Below are positions 1-64,000 of a DNA stretch of 64,000 bases, one piece after another. The stretch comes from Fodinicurvata sediminis DSM 21159 (lineage in GTDB: Bacteria > Pseudomonadota > Alphaproteobacteria > Kiloniellales > DSM-21159), in contig NZ_ATVH01000016.1 in assembly GCF_000420625.1 (NCBI RefSeq), forward strand, positions 186,001-250,000, read 5' to 3'. The notes under the pieces were generated by a model. It saw nothing but the letters and a program-made list of their open reading frames with translations. It had not been told where the DNA came from and ran no database searches. Position 1 is the first letter of the stretch, and the number at the start of each line of letters is the position of its first letter. A program made the translations under genes and the position numbers.

Positions 1-1
1 C

Positions 2-697
2 AATATCGTTCTCAACGGATTTGGTGACCCGCAGGAAATCGAGAAGCTGCAAGCGGACTTGCGGTCACGCCACGGCATGGCCGTCGGATACGAGGACACG
101 GACCTTACGGATGGCGAGGCGATCGAGGAGATGATGCGCCGTGTCGAAGCCGATTTCGGTGGCGTGGACATCCTGGTGAACAATGCCGGTATTCAGCATG
201 TGGATTCCCTGGAAGACTTCCCGCCAGAGAAATGGGATACAGTCCTCTCGCTCAATCTGTCATCCGTATTCCATACCACCCGGCTGGTGCTGCCCTACAT
301 GCGCAGCCAGGGCTGGGGACGAATCATCAACATAGCCTCTGCCCATGGCCTCGTAGCGTCCGAGAAGAAATCCGCCTATGTAGCTGCCAAACACGGCGTC
401 ATGGGGTTGACCAAGGTGACAGCCCTGGAAACGGCCAACAGCGGAATTACCTGCAATGCCATCTGTCCGGGCTGGGTGCTGACCCCCCTGGTACAGAAGC
501 AGGTGGATGCCATTGCGGAAAAGCAGGATGTCGACCAGGAGGAAGCCAAGAAGATCCTCCTGTCCGAGAAGATGCCGCATCATCAGTTCGTGACTGTCGA
601 ACAGCTTGGGGCAACGGCCCTGTACCTCTGTTCGCCGGCGGCCGACACCATGACGGGTGTACCCGTGACCCTGGACGGAGGGTGGACGGCGCGCTGA
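2..697 (+). CDS. bdhA: 3-hydroxybutyrate dehydrogenase, 5'-truncated by window edge
   Basis: Short-chain dehydrogenase that interconverts 3-hydroxybutyrate and acetoacetate with NAD, the last step of PHB breakdown in the cytoplasm. The reading frame is already open at base 2; the glycine-rich nucleotide site lies mostly upstream, outside the window. Visible are the NNAG motif, catalytic Ser in the NIASAHG stretch, the YxxxK pair (YVAAK), the PGWVxTPLV loop and the C-terminal LDGGWTA typical of BdhA. The MPHHQFVTVEQLG segment also fits BdhA rather than a generic SDR. It links functionally to the phasin gene near 29.4 kb. Family assignment is firm, substrate is inferred from overall resemblance. 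Confidence 0.88.
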   Translation, partial: NIVLNGFGDPQEIEKLQADLRSRHGMAVGYEDTDLTDGEAIEEMMRRVEADFGGVDILVNNAGIQHVDSLEDFPPEKWDTVLSLNLSSVFHTTRLVLPYMRSQGWGRIINIASAHGLVASEKKSAYVAAKHGVMGLTKVTALETANSGITCNAICPGWVLTPLVQKQVDAIAEKQDVDQEEAKKILLSEKMPHHQFVTVEQLGATALYLCSPAADTMTGVPVTLDGGWTAR

Positions 698-726
698 ACC
701 AGGCCGGGGCTCATAGGATCGGTCTT

Positions 727-1428
727 TCAGTAGTGGATTTCCATAAGCAGTCCGCGCTGGTCTCGTTCCGTGGATCCTGTGGGCACCCGCCGCCCTTTTC
801 CGGAGGCATGCCAGGCGGCCGCCAGGGCGCAGGCCGCCGCGTCGAGAAAGTCATCCATGGCCGCCAGCTTGCGCGGCAGGTGGGGCAGGCTCTCCCCGAC
901 GCCCGTCATGCCCGCCTCTGCCAGCAGGTCCAGGCGCTTGTGCTGTCCGGCAGCAGTTTTCTTGCCGGCCACCGCTTGCCAGTCATTCAGGCGGTGGAAA
1001 ACCAGTTCAGGATGAGCCTCGATGACCTGTGCCTGGCGCGCGGGTGTCAGAATCGCGTCAAGGCTGCGCAGCGCCGGGTGGAGGTTCCAGGCCTGCTTGC
1101 TCAAGCCGTGTCCATCCTCCCGGGCCAGCCGATTGGCCTGTGTAAAGGTGTTGCACTCAAGCAGGGGGCGTCTTAGGTCCAGAAAGATTCGGCTGCGCAG
1201 ACGACCGGGCAGCAATGCGCGGGCCTCCAGGTCGCATTGCCGTCGGCCGTGATTCGGCAGGCCGATGGGCATGTCGACGGCGAGCATGGCGAATCGATCC
1301 GGCAGGTCGTTCGGCAAGTCCGTTAGAAGTTCAAACTTCAAGTTTCTCTGTTCATTGTCGAAGCAGCAGAGAATCCACCCGCCACGACAGCCATCAAGGC
1401 CAGCATATCTGCTGTCTTTGATCATCAC
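727..1428 (-). CDS. DUF429 family protein (predicted RNase H-like)
   Basis: A 233-residue protein beginning with the DUF429 signature AGLDGCRGGW, followed by the VDMPIGLP motif near residue 50 and EAHPELVFHRLN near residue 140. The family has a predicted RNase H-like fold with acidic residues in these motifs, but its biological substrate is unknown. It converges on bdhA with about 30 bases between the two stop codons. Its own promoter should lie in the low-GC gap just upstream on the minus strand. Length and motifs are complete, so it looks intact. Confidence 0.8.
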   Translation of the reverse strand: MMIKDSRYAGLDGCRGGWILCCFDNEQRNLKFELLTDLPNDLPDRFAMLAVDMPIGLPNHGRRQCDLEARALLPGRLRSRIFLDLRRPLLECNTFTQANRLAREDGHGLSKQAWNLHPALRSLDAILTPARQAQVIEAHPELVFHRLNDWQAVAGKKTAAGQHKRLDLLAEAGMTGVGESLPHLPRKLAAMDDFLDAAACALAAAWHASGKGRRVPTGSTERDQRGLLMEIHY

Positions 1429-1756
1429 TTTGTGTTAACCTTATCTTAGTATTGTTGTTGCAGTATGGATATCGCAAGCGGGATCCGGCCAATAGTATTT
1501 CCGCTTATCATTCTTCGATTGCGAGTCTCCCTGTGCAACTTGCCGCCGATCCTTTCGGCGGCATTTTCTTTGGTTGCAGCCGTTCGCTTTCAACCCTGCG
1601 CCTTCTGCCAGTTCTACTGTTCCCCCAAGAATTCGTTGCATGCAGTCTGAGTCTGTCTGCGATGAGTCGAATGCAATCTTAAGGCTTGATTCTTTGCCTC
1701 GGTTGTCTTTAGGGTTCGTTTCCAGGCAAGTTGCACAGGGCAAGGCTTAAAAGAAG
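1429..1756. other. intergenic stretch, no convincing gene
   Basis: This gap is noticeably lower in GC than its surroundings. A 100-codon open frame on the minus strand has no recognisable motif, no good ribosome-binding site and atypical composition, so I do not call it. The gap should hold the promoter of the DUF429 gene. Confidence 0.5.
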
Positions 1757-1790
1757 AGGGCCGCAGGTCTCCGACGAGACCTGCGGCCCT
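1757..1790 (-). terminator. intrinsic terminator of the peptide ABC transporter operon
   Basis: A perfect 14-base-pair stem (1757-1770 with 1777-1790) closes a 6-base loop. Read on the minus strand it is followed by CTTCTTTTAA, a short U-tract. It lies 54 bases past the last permease gene, so the operon ends here without ATPase genes. Confidence 0.85.
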
Positions 1791-1844
1791 CATAAATTTC
1801 AAAGCCTTGCCCCTTGCCTTGCACTTCCCCTGGAAGGTCCCCGC

Positions 1845-2789
1845 TCAACGGCGTGACCTTCCCGCGCGCGGGTCCAGAGCGTCCTGCAGGCCATCCCCCA
1901 GAAAATTGAAGGAAATGACCGTCAGAAAGATCAGCAGGCCCGGCCAGATGGCCAGCAAGGGAGCCTGCCAGATGAGTTCCTGGGCCCCGGTCAGCATATT
2001 GCCCCAACTGGGCAGGGGCGGCTGGATACCCAGACCCAGAAACGACAGGGCCGATTCCAGCAGGATAATGTTCCCGATCGAAAGCGTCGTCGCGACGACA
2101 AGGGGCGAGAAGACGTTGGGCAGTATGTGTCGGACCATGATGCGCAACGGCCCGGCCCCCAGGGCTTCTGCGGCAATGATGAATTCCCGGCGTTTCAGGC
2201 TGAGCGTGGCTCCGCGCACAAGGCGTGCAACCGTGGTCCAGCCGAAAAGCGCGATCAGGATGACAATGCGGTAGAAGCTCAGCAGGGTGGAGTCGGCAAT
2301 GTCGCGCGGCACCCCCAGCTTGGTCGGGTCGATGGCGGCCATGATGATCAACAGCGGCAGCAGCGGCAGGGCGATCACCGTGTCTGTCAGCCGCATCAAA
2401 ACGGCATCAAGCCGTCCGCCCAGATAACCGGCCAAGATTCCCAGGGTGGTGCCGATGACAGCGGCAAACAGCGCGGCCATGAGGCCCACGGCCAGGGAGA
2501 TTCGCCCGCCATAAAGCAGCCGGATCAGGGTGTCGCGGCCCAATTCGTCGGTGCCAAAGGGATGTTCAGGTGAAGGCGGCGCATAACGGGCCAGCAGGTT
2601 GACCTGCTCCATTTCGTGGCCCAGCCAAACCTCGAACAGAGGGGCAGCGGCGCACGCCAGTGCAAAGAGTGTGAGCAGGATAAGCGACAGCACAGCCGGC
2701 CGATGGGCCAGGAAACGCCGCCAATAGGAAATACCGGCACTGCCGATGGCATGCCTCTGGCTGGCCGAGAGGTTGCTTGACTGGCTCAT
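1845..2789 (-). CDS. peptide-type ABC transporter permease, DppC/OppC family
   Basis: Second inner-membrane permease of a peptide/nickel-type ABC importer, 314 residues. It has the N-terminal helix and long periplasmic segment typical of the OppC group (PFGTDELGRDTLIRLLYGGRIS), about six membrane helices, and the cytoplasmic EAA loop (EFIIAAEALGAGPLRIMVRHILPN) that contacts the ATPase. The ATG overlaps the stop of the upstream permease gene by four bases, implying translational coupling. A strong terminator follows and no ATPase gene is present nearby. Confidence 0.92.
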   Translation of the reverse strand: MSQSSNLSASQRHAIGSAGISYWRRFLAHRPAVLSLILLTLFALACAAAPLFEVWLGHEMEQVNLLARYAPPSPEHPFGTDELGRDTLIRLLYGGRISLAVGLMAALFAAVIGTTLGILAGYLGGRLDAVLMRLTDTVIALPLLPLLIIMAAIDPTKLGVPRDIADSTLLSFYRIVILIALFGWTTVARLVRGATLSLKRREFIIAAEALGAGPLRIMVRHILPNVFSPLVVATTLSIGNIILLESALSFLGLGIQPPLPSWGNMLTGAQELIWQAPLLAIWPGLLIFLTVISFNFLGDGLQDALDPRAGRSRR

Positions 2790-3730
2790 TCGTATTGGAT
2801 CCTTGGATCCAGCCAGCCATAGACCAGGTCGGCCAGAATATTGGCCAGCAAGACGGTACCTGTTGCCAGCAGCAGTCCGACCAGGGCCAAGTTGTAGTCG
2901 TTACCCATGACGGCGTCATAGATCGTCTTGCCCATGCCCAGCCAGCCGAAGATGGTTTCTGTGATCAGCGCCCCACCGAACAGAGTGCCCATGTCCAGGG
3001 CAAGAATCGTGACGACCGGTATCATCGCGTTGCGCAGAACGTGGCCATAGAGAATGCGGTTTTCGCTGAGTCCCTTTGCACGGGCCGTGCGCACGTAATC
3101 CTGACGCATGGCCTCGCGTACGGAGGCACGCACATGACGCAGCAGCGTGCCGATGCTGGTGATGCTGAGGGCTATGACAGGCAAGACCATATGATACAGC
3201 CTGTCCCCAACACCACCATCACCGGTTCCGCCGGCCGGAAACCAGCCCAAGTGTACTGCGAACAGCAGGATCAGCAGGATGGCCATCCAGAACGAGGGTA
3301 GGGACAGACCGGCGAAGGCCAGCAGGTTGATCCCGATGTCAGCAGTGCTGCCGGGCTTGCGCGCGGCGAGTAGGCCGGCTGGCAGGGCAATGACAAAGGA
3401 CACCAGCAGGGCCGCGAACATGAGAAGCAGTGTATTGCCCAGGCGCGGCAGGAGCACATCGGTGACCGGGACGGCAAACAGCCTGGAGTATCCGAGATCG
3501 CCGGACAGCGCCGCCGTCAACCAGTTCCAGTAACGTTCGTGAAACGGGCGGTCGAGGCCGTAGAGCGCCTTCAGGCGCTGGGCGTCCGCGGCAGTGAGAT
3601 TTGGATCGGCCGAGATCATCAGGTCAACGGGATCACCTGGCATCAAGGCTATCAGCCCGTAGATCAGAAAGGACATGGCCAGCAGGACGAACAGTGCTTC
3701 CAGCAGGCGTCGTGCGAGAAAGGCACCCAT
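2786..3730 (-). CDS. peptide-type ABC transporter permease, DppB/OppB family
   Basis: First inner-membrane permease of the same importer, 314 residues with about six membrane helices. The N-terminal hydrophobic helix is followed by the family phrase LMPGDPVDLMISADPNLT, which faces the periplasm. The EAA loop reads DYVRTARAKGLSENRILYGHVLRNA near residue 205. It lies 55 bases downstream of the binding-protein gene and overlaps the next permease by four bases. It should pair with the DppC-type subunit to form the channel. Confidence 0.92.
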   Translation of the reverse strand: MGAFLARRLLEALFVLLAMSFLIYGLIALMPGDPVDLMISADPNLTAADAQRLKALYGLDRPFHERYWNWLTAALSGDLGYSRLFAVPVTDVLLPRLGNTLLLMFAALLVSFVIALPAGLLAARKPGSTADIGINLLAFAGLSLPSFWMAILLILLFAVHLGWFPAGGTGDGGVGDRLYHMVLPVIALSITSIGTLLRHVRASVREAMRQDYVRTARAKGLSENRILYGHVLRNAMIPVVTILALDMGTLFGGALITETIFGWLGMGKTIYDAVMGNDYNLALVGLLLATGTVLLANILADLVYGWLDPRIQYE

Positions 3731-3785
3731 TCAACTGTGGTCCTTCATGCTGTTTGACGAACCTGTCATGTTCCCTGCCATGTTT

Positions 3786-5456
3786 TCAGTCGGATGCCCG
3801 ATGCCAGTCCTCAACCCAGAGGGTCGAGGTGCCCATGTGTCCGGTGGGCCGCAGTCCTTCAAGCCAGTTCGGCAGGATGAAGCTGTTGGCGCGCCAGAAC
3901 AGGGGCAGGGCGGGCAGTTCCTCGGCATAGAGGGTTTGCAGCTCGCCCCAGAGCTCACGTCTCTTTTCGCGGTCAAGCTCGACCTCGATCCGGTCGATCA
4001 GACTGTCCATGCGTTCGTTTGCGAAGCCGGTGAAGTTCTGGCCGACCCAACCGTTGTCGGCGGTGGGGATCTCTTCAGAATGCAGGGTGGTGCGCGGTAC
4101 GCTCTCCGGGCTGGAAATCCAGGCGAAAAGGGCCATGGCATCAAATTCGCGCTGGTTCAGCGTCTCGGCGAAGAGCACCCGCGGGGGCTGGTTGCGGATG
4201 ACCAGTTCAACACCAATGGCCTGCCACTGACTCTGCAGGACCTGTTGTATCAACTCACGTGTCCGGTTACCGGCCGTTGTCATGATCTCGAAGCGCAGAG
4301 GCGTGCCCGCTGCATCATGGCGCACGCCATCGCGCACCTCGCTCCACCCGGCCTCTTCCAGCAAGGCTGCGGCCTTGTCGGGATCGTAGCTGTAATCCCG
4401 GACGTCCTCCTCGAAGACCCAGTCCAGCGGGCTGACCGATGTCAGGGCCACCGGCTGTTTGCCCTGGAAGAGCTGCTCGTTGATGGCCTTTCTGTCCAAT
4501 CCATAGAGCAGAGCTTGGCGCACGCGCCGGTCGGCCAGGATGGGGTTGTCCAGGTTCAGGTCGATATGCTCGTAGATCAGGCCCGGCTTGAACAGGATGT
4601 CGTAGCTGTCGCCGTGCCGCTCTTCGAAGGCCAGGGCCTGGTCGATGCTGAGGCCCAGTTCGCCTGCGATCATGTCGATGGAGCCCGACAGCAGGTTGGC
4701 TTCAAGAGCCGTGGTGTTCTCGAAGATCCGCACCACGATCTGCTCGAAACTGGGGTCTTTCCCGGCCCAGTGTTCGTTCCGCTCCAGAATGATGCGGGCA
4801 CCGGGTTCCAGGTTGCTGACCCGGTAGGGTCCAAGTGAGAGGCCGGGGTTTGTGGGGTCGCTGTCGAATGCGGTGCGGTTTCGATATTGGGCCGGGTTTT
4901 CCTCGAAGATTTCGCTTTCGATATGCGCAGGCAGCAGGCGGTAGTCGGCAAAGGAATTGTAGGCGAAGGTCACTCTGTCCAGATGGAAGGTGAAGGTCTT
5001 GTCGTCATGAACGGTGATGTCCTCGATTCGCCGATAGAGTTCAGCGTTGCTGATCCCGGAATCCGGATGACTCCCCACTTCCCAGGTGAAGACCACATCC
5101 TCGCTGGTAACCGGTGTACCGTCCCCCCATGCAAGTTCGTCCTTCAACTGAAAGGTGACCTCCAGGCCATCGCGGTCTTCCGTGCGAGAAACCCTCTCGG
5201 CGCCGCCATTCTCAAGCGTCGGCAATTCACTGCACAGGAAGCAGGTGACCTGCCAATCATGGTCGTAATGGGACAGCGGGCGCGAGGTCATGCCGTTGAC
5301 GTAGCTCTTGGCCAGCATGCTGTCGATATTGGGGTTCAGGGTCGAGGGGTACTGCGTGATGCCGATGGTCAGGGTCTCCGCCAAGGCTGCCACGGGACCA
5401 CAGACAGACAACGCCGCCGTCAGGAGCAAAGCGGCCAACTTCATGAAAAATCGCAT
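3786..5456 (-). CDS. ABC transporter substrate-binding protein, SBP_bac_5 family
   Basis: Periplasmic binding protein of 556 residues for oligopeptides or similar solutes. A signal peptide (residues 1-26, MRFF..LAALLLTAALSV.., Ala-rich cleavage site) precedes the mature protein starting near ETLTIGITQYP. The family phrase WGDGTPVTSEDVVFTWE near residue 110 and the region YDPDKAAALLEEAGW near 350 identify the SBP_bac_5 fold. It is first in a three-gene operon with the two permeases and is divergent from the COG4091 dehydrogenase gene at 5692. The ligand cannot be told from sequence. Confidence 0.92.
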   Translation of the reverse strand: MRFFMKLAALLLTAALSVCGPVAALAETLTIGITQYPSTLNPNIDSMLAKSYVNGMTSRPLSHYDHDWQVTCFLCSELPTLENGGAERVSRTEDRDGLEVTFQLKDELAWGDGTPVTSEDVVFTWEVGSHPDSGISNAELYRRIEDITVHDDKTFTFHLDRVTFAYNSFADYRLLPAHIESEIFEENPAQYRNRTAFDSDPTNPGLSLGPYRVSNLEPGARIILERNEHWAGKDPSFEQIVVRIFENTTALEANLLSGSIDMIAGELGLSIDQALAFEERHGDSYDILFKPGLIYEHIDLNLDNPILADRRVRQALLYGLDRKAINEQLFQGKQPVALTSVSPLDWVFEEDVRDYSYDPDKAAALLEEAGWSEVRDGVRHDAAGTPLRFEIMTTAGNRTRELIQQVLQSQWQAIGVELVIRNQPPRVLFAETLNQREFDAMALFAWISSPESVPRTTLHSEEIPTADNGWVGQNFTGFANERMDSLIDRIEVELDREKRRELWGELQTLYAEELPALPLFWRANSFILPNWLEGLRPTGHMGTSTLWVEDWHRASD

Positions 5457-5691
5457 TTATCCCTCCCATCCAGGTTCGCGCAGCCTAACGCAGGATGAAG
5501 TGCAGTGCGAGATGTGATGCGCCGCCGTTAGAGCACTGCTCTGCCCCGGAAGGTCTGGCGATCTCGGTTGTCGGGAAGTCTGTTGCGGTGGGTGATGCAT
5601 TTGCGGCATGTTTGCCGTCGGCCATGATCGCGCTCAGGTGGCGTTCCATGGCCATGTTCCACGATTGTATGGTCTTGCTACAGGATAACCC

Positions 5692-7101
5692 ATGAATCTC
5701 TATACGATGCTCCAGCGCCGCCAGTCGGAAGGGCGCCCGATCCGCGTTGGCCTGATTGGTGCCGGCAAGTTCGGTTCCATGTTCCTCGCTCAAGCGCGTG
5801 TCATTCCGGGCATGCATCTGCTGGCGATTGCCGACCTTTCGCCGGAGCGTGCGAGAACAGCCCTGAAGACGACCGGATGGGATGTCGATGCCGTTGTCAC
5901 AGGCTCCTTCCAGGATGCCCTGTCTACAGGCCGTACCTGTATCACCGACACTGTGGACGACCTGATCCGTGCGGATGGACTGGATGTCGTGATCGATGCG
6001 ACGGGGCATCCCACAGCAGGACTGGAGCATGCACTCCTGGCGGCCGAGCAGGGCCGGCACATGGTCATGGTGAATGTCGAGGCCGATGTCCTGGCCGGAG
6101 CTCGTCTGGCTGCGCAGTTCCGCAAGGCGGGCCTGGTCTATTCCATGGCCTATGGTGACCAGCCGGCGCTGATCTGCGAGATGATCGATTGGGCGCGCAC
6201 TTGCGGCTTCCGTGTGGTGGCGGCCGGCAAGGGGACGAAGTACCTGCCGGGCTATCACGCTTCCACGCCCGATACCGTCTGGCAGCACTATGGCCTGACG
6301 CCGGAAGAGGCCGAGAAGGGCGGCATGAACCCGCAGATGTTCAATTCCTTCCTGGACGGTACCAAATCGGGTATCGAGATGGCGGCCGTATCCAATGCGG
6401 CCGGTTTGACTGCGCCCAGAGACGGCCTGCTCTTCCCGCCAGCAGGTGTTCATGACTTGCCAAAAGTGCTCAAGCCGCGCGATCAGGGAGGTGTCCTGGA
6501 GCAGACCGGCATGGTCGAGGTGGTCTCCAGCGAGGAGCGCGATGGCCGTCATGTCTTCGGCGACCTGCGCTGGGGCGTCTATGTGACCTTCGAGGCCATG
6601 GATGAAAGCGGTGCTGGCGCTGACTATGTCCGCCGCTGTTTCCGGGAGTACCAGGTGGTGACGGATCCCTCCTTCCGCTATGCCACGCTGTTCAGGCCGA
6701 CACATCTGATCGGACTGGAACTGCCGGTCTCTGTCGCCAATGCAGCTCTGCGCGGTGAGCCCACCGGCACATCCGAAGCCTTCAACGCCGATGTGGTTTC
6801 CGTCGCCAAGCGCGGCCTGGACGCCGGTGAGATGCTGGATGGAGAAGGCGGCTACACTGTCTGGGGCCGTTTGATGCGTGCCCGGGATTCCCTTGAGAAG
6901 GGTGGTCTGCCCATCGGCCTGGCACATGGCGTGAAGCTGACGCGGGCCGTGGCCGAGGGAGAGGTTGTCACCTGGGCGGATGTGGAAGTGCCCGACGGTC
7001 GTGCTGTGCGGATAAGGCGCGAAATGGAAGAGAGTCTTTACGACAAGCAGCAGAGCTGCAGTCTGACTCCTGTCAGGGCGAGCCAGTGGAGAAGCAACTA
7101 G
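5692..7101 (+). CDS. COG4091-type NAD(P)-dependent oxidoreductase with C-terminal SAF domain
   Basis: Cytoplasmic dehydrogenase of 469 residues. A Rossmann N-terminus (RVGLIGAGKFGSMF, near residue 20) is followed by the DVVIDATGHP strand, a homoserine-dehydrogenase-like middle region (GKGTKYLPGYHASTPDTVW, GMNPQMFNSFLDGTKSGIEM), and a SAF-like C-terminus (LAHGVKLTRAVAEGEVVTWADVEV). The substrate of this family is not settled; a sugar-acid or homoserine-like compound is possible. The start has AGGA seven bases upstream. The last 20 or so residues, after the usual RREME ending, look like an extra tail that reads into the degenerate DNA beyond. It is divergent from the peptide importer. Confidence 0.85.
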   Translation: MNLYTMLQRRQSEGRPIRVGLIGAGKFGSMFLAQARVIPGMHLLAIADLSPERARTALKTTGWDVDAVVTGSFQDALSTGRTCITDTVDDLIRADGLDVVIDATGHPTAGLEHALLAAEQGRHMVMVNVEADVLAGARLAAQFRKAGLVYSMAYGDQPALICEMIDWARTCGFRVVAAGKGTKYLPGYHASTPDTVWQHYGLTPEEAEKGGMNPQMFNSFLDGTKSGIEMAAVSNAAGLTAPRDGLLFPPAGVHDLPKVLKPRDQGGVLEQTGMVEVVSSEERDGRHVFGDLRWGVYVTFEAMDESGAGADYVRRCFREYQVVTDPSFRYATLFRPTHLIGLELPVSVANAALRGEPTGTSEAFNADVVSVAKRGLDAGEMLDGEGGYTVWGRLMRARDSLEKGGLPIGLAHGVKLTRAVAEGEVVTWADVEVPDGRAVRIRREMEESLYDKQQSCSLTPVRASQWRSN

Positions 7102-7126
7102 TTGAAGCTGCCCAGGTGCAACTTGA

Positions 7127-7567
7127 ATACCGGGACCTGAGGGAACAGGCCTGTATGCTGTCGCGCAACGAAGGCTGGCCGCCTTCGACCGGCAGGCCGC
7201 TTGTGACAATAGGCTGCAGCTGATGGAGTGGCTGCTCGCGCGTGGAGAAGGACGAATCCTCTTCTCTGGAGGCGATCTTCAGGGGTGTGCCATGGTACGG
7301 CGCTTCGGACTGGGGCACCAGATCGGCCCTGCGGTCGCCAGGCACGAGGATCATGCCCTGGCGCTGGTGAAGGCCTTAAGTCATGATCTTTACGGCAAGT
7401 TCCAAAGACTCGACGTGGTGCGGGACAGTCGACTGGATGACTGGGCCCTGCAGCAGGGGGTGCTTCATGTGGCAAGCGTGACACGCATGGTTCTGGGGCC
7501 GGCAGTGGGATCCCGGCCCGCAGATGGTCCCCGTCTACACGCCCTGGCCAGTCAGGCACTGGGATAG
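7127..7567 (+). pseudogene. truncated GNAT acetyltransferase, C-terminal domain only
   Basis: From 7127 the frame encodes RRLAAFDRQAACDNRLQLMEWLL, then GCAMVRRFGLGHQIGPAVA, and ends WALQQG..ASVTRMVLG..SQALG. These match the second domain of two-domain GNAT proteins of the YitI type, including the GPxxA motif and the C-terminal ExG-like end. The first, catalytic GNAT domain is absent: an in-frame stop lies at 7124, and only the bdhA-unrelated COG4091 gene precedes it. The first in-frame ATG (7223) lies inside the domain and would remove its first helix. I read this as the remnant of a gene that lost its 5' half. Expression of the domain alone cannot be excluded. Confidence 0.6.
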
Positions 7568-7605
7568 GTGCAGTCCCAACAGGTTTGTGCAGAACCTTGT
7601 TTCTG

Positions 7606-7800
7606 TCATGCCTTCTCGGCCTTGGGTTGGCGTAGACTGAGCACAGGTGAATTCGACACAAGGCGGGTGCGGGCAAGCAGTTTCCTGTCGGAAAGGGGGG
7701 CGTCGATTGGTGTCAGGCACCAAAGGCAACGCATGGCCGATCGCGGCAGGCGCGCATTGCAGTGCACACAATTCTTCATCAGGTTTCGTATCGGGTTCAT
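7606..7800 (-). CDS. small zinc-ribbon-like protein
   Basis: A 64-residue ORF with two CxxC knuckles (CVHC near residue 11 and CLWC near 25), as in a small treble-clef or zinc ribbon, followed by a basic tail. A weak ribosome-binding site (GGGA) lies upstream of the chosen ATG; an ATG seven codons in is a less likely start. It lies downstream of, and on the same strand as, two Rnk-like genes. The cysteine spacing is the only evidence, and I know no named family for it. Confidence 0.45.
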   Translation of the reverse strand: MNPIRNLMKNCVHCNARLPRSAMRCLWCLTPIDAPLSDRKLLARTRLVSNSPVLSLRQPKAEKA

Positions 7801-7951
7801 GGCTTTATCCCATTCGCATCACAAAGGTAACCGTTAAGGCATGTCTGAGGGCTGCCCGGGACAGAGCCTTGTGAACCTTACCTGTTCATCACCACTCCGT
7901 CCCGGGGGAGCCAAGCATTTGCTGGTCCAGAGTCCGCATTAAGCTGTTCCT

Positions 7952-8383
7952 TTACGCCCGGTCTGAATCTGGTTGAGTAACCCGGGTAATCTTAAGTTTC
8001 CGCACTTCTCCATTGCGCGTCTGCCAGTTGATTGCGGACCCTTCGGCCAGGCCAATCAGGGCCGCCCCGATGGGGGTGAGCACCGAGATGCGCTGGGATG
8101 CGATATCGGCATCATGCGGAAAGACGACGGTGACGGTTTTCTCGCTTTGGCTGGTCTCGTCATGATAGGTGACGCTGGAGCCAATGCTCACCACCATTGG
8201 CGGCAGTTCACCAGGTGAAACGACGGCCGCTCGATTGATCTCGTTCAGCAGGCGTTCAGCGACGTCTGGTTCCCGCACGGAAAGGGATTCCGCCAAGCCG
8301 TAAAGCCGCTCCACCTGTGTTGCGTCAAGCAGCACGGGAGGATCCTCGAGGTTGGTTAAGTTCCGGTTTTGCGTATTCATCAT
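7952..8383 (-). CDS. rnk: Rnk / GreA C-terminal-like RNA polymerase-binding protein
   Basis: A 143-residue protein of the Rnk (regulator of nucleoside diphosphate kinase) type. An N-terminal helical stretch (DATQVERLYGLAESL, residues 19-33) substitutes for the long GreA coiled coil. A C-terminal FKBP-like GreA domain follows (VSIGSSVTYHD, then RISVLTPIGAALIGLAEGSAINW near residue 100). Such proteins bind RNA polymerase through the secondary channel region but lack the acidic tip for transcript cleavage. A paralogue lies immediately upstream on the same strand, 55 bases away. Its effect here, on nucleotide pools or transcription, is inferred only from the family. Confidence 0.82.
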   Translation of the reverse strand: MMNTQNRNLTNLEDPPVLLDATQVERLYGLAESLSVREPDVAERLLNEINRAAVVSPGELPPMVVSIGSSVTYHDETSQSEKTVTVVFPHDADIASQRISVLTPIGAALIGLAEGSAINWQTRNGEVRKLKITRVTQPDSDRA

Positions 8384-8438
8384 TATGACCCTTCCGTCAT
8401 GTCATCCCTGTTCCATAGGTGTTCACCCATGGCTTTCA

Positions 8439-8969
8439 CTATTCATCTTCGTGCTGGGCTTCGGGTTGATAGGCAACGCGGTGAAGGGCAACCCGTCCCA
8501 GGCGTCCATCTGCCCGAAGCAATGGCACTTCCTGCCCGCTGCGGAGCCCGAGCAGTGTCGCGCCCAGCAGGGAGGTTACGGACAAGCCCAAGCCTGTCGT
8601 GACGTGACTTTCCGAATGAAGCAGGACCCGGGTTTCCTCGGGCCGCCCGTCTATCGAAAAGGCGATGCGACTGCTTCCCGTTGCAATATCGGGGCTTATG
8701 TCATCGGGCATGACAAGCTGGGCATCGGACAGTTTGGCCCGTATCAGTGCCAATGCCAGAGAGGAGATCGCCTGCACCAGGTCTGGCCTGGTCAAATGGC
8801 GCTCCAGCAGCATGTAATCCTTGCTGGTTATCTGGCACTTCATTGGCCGCAATGCCCCGGCCGGACTCCATAATCCGAGGTCTGGAAGGCTATCAGCGTT
8901 GAGGGAATTGGATATCTGGCTGCCCGCGTCACGACGCGCGCAAGTCTTCTCTGAAATCACTGTGTGCAT
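8439..8969 (-). CDS. second Rnk / GreA C-terminal-like protein
   Basis: A divergent paralogue of the downstream Rnk-like protein. The recognisable domain runs from KCQITSKDYMLLERHL, through a helical DLVQAISSLALALIRAKL segment, to the GreA-C strand pattern SVTSLLGATLLGLRSGQEVPLL and ARDGRL-like end. The start is uncertain. The ATG at 8969 has GGTGGG in good position and is used here; an ATG at 8843 would give only the conserved domain, leaving about 42 extra residues as leader. A promoter-like sequence and a structured leader lie upstream (9050-9181), suggesting post-transcriptional control not seen for the other copy. Confidence 0.62.
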   Translation of the reverse strand: MHTVISEKTCARRDAGSQISNSLNADSLPDLGLWSPAGALRPMKCQITSKDYMLLERHLTRPDLVQAISSLALALIRAKLSDAQLVMPDDISPDIATGSSRIAFSIDGRPEETRVLLHSESHVTTGLGLSVTSLLGATLLGLRSGQEVPLLRADGRLGRVALHRVAYQPEAQHEDE

Positions 8970-9049
8970 GACGTCCCACCGCAGAACGACCGGAATCGTT
9001 CTTCTCAAGAATTCCGAAGGGGATGTGGGGTTGCCCCGAGCGGTGGGAG

Positions 9050-9136
9050 AGCACGTCTGCCCTTAGCCCGCCCGGGGCTGAGAGCCTTCGAGCAGGGTGC
9101 CTGCAAAAAGCAGGAACCTGTATGATGAGACGTGCT
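9050..9136 (-). promoter_or_regulatory. structured 5' leader element, class unknown
   Basis: A 9-base-pair perfect stem (9050-9058 with 9128-9136) encloses 69 bases with two inner hairpins: a 5-base-pair stem at 9065-9079 and a 5-base-pair stem at 9100-9114 with an A5/T5 loop. On the minus strand it starts about ten bases after a predicted transcription start and precedes the second Rnk-like gene. No U-tract follows. It does not match the TPP, cobalamin, glycine or SAM consensus that I can recall. Riboswitch, protein-binding leader or small RNA are all possible. Confidence 0.45.
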
Positions 9137-9152
9137 TAACCATGATGATGAA

Positions 9153-9181
9153 AGGCTAGGCCGGCCGTCTGGGAAAGTCAA
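9153..9181 (-). promoter_or_regulatory. predicted sigma-70 promoter for the second Rnk-like gene
   Basis: On the minus strand TTGACT (9181-9176) and TAGCCT (9158-9153) are separated by 17 bases. Transcription would start near 9146, just ahead of the structured leader. The -10 box is only a partial match. Confidence 0.4.
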
Positions 9182-9305
9182 ACGCCATATTTACATAGTT
9201 TTTGTGATAAAAGCACAGCGCGCAATGGTGGGGCAGGCGCGGTCGATATGCAGGCACCCCGATAAGTGGTGCTCCCATTGCCTGGGCCCCGAGTGCGGCC
9301 TGTGC

Positions 9306-10511
9306 TCAGCCTGATACCGGAACCGGCGCCTTCAGTGCCTCTTTCAGGTCGGCGATGATATCTTCCACCTCTTCCAGGCCGACCGAAAGCCGGATCAGTC
9401 CCTCCGTGATGCCATGGGCGGCCCGCTCTTCTGCGGTATAGGTGGAATGGGTCATGCTTGCAGGATGCTGGATCAGGCTTTCCGCATCGCCCAGCGAGAC
9501 GGCCCTTCGGACCAGCTGCAGCCTGTTCATCATGGTTCTGCCGGCCTCCAGTCCGTCCTTGAGTTCGAAGGCGATCATCCCTCCGTAGCCGGGCATCTGC
9601 CGACGGGCCAGAGCATGTTGCGGGAAGCTTTCAAGGCCGGGATAGTGAACCGTGGAGACGGCCGGATGCCGCTCCAGCATGTTGGCAACCTCCATGGCGT
9701 TCTCGCAATGCCGGTCCATGCGCAGCTTGAGCGTTTTCAGTCCGCGCAGCACAAGCATGGCGTTGAAGGGGGCCATGATGGCGCCGGTCATGTCCTTCAT
9801 GCCGATCACGCGCACTTCTCCGATGTCTTCGGTGCGGCCGACGGCGAGGCCGCCAACCAGGTCGCCGTGTCCGCCCATGTATTTCGTTGCCGAGTGCACG
9901 ACGATGTCGGCGCCCAGCTCGATGGGGCGGGTCAGGACCGGCGTGGCATAGGTGTTGTCCACCACCGTTCGTGCATCGTGCTTCCGGGCGATGGTGCAGA
10001 TTGCTGCGATATCGACCAGCCGCATGTTCGGGTTCGCTGGCGTCTCGAAATAGACGATTTGCGTCCTGGACGAGATTGCTGTTTCCAGCGCTGTCGGGTC
10101 AGTCAGGTCCACATGCGTGACGGTAATCCCGAACTTCTCGAGCCCGTGACGCAGGAAGGAGAAGGTGCAGCCATAGAGCGTTTCATCGGTAATCACCTCG
10201 TCTCCTGGAGACAGGAAGGTCCAGAGAACCGAGGTGATGGCCCCCATGCCCGAGGCGAGCGCGAGCCCGGCTTCAGCGCTTTCCAGCGCGGCCACACGAC
10301 GCTCCAGCAGGTCCAGCGTGGGGTTGGAGATGCGCGAATAGATATGGCCCTGTGCTTCGCCTGCAAAGAGCGCAGCACCCTGCTCGGTCGTCTCGAAGGC
10401 GAATGTGGATGTCAGGTGAAGCGGCGGCGTCAGGGCGCCTTCGTTGTCCTGAGGATCATACCCAAGATGGATGGCGCGGGTGGCGAAGCCGGCGGGCTGG
10501 TTCGATTTCAT
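9306..10511 (-). CDS. mdeA: methionine gamma-lyase
   Basis: PLP enzyme of 401 residues that splits methionine into methanethiol, ammonia and 2-oxobutyrate. It closely follows the Pseudomonas putida enzyme along its length: YSRISNPT near residue 58, SGMG for PLP phosphate binding, VVDNTYATP, the PLP lysine in HSATKYMGGHGD (K210), and SLGDAESLIQHPASMTHS near the end. The YGC motif (Tyr113, Cys115) is the cysteine that separates methionine gamma-lyase from cystathionine gamma-synthase and -lyase. The start at 10511 has AAAGGA eight bases upstream; a start 21 codons earlier is unlikely. It is divergent from an Lrp-type regulator, its probable controller. Confidence 0.88.
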   Translation of the reverse strand: MKSNQPAGFATRAIHLGYDPQDNEGALTPPLHLTSTFAFETTEQGAALFAGEAQGHIYSRISNPTLDLLERRVAALESAEAGLALASGMGAITSVLWTFLSPGDEVITDETLYGCTFSFLRHGLEKFGITVTHVDLTDPTALETAISSRTQIVYFETPANPNMRLVDIAAICTIARKHDARTVVDNTYATPVLTRPIELGADIVVHSATKYMGGHGDLVGGLAVGRTEDIGEVRVIGMKDMTGAIMAPFNAMLVLRGLKTLKLRMDRHCENAMEVANMLERHPAVSTVHYPGLESFPQHALARRQMPGYGGMIAFELKDGLEAGRTMMNRLQLVRRAVSLGDAESLIQHPASMTHSTYTAEERAAHGITEGLIRLSVGLEEVEDIIADLKEALKAPVPVSG

Positions 10512-10627
10512 GGGCTGTTCCTTTGATGCTTTCACGCGCCAGTATTGCAGGATTCTGCTGGTGAAGGTGGTCAAAATATGTCAATAAACTATTTACTATT
10601 GGCATAATTCACTAGTAGAGATGGTAA
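10512..10627. promoter_or_regulatory. divergent promoter region of methionine gamma-lyase and Lrp regulator
   Basis: The stretch from 10570 to 10620 is strikingly AT-rich for this genome and contains repeated TATTTACTATT / AAACTATTTACT-like sequences and a CATAAT at 10603-10608. This is the kind of DNA that Lrp-type octamers bind. I cannot place both promoters with confidence. Confidence 0.4.
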
Positions 10628-11092
10628 TTGAAAGCGCTGGATGCCAAGGATTTGCGGATTATCCGCGAGCTGCAGAAAGATGGCCGCCTGACGAACACGG
10701 AATTGGCCGCACGGGTGAACCTGTCGCCCACGCCTTGCCTGCGGCGTGTTCGGCTGCTGGAGGAAGCCGGCGTCATCACCGGTTATTCGGCCAATGTGAA
10801 TCCCAGGACCTACGGGCTGACGATCACGGCCTTCATCCGCATTTCCCTTGAACGCCATGACCACGAAGTCGTGCAGCGCTTTGAGGAGCGGGTGCGCAGC
10901 ATCGAGGAAATCCTGGATTGCCACCTGCTGACGGGGGAGGCCGACTACCTGCTGCGTGTCATGGTCACCGACCTCGAGGCCTACGAGGACTTCGTAAGGA
11001 CCCGCCTGCATGCCATCCAGGGCATCAGTTCGATCACCACAAGCTTCGTCTATGGGACCGTCAAATCCTCAAGGGTCTTCCCCAAGCCATGA
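10628..11092 (+). CDS. Lrp/AsnC family transcriptional regulator
   Basis: A 154-residue regulator with an N-terminal helix-turn-helix (DLRIIRELQKDGRLTNTELAARVNLSPTPCLRRVRLLEEAGVI, residues 7-50; written here as the full HTH span by position) and a C-terminal RAM ligand-binding domain (HLLTGEADYLLRVMVTD near residue 100). It begins with TTG, which places the conserved LDxxDxxIL-type start correctly. It is divergent from methionine gamma-lyase, which fits a regulator responding to methionine or another amino acid. Autoregulation is usual for the family. Confidence 0.87.
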   Translation: MKALDAKDLRIIRELQKDGRLTNTELAARVNLSPTPCLRRVRLLEEAGVITGYSANVNPRTYGLTITAFIRISLERHDHEVVQRFEERVRSIEEILDCHLLTGEADYLLRVMVTDLEAYEDFVRTRLHAIQGISSITTSFVYGTVKSSRVFPKP

Positions 11093-11162
11093 TTGCGAAC
11101 TGTGGCTGCGCATGTGTTGGTGAAGACTTTTCTGTACGTGCAGGAGGGATGAAGGCAAGCCC

Positions 11163-11627
11163 ATGAATGTCAACTGGGATCGAGTCACTGATCTTCTCGA
11201 ACAGCTCTACGAAGCCTCCAGTGAGTTGGAGACCTTGTTTCCTGGCAGAAAGTTTACCTTGGATGGCCATCTTGTTGGAAGCATTGGTGAAGTTGTCGCT
11301 GCCTACATGTTCGACCTTGAATTAATGCCGGCTTCCAACTTTGGATATGATGCCATCGCTGCTGATGGCCGCCAGGTAGAACTCAAGCTGACGCAAGGGA
11401 CTGTCGTCGGATTTCGGCATCAAGCAGAGCATATCATTGTACTCTATCGCTCAAGCGCTGGACCAGTTCAGGTCGCTTATAATGGCCCAGGAGAACAGGT
11501 TTGGCGTGCGGCAGGTTCAATGCAGCGCAATGGTGCACGACAAATCTCTGTCAAACGACTTAGAAGTCTCGATGAAAGCCTTCCAGAAAATGAGAAATTA
11601 CCGCTTCTGAGGCCACCACCTGTTTGA
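11163..11627 (+). CDS. DUF6998 family protein, restriction-endonuclease-like
   Basis: A 154-residue protein with the family phrase LFPGRKFTLDGHLVGSIGEV near residue 24, then SNFGYDAIAADGRQVELKLTQG near residue 60 and QVAYNGPGEQVW near residue 105. The GE...D...ExK arrangement (Glu44-Val, Asp near 64, Glu-Leu-Lys near 74) looks like a PD-(D/E)xK nuclease core, though activity is unproven. GC content and codon choice (TTA, AGA, TCA) differ from the neighbours, suggesting acquisition. It stands alone, 70 bases after the Lrp gene and convergent with a hydrolase. Confidence 0.7.
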   Translation: MNVNWDRVTDLLEQLYEASSELETLFPGRKFTLDGHLVGSIGEVVAAYMFDLELMPASNFGYDAIAADGRQVELKLTQGTVVGFRHQAEHIIVLYRSSAGPVQVAYNGPGEQVWRAAGSMQRNGARQISVKRLRSLDESLPENEKLPLLRPPPV

Positions 11628-11639
11628 GATTGAAAGAAA

Positions 11640-12530
11640 TCAGCGTGGTTCAGCCAGGTCGAGCACGGCCTGGGCAAAGGCGTCCGGTGACTCTTGAGGC
11701 GGGTTATGGCCGGTGCGGGGCAGGACGCGGCGTTCGTAGTGTCCTGTGAAATGCGCAGCGTGATGATCCCGTTCCTCCCATGGGTCCACGTCGTCATCCG
11801 CGCCTTCAAGCACGATGGTGGGTACGGATATGGCGGGTTGACGGGCCAGCTTCTCTTCCAGGCTGTCCAAGGCCGGATCGCCGGAGACAAGGCCGTAGCG
11901 GTGGCGATAGGAATGGATCACCACCTCGACGAAATCCGGGTTGTCGAAGGCGGACGCACTGCGGTTGAAGGTTTCCTCACCGAAGCTCCAGGTGGGTGAC
12001 CAGAGTTCCCATAGCAGGCGCGCCAGGGCGTGACGGTTCGTGGCCAGACCGGCGCGGCCCCGCTCGGAGTGGAAGTAGTATTGATACCAGAAACGCCGTT
12101 CCTGCTTCGGCTCAGCGGGGCTCGCAGCAGTTGCGATGTCCTGGATGTTATAGCCGGTGCCACAGCTGATCAGCCCCCGGGCGCGTTCAGGCCAGAGGGC
12201 GGCTACAACGCACGCGGCACGCCCACCCCAGTCATAGCCAGCCAGGATGGCCTGGGGAATCTCCAGTGCGTCCAGAAAGGCACGCAGGTCATGCCCCAGT
12301 GCCGCTTGCTGGCCTGAGCGGGGCGTGTCCTTCGACAGGAAACGCGTTGGTCCATAGCCGCGCAGATAGGGGATGAGACAGCGAAAGCCCTGTTGCGAAA
12401 GCTGTGCGGCCACATACTCGTAAGAGTGGACGTCATAGGGAAAACCATGCAGCAGAATGACAGGCGGGCCGTCTGCTGGGCCCTGCTCCAGGTAGGCAAC
12501 CTCGAGCACCCCGGCTGCAACAGACTTCAT
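11640..12530 (-). CDS. alpha/beta-fold hydrolase
   Basis: Cytoplasmic hydrolase of 296 residues, related to epoxide hydrolases and haloalkane dehalogenases. The oxyanion motif HGFPYDVHSYEY lies near residue 28. The nucleophile elbow AGYDWGGRAA near residue 97 has Asp as nucleophile, as in those two families. The acid (VLEGADDDVDPWEER) and histidine (LPRTGHNPPQESPDAFAQ) lie near the C-terminus. Its start overlaps the stop of the upstream GFA gene by four bases, so the two are co-translated. The substrate is unknown. Confidence 0.85.
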   Translation of the reverse strand: MKSVAAGVLEVAYLEQGPADGPPVILLHGFPYDVHSYEYVAAQLSQQGFRCLIPYLRGYGPTRFLSKDTPRSGQQAALGHDLRAFLDALEIPQAILAGYDWGGRAACVVAALWPERARGLISCGTGYNIQDIATAASPAEPKQERRFWYQYYFHSERGRAGLATNRHALARLLWELWSPTWSFGEETFNRSASAFDNPDFVEVVIHSYRHRYGLVSGDPALDSLEEKLARQPAISVPTIVLEGADDDVDPWEERDHHAAHFTGHYERRVLPRTGHNPPQESPDAFAQAVLDLAEPR

Positions 12531-13036
12531 TGCCCCGCCTCCTGGTTGATCTCTTCACGCAGTGTCTTCCAGCGTTCCAGGCTTTCCGGCGGCCAGTGTG
12601 CGCTGCGGCGATAGTACTGGAGCATTACGGGAACGCCGTCTGGCAAGGGCAGCCAGGGCTGCTTGGACTCCGTGTAGATATGGATGTCGGGTGGGAAGCG
12701 ATCTGGGTCATCCAGGGTTCCGACACGCAGGAAAGCGACCTTCTCGCCTGCGCCCGCGTAGTGGCTCCAAAGGGCCACGCGGCAGTCGGGACAGCGCAGG
12801 ATTCTTTGACCCTTGCCGCTTTCGGAAGGGGTTACCTTTGGTTCGGGTCTGGCTGCCTGCAGTTCCAGATGTGTGCTTTCAATGAGTGCGTTGATGGCCA
12901 GTGCGCTGCCGGTTTCGCGCTGGCACCAGCGGCAATGACAGCCATGTACGAAAAGCGGCAAGGCCGTCATGCGGTAGCGAACCCTGCCACATGTGCAGCC
13001 GCCCTCGAATCCTGCTGTGCTGCCCGTATCGCTCAT
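12527..13036 (-). CDS. GFA family zinc-binding protein (CENP-V/GFA domain)
   Basis: About 169 residues with the GFA fold known from glutathione-dependent formaldehyde-activating enzyme. Zinc ligands are visible: GGCTCGRVRY near the start, HGCHCRWCQRETGSA near residue 32, and the CPDC pair near residue 82. It is upstream of and overlaps the alpha/beta hydrolase gene. I chose the ATG at 13036; an ATG 11 codons earlier is also open. Activity on formaldehyde is not established for most family members. Confidence 0.82.
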   Translation of the reverse strand: MSDTGSTAGFEGGCTCGRVRYRMTALPLFVHGCHCRWCQRETGSALAINALIESTHLELQAARPEPKVTPSESGKGQRILRCPDCRVALWSHYAGAGEKVAFLRVGTLDDPDRFPPDIHIYTESKQPWLPLPDGVPVMLQYYRRSAHWPPESLERWKTLREEINQEAGQ

Positions 13037-13128
13037 GTCCCGCTGCCCTTTCGGTCGCTGTCCAGCCATTGCAAGGAAAGATTACCCCGCACCACAGGCC
13101 TTTGACCAGTCGTGGCGCCTCACAGTTC

Positions 13129-13755
13129 TCAGGCCATGCGCGTCAGTAGTACCTTGATGCCAGCCGAGGCGAAGGCCAGGGCGAAGAAGGCCTGGAACCA
13201 GCGACGCAGGCGCAGGTATGCACGGACGACCGGTGGTATCGAGAACAGCAACGCATAGCCGTGAAAGACCAGGAAGCTCTGTAGACCGATGGCGGCAATC
13301 ACCAGGGCCAGGTCCTGGGGTGTTGCACTGGGCGGGATGGCGATGGAGTAGAGGGAGCCAAAGAACAGGGCGGCCTTCGGGTTGGTCAGGTGAATGGCCA
13401 GGCCCTTGCCATAGGCCCGACGGTGCGAGCTCGAAGGTGGTGCGTTTGTCTGGGGTTCATGATCCGTCATCGCATTCCTGGCAGCAACAGCTGCAAGGTA
13501 GACAAGATAGCCTGCACCGATATAGCGCAGGATTTCCAGCGCCCAGGCATTGGTCAGCATGATTGCGCCCAGCCCGAATGCGGCACTGACGGACCACAAC
13601 ATGGAACCCGACATGACTCCCGAAGCCAGAGCCAGGCCGAACGTGCGTCCCGAGGTCATGGACGTGCTGGCAATGGCAAGAGTGGCTGGACCGGGACTGA
13701 GCGAGGCGATCAGGGCTGCGCCCAGGATCAGGGTTAACTGGATGCTTTCGGTCAT
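13129..13755 (-). CDS. LysE/RhtB family amino-acid exporter
   Basis: Inner-membrane protein of 208 residues with about six helices. It has the family motif SLSPGPATLAIASTSMTSGRTFGLALASGV (residues 18-47; Pro-Gly-Pro core), a hydrophilic loop near residue 100 and a KGLAIHLTNPKAALFFGSL helix start. The family exports amino acids such as lysine, homoserine or threonine; the substrate cannot be told here. It lies between the GFA gene and pyrE on the same strand, with gaps of 92 and 43 bases. Confidence 0.87.
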   Translation of the reverse strand: MTESIQLTLILGAALIASLSPGPATLAIASTSMTSGRTFGLALASGVMSGSMLWSVSAAFGLGAIMLTNAWALEILRYIGAGYLVYLAAVAARNAMTDHEPQTNAPPSSSHRRAYGKGLAIHLTNPKAALFFGSLYSIAIPPSATPQDLALVIAAIGLQSFLVFHGYALLFSIPPVVRAYLRLRRWFQAFFALAFASAGIKVLLTRMA

Positions 13756-13798
13756 GGCTCTGCTCTAGTGGTTGATTTCGGTCACCTGCCGGGTTGGG

Positions 13799-14464
13799 TT
13801 ATTCCCCCTCGTGCGCTTTCGACCAGCCGTCGGGATCCTTCAGGAAGGCTTCAACCTCGCGGATGCCCGCTTCATCCAGGTAGTTACGCTCGGCCGCCAC
13901 CTGCAGAGCGTCATGCCAGGTGCAGAGCGCGTGCAGACTTACACCCTGCTCTTCCAACTTGGCGATACCTTCGGGGAAGATGCCGTAGTGAAAGATGACG
14001 AAGGTATGCGCCACCGTGGCGCCGGCTTCGCGCAGGGCTTCAACGAAATTCAGTTTCGAGCCGCCGTCGGTGGCCAGATCCTCCACCAGCAGGACGCGGG
14101 CGCCCTCCGGAAAGGTCCCCTCGATGCGCGCGTTACGCCCGAAACCCTTGGCCTTCTTGCGAACATAGACCATCGGCAAACCCAGACGTTCGGCGATCCA
14201 GGCGGCAAAGGGGATGCCTGCTGTCTCGCCCCCGGCCACGGCATCGAAGGCTTCCACGCCCGCTTCCTGCATCAGGCGTTCCACGGCCAAATCCATGAGG
14301 GCCGCACGAGCCCGGGGAAACGAGATGATCTTGCGGCAATCGATATAAACCGGACTGCGCCGGCCGGAGGTAAAGGTAAAGGGCTCCTGCGGGCGGAAGT
14401 GGACCGCCTTGATCTCCAGCAGGGTGGAGGCGGTCAGGCGAGCGTAATCTGTCAGCTGAGTCAT
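13799..14464 (-). CDS. pyrE: orotate phosphoribosyltransferase
   Basis: Joins orotate to PRPP to make OMP, the fifth step of UMP synthesis. The 221-residue protein has [14 protein letters not shown] near residue 30, [33 protein letters not shown] (the flexible loop) and the PRPP-binding motif [24 protein letters not shown] (residues ~122-145). The ATG at 14464 has AAGGGA upstream and gives the usual length; a frame extension of 21 codons is unlikely. It is divergent from thiM. Confidence 0.92.
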
Positions 14465-14614
14465 GAACTGTCGGTTCCCTTGCGTGTCATCTGCTAGATA
14501 GCTGTTTCGAAACGGCAGGACAATCACACAGGACAGGTAAGCGCGTGCATTGCCATTCTACAGGCGGCAGACTCCCCATCTTTGGTGCAGCCACTCCTGC
14601 AAAGGCACAAGGAC

Positions 14615-15430
14615 ATGCAGAACAGATCCTCCCCCGGACAAAGCCTGGGCGCCATCCGCGAAACCGGCCCACTGGTCCACAATATCACCAATCTCGTGGC
14701 CATGGATCTTGCGGCCAACAGCCTGCTGGCGATCGGTGCCTCACCCGTGATGGCCCATGCTGCAGAGGAGGTGGAGGATTTCGTCTCTCTGGCAGGGGCG
14801 CTGACCATCAACATCGGGACCTTCACCGTGGACTGGCAGGAGGCGGCCGTCAGTGCTGCCGTCCAGGCACTGGGCAGTGAGACGCCCTGGGTGCTGGATC
14901 CGGTCGGCTGTGGCGCCACGCGTTTTCGCATGGAGAACACGCAACGGCTGCTGAAAATCCGGCCAACACTTCTACGCGGCAACGCTTCCGAGGTTTCCGC
15001 CGTGGCCAATCATGCCTTGCGCAGCGGCAAGGGTGTCGATGCCACGCAGTCGGTTCGCGATGTCGAGGAAGATGCAAAGCGCCTGGCACGCGAGGTGGAG
15101 GTGGTCGTTGCCGTTACCGGCGAAGTCGATTTCGTCACCGATGGTCAGCGGGCCTTGCGTGTGTCGGGTGGACATCCCTTGTTGACCCGGGTCACGGCTA
15201 CCGGTTGCGCTCTGAGCGCTTTGAGCGGCGCCTTTCTCTCGGTGGAGGCGGACCCACTTGTGGCCACGAGTCATGCATTGGCCTGCATGTCCGCTGCTGG
15301 CGAAATCGCTGGCAGTCAAGCCCAGGGGCCCGGATCCTTCCGGGTCCGGTTGCTGGATGCGCTCTATAGCATGGCTCCCGAAAAGCTGGATGAATTGGCC
15401 GCGATAGAATGGATGGAGGAGCAGGAATGA
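14615..15430 (+). CDS. thiM: hydroxyethylthiazole kinase
   Basis: Phosphorylates 4-methyl-5-(2-hydroxyethyl)thiazole to salvage the thiazole half of thiamine. The 271-residue protein shows the ThiM start NITNLVAMDLAANSLLAIGASPVMAHA near residue 26, VLDPVGCGATRFR near 95, RGNASEV near 118, and the catalytic TATGCALSALSGAF near 195. Its stop overlaps the thiE start (ATGA), so the two are a coupled salvage pair. No TPP riboswitch is visible in the 150 bases upstream. Confidence 0.92.
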   Translation: MQNRSSPGQSLGAIRETGPLVHNITNLVAMDLAANSLLAIGASPVMAHAAEEVEDFVSLAGALTINIGTFTVDWQEAAVSAAVQALGSETPWVLDPVGCGATRFRMENTQRLLKIRPTLLRGNASEVSAVANHALRSGKGVDATQSVRDVEEDAKRLAREVEVVVAVTGEVDFVTDGQRALRVSGGHPLLTRVTATGCALSALSGAFLSVEADPLVATSHALACMSAAGEIAGSQAQGPGSFRVRLLDALYSMAPEKLDELAAIEWMEEQE

Positions 15431-16068
15431 CACGCCCTGATTTCGATCTTTCGCTCTACCTGGTAATCGGTCCGGATGACGTACGTTACCACAGCCTCGA
15501 GGATGTGGTTGCCCTAGCGGTGAAGGGCGGAGTCAGCCTGGTCCAGTTGCGCGACAAGACAGCGGACAAGCAGCAATTCGTGGAGCTTGGACGCAGCCTG
15601 CAAGGTTTGCTGAAGCCTGCGGGATTGCCGCTGATCATCAATGACAGGGTCGAGGAAGCCATGGCGTTGGGGGCCGCAGGTGTGCATGTGGGCCAGGACG
15701 ACATGCCGGCGCGGCTGGTGCGCCAGGTCGTGGGGCCCGACCGGTTGGTGGGCCTGTCCAGTTCACGCCCGAAGGATGCGCAGGCGGCAGATCCTCAGGT
15801 GGTGGACTATCTGGGTGCAGGTCCCGTGAACGTGACCAGCAGCAAGGCGGATGCCAAGAAGCCGATTGCCGCAGAGGGCGTGGGCGCAATCTGTGAGGCG
15901 ACATCCCTGCCTGTAGTGGCGATCGGCGGAATCCAGGTCGCGGATGTGCCAGCGCTTGTGCGCGCAGGCGTTTCCGGGGTTGCCGTGGTCTCGGCCATTT
16001 GCAGTGCAAAGAACCCCGAGTCTGCAGCGCGTGAACTGCGTCAGGCCGTTGATCGGGCGAGGACCTGA
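15427..16068 (+). CDS. thiE: thiamine phosphate synthase
   Basis: Couples HMP-PP to the thiazole phosphate made by ThiM to give thiamine phosphate. A TIM-barrel protein of 213 residues with VQLRDKTADKQQF near residue 45, LIINDRVEEAMALGAAGVHVGQDD near 75, and PVVAIGGIQVADVPALVRAGVSGVAVVSAI near 165. The pyrophosphate loop reads GPVNVTSSKADAKKP instead of the usual GPxFxTxTKxDA, a mild deviation. It overlaps thiM by four bases and converges on cbtA. ThiD, which would supply HMP-PP, is not encoded in the window. Confidence 0.9.
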   Translation: MTRPDFDLSLYLVIGPDDVRYHSLEDVVALAVKGGVSLVQLRDKTADKQQFVELGRSLQGLLKPAGLPLIINDRVEEAMALGAAGVHVGQDDMPARLVRQVVGPDRLVGLSSSRPKDAQAADPQVVDYLGAGPVNVTSSKADAKKPIAAEGVGAICEATSLPVVAIGGIQVADVPALVRAGVSGVAVVSAICSAKNPESAARELRQAVDRART

Positions 16069-16098
16069 CGCCAAGCCATCATCCGAATTGAAGAGCGT

Positions 16099-16800
16099 TC
16101 AACCGGGCTCGCAGACCATTTCCGCCTGGGGATTGCGTACCAGGGTGCGAAAGATACTGCTGGATATGATGCCCAGCACAAGCCAGAAGGCCGCGGACGT
16201 GCTAAGCGATGCCAGGAGGAACTGTTCGGAGAGTTCCGGCGGTATGCCGCTTTGCGCCGTTGGAACAACTGGGGCGCCATAGAGATGCGGAAGGGCCAGG
16301 AGGATCAGGCCCACTGGCTTGAGCCAATGAGGGCGCAGAAGAAACAACGCCAGCAGACCAGCCGAACTGGACAAGGCCGTGACCAGGAACCAGGACTGTC
16401 GTTCGAAGAGCGGTGCCTGTTCCACGCCGGGCAATGCTGGTGGAACTCCGATCGCAGGGAGAAGACTCCAGGCCAGGAAACCGCCAGTTCCCCAAAGCAG
16501 CCCATGCCAGGCACGCGTACGCCCCAGCAGGCTCATGCCAGCGGCAATGACCAGACCGAAGCCGATACCGGTCATTCCATTGGACAGGAGCGTAAGCAGG
16601 CTTTTGCCAAAGACACCGGCCTGGTCCCGATCATGCAGGATGTTGTCGTGCATGCTGAGGGTTTCGTTGGCGCCAAAACCAGCTTCATAGAGTTCAGCCT
16701 GATGAAGCAGGGGCATCAGGGTCGCCAACTGCAGGACGGTGATAGCAAGCCCGGCTATAGAGCCTGCGACCAGCCCGGTAATGAGAATGCGGCTAAGCAC
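16099..16800 (-). CDS. cbtA: CbtA-family membrane protein (predicted cobalt transporter subunit)
   Basis: Inner-membrane protein of 233 residues with about six helices. The first helix (ILITGLVAGSIAGLAITVLQLATLMPLLHQAELYE) and the later segments LLWGTGGFLAWSLLPAIGVPPALPG and LPHLYGAPV are typical of CbtA. CbtA usually works with the tiny membrane protein CbtB and is often under a B12 riboswitch. Neither CbtB nor such a riboswitch is visible in the 395 bases upstream. The cobalt role is a family prediction. Confidence 0.8.
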   Translation of the reverse strand: MLSRILITGLVAGSIAGLAITVLQLATLMPLLHQAELYEAGFGANETLSMHDNILHDRDQAGVFGKSLLTLLSNGMTGIGFGLVIAAGMSLLGRTRAWHGLLWGTGGFLAWSLLPAIGVPPALPGVEQAPLFERQSWFLVTALSSSAGLLALFLLRPHWLKPVGLILLALPHLYGAPVVPTAQSGIPPELSEQFLLASLSTSAAFWLVLGIISSSIFRTLVRNPQAEMVCEPG

Positions 16801-17195
16801 AGGCGTATCCTTCCATGACGCAAGTTCTTAGCATGACGGTAACGCTCTCCGGCACGATGAATCAATCACGGTTGATCCTGTGCGCGCAAAGGACACAGCC
16901 TGTGTCCATTCATCCGGATTTCCGATTCGGGTGGGCCCGAACGACTCAATCCTGTTCGTTACAGGAAAAGCGGGATTTGGGATGCAGAAAAGGCTGTGGC
17001 GTTTCTGTGTCAGCCACGTGGCAATACTGGACTTCTTCAAGATAAATTGTTGTTTTTCTTTGCCTTGAGGACGTCCAAAGTGGGAAAAGCGGGATCAAGC
17101 CTTGAAGGTTGCCTTATTGCGGCCAAATGTAGGTGCGAGAAACAAGCAGGATTACAGTCGATCCTGACGATATTATTGAACGAAGGAGCTTGACC
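16801..17195. other. intergenic region between divergent cbtA and lipoprotein gene
   Basis: No gene is supported here. A small palindrome (GGACACA-GCC-TGTGTCC, 16891-16907) may be an operator for cbtA. GC content falls towards 17190. The ribosome-binding site GAAGGAG of the lipoprotein gene lies just before its start. Confidence 0.4.
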
Positions 17196-17423
17196 ATGAA
17201 GAAGATCGTTCTGGCCCTCACAGCCGTTGCTGGTCTGACCCTCGCAGGGTGCTCCGGCATGTCCACGACCGAACAGCGCACCTTGAGCGGCGGCGCGGCT
17301 GGTGCGGCCGGCGGTGCTGCCCTTGGCGCGATTACCGGCGGTAGTGCCACCACGGGCGCCTTGTTGGGCGGCGCACTGGGCGCTGGTGGCGGTTACCTCT
17401 ATGACCAGGCTGAAGAAGACTGA
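17196..17423 (+). CDS. glycine-zipper lipoprotein
   Basis: A 75-residue exported lipoprotein. The lipobox LTLAGC puts the acylated cysteine near residue 18, after a short signal peptide (MKKIVLALTAVAG). The mature part is almost wholly glycine zipper (GGAAGAAGGAALGAITGG..GALLGGALGAGGGYLYDQ), as in the OsmB/YMGG family of small envelope proteins. The ATG at 17196 has GAAGGAG at proper spacing; an earlier in-frame ATG is not credible. A strong terminator follows, so it is monocistronic. Its role is unknown, but such proteins often accompany envelope stress. Confidence 0.85.
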   Translation: MKKIVLALTAVAGLTLAGCSGMSTTEQRTLSGGAAGAAGGAALGAITGGSATTGALLGGALGAGGGYLYDQAEED

Positions 17424-17448
17424 GCCTGCCCCCTCAGTCTCTTCCATG

Positions 17449-17482
17449 AACCGGGAAGCCATATGGCTTCCCGGTTTTTTTT
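17449..17482 (+). terminator. intrinsic terminator of the glycine-zipper lipoprotein gene
   Basis: A 12-base-pair perfect stem (17449-17460 with 17465-17476) with loop ATAT, followed by an uninterrupted T-run to 17482. It lies 26 bases after the stop codon. Confidence 0.92.
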
Positions 17483-17497
17483 ACGTCTCCGAACGGG

Positions 17498-19729
17498 TCA
17501 GGCTTGCTGTTGCCCGGTGGGTGATGCGGGCTCCCTGGGTGTTTCCAGCGGCGCTGTGGAGGCAAAACGCTTCTGCCAGAAGAAAAGGATCAGCCCTATG
17601 GAGATTCCGAGGATATCGGTGACCGTGCCACCCGAAATCATGGAGATCGCGCCAATCAGCAAGGGCACCCGCACATAGGTCTTAGCATGGCCGAAGTACC
17701 AGGCTTGTACGGCCGAGGCCAACAGGAAGATGCCGATCAAGGCCGTTACCATGTTCTGGGCAATCGTCTGAGCGTCTGCCTGCAGCAGCAGTCCTGGTGC
17801 ATAGAAGAACATGTAGGGCACGATGAAAGCCGCCAGGCCGAACTTGAAGGCTGTGACGGAGGTTCGCATGGGATCAGAACCGGCGATCGCGGCGCCTGCA
17901 TAGGCCGCCAGCGCAACCGGTGGAGTGATGGCCGAGATGACCGCGTAGTAGAATACGAAGAAGTGCGCGGTCAGTGGATCGATTCCAAGGCGGATGAGGC
18001 CAGGGGCGATGACAGAGGCCGCCACGGCATAGGCGGCCGTGGTGGGCATGCCCATGCCCAGGATGATGGAGATCACCATCGCAAAGCCCAGGGCGAGAAG
18101 CTGGCTGGTATCTGCCAACTGCAGCAGCATGGATGAGAAACGCAGGCCGACCCCGGTCAACCCGATCACACCGACGATGATACCGGCGCAGGCGCAGACC
18201 GCAATCAACTGGATGGCCATCCGCGAGGCCCGGTTGAGCGCATTGATCGTGCGAATCGGTCCCATACGGTGGGTCGTCAGCCAACTGACCACCACAGCCG
18301 CGATCAATGACATGGTTCCTGCCCGGATGACGGAGTAGCCCGACAACAACGTATAGATCAGGATGATGATGGGGATGAAGAGGAAGATCTTCTTCAGAAT
18401 TTCGTTCAGCCGCGGCAGAGCTGATGAGGGGAGGCCTTTCATCCCCAGTTTTTGCGCCTCGAAATCCACCATCAGGAAGACCGCTGCGAAATAGAGGATC
18501 GCAGGGATGATGGCCGACATCATCAATTCCGTGTACTTGATACCGGTGATTTCAGCCATGATGAAGGCACCGGCCCCCATGATCGGAGGCATGATCTGCC
18601 CTCCGGTGGAGGAGGCGGCCTCGATCGAGGCTGCGGACTGTGAGCGATATCCGACCTTCTTCATCAATGGAATGGTCAGTGATCCCGTGGCCACCACGTT
18701 GCCTGCCGAGGTGCCGTTGATCATGCCCATTAGTCCACTGGAGAAGACCGCCACCTTGGCCGGTCCACCCCTTGTGCGTCCGGCGATGGCGAAGGCAAAG
18801 TTCACGAAGTACTCGCCAACCCGGGACTCCTGCAGAAAAGCGGCGAAGATGATGAAAAGAATGATGTAGGTCGAGGAAACGGCGACAGTGGGCCCCAGGA
18901 TGCCGTTGTCCGTGTAGATATAGGTAAAGAAGCGCGAGGCTCGATAGCCGCTGTGTTCGAGAATTCCCGGCAGGTATGGGCCGAGGAAGGAATAGGAGAT
19001 GAAAACAAGCGCAATGATGATAAGCGGCAGTCCCGCCACACGCCGGGTCAATTCCATGATCAGGATGATGCCGGTCAACGACATCCAGAAATCCGGTGGT
19101 GTGGGCATGACACCCGCCCGCGACTGCAGGGCCGCCAGATTGATCAGCAGGTAGACACAGACCAGAACGCTGCAGGTCGCGAGGATTACGTCATACCAGC
19201 CGAAATACTGCGCCTGCGGCTTGAACAGCCAACTGCTGATGATCGCGATGATCGCCGCAGCGAAAGTGCCGATGCTGGCATATTCCCAGACCCAGGGTGG
19301 CGGGGCCATCTGTCCCTGCACCAGCACGATATGAGCCGCGTAGGCGGACAGGACGACAGCCATCAGAGTCAGAAGAGCGGCGATGGCACCTGGCAGGATT
19401 TCAATCCTGGACGGAGACCACCCGATGTTGCCACCGGTTTCCGTGTCCTGGAACTTGCGTGCGGCCATCAGAATGAAACCGATCACAAGGGCGCCCGCGA
19501 TATGGGTAATCCGGAAGGACCAGGTCTCCATCGGAAACATATTGAGCGTGATCAGGTGAAAAGCGGCATAGCCGACACAGGCGGCAAAGATGAACCAGCC
19601 CCGCCAGCTTTTCAGGTCGCGCTCATTGGCAACCACAACTTCCTCGTCGATCTTCTCGACGTTGAGCGTTTCCACCACGTCCGACGGAGCGGAGCTTTCC
19701 GTTTGGAGCTGATTGTCTTCCCGGGCCAT
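17498..19729 (-). CDS. TRAP transporter fused permease (DctQM), TAXI type
   Basis: Inner-membrane permease of 743 residues that combines the small four-helix Q part (roughly residues 40-220) and the large M part of a TRAP transporter, as is normal for TAXI systems. The M part shows TVAVSSTYIILFIIFAAF, KVAVFSSGLMGMINGTSAGNVVATGSLTIPLMK, the GGQIMPPIMGAGAFIMAEITG signature and a later ITPPVALAAYAGAAIAG. Transport is driven by an ion gradient. It is downstream of its binding-protein gene, from which a terminator-like hairpin separates it. The C-terminus ends in a Pro-rich tail. Confidence 0.92.
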   Translation of the reverse strand: MAREDNQLQTESSAPSDVVETLNVEKIDEEVVVANERDLKSWRGWFIFAACVGYAAFHLITLNMFPMETWSFRITHIAGALVIGFILMAARKFQDTETGGNIGWSPSRIEILPGAIAALLTLMAVVLSAYAAHIVLVQGQMAPPPWVWEYASIGTFAAAIIAIISSWLFKPQAQYFGWYDVILATCSVLVCVYLLINLAALQSRAGVMPTPPDFWMSLTGIILIMELTRRVAGLPLIIIALVFISYSFLGPYLPGILEHSGYRASRFFTYIYTDNGILGPTVAVSSTYIILFIIFAAFLQESRVGEYFVNFAFAIAGRTRGGPAKVAVFSSGLMGMINGTSAGNVVATGSLTIPLMKKVGYRSQSAASIEAASSTGGQIMPPIMGAGAFIMAEITGIKYTELMMSAIIPAILYFAAVFLMVDFEAQKLGMKGLPSSALPRLNEILKKIFLFIPIIILIYTLLSGYSVIRAGTMSLIAAVVVSWLTTHRMGPIRTINALNRASRMAIQLIAVCACAGIIVGVIGLTGVGLRFSSMLLQLADTSQLLALGFAMVISIILGMGMPTTAAYAVAASVIAPGLIRLGIDPLTAHFFVFYYAVISAITPPVALAAYAGAAIAGSDPMRTSVTAFKFGLAAFIVPYMFFYAPGLLLQADAQTIAQNMVTALIGIFLLASAVQAWYFGHAKTYVRVPLLIGAISMISGGTVTDILGISIGLILFFWQKRFASTAPLETPREPASPTGQQQA

Positions 19730-19802
19730 CTTGATCTTGTTCCAGTATAGCGGCGGATGCGGATTTCTGGAATTTGAACACTTCCAGACTGGAATAAAGA
19801 AA

Positions 19803-19830
19803 CCAGCCGGAAGCCTTGGCTTCCGGCTGG
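19803..19830 (-). terminator. terminator or attenuator between TAXI binding protein and permease
   Basis: A 13-base-pair inverted repeat (19803-19815 with 19818-19830) has a minimal loop. On the minus strand it is followed by TTTCTTTATT. It lies directly after the binding-protein stop, so most transcripts would end here and fewer would reach the permease gene. Confidence 0.8.
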
Positions 19831-19840
19831 TCGAAAAAGT

Positions 19841-20839
19841 TTACTTCATTTCTGGTGGAATGAGATCCTCGTCGATCTCGTAGCCCTTTTCCTGGAAGTA
19901 CTTCACGGCACCCGGATGGAAGAACATGAAGCTGTTCTTGTCATAATGCTCGGGCAGGGTCTCGGCTGATGCCTTGTGGACCTCCATCATGCGGTCGTTG
20001 TTGTCGAGCACAACCTTCATGATCTCGTAGCCCAGGCTTTCCGGGATGGACTTGTTCGCAATGGCGAAGTTCCACATGGCGACTGTGTCCTGGTCTTCAG
20101 GTACGGCGTCGTAGGTGTCGCCCGGAATGGTGAAGGGGGCCAGCGAGGGGTTCTCGTCCAGAAGGGTCTGAATCTCATCGTCAGTGAAGGCGAAGATGTT
20201 CACGTCGCGCTGTGCGGCCACTTCGCTGAAGGCTGCGATCGGGACCCCGGCGCCAAAGGCGAAGGCGTCGATCAGACCGTCCTGCAACTGGCTGCCCAGA
20301 TCGCTGGCGCCGCCATACTGCGGCTCGAAATCAACGCCGAGCTGCTCGAGGAAGCGCGGAAAGTAGGTGCCCGGCGTACCGCCACGCGGTCCCACGCCAA
20401 CGGTCTTGCCGTTCAGGTCCTCGACCGAGTCAATGTCGGAATCGGCAAGAGCGATGATCTGGAACGGCGTTTGGTACATCGGGAAGAGGGCGCGGACGTC
20501 GCGCATCTCGACACCCGGAGCAATCTCATTCTCGCCGACCCAGGCGTCATAGCCCGGTCCCATGGTGGTCATGCCGAACTCCAGGTCACCGGCGTTGACC
20601 AGGGCCATGTTCTGCACAGGACCACCGGTGGCCTCCGTTGCGGTGGTGATGTCCAGTGATTCCTGCACGAGGTCGGCCCAGCCGGCCCCGTAGATGAAAT
20701 AGGTGCCGCCCTGGCTGGCGGTGCCGACGGTTACGGAGTCCGGCCAGTCATCCTGAGCGACGGCGCTCGTCGCCATGGCACCGGCCATGGCAAGCGCCGC
20801 GCTGGCGGTTCCCAATTTTGTAATCCAAGAGAATGTCAT
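19841..20839 (-). CDS. TAXI family TRAP transporter solute-binding protein
   Basis: Periplasmic protein of 332 residues that delivers a carboxylate or similar solute to the fused TRAP permease. The signal peptide (about residues 1-28, Ala-rich, ending AVAQDD) leads to VTVGTASQGGTYFIYGAGWADL, the TAXI-family signature. Other family segments are TEATGGPVQNMALVNAGDLEFG, GKTVGVGPRGGTPGTYFPRF and SLGYEIMKVVLDN. The ATG at 20839 has GGGAGG eleven bases upstream and starts a proper signal peptide; the longer open frame does not. A hairpin follows the stop. Confidence 0.92.
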   Translation of the reverse strand: MTFSWITKLGTASAALAMAGAMATSAVAQDDWPDSVTVGTASQGGTYFIYGAGWADLVQESLDITTATEATGGPVQNMALVNAGDLEFGMTTMGPGYDAWVGENEIAPGVEMRDVRALFPMYQTPFQIIALADSDIDSVEDLNGKTVGVGPRGGTPGTYFPRFLEQLGVDFEPQYGGASDLGSQLQDGLIDAFAFGAGVPIAAFSEVAAQRDVNIFAFTDDEIQTLLDENPSLAPFTIPGDTYDAVPEDQDTVAMWNFAIANKSIPESLGYEIMKVVLDNNDRMMEVHKASAETLPEHYDKNSFMFFHPGAVKYFQEKGYEIDEDLIPPEMK

Positions 20840-21277
20840 GTCTTTGGTTCCTCCCTTATTCGAACCAGTGTATGCGGGTCCAACACGGCCCGGACCGGCG
20901 GCAGGAAGTGGTTCGATTGCAAAGGGATTCTGGAGACTTTTCTCGAGAGCGGACACTGCTGGACGCTACGAGTGCCTTTGTGGCCCGAGCCGGGCGATTC
21001 TGGCAGGCCAGCCAGCTAAACTCCCTGTTGCAACCGGTCTTGCTGCCGGTAAGCCTTGGTACCCAGATATGACAAAAACATACAGTTGTACGCAGGGAAA
21101 GCAAACTAAAGTTATTGTCACACGACGCCATCCAGTTTGCTCGCAAAGTTTGGGAAATATGGCTCTGGCTGCCTGTCGTGTTTCTCATGAACTCTGGAAA
21201 AGCGTGCTTGCCGGCTTTTCGCGTCCAGGCTTATAGGATATTCCGGGCTGGGGAAGTCATCGGGAGTCGTCAAAGCT
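20840..21277. other. intergenic region between divergent TAXI transporter and mipZ
   Basis: No gene is supported. The part from 21060 to 21140 is lower in GC and probably holds the promoters for both directions. I could not place -35 and -10 boxes convincingly. Confidence 0.4.
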
Positions 21278-22123
21278 GTGAGCAGTGTTACCGCAAACCC
21301 ATCCGTCAACCTTTCGGCCGATGTATCCAAGGCGCGCTATATCGTGCTGGGCAATGAGAAGGGCGGTTCGGGCAAGTCGACCACCGCCATGCATTTGGCC
21401 GTGGCTTTGATTCATGCCGGCCGCAAGGTGGGCATCATCGATCTGGATGCGCGCCAGGGAACCCTGTCCCGCTATGTCGAGAACCGGGCTGCTTTCGTGG
21501 AGTCCGAAGGGTTGCCGCTTGAAGTGCCACCGCTTGAGAAGGTGCTGGGCTCGACCCTGGACCGTCGCGAGGAAGCCCGGGCAGATGAGGAAGAGCGGCT
21601 GAATGCCGCAGTGGAGCGCCTTCAGGACTGTGATTGCCTGGTCATCGATACTCCGGGCAGTGATTCGCACCTTTCGCGCCTGGGGCACATCCTGGCGGAT
21701 ATCCTGATCAGCCCACTCAATGACAGCTTTATCGACCTGGATCTGTTGGCACGACTGGATGCGCAGGGGCGCAAGATTCTGGGGCCCAGCATCTACAGCC
21801 AGATGGTCTGGGAACAGCGCCAGAAGCGTGCGCGCCAGGGTGGGCGGCCGGTGGACTGGGTGGTTATGCGCAACCGCCTGTCCCATCTGGATGCGCGCAA
21901 CAAACAGCGAATTGGCCAGCTGTTGGACGAGCTGTCGCAGCGCATCGGTTTTCGCCTGGCGCCCGGGTTCGGTGAGCGTGTCATCTTTCGCGAACTCTTC
22001 CCCCAGGGATTGACCTTGTTGGACCTGCGGGAAACCCACAGCAGCCTGACCATGAGCCATGTGGCGGCGCGCCAGGAAGTTCGCGAACTCTTGCGCACCA
22101 TCGGTGTAACCCAGGAGAGTTGA
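21278..22123 (+). CDS. mipZ: MipZ-type ParA ATPase, division-plane positioning
   Basis: ATPase of 281 residues that, in Caulobacter, forms gradients from the ParB-marked poles and keeps FtsZ at mid-cell. The deviant Walker A is NEKGGSGKSTTAMHL near residue 26, followed by IIDLDARQGTLSRYVENR near 52 and Walker B-like CLVIDTPGSDSHLSRLGH near 118. The middle segment PVDWVVMRNRLSHLDARNKQRI matches MipZ rather than chromosome-partition ParA. It starts with GTG. The VWA and J-domain genes downstream run in the same direction and are probably co-transcribed. Confidence 0.92.
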   Translation: MSSVTANPSVNLSADVSKARYIVLGNEKGGSGKSTTAMHLAVALIHAGRKVGIIDLDARQGTLSRYVENRAAFVESEGLPLEVPPLEKVLGSTLDRREEARADEEERLNAAVERLQDCDCLVIDTPGSDSHLSRLGHILADILISPLNDSFIDLDLLARLDAQGRKILGPSIYSQMVWEQRQKRARQGGRPVDWVVMRNRLSHLDARNKQRIGQLLDELSQRIGFRLAPGFGERVIFRELFPQGLTLLDLRETHSSLTMSHVAARQEVRELLRTIGVTQES

Positions 22124-22208
22124 TCCGGCTTGATTTCCTGTGGCGCCGAATTGATCTAAATGATCAAGATGGAAATGCAGGTCATCGTGGAACAGCAAGC
22201 AGGATCTC

Positions 22209-22973
22209 ATGGCAGATAAGGGCGCAGGTAAGGGCAACGTCACGAAACAGGGCGAAAGCACGCCTGACCGCAACCGGGAGGTCGATGATTTCCTTCGGAA
22301 AGTCAGGGACTTGCCGGCCCAGGGAAAGGGTGCGGCCGGAGGTCAGCGAGGTCGGTTGATCTTTTCGCTGGATGCAACAGCCAGCCGTCAGCCCACCTGG
22401 GACCAGGCCATGGACCAGCAGGCCGAGATGTTCAGCCAGGCCGGCAGTCTGGGAGGGCTGGATGTCCAACTGGCGTTCTACCGTGGTTTCGGGGAATGCA
22501 AGGCCAGCCGTTGGCACTCCGAGCCTGCCAGCCTGCTGAAAGCCATGACCGCCGTGCAGTGCATAGCTGGCCGTACGCAGATCGCCCGCTTGTTGCGTCA
22601 TGCACGTAGCGAGAATGCGAAGAAGAAGGTCTCCGCTCTGGTCTTCATTGGCGATTGTGTCGAGGAAGACGTGGACGAACTGGGACATCTGGCCGGCGAA
22701 CTGAAACTCGTCGGTGTGCCCTGTTTCCTGTTTCAGGAAGGACACGATCCCACGGCCACCCAGGCATTCTCCCAGATCGCAAAGCTTTCGGGCGGTGCTC
22801 ACTGCCGTTTCGATGCAGGATCCGCCCGCCAGCTCAAGGACCTGCTGGGTGCCGTGGCGGTCTATGCCAGCGGGGGCATGAAGGCTCTGTCGGATCGTTC
22901 CCGGCAGCAGGGTGGTGCGGCACGGCAACTTCATGAGCGTTTGCGTCTGGCCGATCACAGCCGCGAGTCGTGA
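22209..22973 (+). CDS. VWA-like domain protein
   Basis: A soluble protein of 254 residues with one von Willebrand A-like domain (about residues 45-230). The first strand and metal site read RLIFSLDATASRQPTWDQA (a DxTxS variant of the MIDAS motif). KKKVSALVFIGDCVEEDVDEL near 138 holds the later aspartate-bearing strand, and PCFLFQEGHDPTATQAFSQIAKLSGGAHCRFD completes the fold. The N-terminal 40 residues are basic and probably disordered. It overlaps the J-domain gene by four bases and follows mipZ by 85 bases. Its role is unknown; the neighbours suggest a protein-assembly or division-linked function. Confidence 0.8.
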   Translation: MADKGAGKGNVTKQGESTPDRNREVDDFLRKVRDLPAQGKGAAGGQRGRLIFSLDATASRQPTWDQAMDQQAEMFSQAGSLGGLDVQLAFYRGFGECKASRWHSEPASLLKAMTAVQCIAGRTQIARLLRHARSENAKKKVSALVFIGDCVEEDVDELGHLAGELKLVGVPCFLFQEGHDPTATQAFSQIAKLSGGAHCRFDAGSARQLKDLLGAVAVYASGGMKALSDRSRQQGGAARQLHERLRLADHSRES

Positions 22974-23707
22974 TGCTGGGCTGGGTCATTCTGATTGTCT
23001 GCGGTCTTGCGGGGGGCTACCTCCTGCTGCGCTGGTTCGTGAATGCCTCACCCGGGCGCGTGAAAACGGCACTTCTGTGGACGGCCGCTCTGATCGGCAC
23101 GGGCCTGATGCTGTTCGCCCTCTGGGGTGGATTGCGCCAGTTGATTGCCCTGGCACTTCCTTTCCTGATGCCCCTGCTGTTCCGCCTGCCTAGCTTGCTG
23201 CGTCGCATGAAGTGGCCGGGCGGTGGGCAGGGCCCCGGCCAGGTCTCGACAGTCGAGACACGCTTCCTGCGCATGACTCTGGATCATGACACGGGAAGCA
23301 TGGATGGCGTTGTACGCGAGGGAGAGTACCGGCCCCAGCGCCTGTCCGAAATGAGCCATCAGGATCTCATTGCCTTCTGGGAAGAGGTCCGCATAGCGGA
23401 TGAGGAATCAACGGCCGTCCTGGAAAGCTACCTGGACCGTGTCCTGGGTGAGGATTGGCGAAACCAAAAACGCGGGCGGGCCGCTGGCGAGGACCAGTCG
23501 CATCCTTCGAATGGCTCGGAAATGTCACTGGAGGAGGCCTGGCGTATCCTGGAGCTTGACCCTGGTGCCGACGAGACGCAGGTGCGCGCGGCTCATCGCC
23601 GTTTAATGCAGAAATTTCATCCGGATGCAGAGGGATCAAACTACCTGGCCAGCAAGATCAACCAGGCAAAGGATGTGCTGCTGAAGCATCTCAGGGGCAA
23701 AGCTTGA
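22970..23707 (+). CDS. membrane-anchored J-domain protein
   Basis: A 245-residue co-chaperone with two or three N-terminal membrane helices (residues 4-75) and a C-terminal J domain (residues ~182-245). The HPD motif is intact in LMQKFHPDAEGSNYLASKINQAKD, so it should stimulate a DnaK-type ATPase at the membrane. The central part (RFLRMTLDHDTGSMDGVVREG, SHQDLIAFWEEV) is a conserved linker also seen in other alphaproteobacterial DnaJ-like membrane proteins. Translation is coupled to the VWA gene by a four-base overlap. Confidence 0.85.
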   Translation: MMLGWVILIVCGLAGGYLLLRWFVNASPGRVKTALLWTAALIGTGLMLFALWGGLRQLIALALPFLMPLLFRLPSLLRRMKWPGGGQGPGQVSTVETRFLRMTLDHDTGSMDGVVREGEYRPQRLSEMSHQDLIAFWEEVRIADEESTAVLESYLDRVLGEDWRNQKRGRAAGEDQSHPSNGSEMSLEEAWRILELDPGADETQVRAAHRRLMQKFHPDAEGSNYLASKINQAKDVLLKHLRGKA

Positions 23708-23795
23708 TCTTTTCTTGAGAAAGTTGTGTGTTGAACAGTGCTCCTGCCGCCCTTTATTCAGAGCAGGTGTTGTTAGAAGAGGATCCGAGCAAGCC

Positions 23796-24686
23796 ATGCC
23801 AAAACCCATTCGCAAGGCCGTGTTTCCCGTGGGCGGTCTGGGCACGCGCTTTCTGCCGGCCACCAAGGCCCTGCCCAAGGAGATGCTGCCCGTCGTGGAC
23901 AAGCCCTTGATTCAGTATGCGCTGGAGGAGGCACGCGCTGCCGGTATCGAGGAGTTCATCTTTGTCACAGGACGCGGCAAGGCCGCCATAGAGGATCATT
24001 TCGATCATTCCTATGAGCTCGAGGAGACTCTCGAGGCGCGTGGAAAGCAGGCGAGCCTGGAGATGATTCAAGATACGGTGATGAAACCGGGCCAGGTGGC
24101 CTACATACGCCAGCAGCAACCTCTGGGTCTGGGGCATGCCGTGTGGTGTGCGCGCGCCCTTCTGGGAGATGAACCCTTTGCTGTTCTGTTGGCCGACGAT
24201 CTGGTCCAGGCGCCCAGATCCTGTCTGGCGCAGATGATCGAGGTCTACAACGAAGTTGGAGGCAATGTGGTCGCGGTGATGGACGTGCCGGAGCAGCAGA
24301 CCGACCGCTATGGCATCCTGGATGTGGTCAGCGATGACGGTCGAATTGCCGAAGCGCGCGGCCTGGTGGAGAAGCCCAAGCCGTCCGAGGCGCCCTCGAC
24401 CCTGTCGATCATCGGTCGCTATATCCTGCAGCCCCAGGTGATCGACGAGCTTTCGCACCAGGACAAGGGGGCAGGCGGCGAGATCCAGCTGACCGATGCC
24501 ATGGCGCGGACCATCGGGCCGGTGCCTTTCCATGGCCTTCGTTTCGAGGGAACACGTTTCGACTGCGGCAGCAAGGAAGGTTTCCTGGAGGCCAATATTG
24601 CCTTTGCGCTGGCCCGCGACGATCTGGGAGGTGCCATGGACGAGATCCTGCGGCGCTATCGCTCTGATGAGAGGGAAATGGCATGA
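23796..24686 (+). CDS. galU: UTP-glucose-1-phosphate uridylyltransferase
   Basis: Makes UDP-glucose from UTP and glucose-1-phosphate for envelope polysaccharides. The 296-residue protein has the nucleotidyltransferase motif [20 protein letters not shown] near residue 14, then [11 protein letters not shown], the VLLADDLV metal site and [11 protein letters not shown] near 190. The ATG at 23796 gives the usual N-terminus [12 protein letters not shown]. It overlaps the phosphohexomutase gene by four bases, which joins two sequential steps: hexose-6-phosphate to hexose-1-phosphate to UDP-glucose. Confidence 0.93.
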
Positions 24687-26089
24687 CGGGAGAACGGTTG
24701 GCCGAGCCTTCAGGACATTCATTCAACCCCAGCATCCTGCGTGAATACGATATACGCGGCCTGGTTGGAGAGACGCTCTTCACCGAGGATGCCCGCGCTC
24801 TGGGCCGGGCTGTTGGCACGAAGGTTCGCCGCAATGGAGGCCGGCGCGTCGTTGTCTGTTATGACGGGCGCCTTTCCTCGCCCGAGCTGGAAGCGGCCCT
24901 GGTTGCCGGTGTTCTGTCCAGTGGCGTTCATGTGGACCGGATCGGGCTGGGGCCCACGCCCATGCTGTACTATGCTGTACATGCGCTGGATGCCGATGGC
25001 GGCGTCATGGTGACCGGCTCCCACAATCCTCCGGACTACAACGGCTTCAAACTGGTGATCGGAAAGCAGGCCGTCTTTGGCCAGGATATCCTGGAACTTG
25101 GCCGAATGGCTGCAGGCGGCGACTACCTGCAAGGTGAGGGAGAGGTCGAGGACCACGAACTTCTGGAAGCCTATGTCTCGCGGTTGTTGCGCGATTACGA
25201 GGGGCCGCAGAACCTCAAGGTCGCCTGGGATGCGGGCAACGGCGCAGCCGGGGTGGCCATGGAACGGCTGTGCGAACAGCTTCCGGGCGAACATATCCTG
25301 CTCAACCAGCGCATCGATGGCGCTTTTCCGGCGCATCATCCCGACCCGACGGTCGCGGACAACCTGCAGCAATTGATCGCAACAGTGCGAGATGAAGGCT
25401 GTGACCTGGGCATCGCGTTCGATGGTGATGGCGACCGTATTGGTGCTGTGGATTCCCAGGGGCGTATCCTGTGGGGGGATCAGTTGATGCTGCTGCTGTC
25501 CCGGGACGTCCTGAAGGCACAGCCGGGAGCAACGATCATAGCGGATGTGAAGGCCAGTCAGATCCTGTTTGATGGAATCGCCGCCCTGGGGGGACAGCCC
25601 CTGATGTGGAAAACCGGACATTCCCTGATCAAGGCCAAGATGCAGGAAACAGGTTCGCCCTTTGCAGGTGAGATGAGTGCCCACCTGTTCTTTGCCGATC
25701 ATTTCTATGGGCACGATGATGCGCTCTATGCTGCGGTACGCCTGTTGTCGGCACTGGAAACCTGGGGTGACAGCCTGGCCGCGTTTCGTGATTCCCTGCC
25801 ATCGGTTGTCAATACACCTGAATTGCGATTTCCCTGTGCTGATGATCGTAAGCAGGCCGTAATCCAGGAGGTCAAGGAACGCCTGGAAGAACGCGATGAT
25901 GTCGAGGTCAATGCGATTGATGGCGTACGTGTCAGCGAGGATGGCGGCTGGTGGCTGCTGCGGGCGTCGAACACCCAGGATGTCCTTGTCGCTCGCTGTG
26001 AAGCTGGCGATGAAGAAGCGTTGGAGCGTTTGAAGAAACGGCTGGCCGAACAACTTCACATCAGCGGAGTGGAAATTCCGGACAGCTAA
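24683..26089 (+). CDS. phosphomannomutase/phosphoglucomutase
   Basis: Alpha-D-phosphohexomutase of 468 residues that interconverts hexose-6- and hexose-1-phosphates. Domain 1 holds the phosphoserine loop [15 protein letters not shown] near residue 110. The magnesium loop [14 protein letters not shown] lies near 245, the sugar loop (GEMSAHLFF) near 330, and the phosphate loop [17 protein letters not shown] near 430. The start [13 protein letters not shown] is that of the AlgC/ManB branch. It is coupled to galU. Whether mannose or glucose phosphate is the main substrate cannot be told. Confidence 0.9.
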
Positions 26090-26184
26090 TTTCGCCAAAT
26101 CATATAAAAAGCTCGTTTAATGATTCCTAAACCTCTGCTTCCTAGGATTCGGGTTACGAAAACCGAGTTTTAGACGGGGAAGTC

Positions 26185-27588
26185 ATGAGCGAGCTGGATG
26201 GAAACCATCAGGCGGGAACACTGATCGACCGTGTTGCCGAAATCGCGGGAGGCCTGGGGCTGGAATTGACGGACGTTGCCGGCGATGTGGAGAGCATTGC
26301 CCGCAATGTGGAAGAGCAGGCCGGTTCACTCAACGAGCTGTCATCACAGGCCAATCGCGTTTCCGAACGCAATCACCGCATCCTGGAAATGGCGGCCTCG
26401 GCCCAGGAAACGGCTTCCAGTGCATCGCAAGAGGTCTCAGGATCGCGAGAGACCATGGACAGCGGATTGGAGAAGATCCGCAGCCTGGTGCAGTCCGTAA
26501 ACAATATGGAAAGCCAGCTTTCCGGCCTGCAGGAAGCCCTGGACAAGGTTGCACGGGTAGCTGCCGGGATTGACGCCATCGCCAAGCAGACCAACCTGTT
26601 GGCGCTGAACGCCACCATCGAGGCGGCGCGGGCCGGGGAGGCCGGAAAGGGCTTTGCCGTGGTTGCCGGCGAGGTGAAGGAATTGGCAAGTCAGACCAGT
26701 AAGGCAACCGCAGAAATCGACGAAACCCTCAGCCAACTGACCAGCCAGGCGCAGCACCTTATCTCGATGGGTACGGAAAGCACACAGCAGGCCGAGGCTG
26801 TGCGTGAGGGGACAGAAAGCCTCGACGGCTTGCTGGGTAAGCTACAGCAGGCCATGGAAGCCGTGGATGGCCGTGCCGGGGACATTGCCCGGGATGCCGG
26901 TGATATCGACGAAGGCTCGCGGCAATTGGCCGAGACCCTGAACGGCATGACCGGAGGGGTTACGCAATCGGGGGAAACTCTCAAGGAAAGCAGGGATCGT
27001 ATCAACAGCCTGATCTCCACTGGTGAGAACCTGTTGGGCCTGGTGGCGGACAGTCAGGAGAATACCCTGGATCGTCCTTTTATCGAGTTGGCCAGGGAAA
27101 CGGCACAGTACTGTGCTGATGCGTTTGAAAAGGCACTGTCACAGAACGAGATCCCTCAAGCAGATCTGTTCAGCCGGGATTATAAAACGATTCCCGGAAC
27201 GAACCCAGAGCAGCACATGGCTCCCTTCACGGATCTGACGGACCGGCTGCTGCCGGAATTCCAGGAAGCAGCCCTTGAGCAGGATGAGCGGATCGTCTTC
27301 TGCGCCTGCATCGATACCGAGGGGTATATCCCGACGCACAACAGGAAGTTCTCCGCCCCCCAGGGCAACGATCCCGTTTGGAACAATGCCAATTGCCGCA
27401 ATCGACGGCTGTTCAACGATCGCGTGGGTCTGGCAGCCGGCAGGAATACAAAACCTTTCCTGCTGCAGACCTATCGCCGTGACATGGGCGGAGGGCAGTT
27501 CGTCCTGATGAAGGATGTTTCAGTTCCAATATATGTCGGTGGACAGCACTGGGGTGCACTGCGGCTGGCCTACAGGCCCAACAACTGA
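26185..27588 (+). CDS. soluble methyl-accepting chemotaxis protein with C-terminal sensory-like domain
   Basis: A 467-residue chemoreceptor with no transmembrane segment. Residues 1-290 form the signalling coiled coil; its hairpin tip reads [27 protein letters not shown] (near 130) with [20 protein letters not shown] following. The C-terminal ~180 residues are a separate globular domain with [36 protein letters not shown] and [16 protein letters not shown] motifs, a pattern seen at the C-terminus of many alphaproteobacterial receptors and likely PAS/Cache-like. The signalling part thus precedes the sensor. No other chemotaxis gene is nearby. Confidence 0.87.
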
Positions 27589-27609
27589 AGCATTCAGCGA
27601 CGGCAAAAC

Positions 27610-27649
27610 AAAATAGGCTGCCAGCAGTGTGATGCCGGCAGCCTATTTT
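27610..27649. terminator. bidirectional terminator between chemoreceptor and DD-carboxypeptidase genes
   Basis: A 13-base-pair perfect stem (27610-27622 with 27637-27649) has AAAA on one side and TTTT on the other, so it can work in both directions. The convergent genes end at 27588 and 27692. Confidence 0.82.
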
Positions 27650-27691
27650 CGTTGGCACTTGGGCCGAGTCTGGGTCCCTGTTACAGGAACC

Positions 27692-28951
27692 TCAGCCGCC
27701 CGAGGGATTTACCACCAGACAATCCATTCCTTCGGAAGACAGCGACTTGCAGGCCCCCTTGGCCTGATTCTCCGCAAGGCCAATCAGACGGGCGCGATAA
27801 AGCGCACCTTTTGTGCCCTGGGTGCTGCTGACAGCGACGTGCTCAAGGGACAATCCACGGATCCGTTCGGCAGCTTTTCCAGCCATGTCTTGCGCTGACT
27901 GGGAACTGCGGAAGGCACCGACCTGGATCGCCCAGATGCCGGAGGTGGAGGCATCGCCTTCGGCATAGGTGGCATCGCCAGTCGAAGCTTCGGCCTTTGA
28001 AATGAGGGACAGACCCGAGGAGGTGCTCTTGTTATCCCTGTCGGCCGCCTGTGTCGAAGCGACCGCAGAGGCAAGCTGGATGGGTTTGGGTGCTGCCGGG
28101 CCTGTTGGCGTGATCTGGTTGGCGACACGAAGTTGCTTAGCCTTGTCAAATCCGCGATTCAGCAGCGTCACCATGTGATCATCACGTGTGCGCGAGGTGC
28201 GGCCTCCAAAGACAACCGCAATGATCCGGCGCCCATTGCGCACGGCCGAGGCCGCAAGATTGAAGCCCGAGGCGTTGATGTATCCGGTCTTGATACCATC
28301 AACCCCGTCATAGCGTTTCAGCAGCTTGTTGGTGCTGTTGATGGTCTGTCCGCGATAGCTGTATTGCTGGGTCGAGAAATACTTGTAGTGATGCGGAAAA
28401 TGGTCGAGCAGGGCCTTTGAAAGATAGGCCATGTCGCGCGCCGTGGTGATCTGTCCTCGGTCCGGCAGGCCGGACGCATTGCGGAAGGTGGTATTGCGCA
28501 GGCCGAGCTGTTGCGCCTTGCGAGTCATCTGCTGGGCAAAGTCCCACTCCGTTCCGGAAATGCTTTCGGCAATGACCACCGCCACGTCATTGGCCGAGCG
28601 CGTCACAAGGACGCCAATGGCGTCCTTCAGGCGAATGGTCTCGCCAGCGCGCAGGCCCAGTTTCGACGGCGGCATGCCAGCGGCACGCGGTGAAACCGTA
28701 AGGGGCTGATCAAGGGTCATGTTTCCCTTGTCCAGCTGCTCGAACACCATATACAGCGTCATCATCTTGGTCAGCGAGGCAGGATAGCGCTGAGCATCGG
28801 CACTGGAAGAGTGCAGGACTTTGCCTGTCTGGTAGTCCATGATGATGGAGGCGTATTTCGGATTGGCCTGGGCGGCCGCGGAAAGCAGGAATACCGCTGC
28901 GAATACGCAGAGAAATCTAGCTGCCAAGTGTGTGAATGATGTGGAAATCAT
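27692..28951 (-). CDS. dacA: D-alanyl-D-alanine carboxypeptidase with C-terminal SPOR domain
   Basis: Penicillin-binding protein that trims the terminal D-Ala of peptidoglycan stem peptides in the periplasm. The 419-residue precursor has a signal peptide (residues 1-29, ending SAAAQA), the SxxK motif SLTK (Ser59), the SAN motif (RSANDVAVVIAE near 118) and KTG (GIKTGYINASGF near 222). After a Ser/Ala linker, a SPOR domain (GIWAIQVGAFRSS..., residues ~340-419) replaces the usual PBP5 C-terminal domain and should bind denuded septal glycans. The ATG at 28951 starts the signal peptide; an upstream extension is unlikely. Confidence 0.9.
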   Translation of the reverse strand: MISTSFTHLAARFLCVFAAVFLLSAAAQANPKYASIIMDYQTGKVLHSSSADAQRYPASLTKMMTLYMVFEQLDKGNMTLDQPLTVSPRAAGMPPSKLGLRAGETIRLKDAIGVLVTRSANDVAVVIAESISGTEWDFAQQMTRKAQQLGLRNTTFRNASGLPDRGQITTARDMAYLSKALLDHFPHHYKYFSTQQYSYRGQTINSTNKLLKRYDGVDGIKTGYINASGFNLAASAVRNGRRIIAVVFGGRTSRTRDDHMVTLLNRGFDKAKQLRVANQITPTGPAAPKPIQLASAVASTQAADRDNKSTSSGLSLISKAEASTGDATYAEGDASTSGIWAIQVGAFRSSQSAQDMAGKAAERIRGLSLEHVAVSSTQGTKGALYRARLIGLAENQAKGACKSLSSEGMDCLVVNPSGG

Positions 28952-29194
28952 TGAGACGGCCCCCAAAGAATAGCTTATAGTCCCCTGAATCACAGCGATT
29001 CTATGCGATGGAGTCGCGGCTGTCCAGAATTTCAGGTGAAAAGCTATCAAAAAGCATTCTTGCCTGTTCTACAGACGAAGTCAGAATCAGGGAAGCTTTC
29101 TGTACAACGACCGATGCTGGCAGCCATGCGGTCGATCGCCGCAGCTTCACGTCCAGAGACAGCTGCGTGAAATGGCAGTGCTAACTTCGAGGTT

Positions 29195-29209
29195 ATGCTG
29201 CACTGCACA
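29195..29209. promoter_or_regulatory. upstream TGC-rich operator, likely PhaR site
   Basis: The sequence TGCTGCACTGCACAA contains CTGC-N3-GCAC, one mismatch from CTGC-N3-GCAG, reported for the PHB regulator PhaR in Rhodobacter sphaeroides. It sits nine bases upstream of a -35 box for the phasin gene. Confidence 0.55.
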
Positions 29210-29217
29210 AAATTCCC

Positions 29218-29245
29218 TTGACTTACTGAGTGCCATCCTTATCTT
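29218..29245 (+). promoter_or_regulatory. predicted sigma-70 promoter of the phasin gene
   Basis: TTGACT (29218-29223) and TATCTT (29240-29245) are separated by 16 bases. Transcription would start near 29252, inside the second TGC-rich operator, leaving a leader of about 100 bases. Confidence 0.6.
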
Positions 29246-29252
29246 ACCGGTA

Positions 29253-29267
29253 TGTTGCATCGCAACA
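29253..29267. promoter_or_regulatory. downstream TGC palindrome operator, likely PhaR site
   Basis: TGTTGC-ATC-GCAACA is a perfect 6-base inverted repeat with a 3-base spacer. It overlaps the predicted transcription start of the phasin gene, where a bound repressor would block the polymerase. Confidence 0.6.
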
Positions 29268-29353
29268 AAGCCATGTGTTGATCAACTCTGACGAGCTGCA
29301 ATTCATGGAGTTCGACAGAGTAACGTCACACGAAACATCAGGAGTATAGAGAT

Positions 29354-29884
29354 ATGACCACAAAGAAAACCGCCTCGGCGCAGGAAGCGTTGAAGCCTGT
29401 TGAGGCCGCCGTCAATTCCGGTAAGGAAACTGTCGATGCGGTTCTCAAGGTCAGCGCCGACGCCGCAACGAAGCAGTACGAGCAGGCCTTCTCCATGACC
29501 AAGGAACAGGTCGAGAAGTCCTCCAACATGGCCTTCAAGAACTACGACGAATTCCAGGATCTCGGCAAGGAGAACCTGAATGCCGTCGTGAACTCAGGCA
29601 CGACCTTTGCGAAGGGGTTCGAGGCCATCAGCAAGGAAATGATGGCGTTCACCCAGTCCAATATGGAAGCGGGCCTGGCCATGACCAAGAAGATGCTTGG
29701 TGCCAAGAACCTTCAGGAATTCACCGATCTGCACGGCGAATACAGCCGTGGCCAGTTCGACAAGTTCCTGGCGGAGACCGCAAAGCTGAGCGAGATGTCG
29801 ATGCAGACGGCCAACGAAGCTGTTGCACCGCTTCAGACGCGGGCCCAGGCGACCATGGAAAAGGTCATGAAGCCGGCCGCATGA
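29354..29884 (+). CDS. phaP: phasin family protein
   Basis: A 176-residue helical, Lys/Glu/Ala-rich protein without signal peptide that should coat polyhydroxyalkanoate granules. The family region runs from about residue 40 to 150 (QYEQAFSMTKEQVEKSSNMAF, NLNAVVNSGTTFAKGFEAISKEM, QEFTDLHGEYSRGQFDKFLAE). An AGGAG ribosome site lies nine bases before the ATG. It is monocistronic: promoter and two TGC-rich operators upstream, terminator downstream. Induction when PHB granules sequester the repressor PhaR is the expected control. Confidence 0.9.
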   Translation: MTTKKTASAQEALKPVEAAVNSGKETVDAVLKVSADAATKQYEQAFSMTKEQVEKSSNMAFKNYDEFQDLGKENLNAVVNSGTTFAKGFEAISKEMMAFTQSNMEAGLAMTKKMLGAKNLQEFTDLHGEYSRGQFDKFLAETAKLSEMSMQTANEAVAPLQTRAQATMEKVMKPAA

Positions 29885-29911
29885 ATGCCCGGTGACATGA
29901 CGTTCTGACAG

Positions 29912-29948
29912 CGGGGCCCGGCAGCGATGTCGGGCCCCGTTTCGTTTG
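29912..29948 (+). terminator. intrinsic terminator of the phasin gene
   Basis: A 9-base-pair GC-only stem (29912-29920 with 29931-29939) with a 10-base loop is followed by TTTCGTTT. It lies 28 bases after the stop codon. Confidence 0.82.
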
Positions 29949-30116
29949 ATGGCGCCCGAGGAATTTGCCAGACTCCCTCTTGTCATGACGAATATGAAAG
30001 AGTGCCCTCTTGACGCCGCATTCTTCTTTCCAAGTTAATCAGTAGGAAAAGCTTTTTGTGCTATGATCACCGGAAACGAAGGCAGTTGGTTACCTTGCAT
30101 GTATCAGGAAGCCGTT

Positions 30117-30446
30117 ATGAGTGCGAATGACGGAAATGATGGAGACGACGACGGCTCCACCGACGTGGTCGTAAAGTCCAGGACAAAGACCAAGAAGCCG
30201 TCGCTCTACAAGGTTCTGATGCTGAATGACGACTATACGCCGATGGAGTTCGTCGTTCATGTCCTGGAGCAGTTCTTCTCGAAAGGTCGGGAAGAGGCCA
30301 CGCAGATCATGCTTCAGGTGCACCGCCGGGGTGTCGGCGTGTGTGGTGTCTTTACATATGAAGTAGCGGAAACCAAGGTTACACAGGTGGTCGATTACGC
30401 GCGCAAGCACCAGCACCCCCTGCAGTGCACGCTGGAAAAGGAGTAG
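30117..30446 (+). CDS. clpS: ATP-dependent Clp protease adaptor ClpS
   Basis: Adaptor of 109 residues that hands N-degron proteins to ClpAP. An acidic disordered tail ([11 protein letters not shown]) precedes the core domain: [21 protein letters not shown] near residue 30, with the Asn-Asp pair that binds the substrate amino terminus, and [21 protein letters not shown] near 65 with the substrate-binding His. The ATG at 30117 has AGGAAG upstream; a start 18 codons earlier is open but lacks a site. It precedes clpA by seven bases. Confidence 0.92.
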
Positions 30447-30453
30447 GCCTCTA

Positions 30454-32778
<2,325 letters not shown>

Positions 32779-32817
32779 CCTGAAGCCTGCTTTCCTGTAA
32801 CGGGATCCAGTTCTACG

Positions 32818-32852
32818 GCGGGCCCGGAGCAAACACTCCGGGCCCGCTTTTT
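32818..32852 (+). terminator. intrinsic terminator of the clpS-clpA operon
   Basis: A 12-base-pair perfect stem (32818-32829 with 32836-32847), loop CAAACA, followed by TTTTT. It touches the stop codon of the convergent aminopeptidase gene. Confidence 0.9.
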
Positions 32853-34273
32853 CATGCGCTGTCGTTGCTGGGCGATTTACCTGACAAAGCCCGCTCCTCG
32901 ATCAGGCTGTAGACGGCGCGCAAGGCCATGGCTTCACCGCCGGCCGGCCGGCCGGGGCGGTCGCTCTGGTTCCAGGCATAGACATCGAAGTGCACCCAGG
33001 GTGTTTCCGGCGGAATAAAGTGTTCCAGAAACAGGGCCGCCGTGATGGCGCCGGCAAAGGGGCCTTCCGAAACGTTGTTCAGGTCGGCGACCTTGCTTTT
33101 CAGTTTCTCACGGTAGGGCTGGTGTAGGGGCAGACGCCAAAGGCTATCCTTCTGCCTTTCGCCATGCTGCGCCAGAGAGGACGCCAATGCGCCATCATTG
33201 CAGAACATGGCAGGCAGATCGGGACCGAGGGCCACGCGTGCGGCACCGGTCAGCGTTGCAAAGTCGAGCAGCAGGTCGACCTTCTCGCTGCCCGCCTCGC
33301 AGAGTGCATCGGCCAGTACCAGCCGGCCTTCGGCATCCGTGTTCCCGATCTCCACGCTCAGGCCCTTGCGTGTCTGTATGACATCCAGGGGTCGGAAGGC
33401 ATTTCCGGACACCGCGTTCTCCACCGCAGGAATGAGGACGCGCAGGCGAATGGGCAGCTCAGCCTCCATGATCGTGGAGGCAAGACCGAGCACATGGGCA
33501 GCACCGCCCATGTCCTTCTTCATGATTTTCATGCCCTCGGCCGGTTTCAAGTCCAGGCCGCCCGTGTCGAAACAGACGCCTTTGCCGACAAGAACCACCA
33601 GTGGCGCTGTCTTGTCTCCTCCGGACCAGCGCAGGTCAATGAGGCGCGGAGCGCGTGTGGAGGCACGGCCCACTGCATGAATGGCGGGATAGTTCTCCTC
33701 CAGCAAAGCTTCTCCCTCGACGACCTGCAAGGCGGCTCCGTGTTCGCCTGCTAGCTGGCGGGCGGCTTCCTCCAGCTCCTCCGGACCCATGTCATTGGCG
33801 GGAGTGTTGATCAGGTCGCGGGTCAGTCCGATGCCACGGGCCAGGCGTTTTACCGCCGCGCTATCGCAATTCTGTGGCCAGACCAGGGAAGCGGACAAGC
33901 GGTCCACCTTGCGATAGTGGTTGTAGCTGTAGCTTCCAAGTGCCCATCCAAGTGCGGCGGCATTCGCACTGTCCCTGTCGAGGGCAGGCTGTATTTCATA
34001 GGTTCCGGGCGGCAGGGATTTCGGCAAGGCGCCGTAGGACCATATATCGTCCAAAGCCTCTACGCCGGCCAGCATCTCGTTCATTTGGCCATTCCTGCCA
34101 GGCAAGGGACAGAAGCTGCCGCTCTTTGCGCTGAACCCGTTTGCTGTCACCCAGGCACGCACCTCGTCCGGCTGATCGGCCAACCAGCTTTCCAGGCTGT
34201 CCGCATTCAGGATACGCAAGGCGATGGCGTGGCCAGAGGAATCGGCAAGGGAAGCAAGCATGTGATTTGTCAT
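32852..34273 (-). CDS. M17 leucyl aminopeptidase family protein
   Basis: Two-metal aminopeptidase of about 473 residues. The catalytic domain shows GKGVCFDTGGLDLKPAEGMKIMKKDMGGAAHVLG (near 215; metal-binding Asp and catalytic Lys) and the family signature NTDAEGRLVLADAL near 300. The N-terminal domain is short and divergent, as in the PepA-like branch common in alphaproteobacteria. The ATG at 34273 is preferred by length, but no strong ribosome site is visible and a start 25 codons earlier is open. It may process peptides released by ClpAP, but that is only inference from location. Confidence 0.88.
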   Translation of the reverse strand: MTNHMLASLADSSGHAIALRILNADSLESWLADQPDEVRAWVTANGFSAKSGSFCPLPGRNGQMNEMLAGVEALDDIWSYGALPKSLPPGTYEIQPALDRDSANAAALGWALGSYSYNHYRKVDRLSASLVWPQNCDSAAVKRLARGIGLTRDLINTPANDMGPEELEEAARQLAGEHGAALQVVEGEALLEENYPAIHAVGRASTRAPRLIDLRWSGGDKTAPLVVLVGKGVCFDTGGLDLKPAEGMKIMKKDMGGAAHVLGLASTIMEAELPIRLRVLIPAVENAVSGNAFRPLDVIQTRKGLSVEIGNTDAEGRLVLADALCEAGSEKVDLLLDFATLTGAARVALGPDLPAMFCNDGALASSLAQHGERQKDSLWRLPLHQPYREKLKSKVADLNNVSEGPFAGAITAALFLEHFIPPETPWVHFDVYAWNQSDRPGRPAGGEAMALRAVYSLIEERALSGKSPSNDSA

Positions 34274-34379
34274 CGTGATCGGTTCACCAGAAGCGAGTTG
34301 AAGAAAGAATTGCGGAACCAAGCTCGCACGGGCAGGCTCGACATCCAAGCAATCTGCACCAAGTCTTCACGAGCGTTTC

Positions 34380-35021
34380 ATGGATACTACACTTGTCATC
34401 GGAAACAAGAACTACTCCTCCTGGTCCCTGCGTGCCTGGCTGCCGCTTCGTCAGGCAGGGCTTTCCTTTTGCGAGGAGGTGATTCCTCTGCGCCGGGAAG
34501 ATACGTCAGAACAAATTCTGTCCTGGTCGCCCAGCGGCAAGGTGCCGGTGTTGCTTCATGAGGGACGCACTGTCTGGGACAGCCTGGCCATCGGTGAATA
34601 CCTGGCGGAACTTTACCCCCAGGCCGGTCTTTTGCCTGCCGCCCGCGCTGCGCGTGCGCGTGCGCGCAGCATCATTGCTGAAATGCATGCCGGCTTCGGT
34701 GCCTTGAGGAAAGAATGTCCGATGGACATGCGCGCGCATCGCCCAATCGATCTGTCCGCGGAGACAAGGCGTGATGTGGAACGTATCAGTGCCATCTGGG
34801 AGGCCTGCCTGAAGGAGGCTGGCGGCAGAGGTTTCCTGTTCGGTTCGCCGGGGCTCGCCGATGCCTTCTATGCGCCCGTGGTCAGCCGCTTTGCCACCTA
34901 TGGCATCATGCCGGGGCCGCTCGGCCAGGCTTACATGGAACAGATCCAGGATTGGCCCCTCTATCAGGAATGGCTGAATGCTGCCCGACAGGAAACCTGG
35001 AGTTTCAACCTGACGGCCTGA
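34380..35021 (+). CDS. glutathione S-transferase family protein
   Basis: Cytoplasmic GST-like protein of 213 residues. The thioredoxin-like N-terminal domain begins LVIGNKNYSSWSLRAWLPLRQAG with a Ser in the catalytic position (YSSWS), contains the cis-proline VPVLLHEG near residue 58 and the WDSLAIGEYLAELYP glutathione-binding stretch near 68. The helical C-terminal domain includes GFLFGSPGLADAFYAPVVSRFATYG. The YSSWSLR start points to the subgroup near maleylacetoacetate isomerase and stringent-starvation-like GSTs. The substrate is unknown. It is convergent with a small hypothetical gene. Confidence 0.88.
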   Translation: MDTTLVIGNKNYSSWSLRAWLPLRQAGLSFCEEVIPLRREDTSEQILSWSPSGKVPVLLHEGRTVWDSLAIGEYLAELYPQAGLLPAARAARARARSIIAEMHAGFGALRKECPMDMRAHRPIDLSAETRRDVERISAIWEACLKEAGGRGFLFGSPGLADAFYAPVVSRFATYGIMPGPLGQAYMEQIQDWPLYQEWLNAARQETWSFNLTA

Positions 35022-35023
35022 GA

Positions 35024-35254
35024 TCACGCCGCCTGAGCCGATGATCTCTGGCCGTTCGTTTTCGGCTTGTCTGAGCTTGCCCGATTGATGGTTCTCTCGA
35101 TTTCCTCGGGGCTGCCGAAAAGTTTCCCATCAAGGTTGTCGTAGCGCGGGTCGAGCGCAGTGAAGCGAAAGCGCTCACCTTCGCGGATTGCAAGCCCGAC
35201 CCCACGTTCGTCGGTTTCTATCAGAAGGGCACCTGTGTTTCCGAATACCTGCAT
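35024..35254 (-). CDS. small conserved-looking hypothetical protein
   Basis: A 76-residue soluble protein (NTGALLIETDERGVGLAIREGERFRFTA near residue 5, then DNLDGKLFGSPEEIERTI). The beta-rich first half and helical second half look like a real fold. A GCGAGGA ribosome site lies nine bases before the ATG. It ends three bases from the convergent GST gene. I do not recognise a named family. Confidence 0.6.
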   Translation of the reverse strand: MQVFGNTGALLIETDERGVGLAIREGERFRFTALDPRYDNLDGKLFGSPEEIERTINRASSDKPKTNGQRSSAQAA

Positions 35255-35410
35255 GAGTCTGTCCTCGCTGGATGGCAGCGCCAGCCCTGTATGGCTGGCG
35301 ACGCTGGTGGATTGCCACTCAGACTACAGCAAGCTTCATGATGTTATGATGTCATCCGCATGATAATGCGTTGAAGGTGCCGTGGGGGTGCCTCAGCTTT
35401 CCTGGCGAAC

Positions 35411-36178
35411 TCAGCGAAATTTCAGAGTACGCAGGAAGAAGTTGGAGGTGCGCTGCAAGCTGTCGTCGAATGTGTCGCCACGTAGCGTATGGGCCTGTCC
35501 ATCATAGATTTGCAGCTCGTAGTTGGCCCCGACGGTCTTGAGAACCTTGGCCGCTTCATGCGCGCGTCCCACCGGCACAACGGAGTCTCTGCCCCCGTGG
35601 AGAATCAAGGTTGGCGGCATGGACTGAATGCGGGAACGGTCGATGTCCCAGGAAAGTCCCCCTCCGACAGCGACCACGGCCTTTATGCGCTCGTCCTGCG
35701 TAGCGCGGCCCAGTGCCTGAAAGGCACCAAGAGAGAAGCCATAGACGCCAATACGTTCCTCATCGACCTTGGGGAGCTTCGCGATGTACTCGAGGGCTTC
35801 GCCCACTACACGGTCACGCTGACGGAAATAGGCCGGGCTGGCCTTGTTCGCGACACTCAGGCCGTCGAAGTAGTGCACGATGAAAGCGGCAATGCCTTCA
35901 TCCACAAGCTGTTCGACGATGGGATAGAACAGAGATCCACTTCCCAGGCCGCTGGCTCCATGCAGAACCGCAACAGCCGGAACGGGGGCATCGGGCCTGG
36001 CTCCTTCGGGCAGGGCCATGTCAATCCGTACGTTACGGCCTTCGACCTTGAAGCTTCCCATGCCGTTGACGACCTGGGCTGCATTGAAGCCATGGCTTTC
36101 GGAAAGGGGGACGAGCAGGAAAACGCTGAAAATGAGACCGGTCAAAACCGGAAAAAAGGCTCCTCTACGTTTCCGCAT
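35411..36178 (-). CDS. dienelactone hydrolase family protein, exported
   Basis: An alpha/beta hydrolase of 255 residues with an N-terminal signal peptide or anchor (FFPVLTGLIFSVFLLVPLSES). The oxyanion strand AVLHGASGLGSG lies near residue 75, the nucleophile elbow GVYGFSLGAFQALG near 145 (Ser, where classical dienelactone hydrolases have Cys), the acid in LILHGGRDSVVPV near 190, and the His in YDGQAHTLRGDTFDDSLQR near 228. It probably acts on an ester in the periplasm. It is transcribed alone. Confidence 0.85.
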   Translation of the reverse strand: MRKRRGAFFPVLTGLIFSVFLLVPLSESHGFNAAQVVNGMGSFKVEGRNVRIDMALPEGARPDAPVPAVAVLHGASGLGSGSLFYPIVEQLVDEGIAAFIVHYFDGLSVANKASPAYFRQRDRVVGEALEYIAKLPKVDEERIGVYGFSLGAFQALGRATQDERIKAVVAVGGGLSWDIDRSRIQSMPPTLILHGGRDSVVPVGRAHEAAKVLKTVGANYELQIYDGQAHTLRGDTFDDSLQRTSNFFLRTLKFR

Positions 36179-36283
36179 GCTGTTCCAATGCCTCCCGATG
36201 ATTGGACCTGTGGTTCTATAACACCAAAACCCGCCCCAGTCTCAACAAAAAGCTGCTGCATTTCTGACATTCTTGGGGCGTGC

Positions 36284-37363
36284 TCACCTGGAGTCGGCAT
36301 CATTCAATGATTGTCCTGGACGAACGGGGGCCCAAAGGACCTCCTCGATGTCCTCGGCACCGGTAAAGAGCATGACAAGGCGATCAACACCAAGCGCTAT
36401 CCCGGCAGCCTCCGGCATGCCCTGGTCGAGTGCGGCCAGGAAGTCCTCATCAATGGGATAGCGCTGCCCGTAGATACGCTGTTTCTCTCTGCAGTCAGCC
36501 TCGAACCGTCGGCGCTGCTCGCTGGCATCCGTCAGTTCGCCAAATGCATTGGCGAGTTCAACCCCGGCGATATAGAGTTCAAAGCGTTCGGCCAGCCTTG
36601 GATCCGATGGTTTTGGGCGTGACAGCGCGGCCTGGCTGACCGGGTAGTCATAGAGGATGGTGGGGGTACTATATCCCAGGTGCGGCTCGATCTTCTCCAG
36701 AAGGATCCGGGTAAAAACGGCCTGCCAATCGTCATCCTCGGCTGTCCGGATTCCCTGTTGCCTGGCGGCTTCGGCCAGCAGGCCTGCGTCGGGCTTCCAG
36801 GGGTCCTCTGTCGTCGCCAACAGGTCGATGTTGGCATAGTGTTGGAAGGCCTCGGTAACGGAAAGATGCTCCCAGGGCTGGAAAAGATCGACCTGCTGTC
36901 CCTTCCAGATAATGGATGTTTGCTGCAGGCGACGCGCAATGGCACGCAGCATATCCTGGCAGTCCTGCATCAGGACTTCATAGCCTTCCTGTGCCCTGTA
37001 CCATTCAAGCAGCGTGAATTCCGGATGGTGAAGGGACGAAGCCTCGGCATTGCGAAACACACGGGCAAGGGTGAAGAGGCGTTTTTCCCCGGCGACCAGA
37101 AGCTTCTTGCAGGCAAATTCCGGCGAGGTGTGAAGGTAGAGCTGCGCCTGCCTGCCGTCGGGGGTGGTCAGCCGGGTTTCAAAGGCCTGTAGATGAGGCT
37201 CCAGCCCAGGAGAAATCTGCAGGGCCGGGGTTTCAGCCTCCACGAAATCCTGATCAAGAAAGTGTTGACGTATCCCGTTCAGGACATGCGTTCTCTTGAC
37301 CAGGTTCGGGCGTCGCCGGGCATAGGTTTCGGGATTCCACCAGTTTTCCGAGGCTGTGGTCAT
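36284..37363 (-). CDS. epmA: EF-P lysine aminoacylase EpmA (GenX/PoxA)
   Basis: A class II lysyl-tRNA-synthetase-like enzyme of 359 residues without an anticodon-binding domain. It charges beta-lysine onto elongation factor P. Visible are motif 1 ([20 protein letters not shown] near residue 35), [18 protein letters not shown], motif 2 ([26 protein letters not shown] near 98) and motif 3 ([22 protein letters not shown] near 325). Length and lack of the N-terminal OB domain separate it from LysS. It is divergent from efp, its substrate, with 91 bases between the starts. Confidence 0.93.
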
Positions 37364-37454
37364 GCTGCTGATGCTGTTCCAGTGTGGCTTGGCGTTGAGG
37401 GAAGGAGGGGAAGCTGTTAGCTTCCGACATCTTTTTCATAAGGGATATTTGATC

Positions 37455-38021
37455 GTGAAAGTGAATGCCAGTGCACTGCGTCAGGGCAATGTTGTCGAGT
37501 ACAATGACAAGCTCTACGTCGTTCTCAAGGCCGACAATATCCAGCCGGGCAAAGGTACGCCGGTGACCCAGCTGGAAATGCGCCGCATCAGCGACGGCGT
37601 CAAGACTTCGGAGCGTTTCCGCACCACGGAGCAGGTGGAGAAGGCCTTCATTGAGGAAGGGGATTATCAATATCTCTATGAGGACGCCGACGGCTCGGCC
37701 TTCATGGAGGTCAATACCTTCGACCAGATCATCATTCCCAAGCAGGTGATCGGCGATGGTCAAGTCTATCTGCAGGAAGGGCTGGTGGTTAAGGTCTACC
37801 AGCACGAGGGTGTTCCTGTCAGCATCGAGCTGCCCCAGCGGGTGACGCTCGAGGTCACGGAGACGGAGCCAGTCGTCAAGGGACAGACGGCAGCCTCCTC
37901 GAACAAGCCTGCCACTCTCAGCAATGGACTGCGTGTCATGGTGCCCTCGCACATCACGGCCGGCACGCGGGTGATCGTGAACACGGCGGACAATACCTAC
38001 CAGGAACGCGCCAAGGACTGA
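37455..38021 (+). CDS. efp: elongation factor P
   Basis: A three-domain, 188-residue translation factor that rescues ribosomes stalled at polyproline. I start it at the GTG at 37455, which yields the family N-terminus [11 protein letters not shown] and has AAGGGA ten bases upstream; a TTG two codons earlier is possible. The modified loop reads QPGKG, so Lys33 is the residue that EpmA would decorate. The later regions ([20 protein letters not shown] and [23 protein letters not shown]) match domains II and III. The partner EpmB is not in the window. Confidence 0.93.
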
Positions 38022-38047
38022 TCTTCAGGACTGCGGCAAGCAGAAAG

Positions 38048-38069
38048 CCTCCTGCCGTGCGGCAGGGGG
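38048..38069 (+). terminator. weak terminator-like hairpin after efp
   Basis: CCTCCTGCC (38048-38056) can pair with GGCAGGGGG (38061-38069) around loop GTGC, allowing one G-U pair. A broken T-rich stretch (TTCTTAATTTTC) follows at 38078. Confidence 0.45.
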
Positions 38070-38611
38070 CGTGGGGTTCTTAATTTTCTGGGATGCAGAC
38101 TCATTCAGTCATCGATTAGTCCGGTCTGGCGGCGTCCTCGTCAGAAAGAAACGGGCTGGGGGTGCCACTTTGGATTTGTAAGGCGACATTTTCTCCAGCG
38201 CGCCGATCACTGATATAAAGGATGTCATCACTGGATTTGCGCGTAGGGATGCCGACCGATATCGGCGACTGCCTGCAGGTCGGTATAGAAAGCTCTGTAG
38301 GCCGTTAGCCTTTTTTCTTCCTGCACATCATCCGTCAAGATCGGTCCGGACTCACGGGGATTTCCTGCATATTGCTCCAATCCTATTTTCAAATGGAGCC
38401 AGGCACGGATGCTGCTAGAGTATTATGGAGTGGGACTACCCATAACTAGAAACTGGTTTAGGGAAATTTGGAATCGCGAGACAGTGGAGAAGAGTTGGCT
38501 GCCGATTCAAAGAGGCGTGCAGGGACTGCCGAGCAGTGGCACGGCGCCGACATGGGCAGAGTTTCAGTTAGGCTGACAGTATAGGTGTGCGTGGGCTCCC
38601 AGAAACGAATA
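38070..38611. other. long sparse region between efp and an acidic exported protein
   Basis: No firm gene. GC content drops below the local average, especially 38410-38490. One short open frame on the minus strand (38228-38392) is listed separately with low confidence. No insertion-sequence ends or direct repeats were noticed. Confidence 0.4.
38228..38392 (-). CDS. possible small ORF or gene remnant
   Basis: A frame of 54 codons from a TTG reads KIGLEQYAGNPRES, then TDDVQEEKRLTAYRAFYTDL and QAVADIGRHPYAQIQ. Its composition is protein-like, with amphipathic helical patches. The frame stays open another nine codons upstream without an ATG, and there is no ribosome site. It may be the tail of a decayed gene or chance. 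No family was recognised. Confidence 0.2.
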   Translation of the reverse strand: MKIGLEQYAGNPRESGPILTDDVQEEKRLTAYRAFYTDLQAVADIGRHPYAQIQ

Positions 38612-38635
38612 GCCCCTGCCGTCTCCGGCAGGGGC
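38612..38635 (-). terminator. hairpin after the acidic exported protein gene
   Basis: A 9-base-pair perfect stem (38612-38620 with 38627-38635), loop GTCTCC. On the minus strand TATTCGTTTC follows, a poor U-tract. It lies 30 bases past the stop codon. Confidence 0.6.
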
Positions 38636-38665
38636 CTCGCAGGTATGTAGAAGGACGAACCCAAG

Positions 38666-39040
38666 TTACTCAGTAATGTTCTCGTCCTTTTCTTCGTCGA
38701 CGAGATCCTTATCACTAACCGATGGGGTACTGCCCATCGCAGCGTTGTTGTTGCTGTCATCGCCATCAATATCTTCGGCACCCTCTATGGAGGTGCCTTC
38801 CGGTTGGCCGCCAACATCGTTATGGTCGGTGTCAGGGTTATTGGACATGGTGTCCAGGGCGGGATCTTCGTCCTGCTTCATCTCTTCCGCCGATGCTGGG
38901 CCGGATTCCCGAGATGTCTCCTGGTTCTGGGCAAGAAGCATGGTGTCCTCGCTCATGCTTCCAGGCTGGGCAAAGGCTATTCCGGTGGCCATCAGGCCTG
39001 CCAGAGTGGCGGGCAGGATTGTCAATTTCACGGATTTCAT
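38666..39040 (-). CDS. small acidic exported hypothetical protein
   Basis: A 124-residue protein with a signal peptide (KSVKLTILPATLAGLMATGIAFA, residues 2-24) and a mature part almost devoid of hydrophobic residues, rich in Asp, Glu, Asn and Ser (for example EEMKQDEDPALD, DIDGDDSNNNAAM, DLVDEEKDENITE). It should be secreted and intrinsically disordered. It resembles in style the acidic N-terminal part of the PRC-barrel protein at 39.4-40.2 kb, the next gene upstream on the same strand. No family is known to me. Confidence 0.6.
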   Translation of the reverse strand: MKSVKLTILPATLAGLMATGIAFAQPGSMSEDTMLLAQNQETSRESGPASAEEMKQDEDPALDTMSNNPDTDHNDVGGQPEGTSIEGAEDIDGDDSNNNAAMGSTPSVSDKDLVDEEKDENITE

Positions 39041-39370
39041 TCTATACTATCCTTTCTCAAGTTGTCTGAGAGTCCCCCTGCTTTTCTGATTGGGTAGAGG
39101 AGAAGCAGGGGGATAGACGCTGTTTCGCGCCTCCATCAGAGGTCGCACCCTCCGAACTAGTGTCCAATGCTGCTGCGTCAATCATGGAGCGCTTCACCTC
39201 TCTTCTTGTTCGAGAGCAAGGCGAATTGGGCAAAGGAGGGATAATCCCGGTTGTCAATGACCAGGCTGCTGTTCTTCGTGGCCAATAATGTTTCGGGCAG
39301 AAGTGCCAAGGGAAGGGACTTAATCAATCAACTCTTCGACGGGCAAGGTGCAGCCTGGCTGGAGAAAAAG
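39041..39370. other. intergenic region with a 10-base-pair hairpin
   Basis: No gene is supported. An inverted repeat (39074-39083 with 39103-39112, CCCCCTGCTT/AAGCAGGGGG) lies 34 bases upstream of the small acidic protein start, without a T-run on either strand, so it may be a leader or operator rather than a terminator. Confidence 0.4.
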
Positions 39371-39408
39371 CCCCTGCCTCCCCAGGGGGCAGGGATGGGA
39401 GGCAGGGG
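39371..39408 (-). terminator. intrinsic terminator of the PRC-barrel protein gene
   Basis: A 12-base-pair perfect stem (39371-39382 with 39397-39408). On the minus strand CTTTTTCTCC follows. It is 11 bases past the stop codon. Confidence 0.85.
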
Positions 39409-39419
39409 TAAGGAAGCCC

Positions 39420-40235
39420 TCAGTCCATGTCTTCGGGGGCTTCGTATTCCGGCATTTCGTCAATGTCCTCTTCCGTGAGCGAGGTCACCAATTCACCTTC
39501 TTCGCCAGGTGAAAGGTCCGATAGCTCAATCGCGAGTTCCTTGGCGCCTATACCGAGAATGCCGCCGGCCTTGGCGAGTACGGCCACAACCTCGCCAACC
39601 TCGTTGGCCAGCAGGTCATCAACACGTGCAATTTCATCTCCCTCCTGGTTGACGATGGCAGCTCCGGCAACCTCTTCGGCGTCCATGCCATTGCTGAGTG
39701 TGACGGCTTCATAGTCGCCTTCCAGGGGGCGCAGTTTGGAGGTGTCGACGCTATCCTCCTCGGGGGTTTCCACGGATGAACTTTCGGCGTCGTCCTCATC
39801 CATGGCCTCGTCCATGGCATCCTCGGCGCCCTCGGCAGTCTCGTCCACCTCTTCGGCAGCGTCTTCGGCTGTTTCCTCTACGCTCTCGGCTGCATCTTCA
39901 GCTGCTTCTTCTGTCGCCTCGGCTGCGCCAATGTCATCTTCCTCCTCGACGTCAGCGCCTTCCTCTGCAGAGTGCGCTGCGTCGTCATCGAAGGCTTCGC
40001 CAACTTCGGCACCTTCCTCGTCGCCGGCATACTCTTCTTTTTCGCTTTCTCCATCCCCGCTTTCGGCACCGGCCTCGGCGTTCACGCCAGAGCCGGATTC
40101 CGGGGAGGATTCGGTGGTTTCTGCGGGCTGTCCGCTATCCTGCTCGGAAGGCGTGGAGGACTGAGCCACGGCCAAGCTCGTGGATGCCAACAGCAAAGCT
40201 GCGGCGGGAATCAAGGTTGATATACGGGGCTTCAT
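39420..40235 (-). CDS. exported PRC-barrel protein with long acidic region
   Basis: A 271-residue precursor with a signal peptide (residues 1-24, PAAALLLASTSLAVAQ). Residues 25-165 are a low-complexity, extremely acidic Glu/Ala/Asp region with helical repeats such as EEAAEDAAESVEETAEDAAEEVDE written here by pattern (EAAEDAAE units). Residues ~175-245 look like a PRC-barrel (AVTLSNGMDAEEVAGAAIVN, EIARVDDLLANE, GEVVAVLAKAGG, KELAIELSDLS). PRC-barrels are small beta-domains found in photosynthetic reaction centres and envelope stress proteins. The acidic part should bind cations or water. It stands alone with its own terminator. Confidence 0.78.
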   Translation of the reverse strand: MKPRISTLIPAAALLLASTSLAVAQSSTPSEQDSGQPAETTESSPESGSGVNAEAGAESGDGESEKEEYAGDEEGAEVGEAFDDDAAHSAEEGADVEEEDDIGAAEATEEAAEDAAESVEETAEDAAEEVDETAEGAEDAMDEAMDEDDAESSSVETPEEDSVDTSKLRPLEGDYEAVTLSNGMDAEEVAGAAIVNQEGDEIARVDDLLANEVGEVVAVLAKAGGILGIGAKELAIELSDLSPGEEGELVTSLTEEDIDEMPEYEAPEDMD

Positions 40236-40453
40236 GGTTGCACCTCATTGTAAACCATTGTCTGGTCCAGAAGAGGTTGGGAAGCCCTCTCGAGACTGCA
40301 ATGGACTTACCAACAATGCCCCAGCATTGCCCTTACCATCCCACAATAGATGCCTTTTCCCGCTCACAAGGGCAGGAAAATGCACACTATGTCACAAGCG
40401 CTGCCTGTCGCCCGTCATAACGGCGAATCCTTAAGAGGCCGTGCTTTCGATTG

Positions 40454-41143
40454 TCAGGACTGAACAACCTGACAGGTCAGTTCGCCGATGCGTTCTATGC
40501 TGCCGTACAAGCTGTTTCCGGGAAGAACTGGACCGACCCCGGCAGGTGTGCCGGTGTAGATCAGGTCCCCGGGATGGAGGGTGAAATAGCGGCTGAGGTG
40601 CGCCAGCAACTCCTCCACAGACCAGGTCATCTGGGCAAGATCCCCGGATTGGCGCTCTTCTCCGTCAACCGACAGGGCGATCCTGCCCTCGCTGGGGTGC
40701 CCGATGTCGGAGGCCGGGTAGAGGCGTGAACAGGGGGCGGAACAATCGAACGCCTTGCCCACTTCCCAGGGGCGCCCCTTTTTCTTGGCTTCCCCCTGCA
40801 GGTCGCGCCGGGTCATGTCGAGGCCAACCCCATAGCCGAAGATATGCTGGCGCGTCTTGTCCCGCGTTATGTTTCGCCCGCCTGTGCCAAGAGCCACCAC
40901 GAGCTCGATTTCGTGGTGAACATTCTGGCTTTCCGAGGGGTAGGGGAAATCCTGTCCTTCGGGCAACAGACTGCTGGCCGGTTTCATGAAAAAGAAAGGC
41001 AGTTCCCGGCTGTCCTCACCCATTTCCTGCACGTGTTCGGAATAATTGCGACCGACACAGAATATGCGGCGCACCGGAAAGGTCTCCTGCCGGCCATGGA
41101 TTGGCAGGAAGGGGTGAGTCCAGGGAGCGGGAATGTCTGTCAT
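40454..41143 (-). CDS. fumarylacetoacetate hydrolase family protein
   Basis: A 229-residue protein of the FAH/acylpyruvase family. It has RIFCVGRNYSEHVQEMG near residue 26, the metal-binding HHEIELVVALG near 75, GYGVGLDMTRRDLQGEAKKKGRPWEVGKAFD near 102, and LIYTGTPAGVGPVLPGN near 195. The fold acts on C-C bonds of acylpyruvates or decarboxylates oxaloacetate; the substrate is not resolved. It is divergent from the DctPQM operon. An AGAAGG ribosome site supports the start. Confidence 0.9.
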   Translation of the reverse strand: MTDIPAPWTHPFLPIHGRQETFPVRRIFCVGRNYSEHVQEMGEDSRELPFFFMKPASSLLPEGQDFPYPSESQNVHHEIELVVALGTGGRNITRDKTRQHIFGYGVGLDMTRRDLQGEAKKKGRPWEVGKAFDCSAPCSRLYPASDIGHPSEGRIALSVDGEERQSGDLAQMTWSVEELLAHLSRYFTLHPGDLIYTGTPAGVGPVLPGNSLYGSIERIGELTCQVVQS

Positions 41144-41295
41144 GGTCGAACCTTCTGCTAGGATGAGAGTCGGATTTGCTGCAGAGATAGTGGATTCCTG
41201 TCAACTTTACCTAAAGCGGGCATGCTTCTATAGCTGTTGCGGCCCGGTTGGGCCAGGCAGTCGGGTCACGTCGTGCAGGAAAGGGTATAATCTTG

Positions 41296-42342
41296 ATGTT
41301 CAGGCTGAAATTCCATTGGGCAGTTTTCGTGTCTGCTTGTCTTTTGCTGGGGATGGCGATGACGGCCCGCGCCCAGACGCAGGATGTCACCTTGCGGATC
41401 CATCACTTCCTGCCGGCATCTTCCACGGTACAGGTCGAGCTGCTCGAGCCCTGGGCTGAACGAGTCGAGACTCAATCGGAGGGACGGATCGCCATTGAGA
41501 TCTATCCGACAATGCAGTTGGGAGGACGTGCGCCCCAGCTTTTCGACCAGGTGCGTGACGGCGTGGTGGACATGGTGTGGACGCTGCCAGGCTATACCCC
41601 TGGACGCTTCCCCAAGCTGGAGGTTTTCGAGCTGCCTTTCGTACCGGGCAGTGCCAAAGCCACCAGTGCCGCGGCTCAGAGCTATTTCGAAAGCCATGCC
41701 AGCGATGAACTGGCTGAGGTGCACCCCATCCTGGTTCATGCGCATGCGCCCGGCAGCCTGCACATGAATGACAAGCGCATTCGCAATCTGGAGGATATCC
41801 AGAACGTCAAGGTGCGCGCGCCAACCCGCATCATCAATGATACCCTGGAGGAGATCGGAGCTGCGCCGGTCGGCATGCCCGTCCCCCAGGTGCCGGAGGC
41901 CATGTCAAAGGGCGTCATTCAGGGGGCAGCGCTGCCCTATGAGGTCACCCGCTCGTTGCGCATGCATGAACTGACCGACAGTCACACCGAGTTCCACGGC
42001 GAGCGCGGCCTCTACACGGCGGTCTTCCTGTTCCTGATGAACAAGCAAAGCTATGAAGCCTTGCCGCAGGATTTGCGTCAGGTGATTGATGACAACAGTG
42101 GGCTCGAGCTTGCCCTGGAGATCGGTGCCACCTGGGACGAGGCGGAAGAGCCCGGTCGCGAAGCCGCGCGAGAGGAGGGGCACGCCTTCGACATTATCGA
42201 GGGCGAGGAACTGGAACGCTGGCAGGAGGCCAGCCAGCCGGTGATCGATGCCTGGATTGCCGAGCGGGATGAAGCGGGTGATGACGGCGCAGCCCTGCTG
42301 TCGGCGGCCCGGCAGTTGATTGAGCAATACAGCGAGAAATAG
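41296..42342 (+). CDS. dctP: TRAP transporter substrate-binding protein DctP
   Basis: Periplasmic binding protein of 348 residues. A signal peptide (MFRLKFHWAVFVSACLLLG, cleavage near residue 27) precedes LRIHHFLPASSTVQVELLEPWAERVE, the usual DctP start. The PTMQLGGRAPQLFDQVRDGVVDMVW and KVRAPTRIINDTLEEIGAAPVGMP stretches (the latter with the carboxylate-binding Arg near 176) are diagnostic. It is first of three transporter genes; dctQ begins directly after its stop. The substrate is probably an organic acid. Confidence 0.92.
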   Translation: MFRLKFHWAVFVSACLLLGMAMTARAQTQDVTLRIHHFLPASSTVQVELLEPWAERVETQSEGRIAIEIYPTMQLGGRAPQLFDQVRDGVVDMVWTLPGYTPGRFPKLEVFELPFVPGSAKATSAAAQSYFESHASDELAEVHPILVHAHAPGSLHMNDKRIRNLEDIQNVKVRAPTRIINDTLEEIGAAPVGMPVPQVPEAMSKGVIQGAALPYEVTRSLRMHELTDSHTEFHGERGLYTAVFLFLMNKQSYEALPQDLRQVIDDNSGLELALEIGATWDEAEEPGREAAREEGHAFDIIEGEELERWQEASQPVIDAWIAERDEAGDDGAALLSAARQLIEQYSEK

Positions 42343-42885
42343 ATGGCGATGTCAGGGGGAGCTGAGAAGAGGGCGGCTCCGCTCTGGGCCATGCTGGACC
42401 GTGGGATGCATGCCGTGGCCGCAGGCTTTGCCATTCTTGGCGGCCTGGTTCTGTCCCTGGTGGCCGTCATCACGGTTGGCAGCATTCTGGCGCGGGCCTT
42501 TCTGGGAAGCGGTCTGGGTGGTGATTACGAGCTGGTGGAAATGGGCTGTGCCATGGCGGTTTTCACCTTCCTGCCCTACTGTCAACTGGTGCGCGCCCAT
42601 GCGAAGGTGGATTTTCTCAGCCGGTGGTTCGGTGTGTGGCTGACCCATTTCCTGGATGCCCTGGCTGATGTGCTGTTCCTGGTCATTGCCATTCTTCTGA
42701 CCTGGCGCCTGAGCGTTGGGGCGCTGGATGTCCTGCAGTATGGAGAATCGACCATGGTGCTGCGCCTGCCTGTATGGTGGGGTTTCGTGCCAGCCGTTCT
42801 GTCCTGCGGGCTGCTGTGCGTTGTCTGCCTTTATGGTCTGCTGCGGCGTTTTCTTGGGCCCGGACTGCACGAGAGCGGGAGATGA
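42343..42885 (+). CDS. dctQ: TRAP transporter small permease DctQ
   Basis: Inner-membrane protein of 180 residues with four helices. The DctQ pattern GSGLGGDYELVEMGCAMAVFTFLPYCQLVRAHAKVDFL lies near residue 55. It pairs with DctM. The ATG follows the dctP stop without a gap, and its own stop overlaps dctM by four bases. Confidence 0.9.
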   Translation: MAMSGGAEKRAAPLWAMLDRGMHAVAAGFAILGGLVLSLVAVITVGSILARAFLGSGLGGDYELVEMGCAMAVFTFLPYCQLVRAHAKVDFLSRWFGVWLTHFLDALADVLFLVIAILLTWRLSVGALDVLQYGESTMVLRLPVWWGFVPAVLSCGLLCVVCLYGLLRRFLGPGLHESGR

Positions 42886-44198
42886 CGGCCTTTTCGCTGG
42901 GTCTTGCCAGTTTCCCGCTGCTTCTGGTGCTGTTGGCCCTGCGCCTGCCTATCGGGGTGGCCATGCTGGTTGTCGGGGGCGGCGGCTATATGCTGGTCAA
43001 TGGCGAAACCGCGTTGCTGAATTACCTGAAGACCACACCCTATTACCTGTTTGCCAATTATTCCTTCTCGGTCATCCCCCTGTTCCTGCTGATGGGGCAG
43101 TTCGCCACGCGTGCAGGCCTGTCGGAGTCTCTTTTCCGCGCGGCCTATGTCTTTCTGGGCCACCGGCGCGGCGGGTTGGCCATTGCCGGGATCGGCGGCT
43201 GCGCAGGGTTCGGGGCCATTTGCGGCTCGTCCACGGCGACCGCTTCCACCATGGGACAGGTGGCCCTGCCGGAGATGCGCCGCTATGGCTATTCTGGTGC
43301 ACTTTCCACCGGGACGCTGGCCGCCGGCGGGACCCTGGGAATCCTGATCCCGCCTTCGGTCATCCTGGTGATCTACGCCATCCTGACCGAGCAGAATGTC
43401 GCCGCCATGTTCCTGGCCGCCTTTGTCCCAGCCATGCTGGCGATCCTCGGCTTCATGTTGGCCGTTTCGGTCTATGTCCGCCTGTTCCCTGGCGAAGGGC
43501 CGTCAGCCCCCAAGGCTTCCTGGAAAGAACGCGGGCGCACCCTGCTGACCATCTGGCCCGCACTGGCAATTTTCCTGGCCGTGATCGGGGGTATCTATGG
43601 AGGTGTTTTCACACCCACGGAAGCTGCGGCCGTCGGGGCTGTGGCAACAGGATTCCTGGCCCTGCTGAAGGGAGGGCTGGCGAACGGAGGCTGGAAAGAA
43701 GTTCTTCAGGGCACGGCCCAGACCACGGCCATGATCTTCCTCATCCTGTTGGGTGCCGAGGTGTATTCCGCTTTCCTCGCCATGACCCGCATGCCCATGG
43801 AAGCTGCTTCCTGGATCACGGCGGCTGAGCTTTCTCCCTATCTGGTCATCGGGGGCATCCTGCTGTTCTATCTCTTGCTGGGCTGTGTCATGGACAGTCT
43901 GTCCATGATCCTTCTGACCATTCCCATCCTCTTTCCCATTGTAAGCGGCCTGGATTTCGGACTGACTTACGAGGAAACCGCAATCTGGTTCGGTATCCTG
44001 ACCGTGATTGTGGTGGAACTTGGCTTGATTACGCCCCCCGTCGGTCTCAATGTCTTCGTCATCAATGCCATGGCGAAGGATGTTCCAATGCTGGAGACCT
44101 TTCGCGGGGTCTTGCCGTTCCTGATTGCGGAAGTGGTGCGTGTGGTCCTTCTGGTCGCGTTTCCGGGCATAGTCCTGTTTGCCCTGAGGTTTGCATGA
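42882..44198 (+). CDS. dctM: TRAP transporter large permease DctM
   Basis: Inner-membrane channel subunit of 438 residues with about twelve helices. Signatures include SVIPLFLLMGQFATRAGLS near residue 60, GFGAICGSSTATASTMGQVALPEM near 105, AAGGTLGILIPPSVILVIYAILTE near 145, GGVFTPTEAAAVGAVAT near 230, and ELGLITPPVGLNVFVINAMAKDVP near 375. The ATG at 42882 overlaps the dctQ stop. Its own stop overlaps the rarA start by four bases, so rarA is translationally coupled to the transporter. Confidence 0.93.
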   Translation: MTAFSLGLASFPLLLVLLALRLPIGVAMLVVGGGGYMLVNGETALLNYLKTTPYYLFANYSFSVIPLFLLMGQFATRAGLSESLFRAAYVFLGHRRGGLAIAGIGGCAGFGAICGSSTATASTMGQVALPEMRRYGYSGALSTGTLAAGGTLGILIPPSVILVIYAILTEQNVAAMFLAAFVPAMLAILGFMLAVSVYVRLFPGEGPSAPKASWKERGRTLLTIWPALAIFLAVIGGIYGGVFTPTEAAAVGAVATGFLALLKGGLANGGWKEVLQGTAQTTAMIFLILLGAEVYSAFLAMTRMPMEAASWITAAELSPYLVIGGILLFYLLLGCVMDSLSMILLTIPILFPIVSGLDFGLTYEETAIWFGILTVIVVELGLITPPVGLNVFVINAMAKDVPMLETFRGVLPFLIAEVVRVVLLVAFPGIVLFALRFA

Positions 44199-45493
44199 GT
44201 CCGACGGAAAGCCTTTTCGAAACCACGGCGGATCGGCCGCTTGCAGATCGCTTGCGGCCGACACGACTGGAGGACGTCGTGGGGCAGGAACATCTGCTGG
44301 CACCGGATGCGCCAATCGGGCGCATGGTCCAGCAGGGGCGCCTTGCCTCGATGATCCTGTGGGGTCCACCTGGATGCGGCAAAACGACCATTGCCCGCCT
44401 CATCGCGGAGGCGAGCGAGCTGGCCTTTGAGCCTTTGTCCGCCGTCTTTTCTGGAGTGGCGGATTTGCGCAAGGTTTTCGAGCGCGCGAAGGAACGTCGA
44501 AGCGCGGGACAGGGTACCCTGCTTTTCATCGATGAGGTGCACCGTTTCAATCGGGCTCAGCAGGACGGCTTCCTGCCCTATGTGGAGGACGGCACGGTCA
44601 TCCTGATCGGTGCCACGACGGAGAATCCCTCCTTCGAGCTGAATCCGGCGCTGCTGTCGCGCTGTCAGGTGTATGTGCTCAATCGTCTTGGCGAGCCGGC
44701 CCTGAGCGAACTGATGAGTCGGGCGGAGGTGGAAGCCGGACGCAGCCTGCCGTTGGACGAGGAAGCGCGCAGTGCCCTGTTGGCCATGGCCGATGGCGAT
44801 GGGCGCTACCTCCTGAACCTGGCCGAGCGTCTGATGGCTGAGCCGGCTGATGCGCAGCTGACCACGGCCGACTTGGTTGCCGTGGTCCAGAAGCGTGCGC
44901 CGATCTACGACAAGGGGCAGGAGAGCCACTACAACCTGATCAGCGCGCTGCACAAGTCTCTGAGAGGCTCGGACACTGATGCGGCCCTCTATTGGTTTTC
45001 GCGGATGATCGATGGGGGGGAGGACCCGGAATATGTTGCGCGCCGGCTGGTGCGCTTTGCGTCTGAAGATATCGGCCTGGCCGATCCGCAGGCGCTTCCC
45101 CAGGCTCTGGCAGCCTGGGATGCCTACAACCGCCTGGGTAGCCCGGAAGGCGAATTGGCCCTGGTACAGGCAGTCATCTATTTGGGAACGGCACCCAAAT
45201 CCAATGCCGCCTACAAGGCTTCCAAGGTTGCCTCGAAAACCGCCCGCGAAACGGGTTCTTTGGCACCCCCCAAGCATATCCTGAACGCACCGACCAAGCT
45301 GATGAAACAGCTGGGCTATGCCGAGGGTTATGCTTATGACCATAACACCGAAGAGGGTTTCTCGGGCCAGGATTACTTCCCGGATGAAATGCAACGCCAA
45401 GCTTTCTATCAACCAGTGGAGAGAGGGTTTGAGCGGGAAATCGCCAAGAGGTTGGATTACTGGGCACGTTTGAGAGCAAAAAAAGGTTCATAA
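44195..45493 (+). CDS. rarA: replication-associated recombination protein RarA (MgsA)
   Basis: AAA+ ATPase of 432 residues that acts at stalled replication forks, related to eukaryotic WRNIP1. It has the N-terminal LADRLRPTRLEDVVGQEHLLAPD, Walker A WGPPGCGKTTIARLIAE near residue 55, Walker B LLFIDEVHRFNRAQQD near 105, and sensor 1 IGATTENPSFELN near 130. The C-terminal tetramerisation part includes LHKSLRGSDTDAALYWFSRM and APTKLMKQLGYAEGYAYDHN. Its start overlaps dctM. Confidence 0.93.
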   Translation: MSPTESLFETTADRPLADRLRPTRLEDVVGQEHLLAPDAPIGRMVQQGRLASMILWGPPGCGKTTIARLIAEASELAFEPLSAVFSGVADLRKVFERAKERRSAGQGTLLFIDEVHRFNRAQQDGFLPYVEDGTVILIGATTENPSFELNPALLSRCQVYVLNRLGEPALSELMSRAEVEAGRSLPLDEEARSALLAMADGDGRYLLNLAERLMAEPADAQLTTADLVAVVQKRAPIYDKGQESHYNLISALHKSLRGSDTDAALYWFSRMIDGGEDPEYVARRLVRFASEDIGLADPQALPQALAAWDAYNRLGSPEGELALVQAVIYLGTAPKSNAAYKASKVASKTARETGSLAPPKHILNAPTKLMKQLGYAEGYAYDHNTEEGFSGQDYFPDEMQRQAFYQPVERGFEREIAKRLDYWARLRAKKGS

Positions 45494-45626
45494 AGAACTG
45501 CCTAGCTCAGCCTTGCGCAACCTGCGAATCCGTCATGCAAAGCTGATCCTTGCTTTGGCGCGCTGTCCGCGTAAGGTCCGCGGCTACGAGAAATCAGCTT
45601 TTCCAGAAGGCCGGTACAGGATCTGA

Positions 45627-46301
45627 ATGACAAAGACCATGACCGAGCAAAACATTCCAGACCGTTCCGCGGTCGCCCTTCTGACCATAGACCTGCAGCG
45701 CGATTTTGCCTGCCAGGGTTCTCCCATCCAGGCATCCGGAGTGGGCGCCTGCCTGCCGCGTGTCCGCAGGATCGTTCAAGCCTTCAGAGAGTACGAGAAG
45801 CCCATCTTCCATGCTGTGCGGCTTTATCGTCCGGACGGATCCAATGTGGACCTCTGCCGCCGTTCCGCGGTCATGGAAGGGCTGCGCGTCCTGATGCCCG
45901 GCACAAAGGGTGCGGAGTTGCTGGACGATATCAAGCCGAAGGCAGATATCCGACTGGATAGCGAGGAGCTGCTTTCCGGTGGTTTCCAGGAACTCGGAGC
46001 GAAGGAGTGGGCTTACTACAAACCCCGTTGGGGCGCCTTCTACGGAACCGAGCTGGAAACACGCTTGCGTGACTCGGGAATTGGCACTCTTGTGGTTGTG
46101 GGGTGCAATTTTCCGACTGGAGGACGAGCCACGATTTACGAGGGCTGTGCCCGGGATTTCTGTGTGATCGCGGGCAGTGATGCCATCTGTGATGCCAGCC
46201 GCGACGGCCTGGATGAACTGGGTCGCCTTGGCGCTTATCAGAAGACGACGGATGCCGTCCTCGAATGGCTTTCCGGAAAACGGCAGAACAGCGCTGCCTG
46301 A
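45627..46301 (+). CDS. isochorismatase-like cysteine hydrolase
   Basis: Soluble hydrolase of 224 residues. The catalytic Asp lies in LLTIDLQRDFACQG near residue 20, the Lys in YYKPRWGAF near 132, and the Cys in VVVGCNFPTGGRATIYEGCARDF near 155. These make the Asp-Lys-Cys triad of the isochorismatase fold. The group resembles N-carbamoylsarcosine amidohydrolase and nicotinamidase-like enzymes; the substrate is unknown. It sits between rarA and crcB, 133 bases after rarA. Confidence 0.85.
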   Translation: MTKTMTEQNIPDRSAVALLTIDLQRDFACQGSPIQASGVGACLPRVRRIVQAFREYEKPIFHAVRLYRPDGSNVDLCRRSAVMEGLRVLMPGTKGAELLDDIKPKADIRLDSEELLSGGFQELGAKEWAYYKPRWGAFYGTELETRLRDSGIGTLVVVGCNFPTGGRATIYEGCARDFCVIAGSDAICDASRDGLDELGRLGAYQKTTDAVLEWLSGKRQNSAA

Positions 46302-46388
46302 GCCTACTGAACAGCGACGGCTTTCCCGGACACGAGCCTTCTGGTAAAGGCTTTGCGCCAGACGATCCAGAAGGGAACTGAACTGACC

Positions 46389-46769
46389 ATGCATTCGCTG
46401 TTGGCTGTTGCGGCTGGGGGCGCTCTCGGAGCCGTTGCCCGCCATCTGCTGTCTGCGCAGATCATGCGCGTGAGCGGGTTTGGTTTTCCACTCGGCACGC
46501 TTTCCGTGAATGTCCTTGGGGGCTTGCTGATGGGTCTGCTCGTCAGCCTGTTTGCATTGCATTGGAATGCTGGCCAGGAGGTAAGGCTGTTCCTGACTGT
46601 CGGCTTGCTGGGTGGCTTTACCACCTTTTCCACCTTTTCGATGGAAACGATACTCCTTTTTGAGCGAGGACAGTGGATGGCAGCCGGTCTGTATGTCCTG
46701 GCTTCCGTCAGTCTGGCTCTTGCCGGCTTTGCCGCCGGTCAGGCCCTGGTGCGTCTGTGTTCTGGGTAA
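46389..46769 (+). CDS. crcB: fluoride channel CrcB/Fluc
   Basis: A 126-residue inner-membrane protein with four helices that exports fluoride as a dual-topology dimer. Visible are GGALGAVARHLL near residue 11, the GTLSVNVLGGLLMG helix near 38 with the pore Asn, and GLLGGFTTFSTFSMET near 73 with the phenylalanine box and sodium-site Thr/Ser. It starts at 46389 after GAAGGGA. Four bases separate it from the pseudouridine synthase gene. No fluoride riboswitch was recognised upstream. Confidence 0.92.
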   Translation: MHSLLAVAAGGALGAVARHLLSAQIMRVSGFGFPLGTLSVNVLGGLLMGLLVSLFALHWNAGQEVRLFLTVGLLGGFTTFSTFSMETILLFERGQWMAAGLYVLASVSLALAGFAAGQALVRLCSG

Positions 46770-46773
46770 CAGC

Positions 46774-47766
46774 ATGGTTGAGAACAGAAAAATTTTAGCG
46801 GATGAGGCCGAGCAGCGCCTGGACCGCTGGTTCAAGCGCCATTATCCCGGCTTGTCCCACGGGCGGCTGGAAAAGCTGTTGCGAAAGGGCCAGGTCCGGG
46901 TCGATGGTCGGCGTGCAAAGGCTTCTACGCGTCTGGAAGTGGGGCAGGTGGTGCGGGTGCCGCCTCTTGGGGTGGACAGCCAGACCGAACGACCAAAGAT
47001 GGCCGCTCCAGAACCTTCAGCGCGTGAGGCGGCTGACCTCAAGGCGCGCATCCTCTATCAGGACGATTGGGTCATGGCCATCGACAAGCCTGCGGGCCTG
47101 GCCGTCCAGGGTGGCAGCGGTCAGCGCCGACATCTGGACGCCTTCCTGGATCTTCTGCAGTTCGAGAAATCCGAGCGACCACGTCTGGTACACCGCCTGG
47201 ACCGGGATACGGCGGGAGTCTTGCTGTTGGCGCGCACAGCTGAAGCGGCGCGTCGCTTGACAGCCTCCTTCAAGCGGGATGAGCCCAACAAGCTTTATTG
47301 GGCACTGGTTGCCGGCAGTCCGGATCCGGACAAGGGAGAAATCGATCTGCCGCTGGCCAAGTCCGGCAAGGCGGGCAAGGAGAAGATGGGAACGCAAGGA
47401 GCGGATGTCCGTCCAGCGGTTTCCCGCTATGCCACGATTGCGCGTTCCGGCAAGCAGATGGCATGGATTGCGCTGCGTCCCCTGACGGGACGTACCCACC
47501 AGCTGCGCGCTCATTGCAGCGCCATCGGACATCCGATACTGGGGGATGGGAAATACGGGGGCCGCCAAGCCTTTCCCGAAAAACCATGGAAACCTGAAAG
47601 CCTGATGCTCATGGCGCGCGAGATCACATTACCTCATCCAGACGACGGCACCACCTTGCGCGTGACCGCACCCTTGCCTGCCCACTTCGAATCAGCCTTC
47701 GGTGAGCTGGGCTTTCAAAGTGACTCGGGCTATGCCCTCAAGGCTGCCGATATCCTGGGCCTTTGA
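46774..47766 (+). CDS. rluC: RluA-family ribosomal pseudouridine synthase (RluC-like)
   Basis: A 330-residue enzyme that isomerises uridines, probably in 23S rRNA. The S4 domain occupies residues 10-75 (RLDRWFKRHYPGLSHGRLEKLL, RVDGRRAKASTRLE). The catalytic Asp lies in PRLVHRLDRDTAGVLLLART near 140. RSGKQMAWIALRPLTGRTHQLRAHC near 230 and GHPILGDGKYGG are family motifs. The start at 46774 follows crcB by four bases; a longer frame overlaps crcB and is rejected. RluC rather than RluD is a guess from the S4 and context. Confidence 0.9.
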   Translation: MVENRKILADEAEQRLDRWFKRHYPGLSHGRLEKLLRKGQVRVDGRRAKASTRLEVGQVVRVPPLGVDSQTERPKMAAPEPSAREAADLKARILYQDDWVMAIDKPAGLAVQGGSGQRRHLDAFLDLLQFEKSERPRLVHRLDRDTAGVLLLARTAEAARRLTASFKRDEPNKLYWALVAGSPDPDKGEIDLPLAKSGKAGKEKMGTQGADVRPAVSRYATIARSGKQMAWIALRPLTGRTHQLRAHCSAIGHPILGDGKYGGRQAFPEKPWKPESLMLMAREITLPHPDDGTTLRVTAPLPAHFESAFGELGFQSDSGYALKAADILGL

Positions 47767-48483
47767 ATGTCTCTTCCAGGAGTTCTTGAACGCACCATGC
47801 CGCTTCATCCCTACCGACTTATCCTGTTTGATTTCGACGGTACTCTTGTCGACAGCCAGGCAAATATTCTGCGCTGCATGCGGCAGTCTTTTGTCGAGGC
47901 CGACCTTGAACCACCACAGGACCAGGACATTCGGCGCATTGTGGGCCTCAGTCTCGATGAGGCCGTAGAGCGCCTGCTGCCGCCGGAACGGAAGCGGGAC
48001 AGCGTCGAGCGGGTCTGTGAGGGGTATCGTCGCGCCTTTCTCGCCTGGCGGCAGCATCCCGATTACGAGGAGCCTTTGTTTCCAGGAGTCAGGCCCACGC
48101 TGGAGCGTCTCAACGAACCGGAAATCTTCCTGGGAATCGCCACCGGAAAGAACAGGCGTGGGCTTTCTGCTTCGCTGGATCATCACGACTTGGCGCATCT
48201 GTTCTGTACCTTCCAGACCCCCGATACCTCACCCGGTAAGCCGCACCCGGGCATGGTGCTGCGCGCGATGGAAGAGATGGCCTGCCATCCCGAGGAAACC
48301 CTCCTGATCGGGGATACGACCTACGACATAGAGATGGCACGAAATGCTGGTATCAATGCAATCGGCGTGAAATGGGGTTACCATGAAGCGCACGAGTTGA
48401 TATCCGCCGGCGCTCTCAGGGTGCTGGACGACTTCTCGGAAATACCGGATCACCTGTCAGACCTTGTGGGGACAATACGATGA
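47767..48483 (+). CDS. HAD-IA family hydrolase (phosphoglycolate phosphatase-like)
   Basis: Phosphatase-like protein of 238 residues. The nucleophile motif is LILFDFDGTLVDS near residue 18, motif 2 IATGKN near 122, motif 3 GKPHPGM near 158, and motif 4 LLIGDTTYDIEMARNAGINAIGV near 178. The start follows the rluC stop directly; an ATG ten codons later (47797), behind CAGGAG, is a possible alternative. The stop overlaps the AsmA-family gene by four bases. In alphaproteobacteria an HAD gene often follows rluC. Confidence 0.88.
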   Translation: MSLPGVLERTMPLHPYRLILFDFDGTLVDSQANILRCMRQSFVEADLEPPQDQDIRRIVGLSLDEAVERLLPPERKRDSVERVCEGYRRAFLAWRQHPDYEEPLFPGVRPTLERLNEPEIFLGIATGKNRRGLSASLDHHDLAHLFCTFQTPDTSPGKPHPGMVLRAMEEMACHPEETLLIGDTTYDIEMARNAGINAIGVKWGYHEAHELISAGALRVLDDFSEIPDHLSDLVGTIR

Positions 48484-50567
48484 GAAAACTGAAGTGGGTT
48501 CTGCTGGCCATTGTCGTCATACCCATCGCTCTGGCCGTGACGGCCTACGCGATTGTCTCCACCTACAGCTTCGATGAAGTTAAGGCCATTGCACGGCAAG
48601 AGGTACGCAAGGCCACCGGGCGCGAGCTTGTCATCGACGGACCGTTGGATGTTGCCCTGTCGCTCTCACCGGCCGTAACTGTCAGCGACGTAAGCCTGAA
48701 CAATGCCGACAACGGTAGCCGTGACAGTATGATCAATCTGGAGCGTTTCGAGCTTCAGGTTGAACTTATTCCCTTGCTGAGCGGGGATATAGAGGTGAGG
48801 CGACTGGTATTGGTTGGCGCCGATATCCTGCTTGAGACAGATGCAGAGGGAAATCCGAACTGGCAGTTCACGCCACCGGCAGACGACTCGACTGAGGGCG
48901 AGACCACCACGGCGGACCAGGCGCGCGAGACGGGGCGCCAGCGCATGCCGAACCTCAATTCCGTTTCCATCGAGGACAGCCGTCTCACCTATCGCAATGG
49001 TGAGACGGGAGAAAGCATGACCCTTTCCCTGGACAGCGCAACGATTGCCGGGTCGGGCGACCTGCTCGATCTGGATCTGGAGGGGGATCTCCGCGAAGTT
49101 CCCTTCTCGTTTGCCGGTTCCGTTGGAGGGCTGGACCGCCTGACGGGCGGTGGTGATTATCCGGTCAAGCTGGAGGGACAGCTTGCCGATGCCGATATCG
49201 ACCTGAACGGCAACATCATCAGTATGACCAGTGATCCCAGATTGGACCTTCAGGTCCAACTCGAAGGTGACAGTCTCGCTGCCTTTTCCGAACTAGGCGG
49301 GACCGATCTGCCGGATCTTGGGCCCTACAGCTTTGCCGGCCATGTAGAAGGCGAGATGGCCGCGTTATCCCTGAATGGGATGACTCTGGAAATGGGTGAA
49401 AGTGACCTTTCCGGAGATGCTGGGCTGGACCTGACCGGTGCACGTCCAAGGGTGACCGGCGACCTGCAGAGCACCTTGCTGGATATGGCCGATTTCCAGG
49501 GGGATGACGCAGACGCTTCCGCAGACAGTGATGAAGGCTCTGATTCGGAAGGAATTGACACCGGCGAAAAGCAGTTCGTCATTCCGGAAACGCAACTTCC
49601 CTTCGAAGCCTTGAGGGGACTGGACGCACAGCTGAGCGCGCGCGTTTCCACACTGCGGTTGCCGTCCGATGTGGAAGTGTCGGATGTGGATATCACCCTT
49701 GCGCTTGCCGAAGGTCGACTGGACATCACGCCGCTCCAAGCCGGCTTTTCCGGAGGTGTCCTGGGGGGCGAGGTCATGCTGGACAGCAGTTCGGATACGC
49801 CGCGCCTTGCGATCAACATGACAATGGAAGGCTTCGACTATGGCCGCCTGTTGCGTGAACGCGAGCTGAGCGAGGATGTCGAGGGTACGGCCGATATCAA
49901 GCTGGACCTGGAAGGAACAGGCAGTTCTCCGAGGGCGCTGGCTTCCAGTCTGAACGGACGCAGCGAGATCATAGGCCACGAAGGTGTGATCACGAATCGC
50001 CTTCTGGCCATCGTCTCCACCGGCTTGTCCGAGGTCATGGGGCCACTGCTTGGCGACAACAAACAGACTCGGCTGAATTGCATTGTCAGTCGTTTTGATT
50101 TCGAAAGTGGCGTGGCCACAAGCCAGGTGCAGTTGCTCGACACAACGACCTTCTCGGTGGCGGGCGGCGGCCGCATCGACCTGCGCGATGAAAGTCTGAA
50201 CATGAATTTCGATACCAAGACCCGGCAGACAGCGCTGGTTAGCCTGGCTATTCCGTTCAATGTTCGGGGAACCCTGAAGAATCCCAGTTTCTCACCCGAT
50301 CCCTCAGGTACCGTTGAAGCTGCCGCCAAGCTGTTCGGTTCGGGCAAGGATCCCGAGGAGATACTCGGCTCAATCATGTCGGGCGGCTCTTCGGACAGTG
50401 AAATACAGGAAGAAGAGGACAATCCCTGCCTGACGGCTTTGGGGCAGACAGAAGGACAAACCCAGTCCTCGGATGAAGCCGAGGATGAATCCAGCCAGGC
50501 TGAGGATGCCGTCAAGGGCGTTGCCGAGGATCTGGAAGAGGGCATCAAGGGCCTTTTCGGAGAGTAA
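48480..50567 (+). CDS. AsmA family protein
   Basis: A 695-residue envelope protein. One N-terminal membrane helix (LKWVLLAIVVIPIALAVTAYAIV) anchors a long periplasmic part of repeated beta-strands. It carries the AsmA start (DEVKAIARQEVRKATGRELVIDGPLDV near 40) and a C-terminal AsmA_2 segment (NRLLAIVSTGLSEVMGPLL, ... LNCIVSRFDFESGVATSQVQLLDTTTFSVAGGG near 545). Both ends fit bridge-type lipid-transport proteins related to TamB/YhdP. Two low-complexity acidic stretches (near 345 and 660) are unusual. It overlaps the HAD gene and precedes atp12 by seven bases. Confidence 0.9.
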   Translation: MRKLKWVLLAIVVIPIALAVTAYAIVSTYSFDEVKAIARQEVRKATGRELVIDGPLDVALSLSPAVTVSDVSLNNADNGSRDSMINLERFELQVELIPLLSGDIEVRRLVLVGADILLETDAEGNPNWQFTPPADDSTEGETTTADQARETGRQRMPNLNSVSIEDSRLTYRNGETGESMTLSLDSATIAGSGDLLDLDLEGDLREVPFSFAGSVGGLDRLTGGGDYPVKLEGQLADADIDLNGNIISMTSDPRLDLQVQLEGDSLAAFSELGGTDLPDLGPYSFAGHVEGEMAALSLNGMTLEMGESDLSGDAGLDLTGARPRVTGDLQSTLLDMADFQGDDADASADSDEGSDSEGIDTGEKQFVIPETQLPFEALRGLDAQLSARVSTLRLPSDVEVSDVDITLALAEGRLDITPLQAGFSGGVLGGEVMLDSSSDTPRLAINMTMEGFDYGRLLRERELSEDVEGTADIKLDLEGTGSSPRALASSLNGRSEIIGHEGVITNRLLAIVSTGLSEVMGPLLGDNKQTRLNCIVSRFDFESGVATSQVQLLDTTTFSVAGGGRIDLRDESLNMNFDTKTRQTALVSLAIPFNVRGTLKNPSFSPDPSGTVEAAAKLFGSGKDPEEILGSIMSGGSSDSEIQEEEDNPCLTALGQTEGQTQSSDEAEDESSQAEDAVKGVAEDLEEGIKGLFGE

Positions 50568-50574
50568 TGGCTAG

Positions 50575-51282
50575 ATGATCCAGGCGACAAAGCGTTTCTA
50601 CAAACGGGCAGAACCAGCGGAAGTAGAGGGCGGCTATGGCATTTTTCTGGATGGCCGCCCCGTCAAAACCCCAGGGCGCCAGGAACTGGCCTTGCCCTCC
50701 AGGTTACTGGCAGATGCCTTGGCCGCAGAATGGGACTCCCAGGAAGAGCAACTTGAACCTGAGGCCATGCCACTGACTGCATTGGCTTTCACAGCTCGTG
50801 ATATCGTGGCGCCAAAACGGCCTGAGGTTGTTGATGAGATTGTGGCTTATAGCGAGACAGACCTGATTTGCTATCGCGCCAGTTATCCGGACAGCCTGGT
50901 TCGAAGGCAGCAGGAGGTCTGGCAGCCCCTGGTTGACTGGGCTGGTTCCAGCCTGGGAGCGCCCCTGGAAGTGACCACCGGAATCCAGGTGGTGGAACAG
51001 CCATCGGACTCACGCCAGAACCTGAGGAGGGCCGTCGAGGCATATGACGATCTGGCGCTATCCTCGCTTTCCTCGGCAGTGCGCATAAGTGGCTCCCTGG
51101 TCATTGCCCTGGCTCTCTGTGAAGGGCAGGTGACTGCCGAAGAGGCCTTTGCCGCAGCCGAACTGGATGAAACCTATGAAATGGAGCAGTGGGGCTGGGA
51201 CCGTGAAGCACAGGAACGTCGAGACTACTTGCAGTCCGAACTGCAGAATGCCGCACGCTTCCTGGAGCTTCTGAAATCCTGA
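50575..51282 (+). CDS. ATP12 family F1-ATPase assembly chaperone
   Basis: A 235-residue chaperone that in mitochondria binds the F1 alpha subunit before assembly. Family features are KRFYKRAEPAEVEGGYGIFLDGRPVKTPG near residue 6, LADALAAEWDSQEEQLEPEAMPLTALAFTA near 44, TDLICYRASYP near 95, and DETYEMEQWGWDREAQERR near 200. It closes the crcB-rluC-HAD-asmA cluster and converges on the AI-2E transporter gene with 15 bases between stops. Confidence 0.9.
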   Translation: MIQATKRFYKRAEPAEVEGGYGIFLDGRPVKTPGRQELALPSRLLADALAAEWDSQEEQLEPEAMPLTALAFTARDIVAPKRPEVVDEIVAYSETDLICYRASYPDSLVRRQQEVWQPLVDWAGSSLGAPLEVTTGIQVVEQPSDSRQNLRRAVEAYDDLALSSLSSAVRISGSLVIALALCEGQVTAEEAFAAAELDETYEMEQWGWDREAQERRDYLQSELQNAARFLELLKS

Positions 51283-51297
51283 AGTCCTTGAATGTAA

Positions 51298-52335
51298 TTA
51301 GTATTTTGTCTTTGTCTTGCCAGGAATACGGCTTCCGGCCAAGCGGGCCAGCCACTGTGTCTGCTCAAACTGATCGCAGATCGTTATTATGGCAATCGTT
51401 GCTGGAACACCAATGAAGGCACCAGCAACTCCCCAGATCATGCCCCAGAAGAAGATGGAAATCACTACGACCAATGGTGAAAGTGCCAGTGCCCGTCCCT
51501 CCAAACGAGGGTCGACATAGTTGCCCAACACGATCTGGATGGTGGAGGTTCCAAGCAGGACCAGAAGAGGCATCAGCCAGTCGTTGAACTGGACAGTGGC
51601 AAAGACCACGGGTGGAATGACCGCCAGAATCGAGCCCAGGAAGGGAATGTAGTTCAGGATGAAGGCGATCAAGCCCCAGGTCAGGGCGAACTCAAGCCCG
51701 AGGACCAGTGCAAAGAGGTAGGTCAGCAGGCCGGTCAGCAGGCTGACAAAGGTACGTACGACGATGTACCTGCGAAACTTGTGGCTGATCTTCTGGATGG
51801 CGTCGAGGATCAGGTCGCCGGTGGGCAGGGATCTGAGTTTGCTGCCAAAGTCCCGGACCTCCAACAAGCCGAGGACGATATAGATGAAGGTCAGGCCGAT
51901 CAGGGCTATGCTGGCGTTTACACGATCCAGGGCACTGGCGGCCATGCCGACCATGGGGCCGATATCCATTTCCTCCACGTTCGGGACGTTCACCGGGAAT
52001 CCGTTTGCTGCCGCCCAGGCCAGAACACTGAAATAGGCACGGTCGAGTTCGTAGCGATAGGCTGCGATGCCGTCCCCGATCAGTATGACACTCAGGGCCA
52101 GAAGCCCGAAGAAGCCCCCAAAGGCCAAAACGATAAGCAGGACCGAGGTAAGGAAGCCGACCCAGCGTGGAAAGCGGCGATCCAGTCGGTCCTGCACCGG
52201 CCAGACGATGGCCATGAGAAACAGACCGAATGCCAGAGGCAGGGTAACAGGGCGGCTGAGATAGAGAACCAGGATGAACAGGGACGCTGCACCAAAAATG
52301 ATCGACCAGTGCGCCAACCTGGCTGTTCGATCCAT
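51298..52335 (-). CDS. AI-2E family (PerM-like) membrane transporter
   Basis: Inner-membrane protein of about 345 residues with eight helices. Family features are LYLSRPVTLPLAFGLFLMAIVWPVQD near residue 22, the long loop with LPTGDLILDAIQKISHKFRRYIVVRTFVSLLTGL, and the signature GLIAFILNYIPFLGSILAVIPP near 215. The start at 52335 has AAGGGTGA at good spacing; ATGs at 52350 and 52356 are alternatives. The family exports diverse small molecules or ions; the autoinducer-2 name should not be taken literally. Confidence 0.88.
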   Translation of the reverse strand: MDRTARLAHWSIIFGAASLFILVLYLSRPVTLPLAFGLFLMAIVWPVQDRLDRRFPRWVGFLTSVLLIVLAFGGFFGLLALSVILIGDGIAAYRYELDRAYFSVLAWAAANGFPVNVPNVEEMDIGPMVGMAASALDRVNASIALIGLTFIYIVLGLLEVRDFGSKLRSLPTGDLILDAIQKISHKFRRYIVVRTFVSLLTGLLTYLFALVLGLEFALTWGLIAFILNYIPFLGSILAVIPPVVFATVQFNDWLMPLLVLLGTSTIQIVLGNYVDPRLEGRALALSPLVVVISIFFWGMIWGVAGAFIGVPATIAIITICDQFEQTQWLARLAGSRIPGKTKTKY

Positions 52336-52478
52336 TCCGTCACCCTTCATATCCATGGCAATGTTCCGCTTTCGTGAATTGCTGGTACTCAACCCCAACT
52401 TGGCGCCAGCCTGTGCGCATGATATCAGCAGATAAGAAGAATTACATGTCAGCGCCACGACAAGACAGGAAATGACCC

Positions 52479-54011
<1,533 letters not shown>

Positions 54012-54063
54012 GGGCGTCTTGCCTGGAACCGGGCGAAAGACATGACAACGGAGGAGCGCTTGC

Positions 54064-56025
54064 GTGTTTGAGAAAATCCTGATTGCCAACCGGGGCGAGA
54101 TTGCCTGCCGTATCATCCGTACCTGCCGGCGCATGGGAATCGCCAGTGTTGCGGTTTTTTCCGAGGCAGACAGCGATGCCCTGCATGTGCGCATGGCGGA
54201 CGAATCGGTCCTGATCGGTCCGGCTGCGGCGGCCGAGAGTTACCTGCAGGGGGATCGAATCATCGAAGCCGCCAAGTCGACGGGGGCCCAGGCCATACAT
54301 CCCGGGTTCGGGTTCCTGTCGGAAAACGCGGAATTCGTGAAAGCCGTCAAGTCGGCCGGCCTCGTCTTCATCGGTCCGCCCGCCGAGGCCATTGCGGCCA
54401 TGGGAGACAAGATTCAGTCCAAGAAGCTTGCCGAGAAAGCCGACGTCAATACCGTGCCGGGCTATATAGGCGATATCTCCGATGCAGACACGGCAGTCTC
54501 GATCGCCGCAGATGTGGGTTATCCCGTCATGATCAAGGCCTCGGCCGGCGGCGGCGGAAAGGGTATGCGGATCGCCCGCAACGAACAGGAGGTGCGCGAC
54601 GGGTTCGGTTCGGCGCGCAATGAGGCCAAGAGCAGTTTCGGCGATGACCGCATCTTTATCGAGCGCTATGTCGAGCAACCGCGGCACATTGAAATCCAGG
54701 TTCTGGCTGATGGCAGCAACGCGCCTGTCTATCTTCATGAGCGGGAGTGCTCGATCCAGAGACGCCACCAAAAGGTTATCGAGGAAGCTCCCTCGCCCTT
54801 CCTGGATGAAAAGACGCGCCAGGCCATGGGCGAACAAGCCTGTCAGTTGGCAGCGGCCGTGGACTATCACTCCGCGGGTACGGTCGAATTCATTGTCGAC
54901 AAGGACAAGAATTTCTTCTTCCTTGAGATGAACACGCGACTTCAGGTGGAGCACCCTGTCACCGAAATGATCACGGGCCTCGATCTGGTGGAGTGGATGA
55001 TCCGGATCGCGGCGGGCCAGCAACTGGATTTCAAGCAGAAGGATATCAAGCGGAATGGCTGGGCCGTTGAAACCCGCGTTTATGCAGAGGATCCCGCACG
55101 CAGCTTCCTGCCATCCATCGGCCGGCTGAGGCGCTATCAGGAGCCCGAGAAGGGGCAGGATGTCCGAATCGACAGCGGTGTGGACGAAGGCTCTGAAATC
55201 ACCATGTTCTACGATCCCATGATCGCCAAGCTGGTGACCTGGGGATCCGACCGTCGTGCAGCGATTACACGCATGCGCTCGGCACTGGACGCCTTCTACA
55301 TCCGTGGCATCAACCACAACATCAACTTCCTTTCCGCCGTAATGGCCCATCCGCGCTTTCGAGACGGCAATATCACGACGAATTTCATTGCCGATGAGTT
55401 TCCCGAGGGCTTTGCGGGCCGCAAGTTGAGGGACGACGAGCAGCTGGGTCTTGCGGCCGTGGCGGCTTTCATTGAGTGGCGTCGTGAAGCCTGTCATGCC
55501 ATGCCGATCAGCCGTGGCCCCGAGCGTGTTGTTCGTATCGGGCAGGAGGAATACGCCTTTTCCGTCGAGCCGGCCGAGCGGGGCATTCGGGTCACCTCCG
55601 AGCAAGGCACGTTGTCGGTCGAAGGGGACTGGAGGCCCGGCCGGGCCCTGTTCACAGGACAATTGGATGGTTCCGCAATGACCGTTCAGGTGGACCGTCG
55701 CGGGCCGGCCGTGGTGCTGACCTATGATGGCTGCGTGGTCGAGGCGCTTGTCCTGCGCCCGCGCGTGGCGGAAATGGCACGCATGATCCCGGAAAAGGCA
55801 CCACCGGACCTGTCCCGTTACCTTCTGTCGCCCATGCCGGGTCTTCTGGTTTCCGTGAAGGTGGAGGCCGGTCAGCTGATCAAGGCCGGTGAGGAACTGG
55901 CTGTGGTCGAGGCCATGAAGATGGAGAACGTGTTGCGCGCCGTTTCGGATGGAACCGTCTCAAAGATTCATGCCCAACCCGGCGAAAGCCTCTCGGTCGA
56001 CCAGGCCATTATTGAATTCGAGTAG
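54064..56025 (+). CDS. pccA: propionyl-CoA carboxylase alpha subunit (biotin carboxylase + biotin carrier)
   Basis: A 653-residue subunit. The biotin carboxylase part (residues 1-450) begins FEKILIANRGEIACRIIRTCRRMG, contains the ATP-grasp loop KASAGGGGKGMRI near 162, and NTRLQVEHPVTEMITG near 290. A middle BT domain links to the C-terminal biotinyl domain, in which EAMKMEN carries the biotinylated Lys (about residue 619). It begins with GTG. With PccB it routes propionyl-CoA, for instance from methionine or odd-chain acids, towards succinate. Confidence 0.94.
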   Translation: MFEKILIANRGEIACRIIRTCRRMGIASVAVFSEADSDALHVRMADESVLIGPAAAAESYLQGDRIIEAAKSTGAQAIHPGFGFLSENAEFVKAVKSAGLVFIGPPAEAIAAMGDKIQSKKLAEKADVNTVPGYIGDISDADTAVSIAADVGYPVMIKASAGGGGKGMRIARNEQEVRDGFGSARNEAKSSFGDDRIFIERYVEQPRHIEIQVLADGSNAPVYLHERECSIQRRHQKVIEEAPSPFLDEKTRQAMGEQACQLAAAVDYHSAGTVEFIVDKDKNFFFLEMNTRLQVEHPVTEMITGLDLVEWMIRIAAGQQLDFKQKDIKRNGWAVETRVYAEDPARSFLPSIGRLRRYQEPEKGQDVRIDSGVDEGSEITMFYDPMIAKLVTWGSDRRAAITRMRSALDAFYIRGINHNINFLSAVMAHPRFRDGNITTNFIADEFPEGFAGRKLRDDEQLGLAAVAAFIEWRREACHAMPISRGPERVVRIGQEEYAFSVEPAERGIRVTSEQGTLSVEGDWRPGRALFTGQLDGSAMTVQVDRRGPAVVLTYDGCVVEALVLRPRVAEMARMIPEKAPPDLSRYLLSPMPGLLVSVKVEAGQLIKAGEELAVVEAMKMENVLRAVSDGTVSKIHAQPGESLSVDQAIIEFE

Positions 56026-56047
56026 GCGACCGGCCAATTTGGCGTCC

Positions 56048-56494
56048 ATGGAGCATCTTGATCCACCCGATGTCATAACCTGGGACGAGCGGCGCCTCTG
56101 GTTCGAGGAGCAGGAAGCGCGCCATGCACGGGCCGGCGCGTCATCCAGGCTTTCCGAACAGGCTTGTGCCCTGATGCTGGACTTGCAGGCCGTTTTCTGT
56201 GCGGGCGCCTGGGCAACGGTCGTGATCCTTGCGGCAGCGATTGTCGAGACTCAGGCCGATCGTTCGAAACTGTACAGGACAGCTTCGGCCCGGGACCTTC
56301 AATGGCTTCGGGGCTTGCGCAACAGTCTGCTCCACGAGAATCAGGGGGATTCCGTGCTGACCATCGAGGATCAATGGGTGCAGCGCCCGCAATGGGAAAA
56401 GCATGCCCGAAGGGCCATCACCTTGGTGTTCCAGGCGATCTATCCGGAGCAAGAGCCGCAGGAAAACGAGGCGGGATCGGTGCAGGAGAGGTGA
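56048..56494 (+). CDS. small helical protein with RNxxLH motif, unknown function
   Basis: A 148-residue, mainly helical protein lying 22 bases after pccA. Its most striking motif is DLQWLRGLRNSLLHENQGD near residue 95, an R-x4-H arrangement like the RNase motif of HEPN domains. The preceding ATVVILAAAIVETQAD helix would form the core of such a four-helix fold. Assignment to HEPN is by pattern only. The ATG at 56048 gives a start PPDVITWDERRLWFEEQE; the longer frame overlaps pccA and is rejected. It is followed by acyP after four bases. Confidence 0.6.
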   Translation: MEHLDPPDVITWDERRLWFEEQEARHARAGASSRLSEQACALMLDLQAVFCAGAWATVVILAAAIVETQADRSKLYRTASARDLQWLRGLRNSLLHENQGDSVLTIEDQWVQRPQWEKHARRAITLVFQAIYPEQEPQENEAGSVQER

Positions 56495-56498
56495 AAGC

Positions 56499-56780
56499 AT
56501 GTCGGAAGTGGCGCATCATTTGACTATCCACGGCAGGGTCCAGGGTGTCGGATATCGTGCCTGGGTCGAGAACGAGGCTTCGGCGCGGGGTTTGCGTGGA
56601 TGGGTTAGAAACAGACGCGAGGGCACGGTCGAATCTGTTTTATGTGGCCTGGAATCCGCCGTGGAGGATATGGTCCGGCTGTGTTGGCAGGGGCCACCAA
56701 TGGCCCAGGTCCGGGACATCGATGCGCAGCCTTGCGCCTTGCCAGAGGAAAATGGCTTTGAGCAGCTGCCGACCCAATAG
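56499..56780 (+). CDS. acyP: acylphosphatase
   Basis: A 93-residue enzyme that hydrolyses acyl phosphates. The conserved HLTIHGRVQGVGYRAWVENEA (Arg23-type phosphate site) and GLRGWVRNRREGTVES (catalytic Asn) are present. The start at 56499 follows GTGAAAG and overlaps no other gene. It lies in a tight run with the upstream small helical protein and the NUDIX gene. Confidence 0.9.
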   Translation: MSEVAHHLTIHGRVQGVGYRAWVENEASARGLRGWVRNRREGTVESVLCGLESAVEDMVRLCWQGPPMAQVRDIDAQPCALPEENGFEQLPTQ

Positions 56781-56804
56781 CCTGCCGTTGGAAGGAGCAG
56801 CTGC

Positions 56805-57254
56805 GTGATTGCGTTCGACACGCCTGAACCCGGTTATCACTATACGCACCGTCCGGGCGCCTATGGCCTCGCCCATGGCGCGGACGGACGTCTGTTCCTG
56901 GTGCGCACCAAGGATGGGTTGGAGATTCCAGGGGGTGGCATCGAGCCCGGTGAAAGCGCGGAAGAGGCCTTGCGCCGGGAGTTTCTCGAGGAGACGGGCT
57001 ATGAACTGGAAGAGGTTACGCCTTGGCTCTGCATTCAGCAGTTCTTGACGCAGCCAGTCGAGGATAAGTTCTATCACAAGTATCCTTACTTCTACCTGGT
57101 TGCCCTGGGGCGCAAGCTTGGACCTCCGTTTGAAGAAGGGCATGCACCCTGTTGGATTCGACCAGAAGATGCCTTGGGGCAGATGGCGGAATCGGGCCAG
57201 GAGTGGATTGTGGATTACCTTCGGCGGGAAGGGGCAAAGGCGCCCTTTCTCTGA
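56805..57254 (+). CDS. NUDIX hydrolase
   Basis: A 149-residue pyrophosphohydrolase with an intact NUDIX box, GGGIEPGESAEEALRREFLEETGYELEE (near residue 45; G-x5-E-x7-REUxEExGU), that binds Mg. It begins with GTG. The aromatic C-terminal part (DKFYHKYPYFYLVALGRK) suggests a nucleotide or sugar-nucleotide substrate, but this cannot be named. It is 24 bases after acyP. Confidence 0.87.
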   Translation: MIAFDTPEPGYHYTHRPGAYGLAHGADGRLFLVRTKDGLEIPGGGIEPGESAEEALRREFLEETGYELEEVTPWLCIQQFLTQPVEDKFYHKYPYFYLVALGRKLGPPFEEGHAPCWIRPEDALGQMAESGQEWIVDYLRREGAKAPFL

Positions 57255-57323
57255 AATGCGAGACTGGCAAGACGATGGCCGTTTCGATTAAAAGGAAGAT
57301 TCTTTCAGGATATGGGGACCAAA

Positions 57324-57692
57324 ATGGCAGAGCCAGAAATTCAGACACCTCAGGGCGGCGGCAATTCGAACGAAAGGATGATGCCGCTCGTTGTTTATAT
57401 TCTCTATCTGACCGGTTTCGTGGTCGGCATAACGCCTCTGATCGGGGTTATCATGGCCTACATCAACAGGTCTGCTGCCCCCGCCTGGTTGCAGACACAC
57501 TATAGCCTGCAGATACGTACGTTCTGGATTGGCCTGCTGCTCAGTATCGTCGGCGCCATCACAGCATTGATCTTCATCGGATGGCTTGTCCTGCTGGCAA
57601 CGGCCATCTGGTACATCGCGCGTTGCGTGAAAGGCTTGATGCATCTGCAGCGCGAAGAGGCCTATCCGGATCCGGAAACTTGGCTGCTTTGA
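57324..57692 (+). CDS. DUF4870-like small membrane protein
   Basis: About 122 residues with three membrane helices (LVVYILYLTGFVVGITPLIGVIMAYI; TFWIGLLLSIVGAITALIFIGWLVLL; and a shorter third) and the phrase QTHYSLQIRTFW between them, as in the DUF4870/Tic20-like group. A start four codons earlier (57312) is open; I prefer 57324 because GGGGA sits at better distance. It converges on lipB with six bases between stops. Function unknown. Confidence 0.75.
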   Translation: MAEPEIQTPQGGGNSNERMMPLVVYILYLTGFVVGITPLIGVIMAYINRSAAPAWLQTHYSLQIRTFWIGLLLSIVGAITALIFIGWLVLLATAIWYIARCVKGLMHLQREEAYPDPETWLL

Positions 57693-57698
57693 GAAGGC

Positions 57699-58382
57699 TC
57701 AGGCTTCCTCGAACGTAGCCAGGAAGCTGCGATAGAGGGCAGCGTCAAGGTCATCGAAGGTGACGGGCAGGCCCTGGTCGACCAATGAAGTGACGCCGTG
57801 TTCACGGATGCCGCAGGGGATGATTCCCTGGAAATGCGAAAGATCGGGTTCCAGGTTCAGTGAGATGCCGTGAAAGGTGACCCATCGGCGTACGCGTACG
57901 CCGATGGCTGCAATCTTCTTTTCCTGTCCGCTTTTCTCGTCGACAATCCAGATCCCAACCCTGCCTTCACGGCGTTCTCCGCGCAGATTGAATTCCTGGA
58001 GCGCGCGTATCAGCCAGTCCTCCAGGCTGTGAACGAACAGCCTGACATCCGGGCGCCGCTTCTTGAGATTCAACATGACGTAGGCTACGCGCTGGCCGGG
58101 ACCATGGTAGGTGTACTGCCCGCCACGCCCGGTCTCGTAGACGGGAAACTGCGGGCTCAGAAGGTCGGAAGGGTCGGCGCTGGTCCCGGCGGTATAGAGC
58201 GGGGGATGCTCCAGCAGCCAGACGGCTTCCCGCGCCTGGTCAGCCGCGATTTCGGCGGCCCGCTGTTCCATGGCCTCCAGCGCCTCGGGATAGTCTATGG
58301 CGGTTGTTGAAAGCCGCCATTCGGCACAGCCGGGGCCTGGATCGGCATAGAGGTCTGTTTCGAGCAGAGCTGTTTTGTCCAT
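57699..58382 (-). CDS. lipB: lipoyl(octanoyl) transferase
   Basis: Moves octanoyl groups from acyl carrier protein to lipoyl domains of 2-oxoacid dehydrogenases. The 227-residue protein shows [13 protein letters not shown] near residue 57, [21 protein letters not shown] near 86, the catalytic Lys in [17 protein letters not shown] (Lys156) and catalytic Cys in [14 protein letters not shown] (Cys190). It is divergent from maeB. No strong ribosome site precedes the ATG. Confidence 0.93.
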
Positions 58383-58529
58383 GATGATTTGCTTGTTATG
58401 CTTTCGGGCTTGCTCTCAGAGCCATGCCTTGCGCTTCGGACTTGTGTTCGTCAAGGCTTGGTCTAGTTTCGATCCACCCCGATCCTTTTAGGTGATCGGC
58501 TCCCGCCAGAAAAGAACAAGGGACAGTCC

Positions 58530-60836
58530 ATGACAGACAATCTCTCCGAAGCCGCACTGGCGTATCATCGCCAACCAAGGGCCGGAAAGCTGGAGGTCAC
58601 GGCGACCAAGCCCCTGGGGAATCAGCGCGACCTGGCTCTGGCCTATTCGCCGGGCGTTGCGGCGGCCTGTCATGCCATTGTCCAGGATGAGGCGGAAGCC
58701 TCGACAGTCACCACACGCGGCAATCTTGTGGGAGTCATCACCAACGGGACGGCGGTCCTTGGGCTCGGCTCCATTGGCCCGCTGGCTTCCAAGCCGGTAA
58801 TGGAAGGCAAGGCCGTCCTTTTCAAGAAGTTCGCCGGAATCGATGTTTTCGATATCGAGGTCGATGAGGGGGACCCGGAAAAGCTGATAGAGATCATCGC
58901 TTCGCTGGAGCCCACCTTCGGTGGCATCAACCTTGAGGATATCAAGGCACCTGAATGCTTCATCGTCGAGGGGGCGCTGCGCGAGCGGATGGGCATTCCC
59001 GTCTTTCACGACGACCAGCATGGCACGGCCATCATCGTGAATGCCGCCATCTATAACGGCCTGCGCCTGGTGAAGAAGTCGGTCGAGGACATCAAGGTTG
59101 TCTGTTCCGGGGCTGGGGCGGCCGCGATTGCCTGTATGGACCTGCTGGTGAGTCAGGGGGTCAAGCGCGAGAACATCTGGGTGACCGATATCGCAGGCGT
59201 CGTCCATGAGGGGCGTACGGACGAGATGGACCCCTGGAAGGAGAAATATGCTCAGAAGACCGACAAGCGGCACCTGTCAGAGGTGATCGAGGGCGCCGAT
59301 GTCTTTCTGGGATTGTCCGTTCCCAATGTGCTGAAGCCCGAGATGGTCAAGCAGATGGCGCGTGATCCCATGATCCTGGCACTGGCCAACCCGGTGCCGG
59401 AGATCATGCCCGAGGAGGCCCGTGCCGTGCGCTCCGATGCCATCATTGCCACGGGACGCTCGGACTATCCCAACCAGGTCAACAATGTCCTCTGCTTCCC
59501 GTTCATTTTTCGGGGTGCCCTGGACGTCGGTGCCACGACAATCAACGAGGACATGAAGCTGGCTTGCGTGAAGGCGATTGCCGATCTGGCCATGGTGGAG
59601 TCCTCGGAAGTGGTAACCCAAGCATATGGTGGCCAGCCCACTTCTTTCGGGCGCGATTACCTGATCCCGCGGCCCTTCGACCCGCGCCTGATCATCCAGG
59701 TGGCACCCGCCGTCGCCAAGGCGGCCATGGACAGTGGAGTTGCAAAGCGTCCCATCGAGGACATGGCGGTCTATCACCAGCAACTGAGCGAATTCGTTTT
59801 CCGTTCAGGTCTGGTGATGAAGCCGGTCTTCGAACGCGCCGCGCAGGATCCCAAACGGGTCTTCTTTGCGGAGGGCGAGGCCGAACGGGTGCTGCGTGCC
59901 GCTCAGGTCCTGGTCGATGAGGGCCTGGCGCGGCCGGTGATCTGTGGCCGGCCCAAGGTGGTCGAGAAGCGAATCCGCAAACTGGGCCTGCGGATTCGCG
60001 AAGACGAGGATTATGACCTGATCAACCCGCTCAGCGATTCGCGCTACAGCGAGTACTGGCGTCTCTATCACAGCCTGATGGAGCGCAAGGGGGTGTCTCC
60101 CGACCAGGCGCGTACCATCGTGCGTACGGATGCCACCGTGATCGGGGCCCTGGCTGTCCTGCGCGGGGATGCCGATACCATGGTTTGCGGTGTCGAGGGT
60201 CAGTACAAGAACCACCTGAGGCATGTGGACGACATCATCGGCAAGGCGTCTTCGGTTCACGACTACTCTGCGCTCAGCCTGCTGATTACCCAGAAGGGCA
60301 CATTCTTTGTTGCCGACACCTATGTCAGTGACGATCCCACGGCCGAGGAAGTGGTCGAGATGACGGCGATGGCAGCGGAATCCGTGAAGCGTTTCGGCAT
60401 CGAGCCGAAGATTGCCCTGATCTCGCATTCCAACTTCGGCAGTCATGATGATTCCTCGGCACGGAAGATGCGCAAGGCCACCGGCCTTTTGCACGAGAAG
60501 TACCCCGAGCTTGAAGTCGAAGGCGAGATGCATGCCGACGCGGCCCTGTCGGAAGATATCCGCACGCGAATTTTCCCCAATTCACGTCTGAAAGGGGCCG
60601 CAAATCTGCTGATCATGCCAACCATCGATGCGGCAAACATTTCCTTCAACCTACTGAAGGTCCTGGGCGATGCGCTTCCGGTTGGGCCCTTGTTGATCGG
60701 TGCGGCCCGCCCCGCTCATATCGCAACGCCTTCGATCACCGCCCGCGGAGTTGTGAACATCAGTGCAGTTGCGGTTGTGGACGCCCAGTGCCGCGAGCCA
60801 TCACCTTCCAAGAACGCAGACAACGGCAAGGGCTGA
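58530..60836 (+). CDS. maeB: NADP-dependent malic enzyme with phosphotransacetylase-like domain
   Basis: Hybrid malic enzyme of 768 residues that oxidatively decarboxylates malate to pyruvate. The malic domain (1-~430) has [15 protein letters not shown] near 32, [15 protein letters not shown] near 130 and [21 protein letters not shown] near 155, followed by the Rossmann [15 protein letters not shown]. The C-terminal region (~440-768) is phosphotransacetylase-like ([28 protein letters not shown]) and regulates by acetyl-CoA rather than catalysing. mgtE follows after four bases, so the two probably share a transcript. Confidence 0.94.
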
Positions 60837-60840
60837 ATTC

Positions 60841-62232
60841 GTGGCCGAAGTGGAAACGCGCCCTCCTGAACCTGATACGGAAGACGAGGTCGTCGGTCTT
60901 TCCCCTTCACTCGTGCGTGGGGTGGATGAGGCCCTGGACAACGGTGATGAAGAGGCCGTCAGCGAACTGATCAGCGAGCTCCATCCGGCGGACATGGCGG
61001 ACCTGCTTGAAAGTCTGGTGCCGGCTAAAAGGGATGAACTGCTCGGGCAAATTGGACAGACACTGGACCCGGAAGTTCTGTCCTACCTGGACAGTGACCT
61101 GCGCGAAGAGGTGGCCGAAACCCTGGGCGCCAAGGAAGTGGCGCGTGTTCTGAAGCGGCTGGAAAGTGATGACGCGCTGGAGTTCTTCGAAGACCTGAGC
61201 GAAGACCTGCGCACCCAAGTCCTGGCGCGTGTGCCCGTCACGATCCGTCGGCTTCTTCAGGAAGGCCTGGAGTATCCAGAGGATTCCGCGGGCCGTCTGA
61301 TGCAGCGCGAGGTTGTCGTGGTGCCCGCCATCTGGTCAGTCGGTGAGACCATCGATTACATGCGTTCCCACAAGAAGCAGATGGAGCGCGACTTCTACGA
61401 TCTTTATGTCGTGGATCCCCGCTATCGCCCGATCGGCAAGATACCGCTGTCCAGGGTCCTTAGGAACAAGCGGCACGTTCCCATCACGGAGCTGCTGGAC
61501 GAGGGAGTTCGCACCGTGCCTGTGACCATGGACCAGGACGATGTGGCCTTTCTCTTCAAGCAGTATTCGCTGCTATCGGCCCCGGTTGTGGATTCGTCCG
61601 AGCGGCTTGTCGGTGTCGTGACCATCGATGACATCGTCCATGTGGTCGAGGAGGAAGCCGAGGACGACCTTCTGAAACTGGGCGGCGTGACGGAGACGAA
61701 TGTCTACAGTGCCGTTTTGGAGACGACCAAGTCGCGTTTCACTTGGCTTTTCGTCAATCTCGGTACGGCGGTCATGGCTTCGCTGGTCATCGGCGTTTTC
61801 GAAGCCACCCTTCAACAGGCTGTGGCACTGGCCATCCTGCTGCCGATCGTGGCCTCCATGGGCGGCAACGCCGGCACCCAAACCGTCACGGTGGCCGTGC
61901 GTGCCCTGGCCCTGAAGCAGCTTTCCGGAGGGGGAGCGAAGCGCTTCATTACCAAGGAGCTTCTGGTTGGCCTGGCCAACGGAGTCTTGTTTGCCGTCCT
62001 GGTGGGCCTTGTTGCCTGGATATGGTTTGGCAATTCCCTGATTGGCATGGTGATCGCGATGGCCATGGTCATCAACATGGTGGCGGCAGGACTGTTCGGG
62101 ACTCTGATTCCCATTACGCTGGAACGCTTGAACATTGACCCCGCAGTGGCGTCCTCGGTCTTCCTGACCACAGTGACGGATGTCGTTGGGTTTTTCGCTT
62201 TCCTGGCATTGGCCGCGCTCATCCTGTTGTAA
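60841..62232 (+). CDS. mgtE: magnesium transporter MgtE
   Basis: Mg2+ channel of 463 residues. An N-terminal helical superhelix domain (DEEAVSELISELHPADMADLLESL near 40), two CBS repeats (PEDSAGRLMQREVVVVP near 152; VPITELLDEGVRTVPVTMDQDD near 218) and a five-helix membrane part (WLFVNLGTAVMASLVIGVFEAT, ..VASMGGNAGTQTVTVAVRAL near 338, with the pore-lining acidic ELL) are clear. The GTG start is chosen because it gives the family length and an acidic N-terminus; a longer frame would overlap maeB. A GC hairpin follows immediately. Confidence 0.93.
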   Translation: MAEVETRPPEPDTEDEVVGLSPSLVRGVDEALDNGDEEAVSELISELHPADMADLLESLVPAKRDELLGQIGQTLDPEVLSYLDSDLREEVAETLGAKEVARVLKRLESDDALEFFEDLSEDLRTQVLARVPVTIRRLLQEGLEYPEDSAGRLMQREVVVVPAIWSVGETIDYMRSHKKQMERDFYDLYVVDPRYRPIGKIPLSRVLRNKRHVPITELLDEGVRTVPVTMDQDDVAFLFKQYSLLSAPVVDSSERLVGVVTIDDIVHVVEEEAEDDLLKLGGVTETNVYSAVLETTKSRFTWLFVNLGTAVMASLVIGVFEATLQQAVALAILLPIVASMGGNAGTQTVTVAVRALALKQLSGGGAKRFITKELLVGLANGVLFAVLVGLVAWIWFGNSLIGMVIAMAMVINMVAAGLFGTLIPITLERLNIDPAVASSVFLTTVTDVVGFFAFLALAALILL

Positions 62233-62255
62233 GGGCCCGGCAAGCCCGGGCCCTT
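62231..62255 (+). terminator. GC-rich hairpin after mgtE
   Basis: A 10-base-pair perfect stem (62231-62240 with 62246-62255) overlaps the stop codon. The T-tract after it is absent (GGCCTCTT), so it may be a transcript-stabilising or pausing hairpin instead of a full terminator. Confidence 0.5.
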
Positions 62256-62291
62256 GGCCTCTTGCGGCAGTGGAAGAAGGAGTATTCAGGA

Positions 62292-62933
62292 ATGTATCGA
62301 CTATACTGGTCTCCCTCGACGGGGGCCTTTGCACCCGAAGCCCTATTGAACGAAATAGGGGCCCGCTACGAGCGTGTGTTCGTGGATACGCGCAAGAACG
62401 AACAGAGTTCACCCGATTTCCTGAAGCTCAACCCTCGTGGACAAGTGCCGGCGTTGGAGCTCCCTGACGGCAGTGTCATGACCGAATCGGCAGCGATGAT
62501 GCTGACACTTTGCGAACGGCATCCGGAATCCGAGCTGCTGCCACCCCCGGGAGAAGCGGCGCGTGCCCAGCTCTATCGTTGGCTGTTCTTCGCGGTTGCC
62601 AATATCTACGAAGCGATTCTGCGCCGCTATTACAGCGATCGCTTTACTGTCGATCCGATGGGCGGTGAAGCCATTCAGCGTCAGGCTGAAAAGGATTTGG
62701 TGAGTTATTGGGGGATCGTGGAACAGGAGGCGTTGTCCGAGTCGGGTGGCCTGCAAGGTGCCGGTTTCAGCTTGCTCGACATCTACTTGTCCATGCTTGC
62801 GGCTTGGCAGCCCCAGGCCAAGGATGTACTGGAAACACATCCCAGGCTTGCGCGCATGGTCGGCCGGGTCAGTCAGCGCCCCGCAATTGCACCCGTGTGG
62901 AACGAGCATTTCGCCCTCAAGGCGCAGGCTTGA
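62292..62933 (+). CDS. glutathione S-transferase family protein
   Basis: A 213-residue GST-like protein. The thioredoxin-like part begins YRLYWSPSTGAFAPEALLNEIG, with SSPDFLKLNPRGQVPALELPDG near 38 (cis-Pro) and SVMTESAAMMLTLCERHP near 58. The helical domain includes GFSLLDIYLSMLAAWQPQ near 165, the folding motif of GSTs. GGAG ten bases upstream supports the start. Its reaction is unknown. A hotdog thioesterase gene follows after 28 bases. Confidence 0.88.
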   Translation: MYRLYWSPSTGAFAPEALLNEIGARYERVFVDTRKNEQSSPDFLKLNPRGQVPALELPDGSVMTESAAMMLTLCERHPESELLPPPGEAARAQLYRWLFFAVANIYEAILRRYYSDRFTVDPMGGEAIQRQAEKDLVSYWGIVEQEALSESGGLQGAGFSLLDIYLSMLAAWQPQAKDVLETHPRLARMVGRVSQRPAIAPVWNEHFALKAQA

Positions 62934-62961
62934 TCACCAGATTTCGAAACGGAAGACTTTC

Positions 62962-63405
62962 ATGACAGATTTCCAGCCGGCAGACCCCCAGTGGGAAGCG
63001 CGTGTGCGCGCCTCGTTCGACCGCCTGGGGATCATGAAGACCCTGGGGGCACGCCTTGGGAAGATCGCACCCGGAAGTGTTGAGATCCTGCTGGAGTATA
63101 ATGAGGGGCTCAGCCAGCAGCATGGATACTTTCATGCGGGCGTGACCTCCACCATTGCCGATTCCGCGGGGGGCCTGTCTGCCTACAGTCTGTTTCCTGT
63201 GGGCCGGGCCGCCCTGTCCGTGGAATTCAAGATCAACATGCTCAATCCGGCAGATGGCGATTGCCTGCGCGCCGTTGGCAAGGTCCTGAAACTGGGACGA
63301 ACCTTGTCGATTTGTGAAATTGAGGTCTACAGCCAGAGGCAGGAAAGAGAAAGTCTTTGCGCAAAGATGCAGCAAACCCTGTTTCAGGTGGCCGCGCGAA
63401 CATGA
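62962..63405 (+). CDS. PaaI-type hotdog-fold thioesterase
   Basis: A 147-residue hotdog protein, probably a thioesterase for acyl-CoA. The family phrase QQHGYFHAGVTSTIADSAGGLSAYSLFP (near residue 50; His-Gly and Asp as active-site elements) and GRAALSVEFKINMLNPADGDCLRAVGKVLKLGRTLSICE are clear. The start at 62962 lacks a strong ribosome site but gives the right length. It lies after the GST gene and may be co-transcribed. Confidence 0.88.
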   Translation: MTDFQPADPQWEARVRASFDRLGIMKTLGARLGKIAPGSVEILLEYNEGLSQQHGYFHAGVTSTIADSAGGLSAYSLFPVGRAALSVEFKINMLNPADGDCLRAVGKVLKLGRTLSICEIEVYSQRQERESLCAKMQQTLFQVAART

Positions 63406-63608
63406 TGCCGGCTTTCCCTATCCCGAGCTGGGATATATTTCCCGGCCATGTGAAAAGCTCAATCCTGGCAAGATGCAGGAGAACAGTTGTTGCGCTCTGC
63501 CCGGCTCTGTGAGAACGGTGCGACCTTCAGCTGGGTAGAGTCCTGGCTCGCCGGCCGGGTGTCGCATGTGTGCCCAGGCCAGTTTTTTCGTAACGGGGGT
63601 AGGTTTCC

Positions 63609-64000
63609 TTGTCGACTGTCCTGATAACCGGTGCCAATCGCGGGATCGGACTGGCGCTGGCCAGCTGTTTCGTGGAAGAGGGCTGGGAGGTGCATGCCTG
63701 TTGCCGGCATCCGGAAAAGGCCACCGCCCTGAAGGCCCTGGGCGAGTCTGTCACGATTCACAGGCTCGATGTGATGGATATGCTCCAGACCGAGAACTTG
63801 GCCCGCAGCCTTTCCGATGTGCCGCTTGATATCCTGGTGAACAACGCAGGGGCAAAGGATCCGGGGTCGCCCTTTGGAAAGGTTTCTTACGAGGAATGGT
63901 CGCGCGTTTTTGCCATCAACACCATGGCCCCCCTTCACTTGGCAGAACGCTTTGTCGACCAACTGGAAAGGGGCTCGAGGAAGCTGATCGTCAACATCAG
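63609..64000 (+). CDS. short-chain dehydrogenase/reductase, cut by window end
   Basis: An SDR protein running off the window after 130 codons. A TTG start after GGGGGTAGG leads to STVLITGANRGIGLALASCF (TGxxxGIG NAD(P) site), RLDVMDMLQTENL with the Asp that contacts adenine, and DILVNNAGAKDP (NNAG). INTMAPLHLAERF and IVNIS end the visible part, just before the catalytic Ser. The pattern resembles the C-factor-like SDR branch. The substrate is unknown. Confidence 0.82.
   Translation, partial: MSTVLITGANRGIGLALASCFVEEGWEVHACCRHPEKATALKALGESVTIHRLDVMDMLQTENLARSLSDVPLDILVNNAGAKDPGSPFGKVSYEEWSRVFAINTMAPLHLAERFVDQLERGSRKLIVNI

Follow-up and report, generated by a model that had tools for sequence, protein, structure and literature searches.

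The window, a 64-kb stretch of Fodinicurvata DNA, carries a phasin gene of the PhaP1 type preceded by a promoter and two palindromes that resemble PhaR operators (Table 1). A D-alanyl-D-alanine carboxypeptidase gene on the minus strand is the 5' neighbour of this region, and clpS followed by clpA lies 3' of the phasin gene. An earlier note on this DNA had proposed a TTGACT-N16-TATCTT promoter between two palindromes, and this arrangement was borne out by direct reading. Site 2 (TGTTGC-ATC-GCAACA) is the perfect palindrome described there, with 6+6 matching arm positions, and site 1, whose arms match at four of six positions (direct reading and script), is likewise a palindrome but had been placed one base too far upstream, at 29195-29209. 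Seven bases separate the 3' edge of site 1 from the -35 hexamer, and the centres of the two sites are 57 bp apart as measured by script. Transcription would start near 29252, which would place site 2 at the start point.

Table 1. Features of the phasin locus (window positions).
Feature	Positions	Strand	Centre	Basis and remarks
Site 1, predicted upstream PhaR operator, TGCTGCACTGCACAA	29196..29210	.	29203	sequence
-35 hexamer TTGACT	29218..29223	+		sequence
-10 hexamer TATCTT	29240..29245	+		sequence; 16-base spacer from -35
Site 2, predicted downstream PhaR operator, TGTTGCATCGCAACA	29253..29267	.	29260	
Probable ribosome binding site AGGAG	29340..29344	+		sequence; nine bases 5' of ATG
Phasin gene, PhaP1 type, 176 aa	29354..29884	+		Phasin_2 PF09361, Pfam E 3.8e-24

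The leader of the phasin mRNA may form a long hairpin (29275-29331, with an inverted repeat at 29285-29300 and 29306-29321) whose predicted folding is better than that of shuffled sequences (z -2.68). For the sister species (L053, 1423-1478; z -1.49) the prediction is a similar hairpin that differs in sequence, this comparison comprising two sequences. At the presumed 5' end of the mRNA, site 2 itself could likewise give a small hairpin.

We determined how often such palindromes are expected by chance. The bare core TGCRNYGCA occurs 15 times in the window against 9.3 expected, a count reached by 5 of 100 shuffles, and with no clear enrichment it was rejected as evidence. A 12-mer, TGCRNYGCANMA, was also discarded as too loose, giving 144 matches versus 18 for the reversed pattern. 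In case of the 15-mer TKNTGCRNYGCANMA, which we used to define strict sites, the window contains only two matches, exactly sites 1 and 2. Since this pattern is rare in first-order Markov sequences of 64 kb (mean of 0.09 in 100 sequences) and none of these contained a pair within 100 bp, a site pair with arms lies far beyond chance, whereas a lone TGC-N3-GCA core does not.

The genome provides the components that regulation by PhaR would require. A PhaR homologue, whose absence the earlier note had named as fatal to its reading, is encoded at one locus (C13:78562; PF07879, E 7.6e-30) and also carries the second domain, PF05233. Further, a PHA synthase (PhaC; PF07167 at C11:106435-106950, E 2.3e-83) and a PHB depolymerase gene of the PF06850 type are present. 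PhaR of Rhodobacter binds CTGC-N3-GCAG-like sites, as the earlier note had stated; TGCRNYGCA describes the two sites of the window better than CTGC-N3-GCAG. Both sites fit the PhaR motifs of three published accounts, with mismatches counted by eye. The motif of B. diazoefficiens, TGCRNYGCASMA (PMC6201568), matches site 1 at 29199-29210 with no mismatch and site 2 with one; that of R. eutropha, YTKNTGCRNYGCANMAR (PMC12849132), has one mismatch to each site; and the 21-base motif of S. meliloti, WNWD2NYGCRNYGCRNH2WNW (PMC12542648), has none to site 1 and two to site 2, both at the outermost bases.

Scanning the whole genome (3.69 Mb, 20 contigs) yielded 23 strict sites, where about 5 would be expected from the window Markov rate of 0.09 per 64 kb. 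The reversed pattern, a control that does not preserve dinucleotide content, was found 0 times. Ten of the 23 sites, including the two that prompted the search, fall outside mechanically called ORFs, compared with 7.3% of bases in the window or 9.1% in the same loci (P 2e-6 and 1.5e-5, respectively). Called ORFs contain the other 13, which are probably chance occurrences or unproven, and we rejected the idea that all 23 form one regulon.

The targets for which the earlier note had suggested a genome scan were recovered in part. Four strict sites, one pair each, lie 5' of two of the three Phasin_2 genes, whereas no strict site was found close to the third Phasin_2 gene, phaZ, phaC or phaR. One weak candidate site with two mismatches, one of them in the core, is found ca. 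80 bp before the phaC frame. bdhA was not one of the annotated genes that neighbour strict sites, the annotation around sites within ORFs being partial. PhaR autoregulation has been reported in some species and is not a defining feature. At phaR of this genome (L078) no autoregulatory site was recognized: of the two hits, both weak, the first falls within the phaR frame and the second ca. 1.6 kb upstream. S. meliloti phaR likewise has only sub-threshold sites (PMC12542648).

Strict sites also precede gltA (citrate synthase), ppa (inorganic pyrophosphatase) and RhlE-type helicase genes. In S. meliloti, gltA and ppa belong to a PhaR-repressed protein module and have predicted sites (PMC12542648), and rhlE of B. 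diazoefficiens is PhaR-repressed and has a site (PMC6201568). Because these genes are linked to PhaR in other species, they support PhaR as the reader of the sites. Further genes 3' of strict sites encode a methylmalonyl-CoA-mutase-type protein, a transketolase, an MFS transporter and a DUF1127 protein; the helicase site, the mutase site and one of two DUF1127 sites are located within other called or over-extended frames. Two PhaR-type palindromes (L069, 1572 and 1684; G000:C14:235171 and 235283) occupy the interval that separates a DUF1127 gene from an Xaa-Pro peptidase-like gene, and a distant member of the order (L183 in G039) has a palindrome pair with 51-bp spacing beside a DUF1127 gene. 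DUF1127-linked palindromes are thus possibly a conserved further target.

Both sites are well conserved in close relatives. The phasin is 97% identical in the other genome of the genus, and likewise in Fodinicurvata fenggangensis DSM 21160. All 18 close orthologues, 12 of them from genomes of the family, among these the window's own, and six from other relatives, keep both sites before the phasin gene, 56-59 bp apart; L080, both of whose sites equal those of L053, was excluded from this set. Except for site 1 of L086, which has one mismatch, the sites match TKNTGCRNYGCANMA exactly (35/36), and at L083 an additional, third site lies upstream of the pair. In the alignment of the 18 sequences both palindromes and an invariant TTGAC are conserved and the remainder is divergent, with an A/T-rich -10 region recurring among the orthologues. 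At the 12 family loci, between 76 and 130 bp separate site 2 from the closest start codon in frame, and the tight spacing between the sites therefore does not reflect a general lack of indels.

To place this spacing in a wider context, pairs were counted across the order. Pairs 45-70 bp apart were found in 57 of 61 genomes and in four none was found, while pairs 18-44 bp apart occurred in 13 genomes and pairs 71-96 bp apart in two, the latter at one kind of locus; the reversed-pattern control, which does not keep dinucleotide content, gave 0 in each range. These counts are lower bounds because the search pattern needs an A in one core and thereby misses the 24-bp pair of the window's own genome. 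The 45-70 bp class comprised 87 distinct pairs, or 88 on rescan, of which 83 precede a phasin-like frame (phasin HMM, E up to 0.01; the 12 family phasins used to build this HMM were themselves among the loci scored). The five pairs lacking an HMM match lie at L146, L154 (frame phasin-like by eye), L183, L201 and L216. The pair is thus conserved at phasin genes across the order and not, as the earlier note had allowed for, a pattern scattered at random over unrelated intergenic regions. Its reading as a PhaR double operator accordingly gains support from the PhaR homologue, the downstream phasin, the fit to published motifs and this order-wide conservation.

Spacing differs between phasin types. 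At PhaP1-type promoters (frame of at least 50 bits) it is 55-59 bp in 48 of 50 cases, with outliers at 47 and 70 bp, whereas at PhaP2-type promoters (lower HMM scores, n = 33) it ranges from 48 to 70 bp, with 23 of the 33 at 58 or 66-69 bp. The narrow PhaP1-type spacing suggests that two bound PhaR units may act together, perhaps through contact. Together with peaks near 47, 57 and 67 bp it also suggests a helical constraint, a signal that shared descent inflates outside the PhaP2-type test. Genus medians were non-uniform in helical phase at 10.5 bp (0/5000, n = 39), as they were with other families added (n = 47). However, phasing is not established because the single PhaP1 peak drives the signal of all types, and PhaP2-type promoters alone gave no significant phase (P 0.18, n = 17), with values such as 61, 62 and 64 bp between the peaks.

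Beyond the order, 42 of 299 genomes across the phylum have a 45-70 bp pair and 257 have none; spacing of the 57-bp type is therefore not general. Of the 42 genomes, 28 were inspected at one new locus each and 12 were set aside; the phasin HMM matched downstream at 20 of the 28 loci and not at eight. In family f12 of the window's class, possibly Rhodobacteraceae, nine of 12 genomes have a pair, always 46-48 bp apart and phasin-linked. In family f40 outside the class, possibly Burkholderiaceae, six of seven genomes have one, and the six loci inspected show spacings of 58-61 bp, five of them phasin-linked.

The second phasin gene of the genome (G000:C14:109321-109620) has two strict sites upstream, 24 bp apart (C14:109785-109823, L068). 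Its upstream site follows a likely TTGACA -35 hexamer (by eye), in contrast to site 1, which stands before its hexamer. The 24-bp spacing is seen at the second phasin in both genomes of the genus (L068 and, in G001, L215). Compared with the 48-70 bp of PhaP2-type pairs in the order, it would represent a change in operator layout. Short spacings were also observed at L214, L216 and L217 (G013, G007 and G020), where palindrome pairs 20-22 bp apart precede MaoC-type hydratase genes resembling PhaJ; five of the 14 distinct 18-44 bp pairs were fetched, and PF01575 was found in both MaoC-type genes tested. Judged from their sequences, these pairs suggest that PhaR also controls monomer supply, through operators spaced differently.

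We consider it very likely that PhaR represses the phasin promoter of this locus through two operators that are emptied upon formation of PHB granules, where binding, repression and release are transferred by analogy from relatives. The operator pair is in all likelihood functional. In the proposed scheme, PhaR would occupy both palindromes as long as PHB is lacking, and because the bound palindromes would abut the -35 hexamer and cover the transcription start, RNA polymerase would be excluded or unable to start. Once granules form, PhaR would shift to their surface and both operators would become empty, so that phasin could be made from the free promoter and coat the granules.

Functionless palindromes arising by chance are a negligible prospect, for although the window contains the 9-bp core by itself fairly often, the 18 orthologues keep both sites while their flanks diverge and the 100 random sequences yielded no pair. 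Slightly less remote, yet still highly improbable, is that another regulator with TGC-type specificity reads the palindromes instead of PhaR. Such a regulator would be compatible with a PhaR link that is one of sequence similarity at this locus, but it accords poorly with the way the sites match the PhaR motifs of three different species, with the phasin-like frames at 83 of 88 pairs and with sites before gltA, ppa and rhlE.

Within the preferred reading of a PhaR-repressed promoter, each PhaR dimer may block on its own as an independent steric obstacle, with the 57 bp merely reflecting the positions of -35 and start. We give this variant an even chance. The loose PhaP2-type spacing and its lack of significant helical phase agree with it, as does a gel-shift experiment with S. 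meliloti DNA in which either single site sufficed for binding (PMC12542648). The near-uniform PhaP1-type spacing is less easily accommodated, given how freely the distance from site 2 to the start codon varies, and reports on two other species point the same way: for phaP3 DNA of R. eutropha, less PhaR was needed for a shift if the fragment had more than one site (PMC12849132), and at phaP1 of B. diazoefficiens binding was better when neither site was disrupted (PMC10888616). A more tentative and, in our estimate, rather doubtful variant is a spacing-locked clamp, in which PhaR units ca. 57-58 bp apart would touch across the promoter and thereby exclude RNA polymerase, the spacing evolving in steps of about one turn (46-48, 56-59 and 66-69 bp). 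If this were true, phasin control would be a very short bridging or looping system, not two separate roadblocks.

This analysis adds a genome-checked, predicted PhaR operator pair for Fodinicurvata and its relatives; our literature search found no paper naming both Fodinicurvata and polyhydroxybutyrate. In the order, operator pairs with 45-70 bp between them are for the most part a sign of phasin genes, so that they can assist the search for such genes and for PhaR regulons. Their narrow spacing offers a simple, testable clue to the mode of repression by PhaR. The tight spacing at PhaP1-type promoters may be unreported: among the matches listed for PhaR or phasin operator spacing or looping, only work on general looping or promoter design appeared.

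The two-operator layout as such is already described for phaP1 of R. eutropha (Cupriavidus necator), and the mode of control is known. One of the PhaR footprints there (BS1 and BS2) immediately precedes -35 and the other surrounds the start, so that the likeness to our locus is one of position relative to the promoter; both loci have palindromes with a single central base before a phasin gene that is PhaR-repressed there and predicted to be so here, and the authors liken the phaP1 layout to the lac auxiliary operators (PMC12849132). A third site is predicted inside the R. eutropha ORF (PMC12849132), whereas the phasin ORF studied here (29354-29884) contains no exact TGCRNYGCA core. S. meliloti, where PhaR is also called AniA, has two palindromes of the same type before each of its phasin genes phaP1 and phaP2, as well as the predicted sites at gltA and ppa, but its paired sites bracket -35 alone, at distances of 18 and 28 bp (calculated from the coordinates in Table 3) as opposed to 57 bp here (PMC12542648). 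Similarly, phaP1 of B. diazoefficiens, with rhlE among the other repressed genes, has two footprinted sites of the TGCRNYGCASMA type which lie on either side of -35 (-101 and -72) and thus 29 bp apart, again compared with 57 bp at the Fodinicurvata promoter (PMC6201568, PMC10888616).
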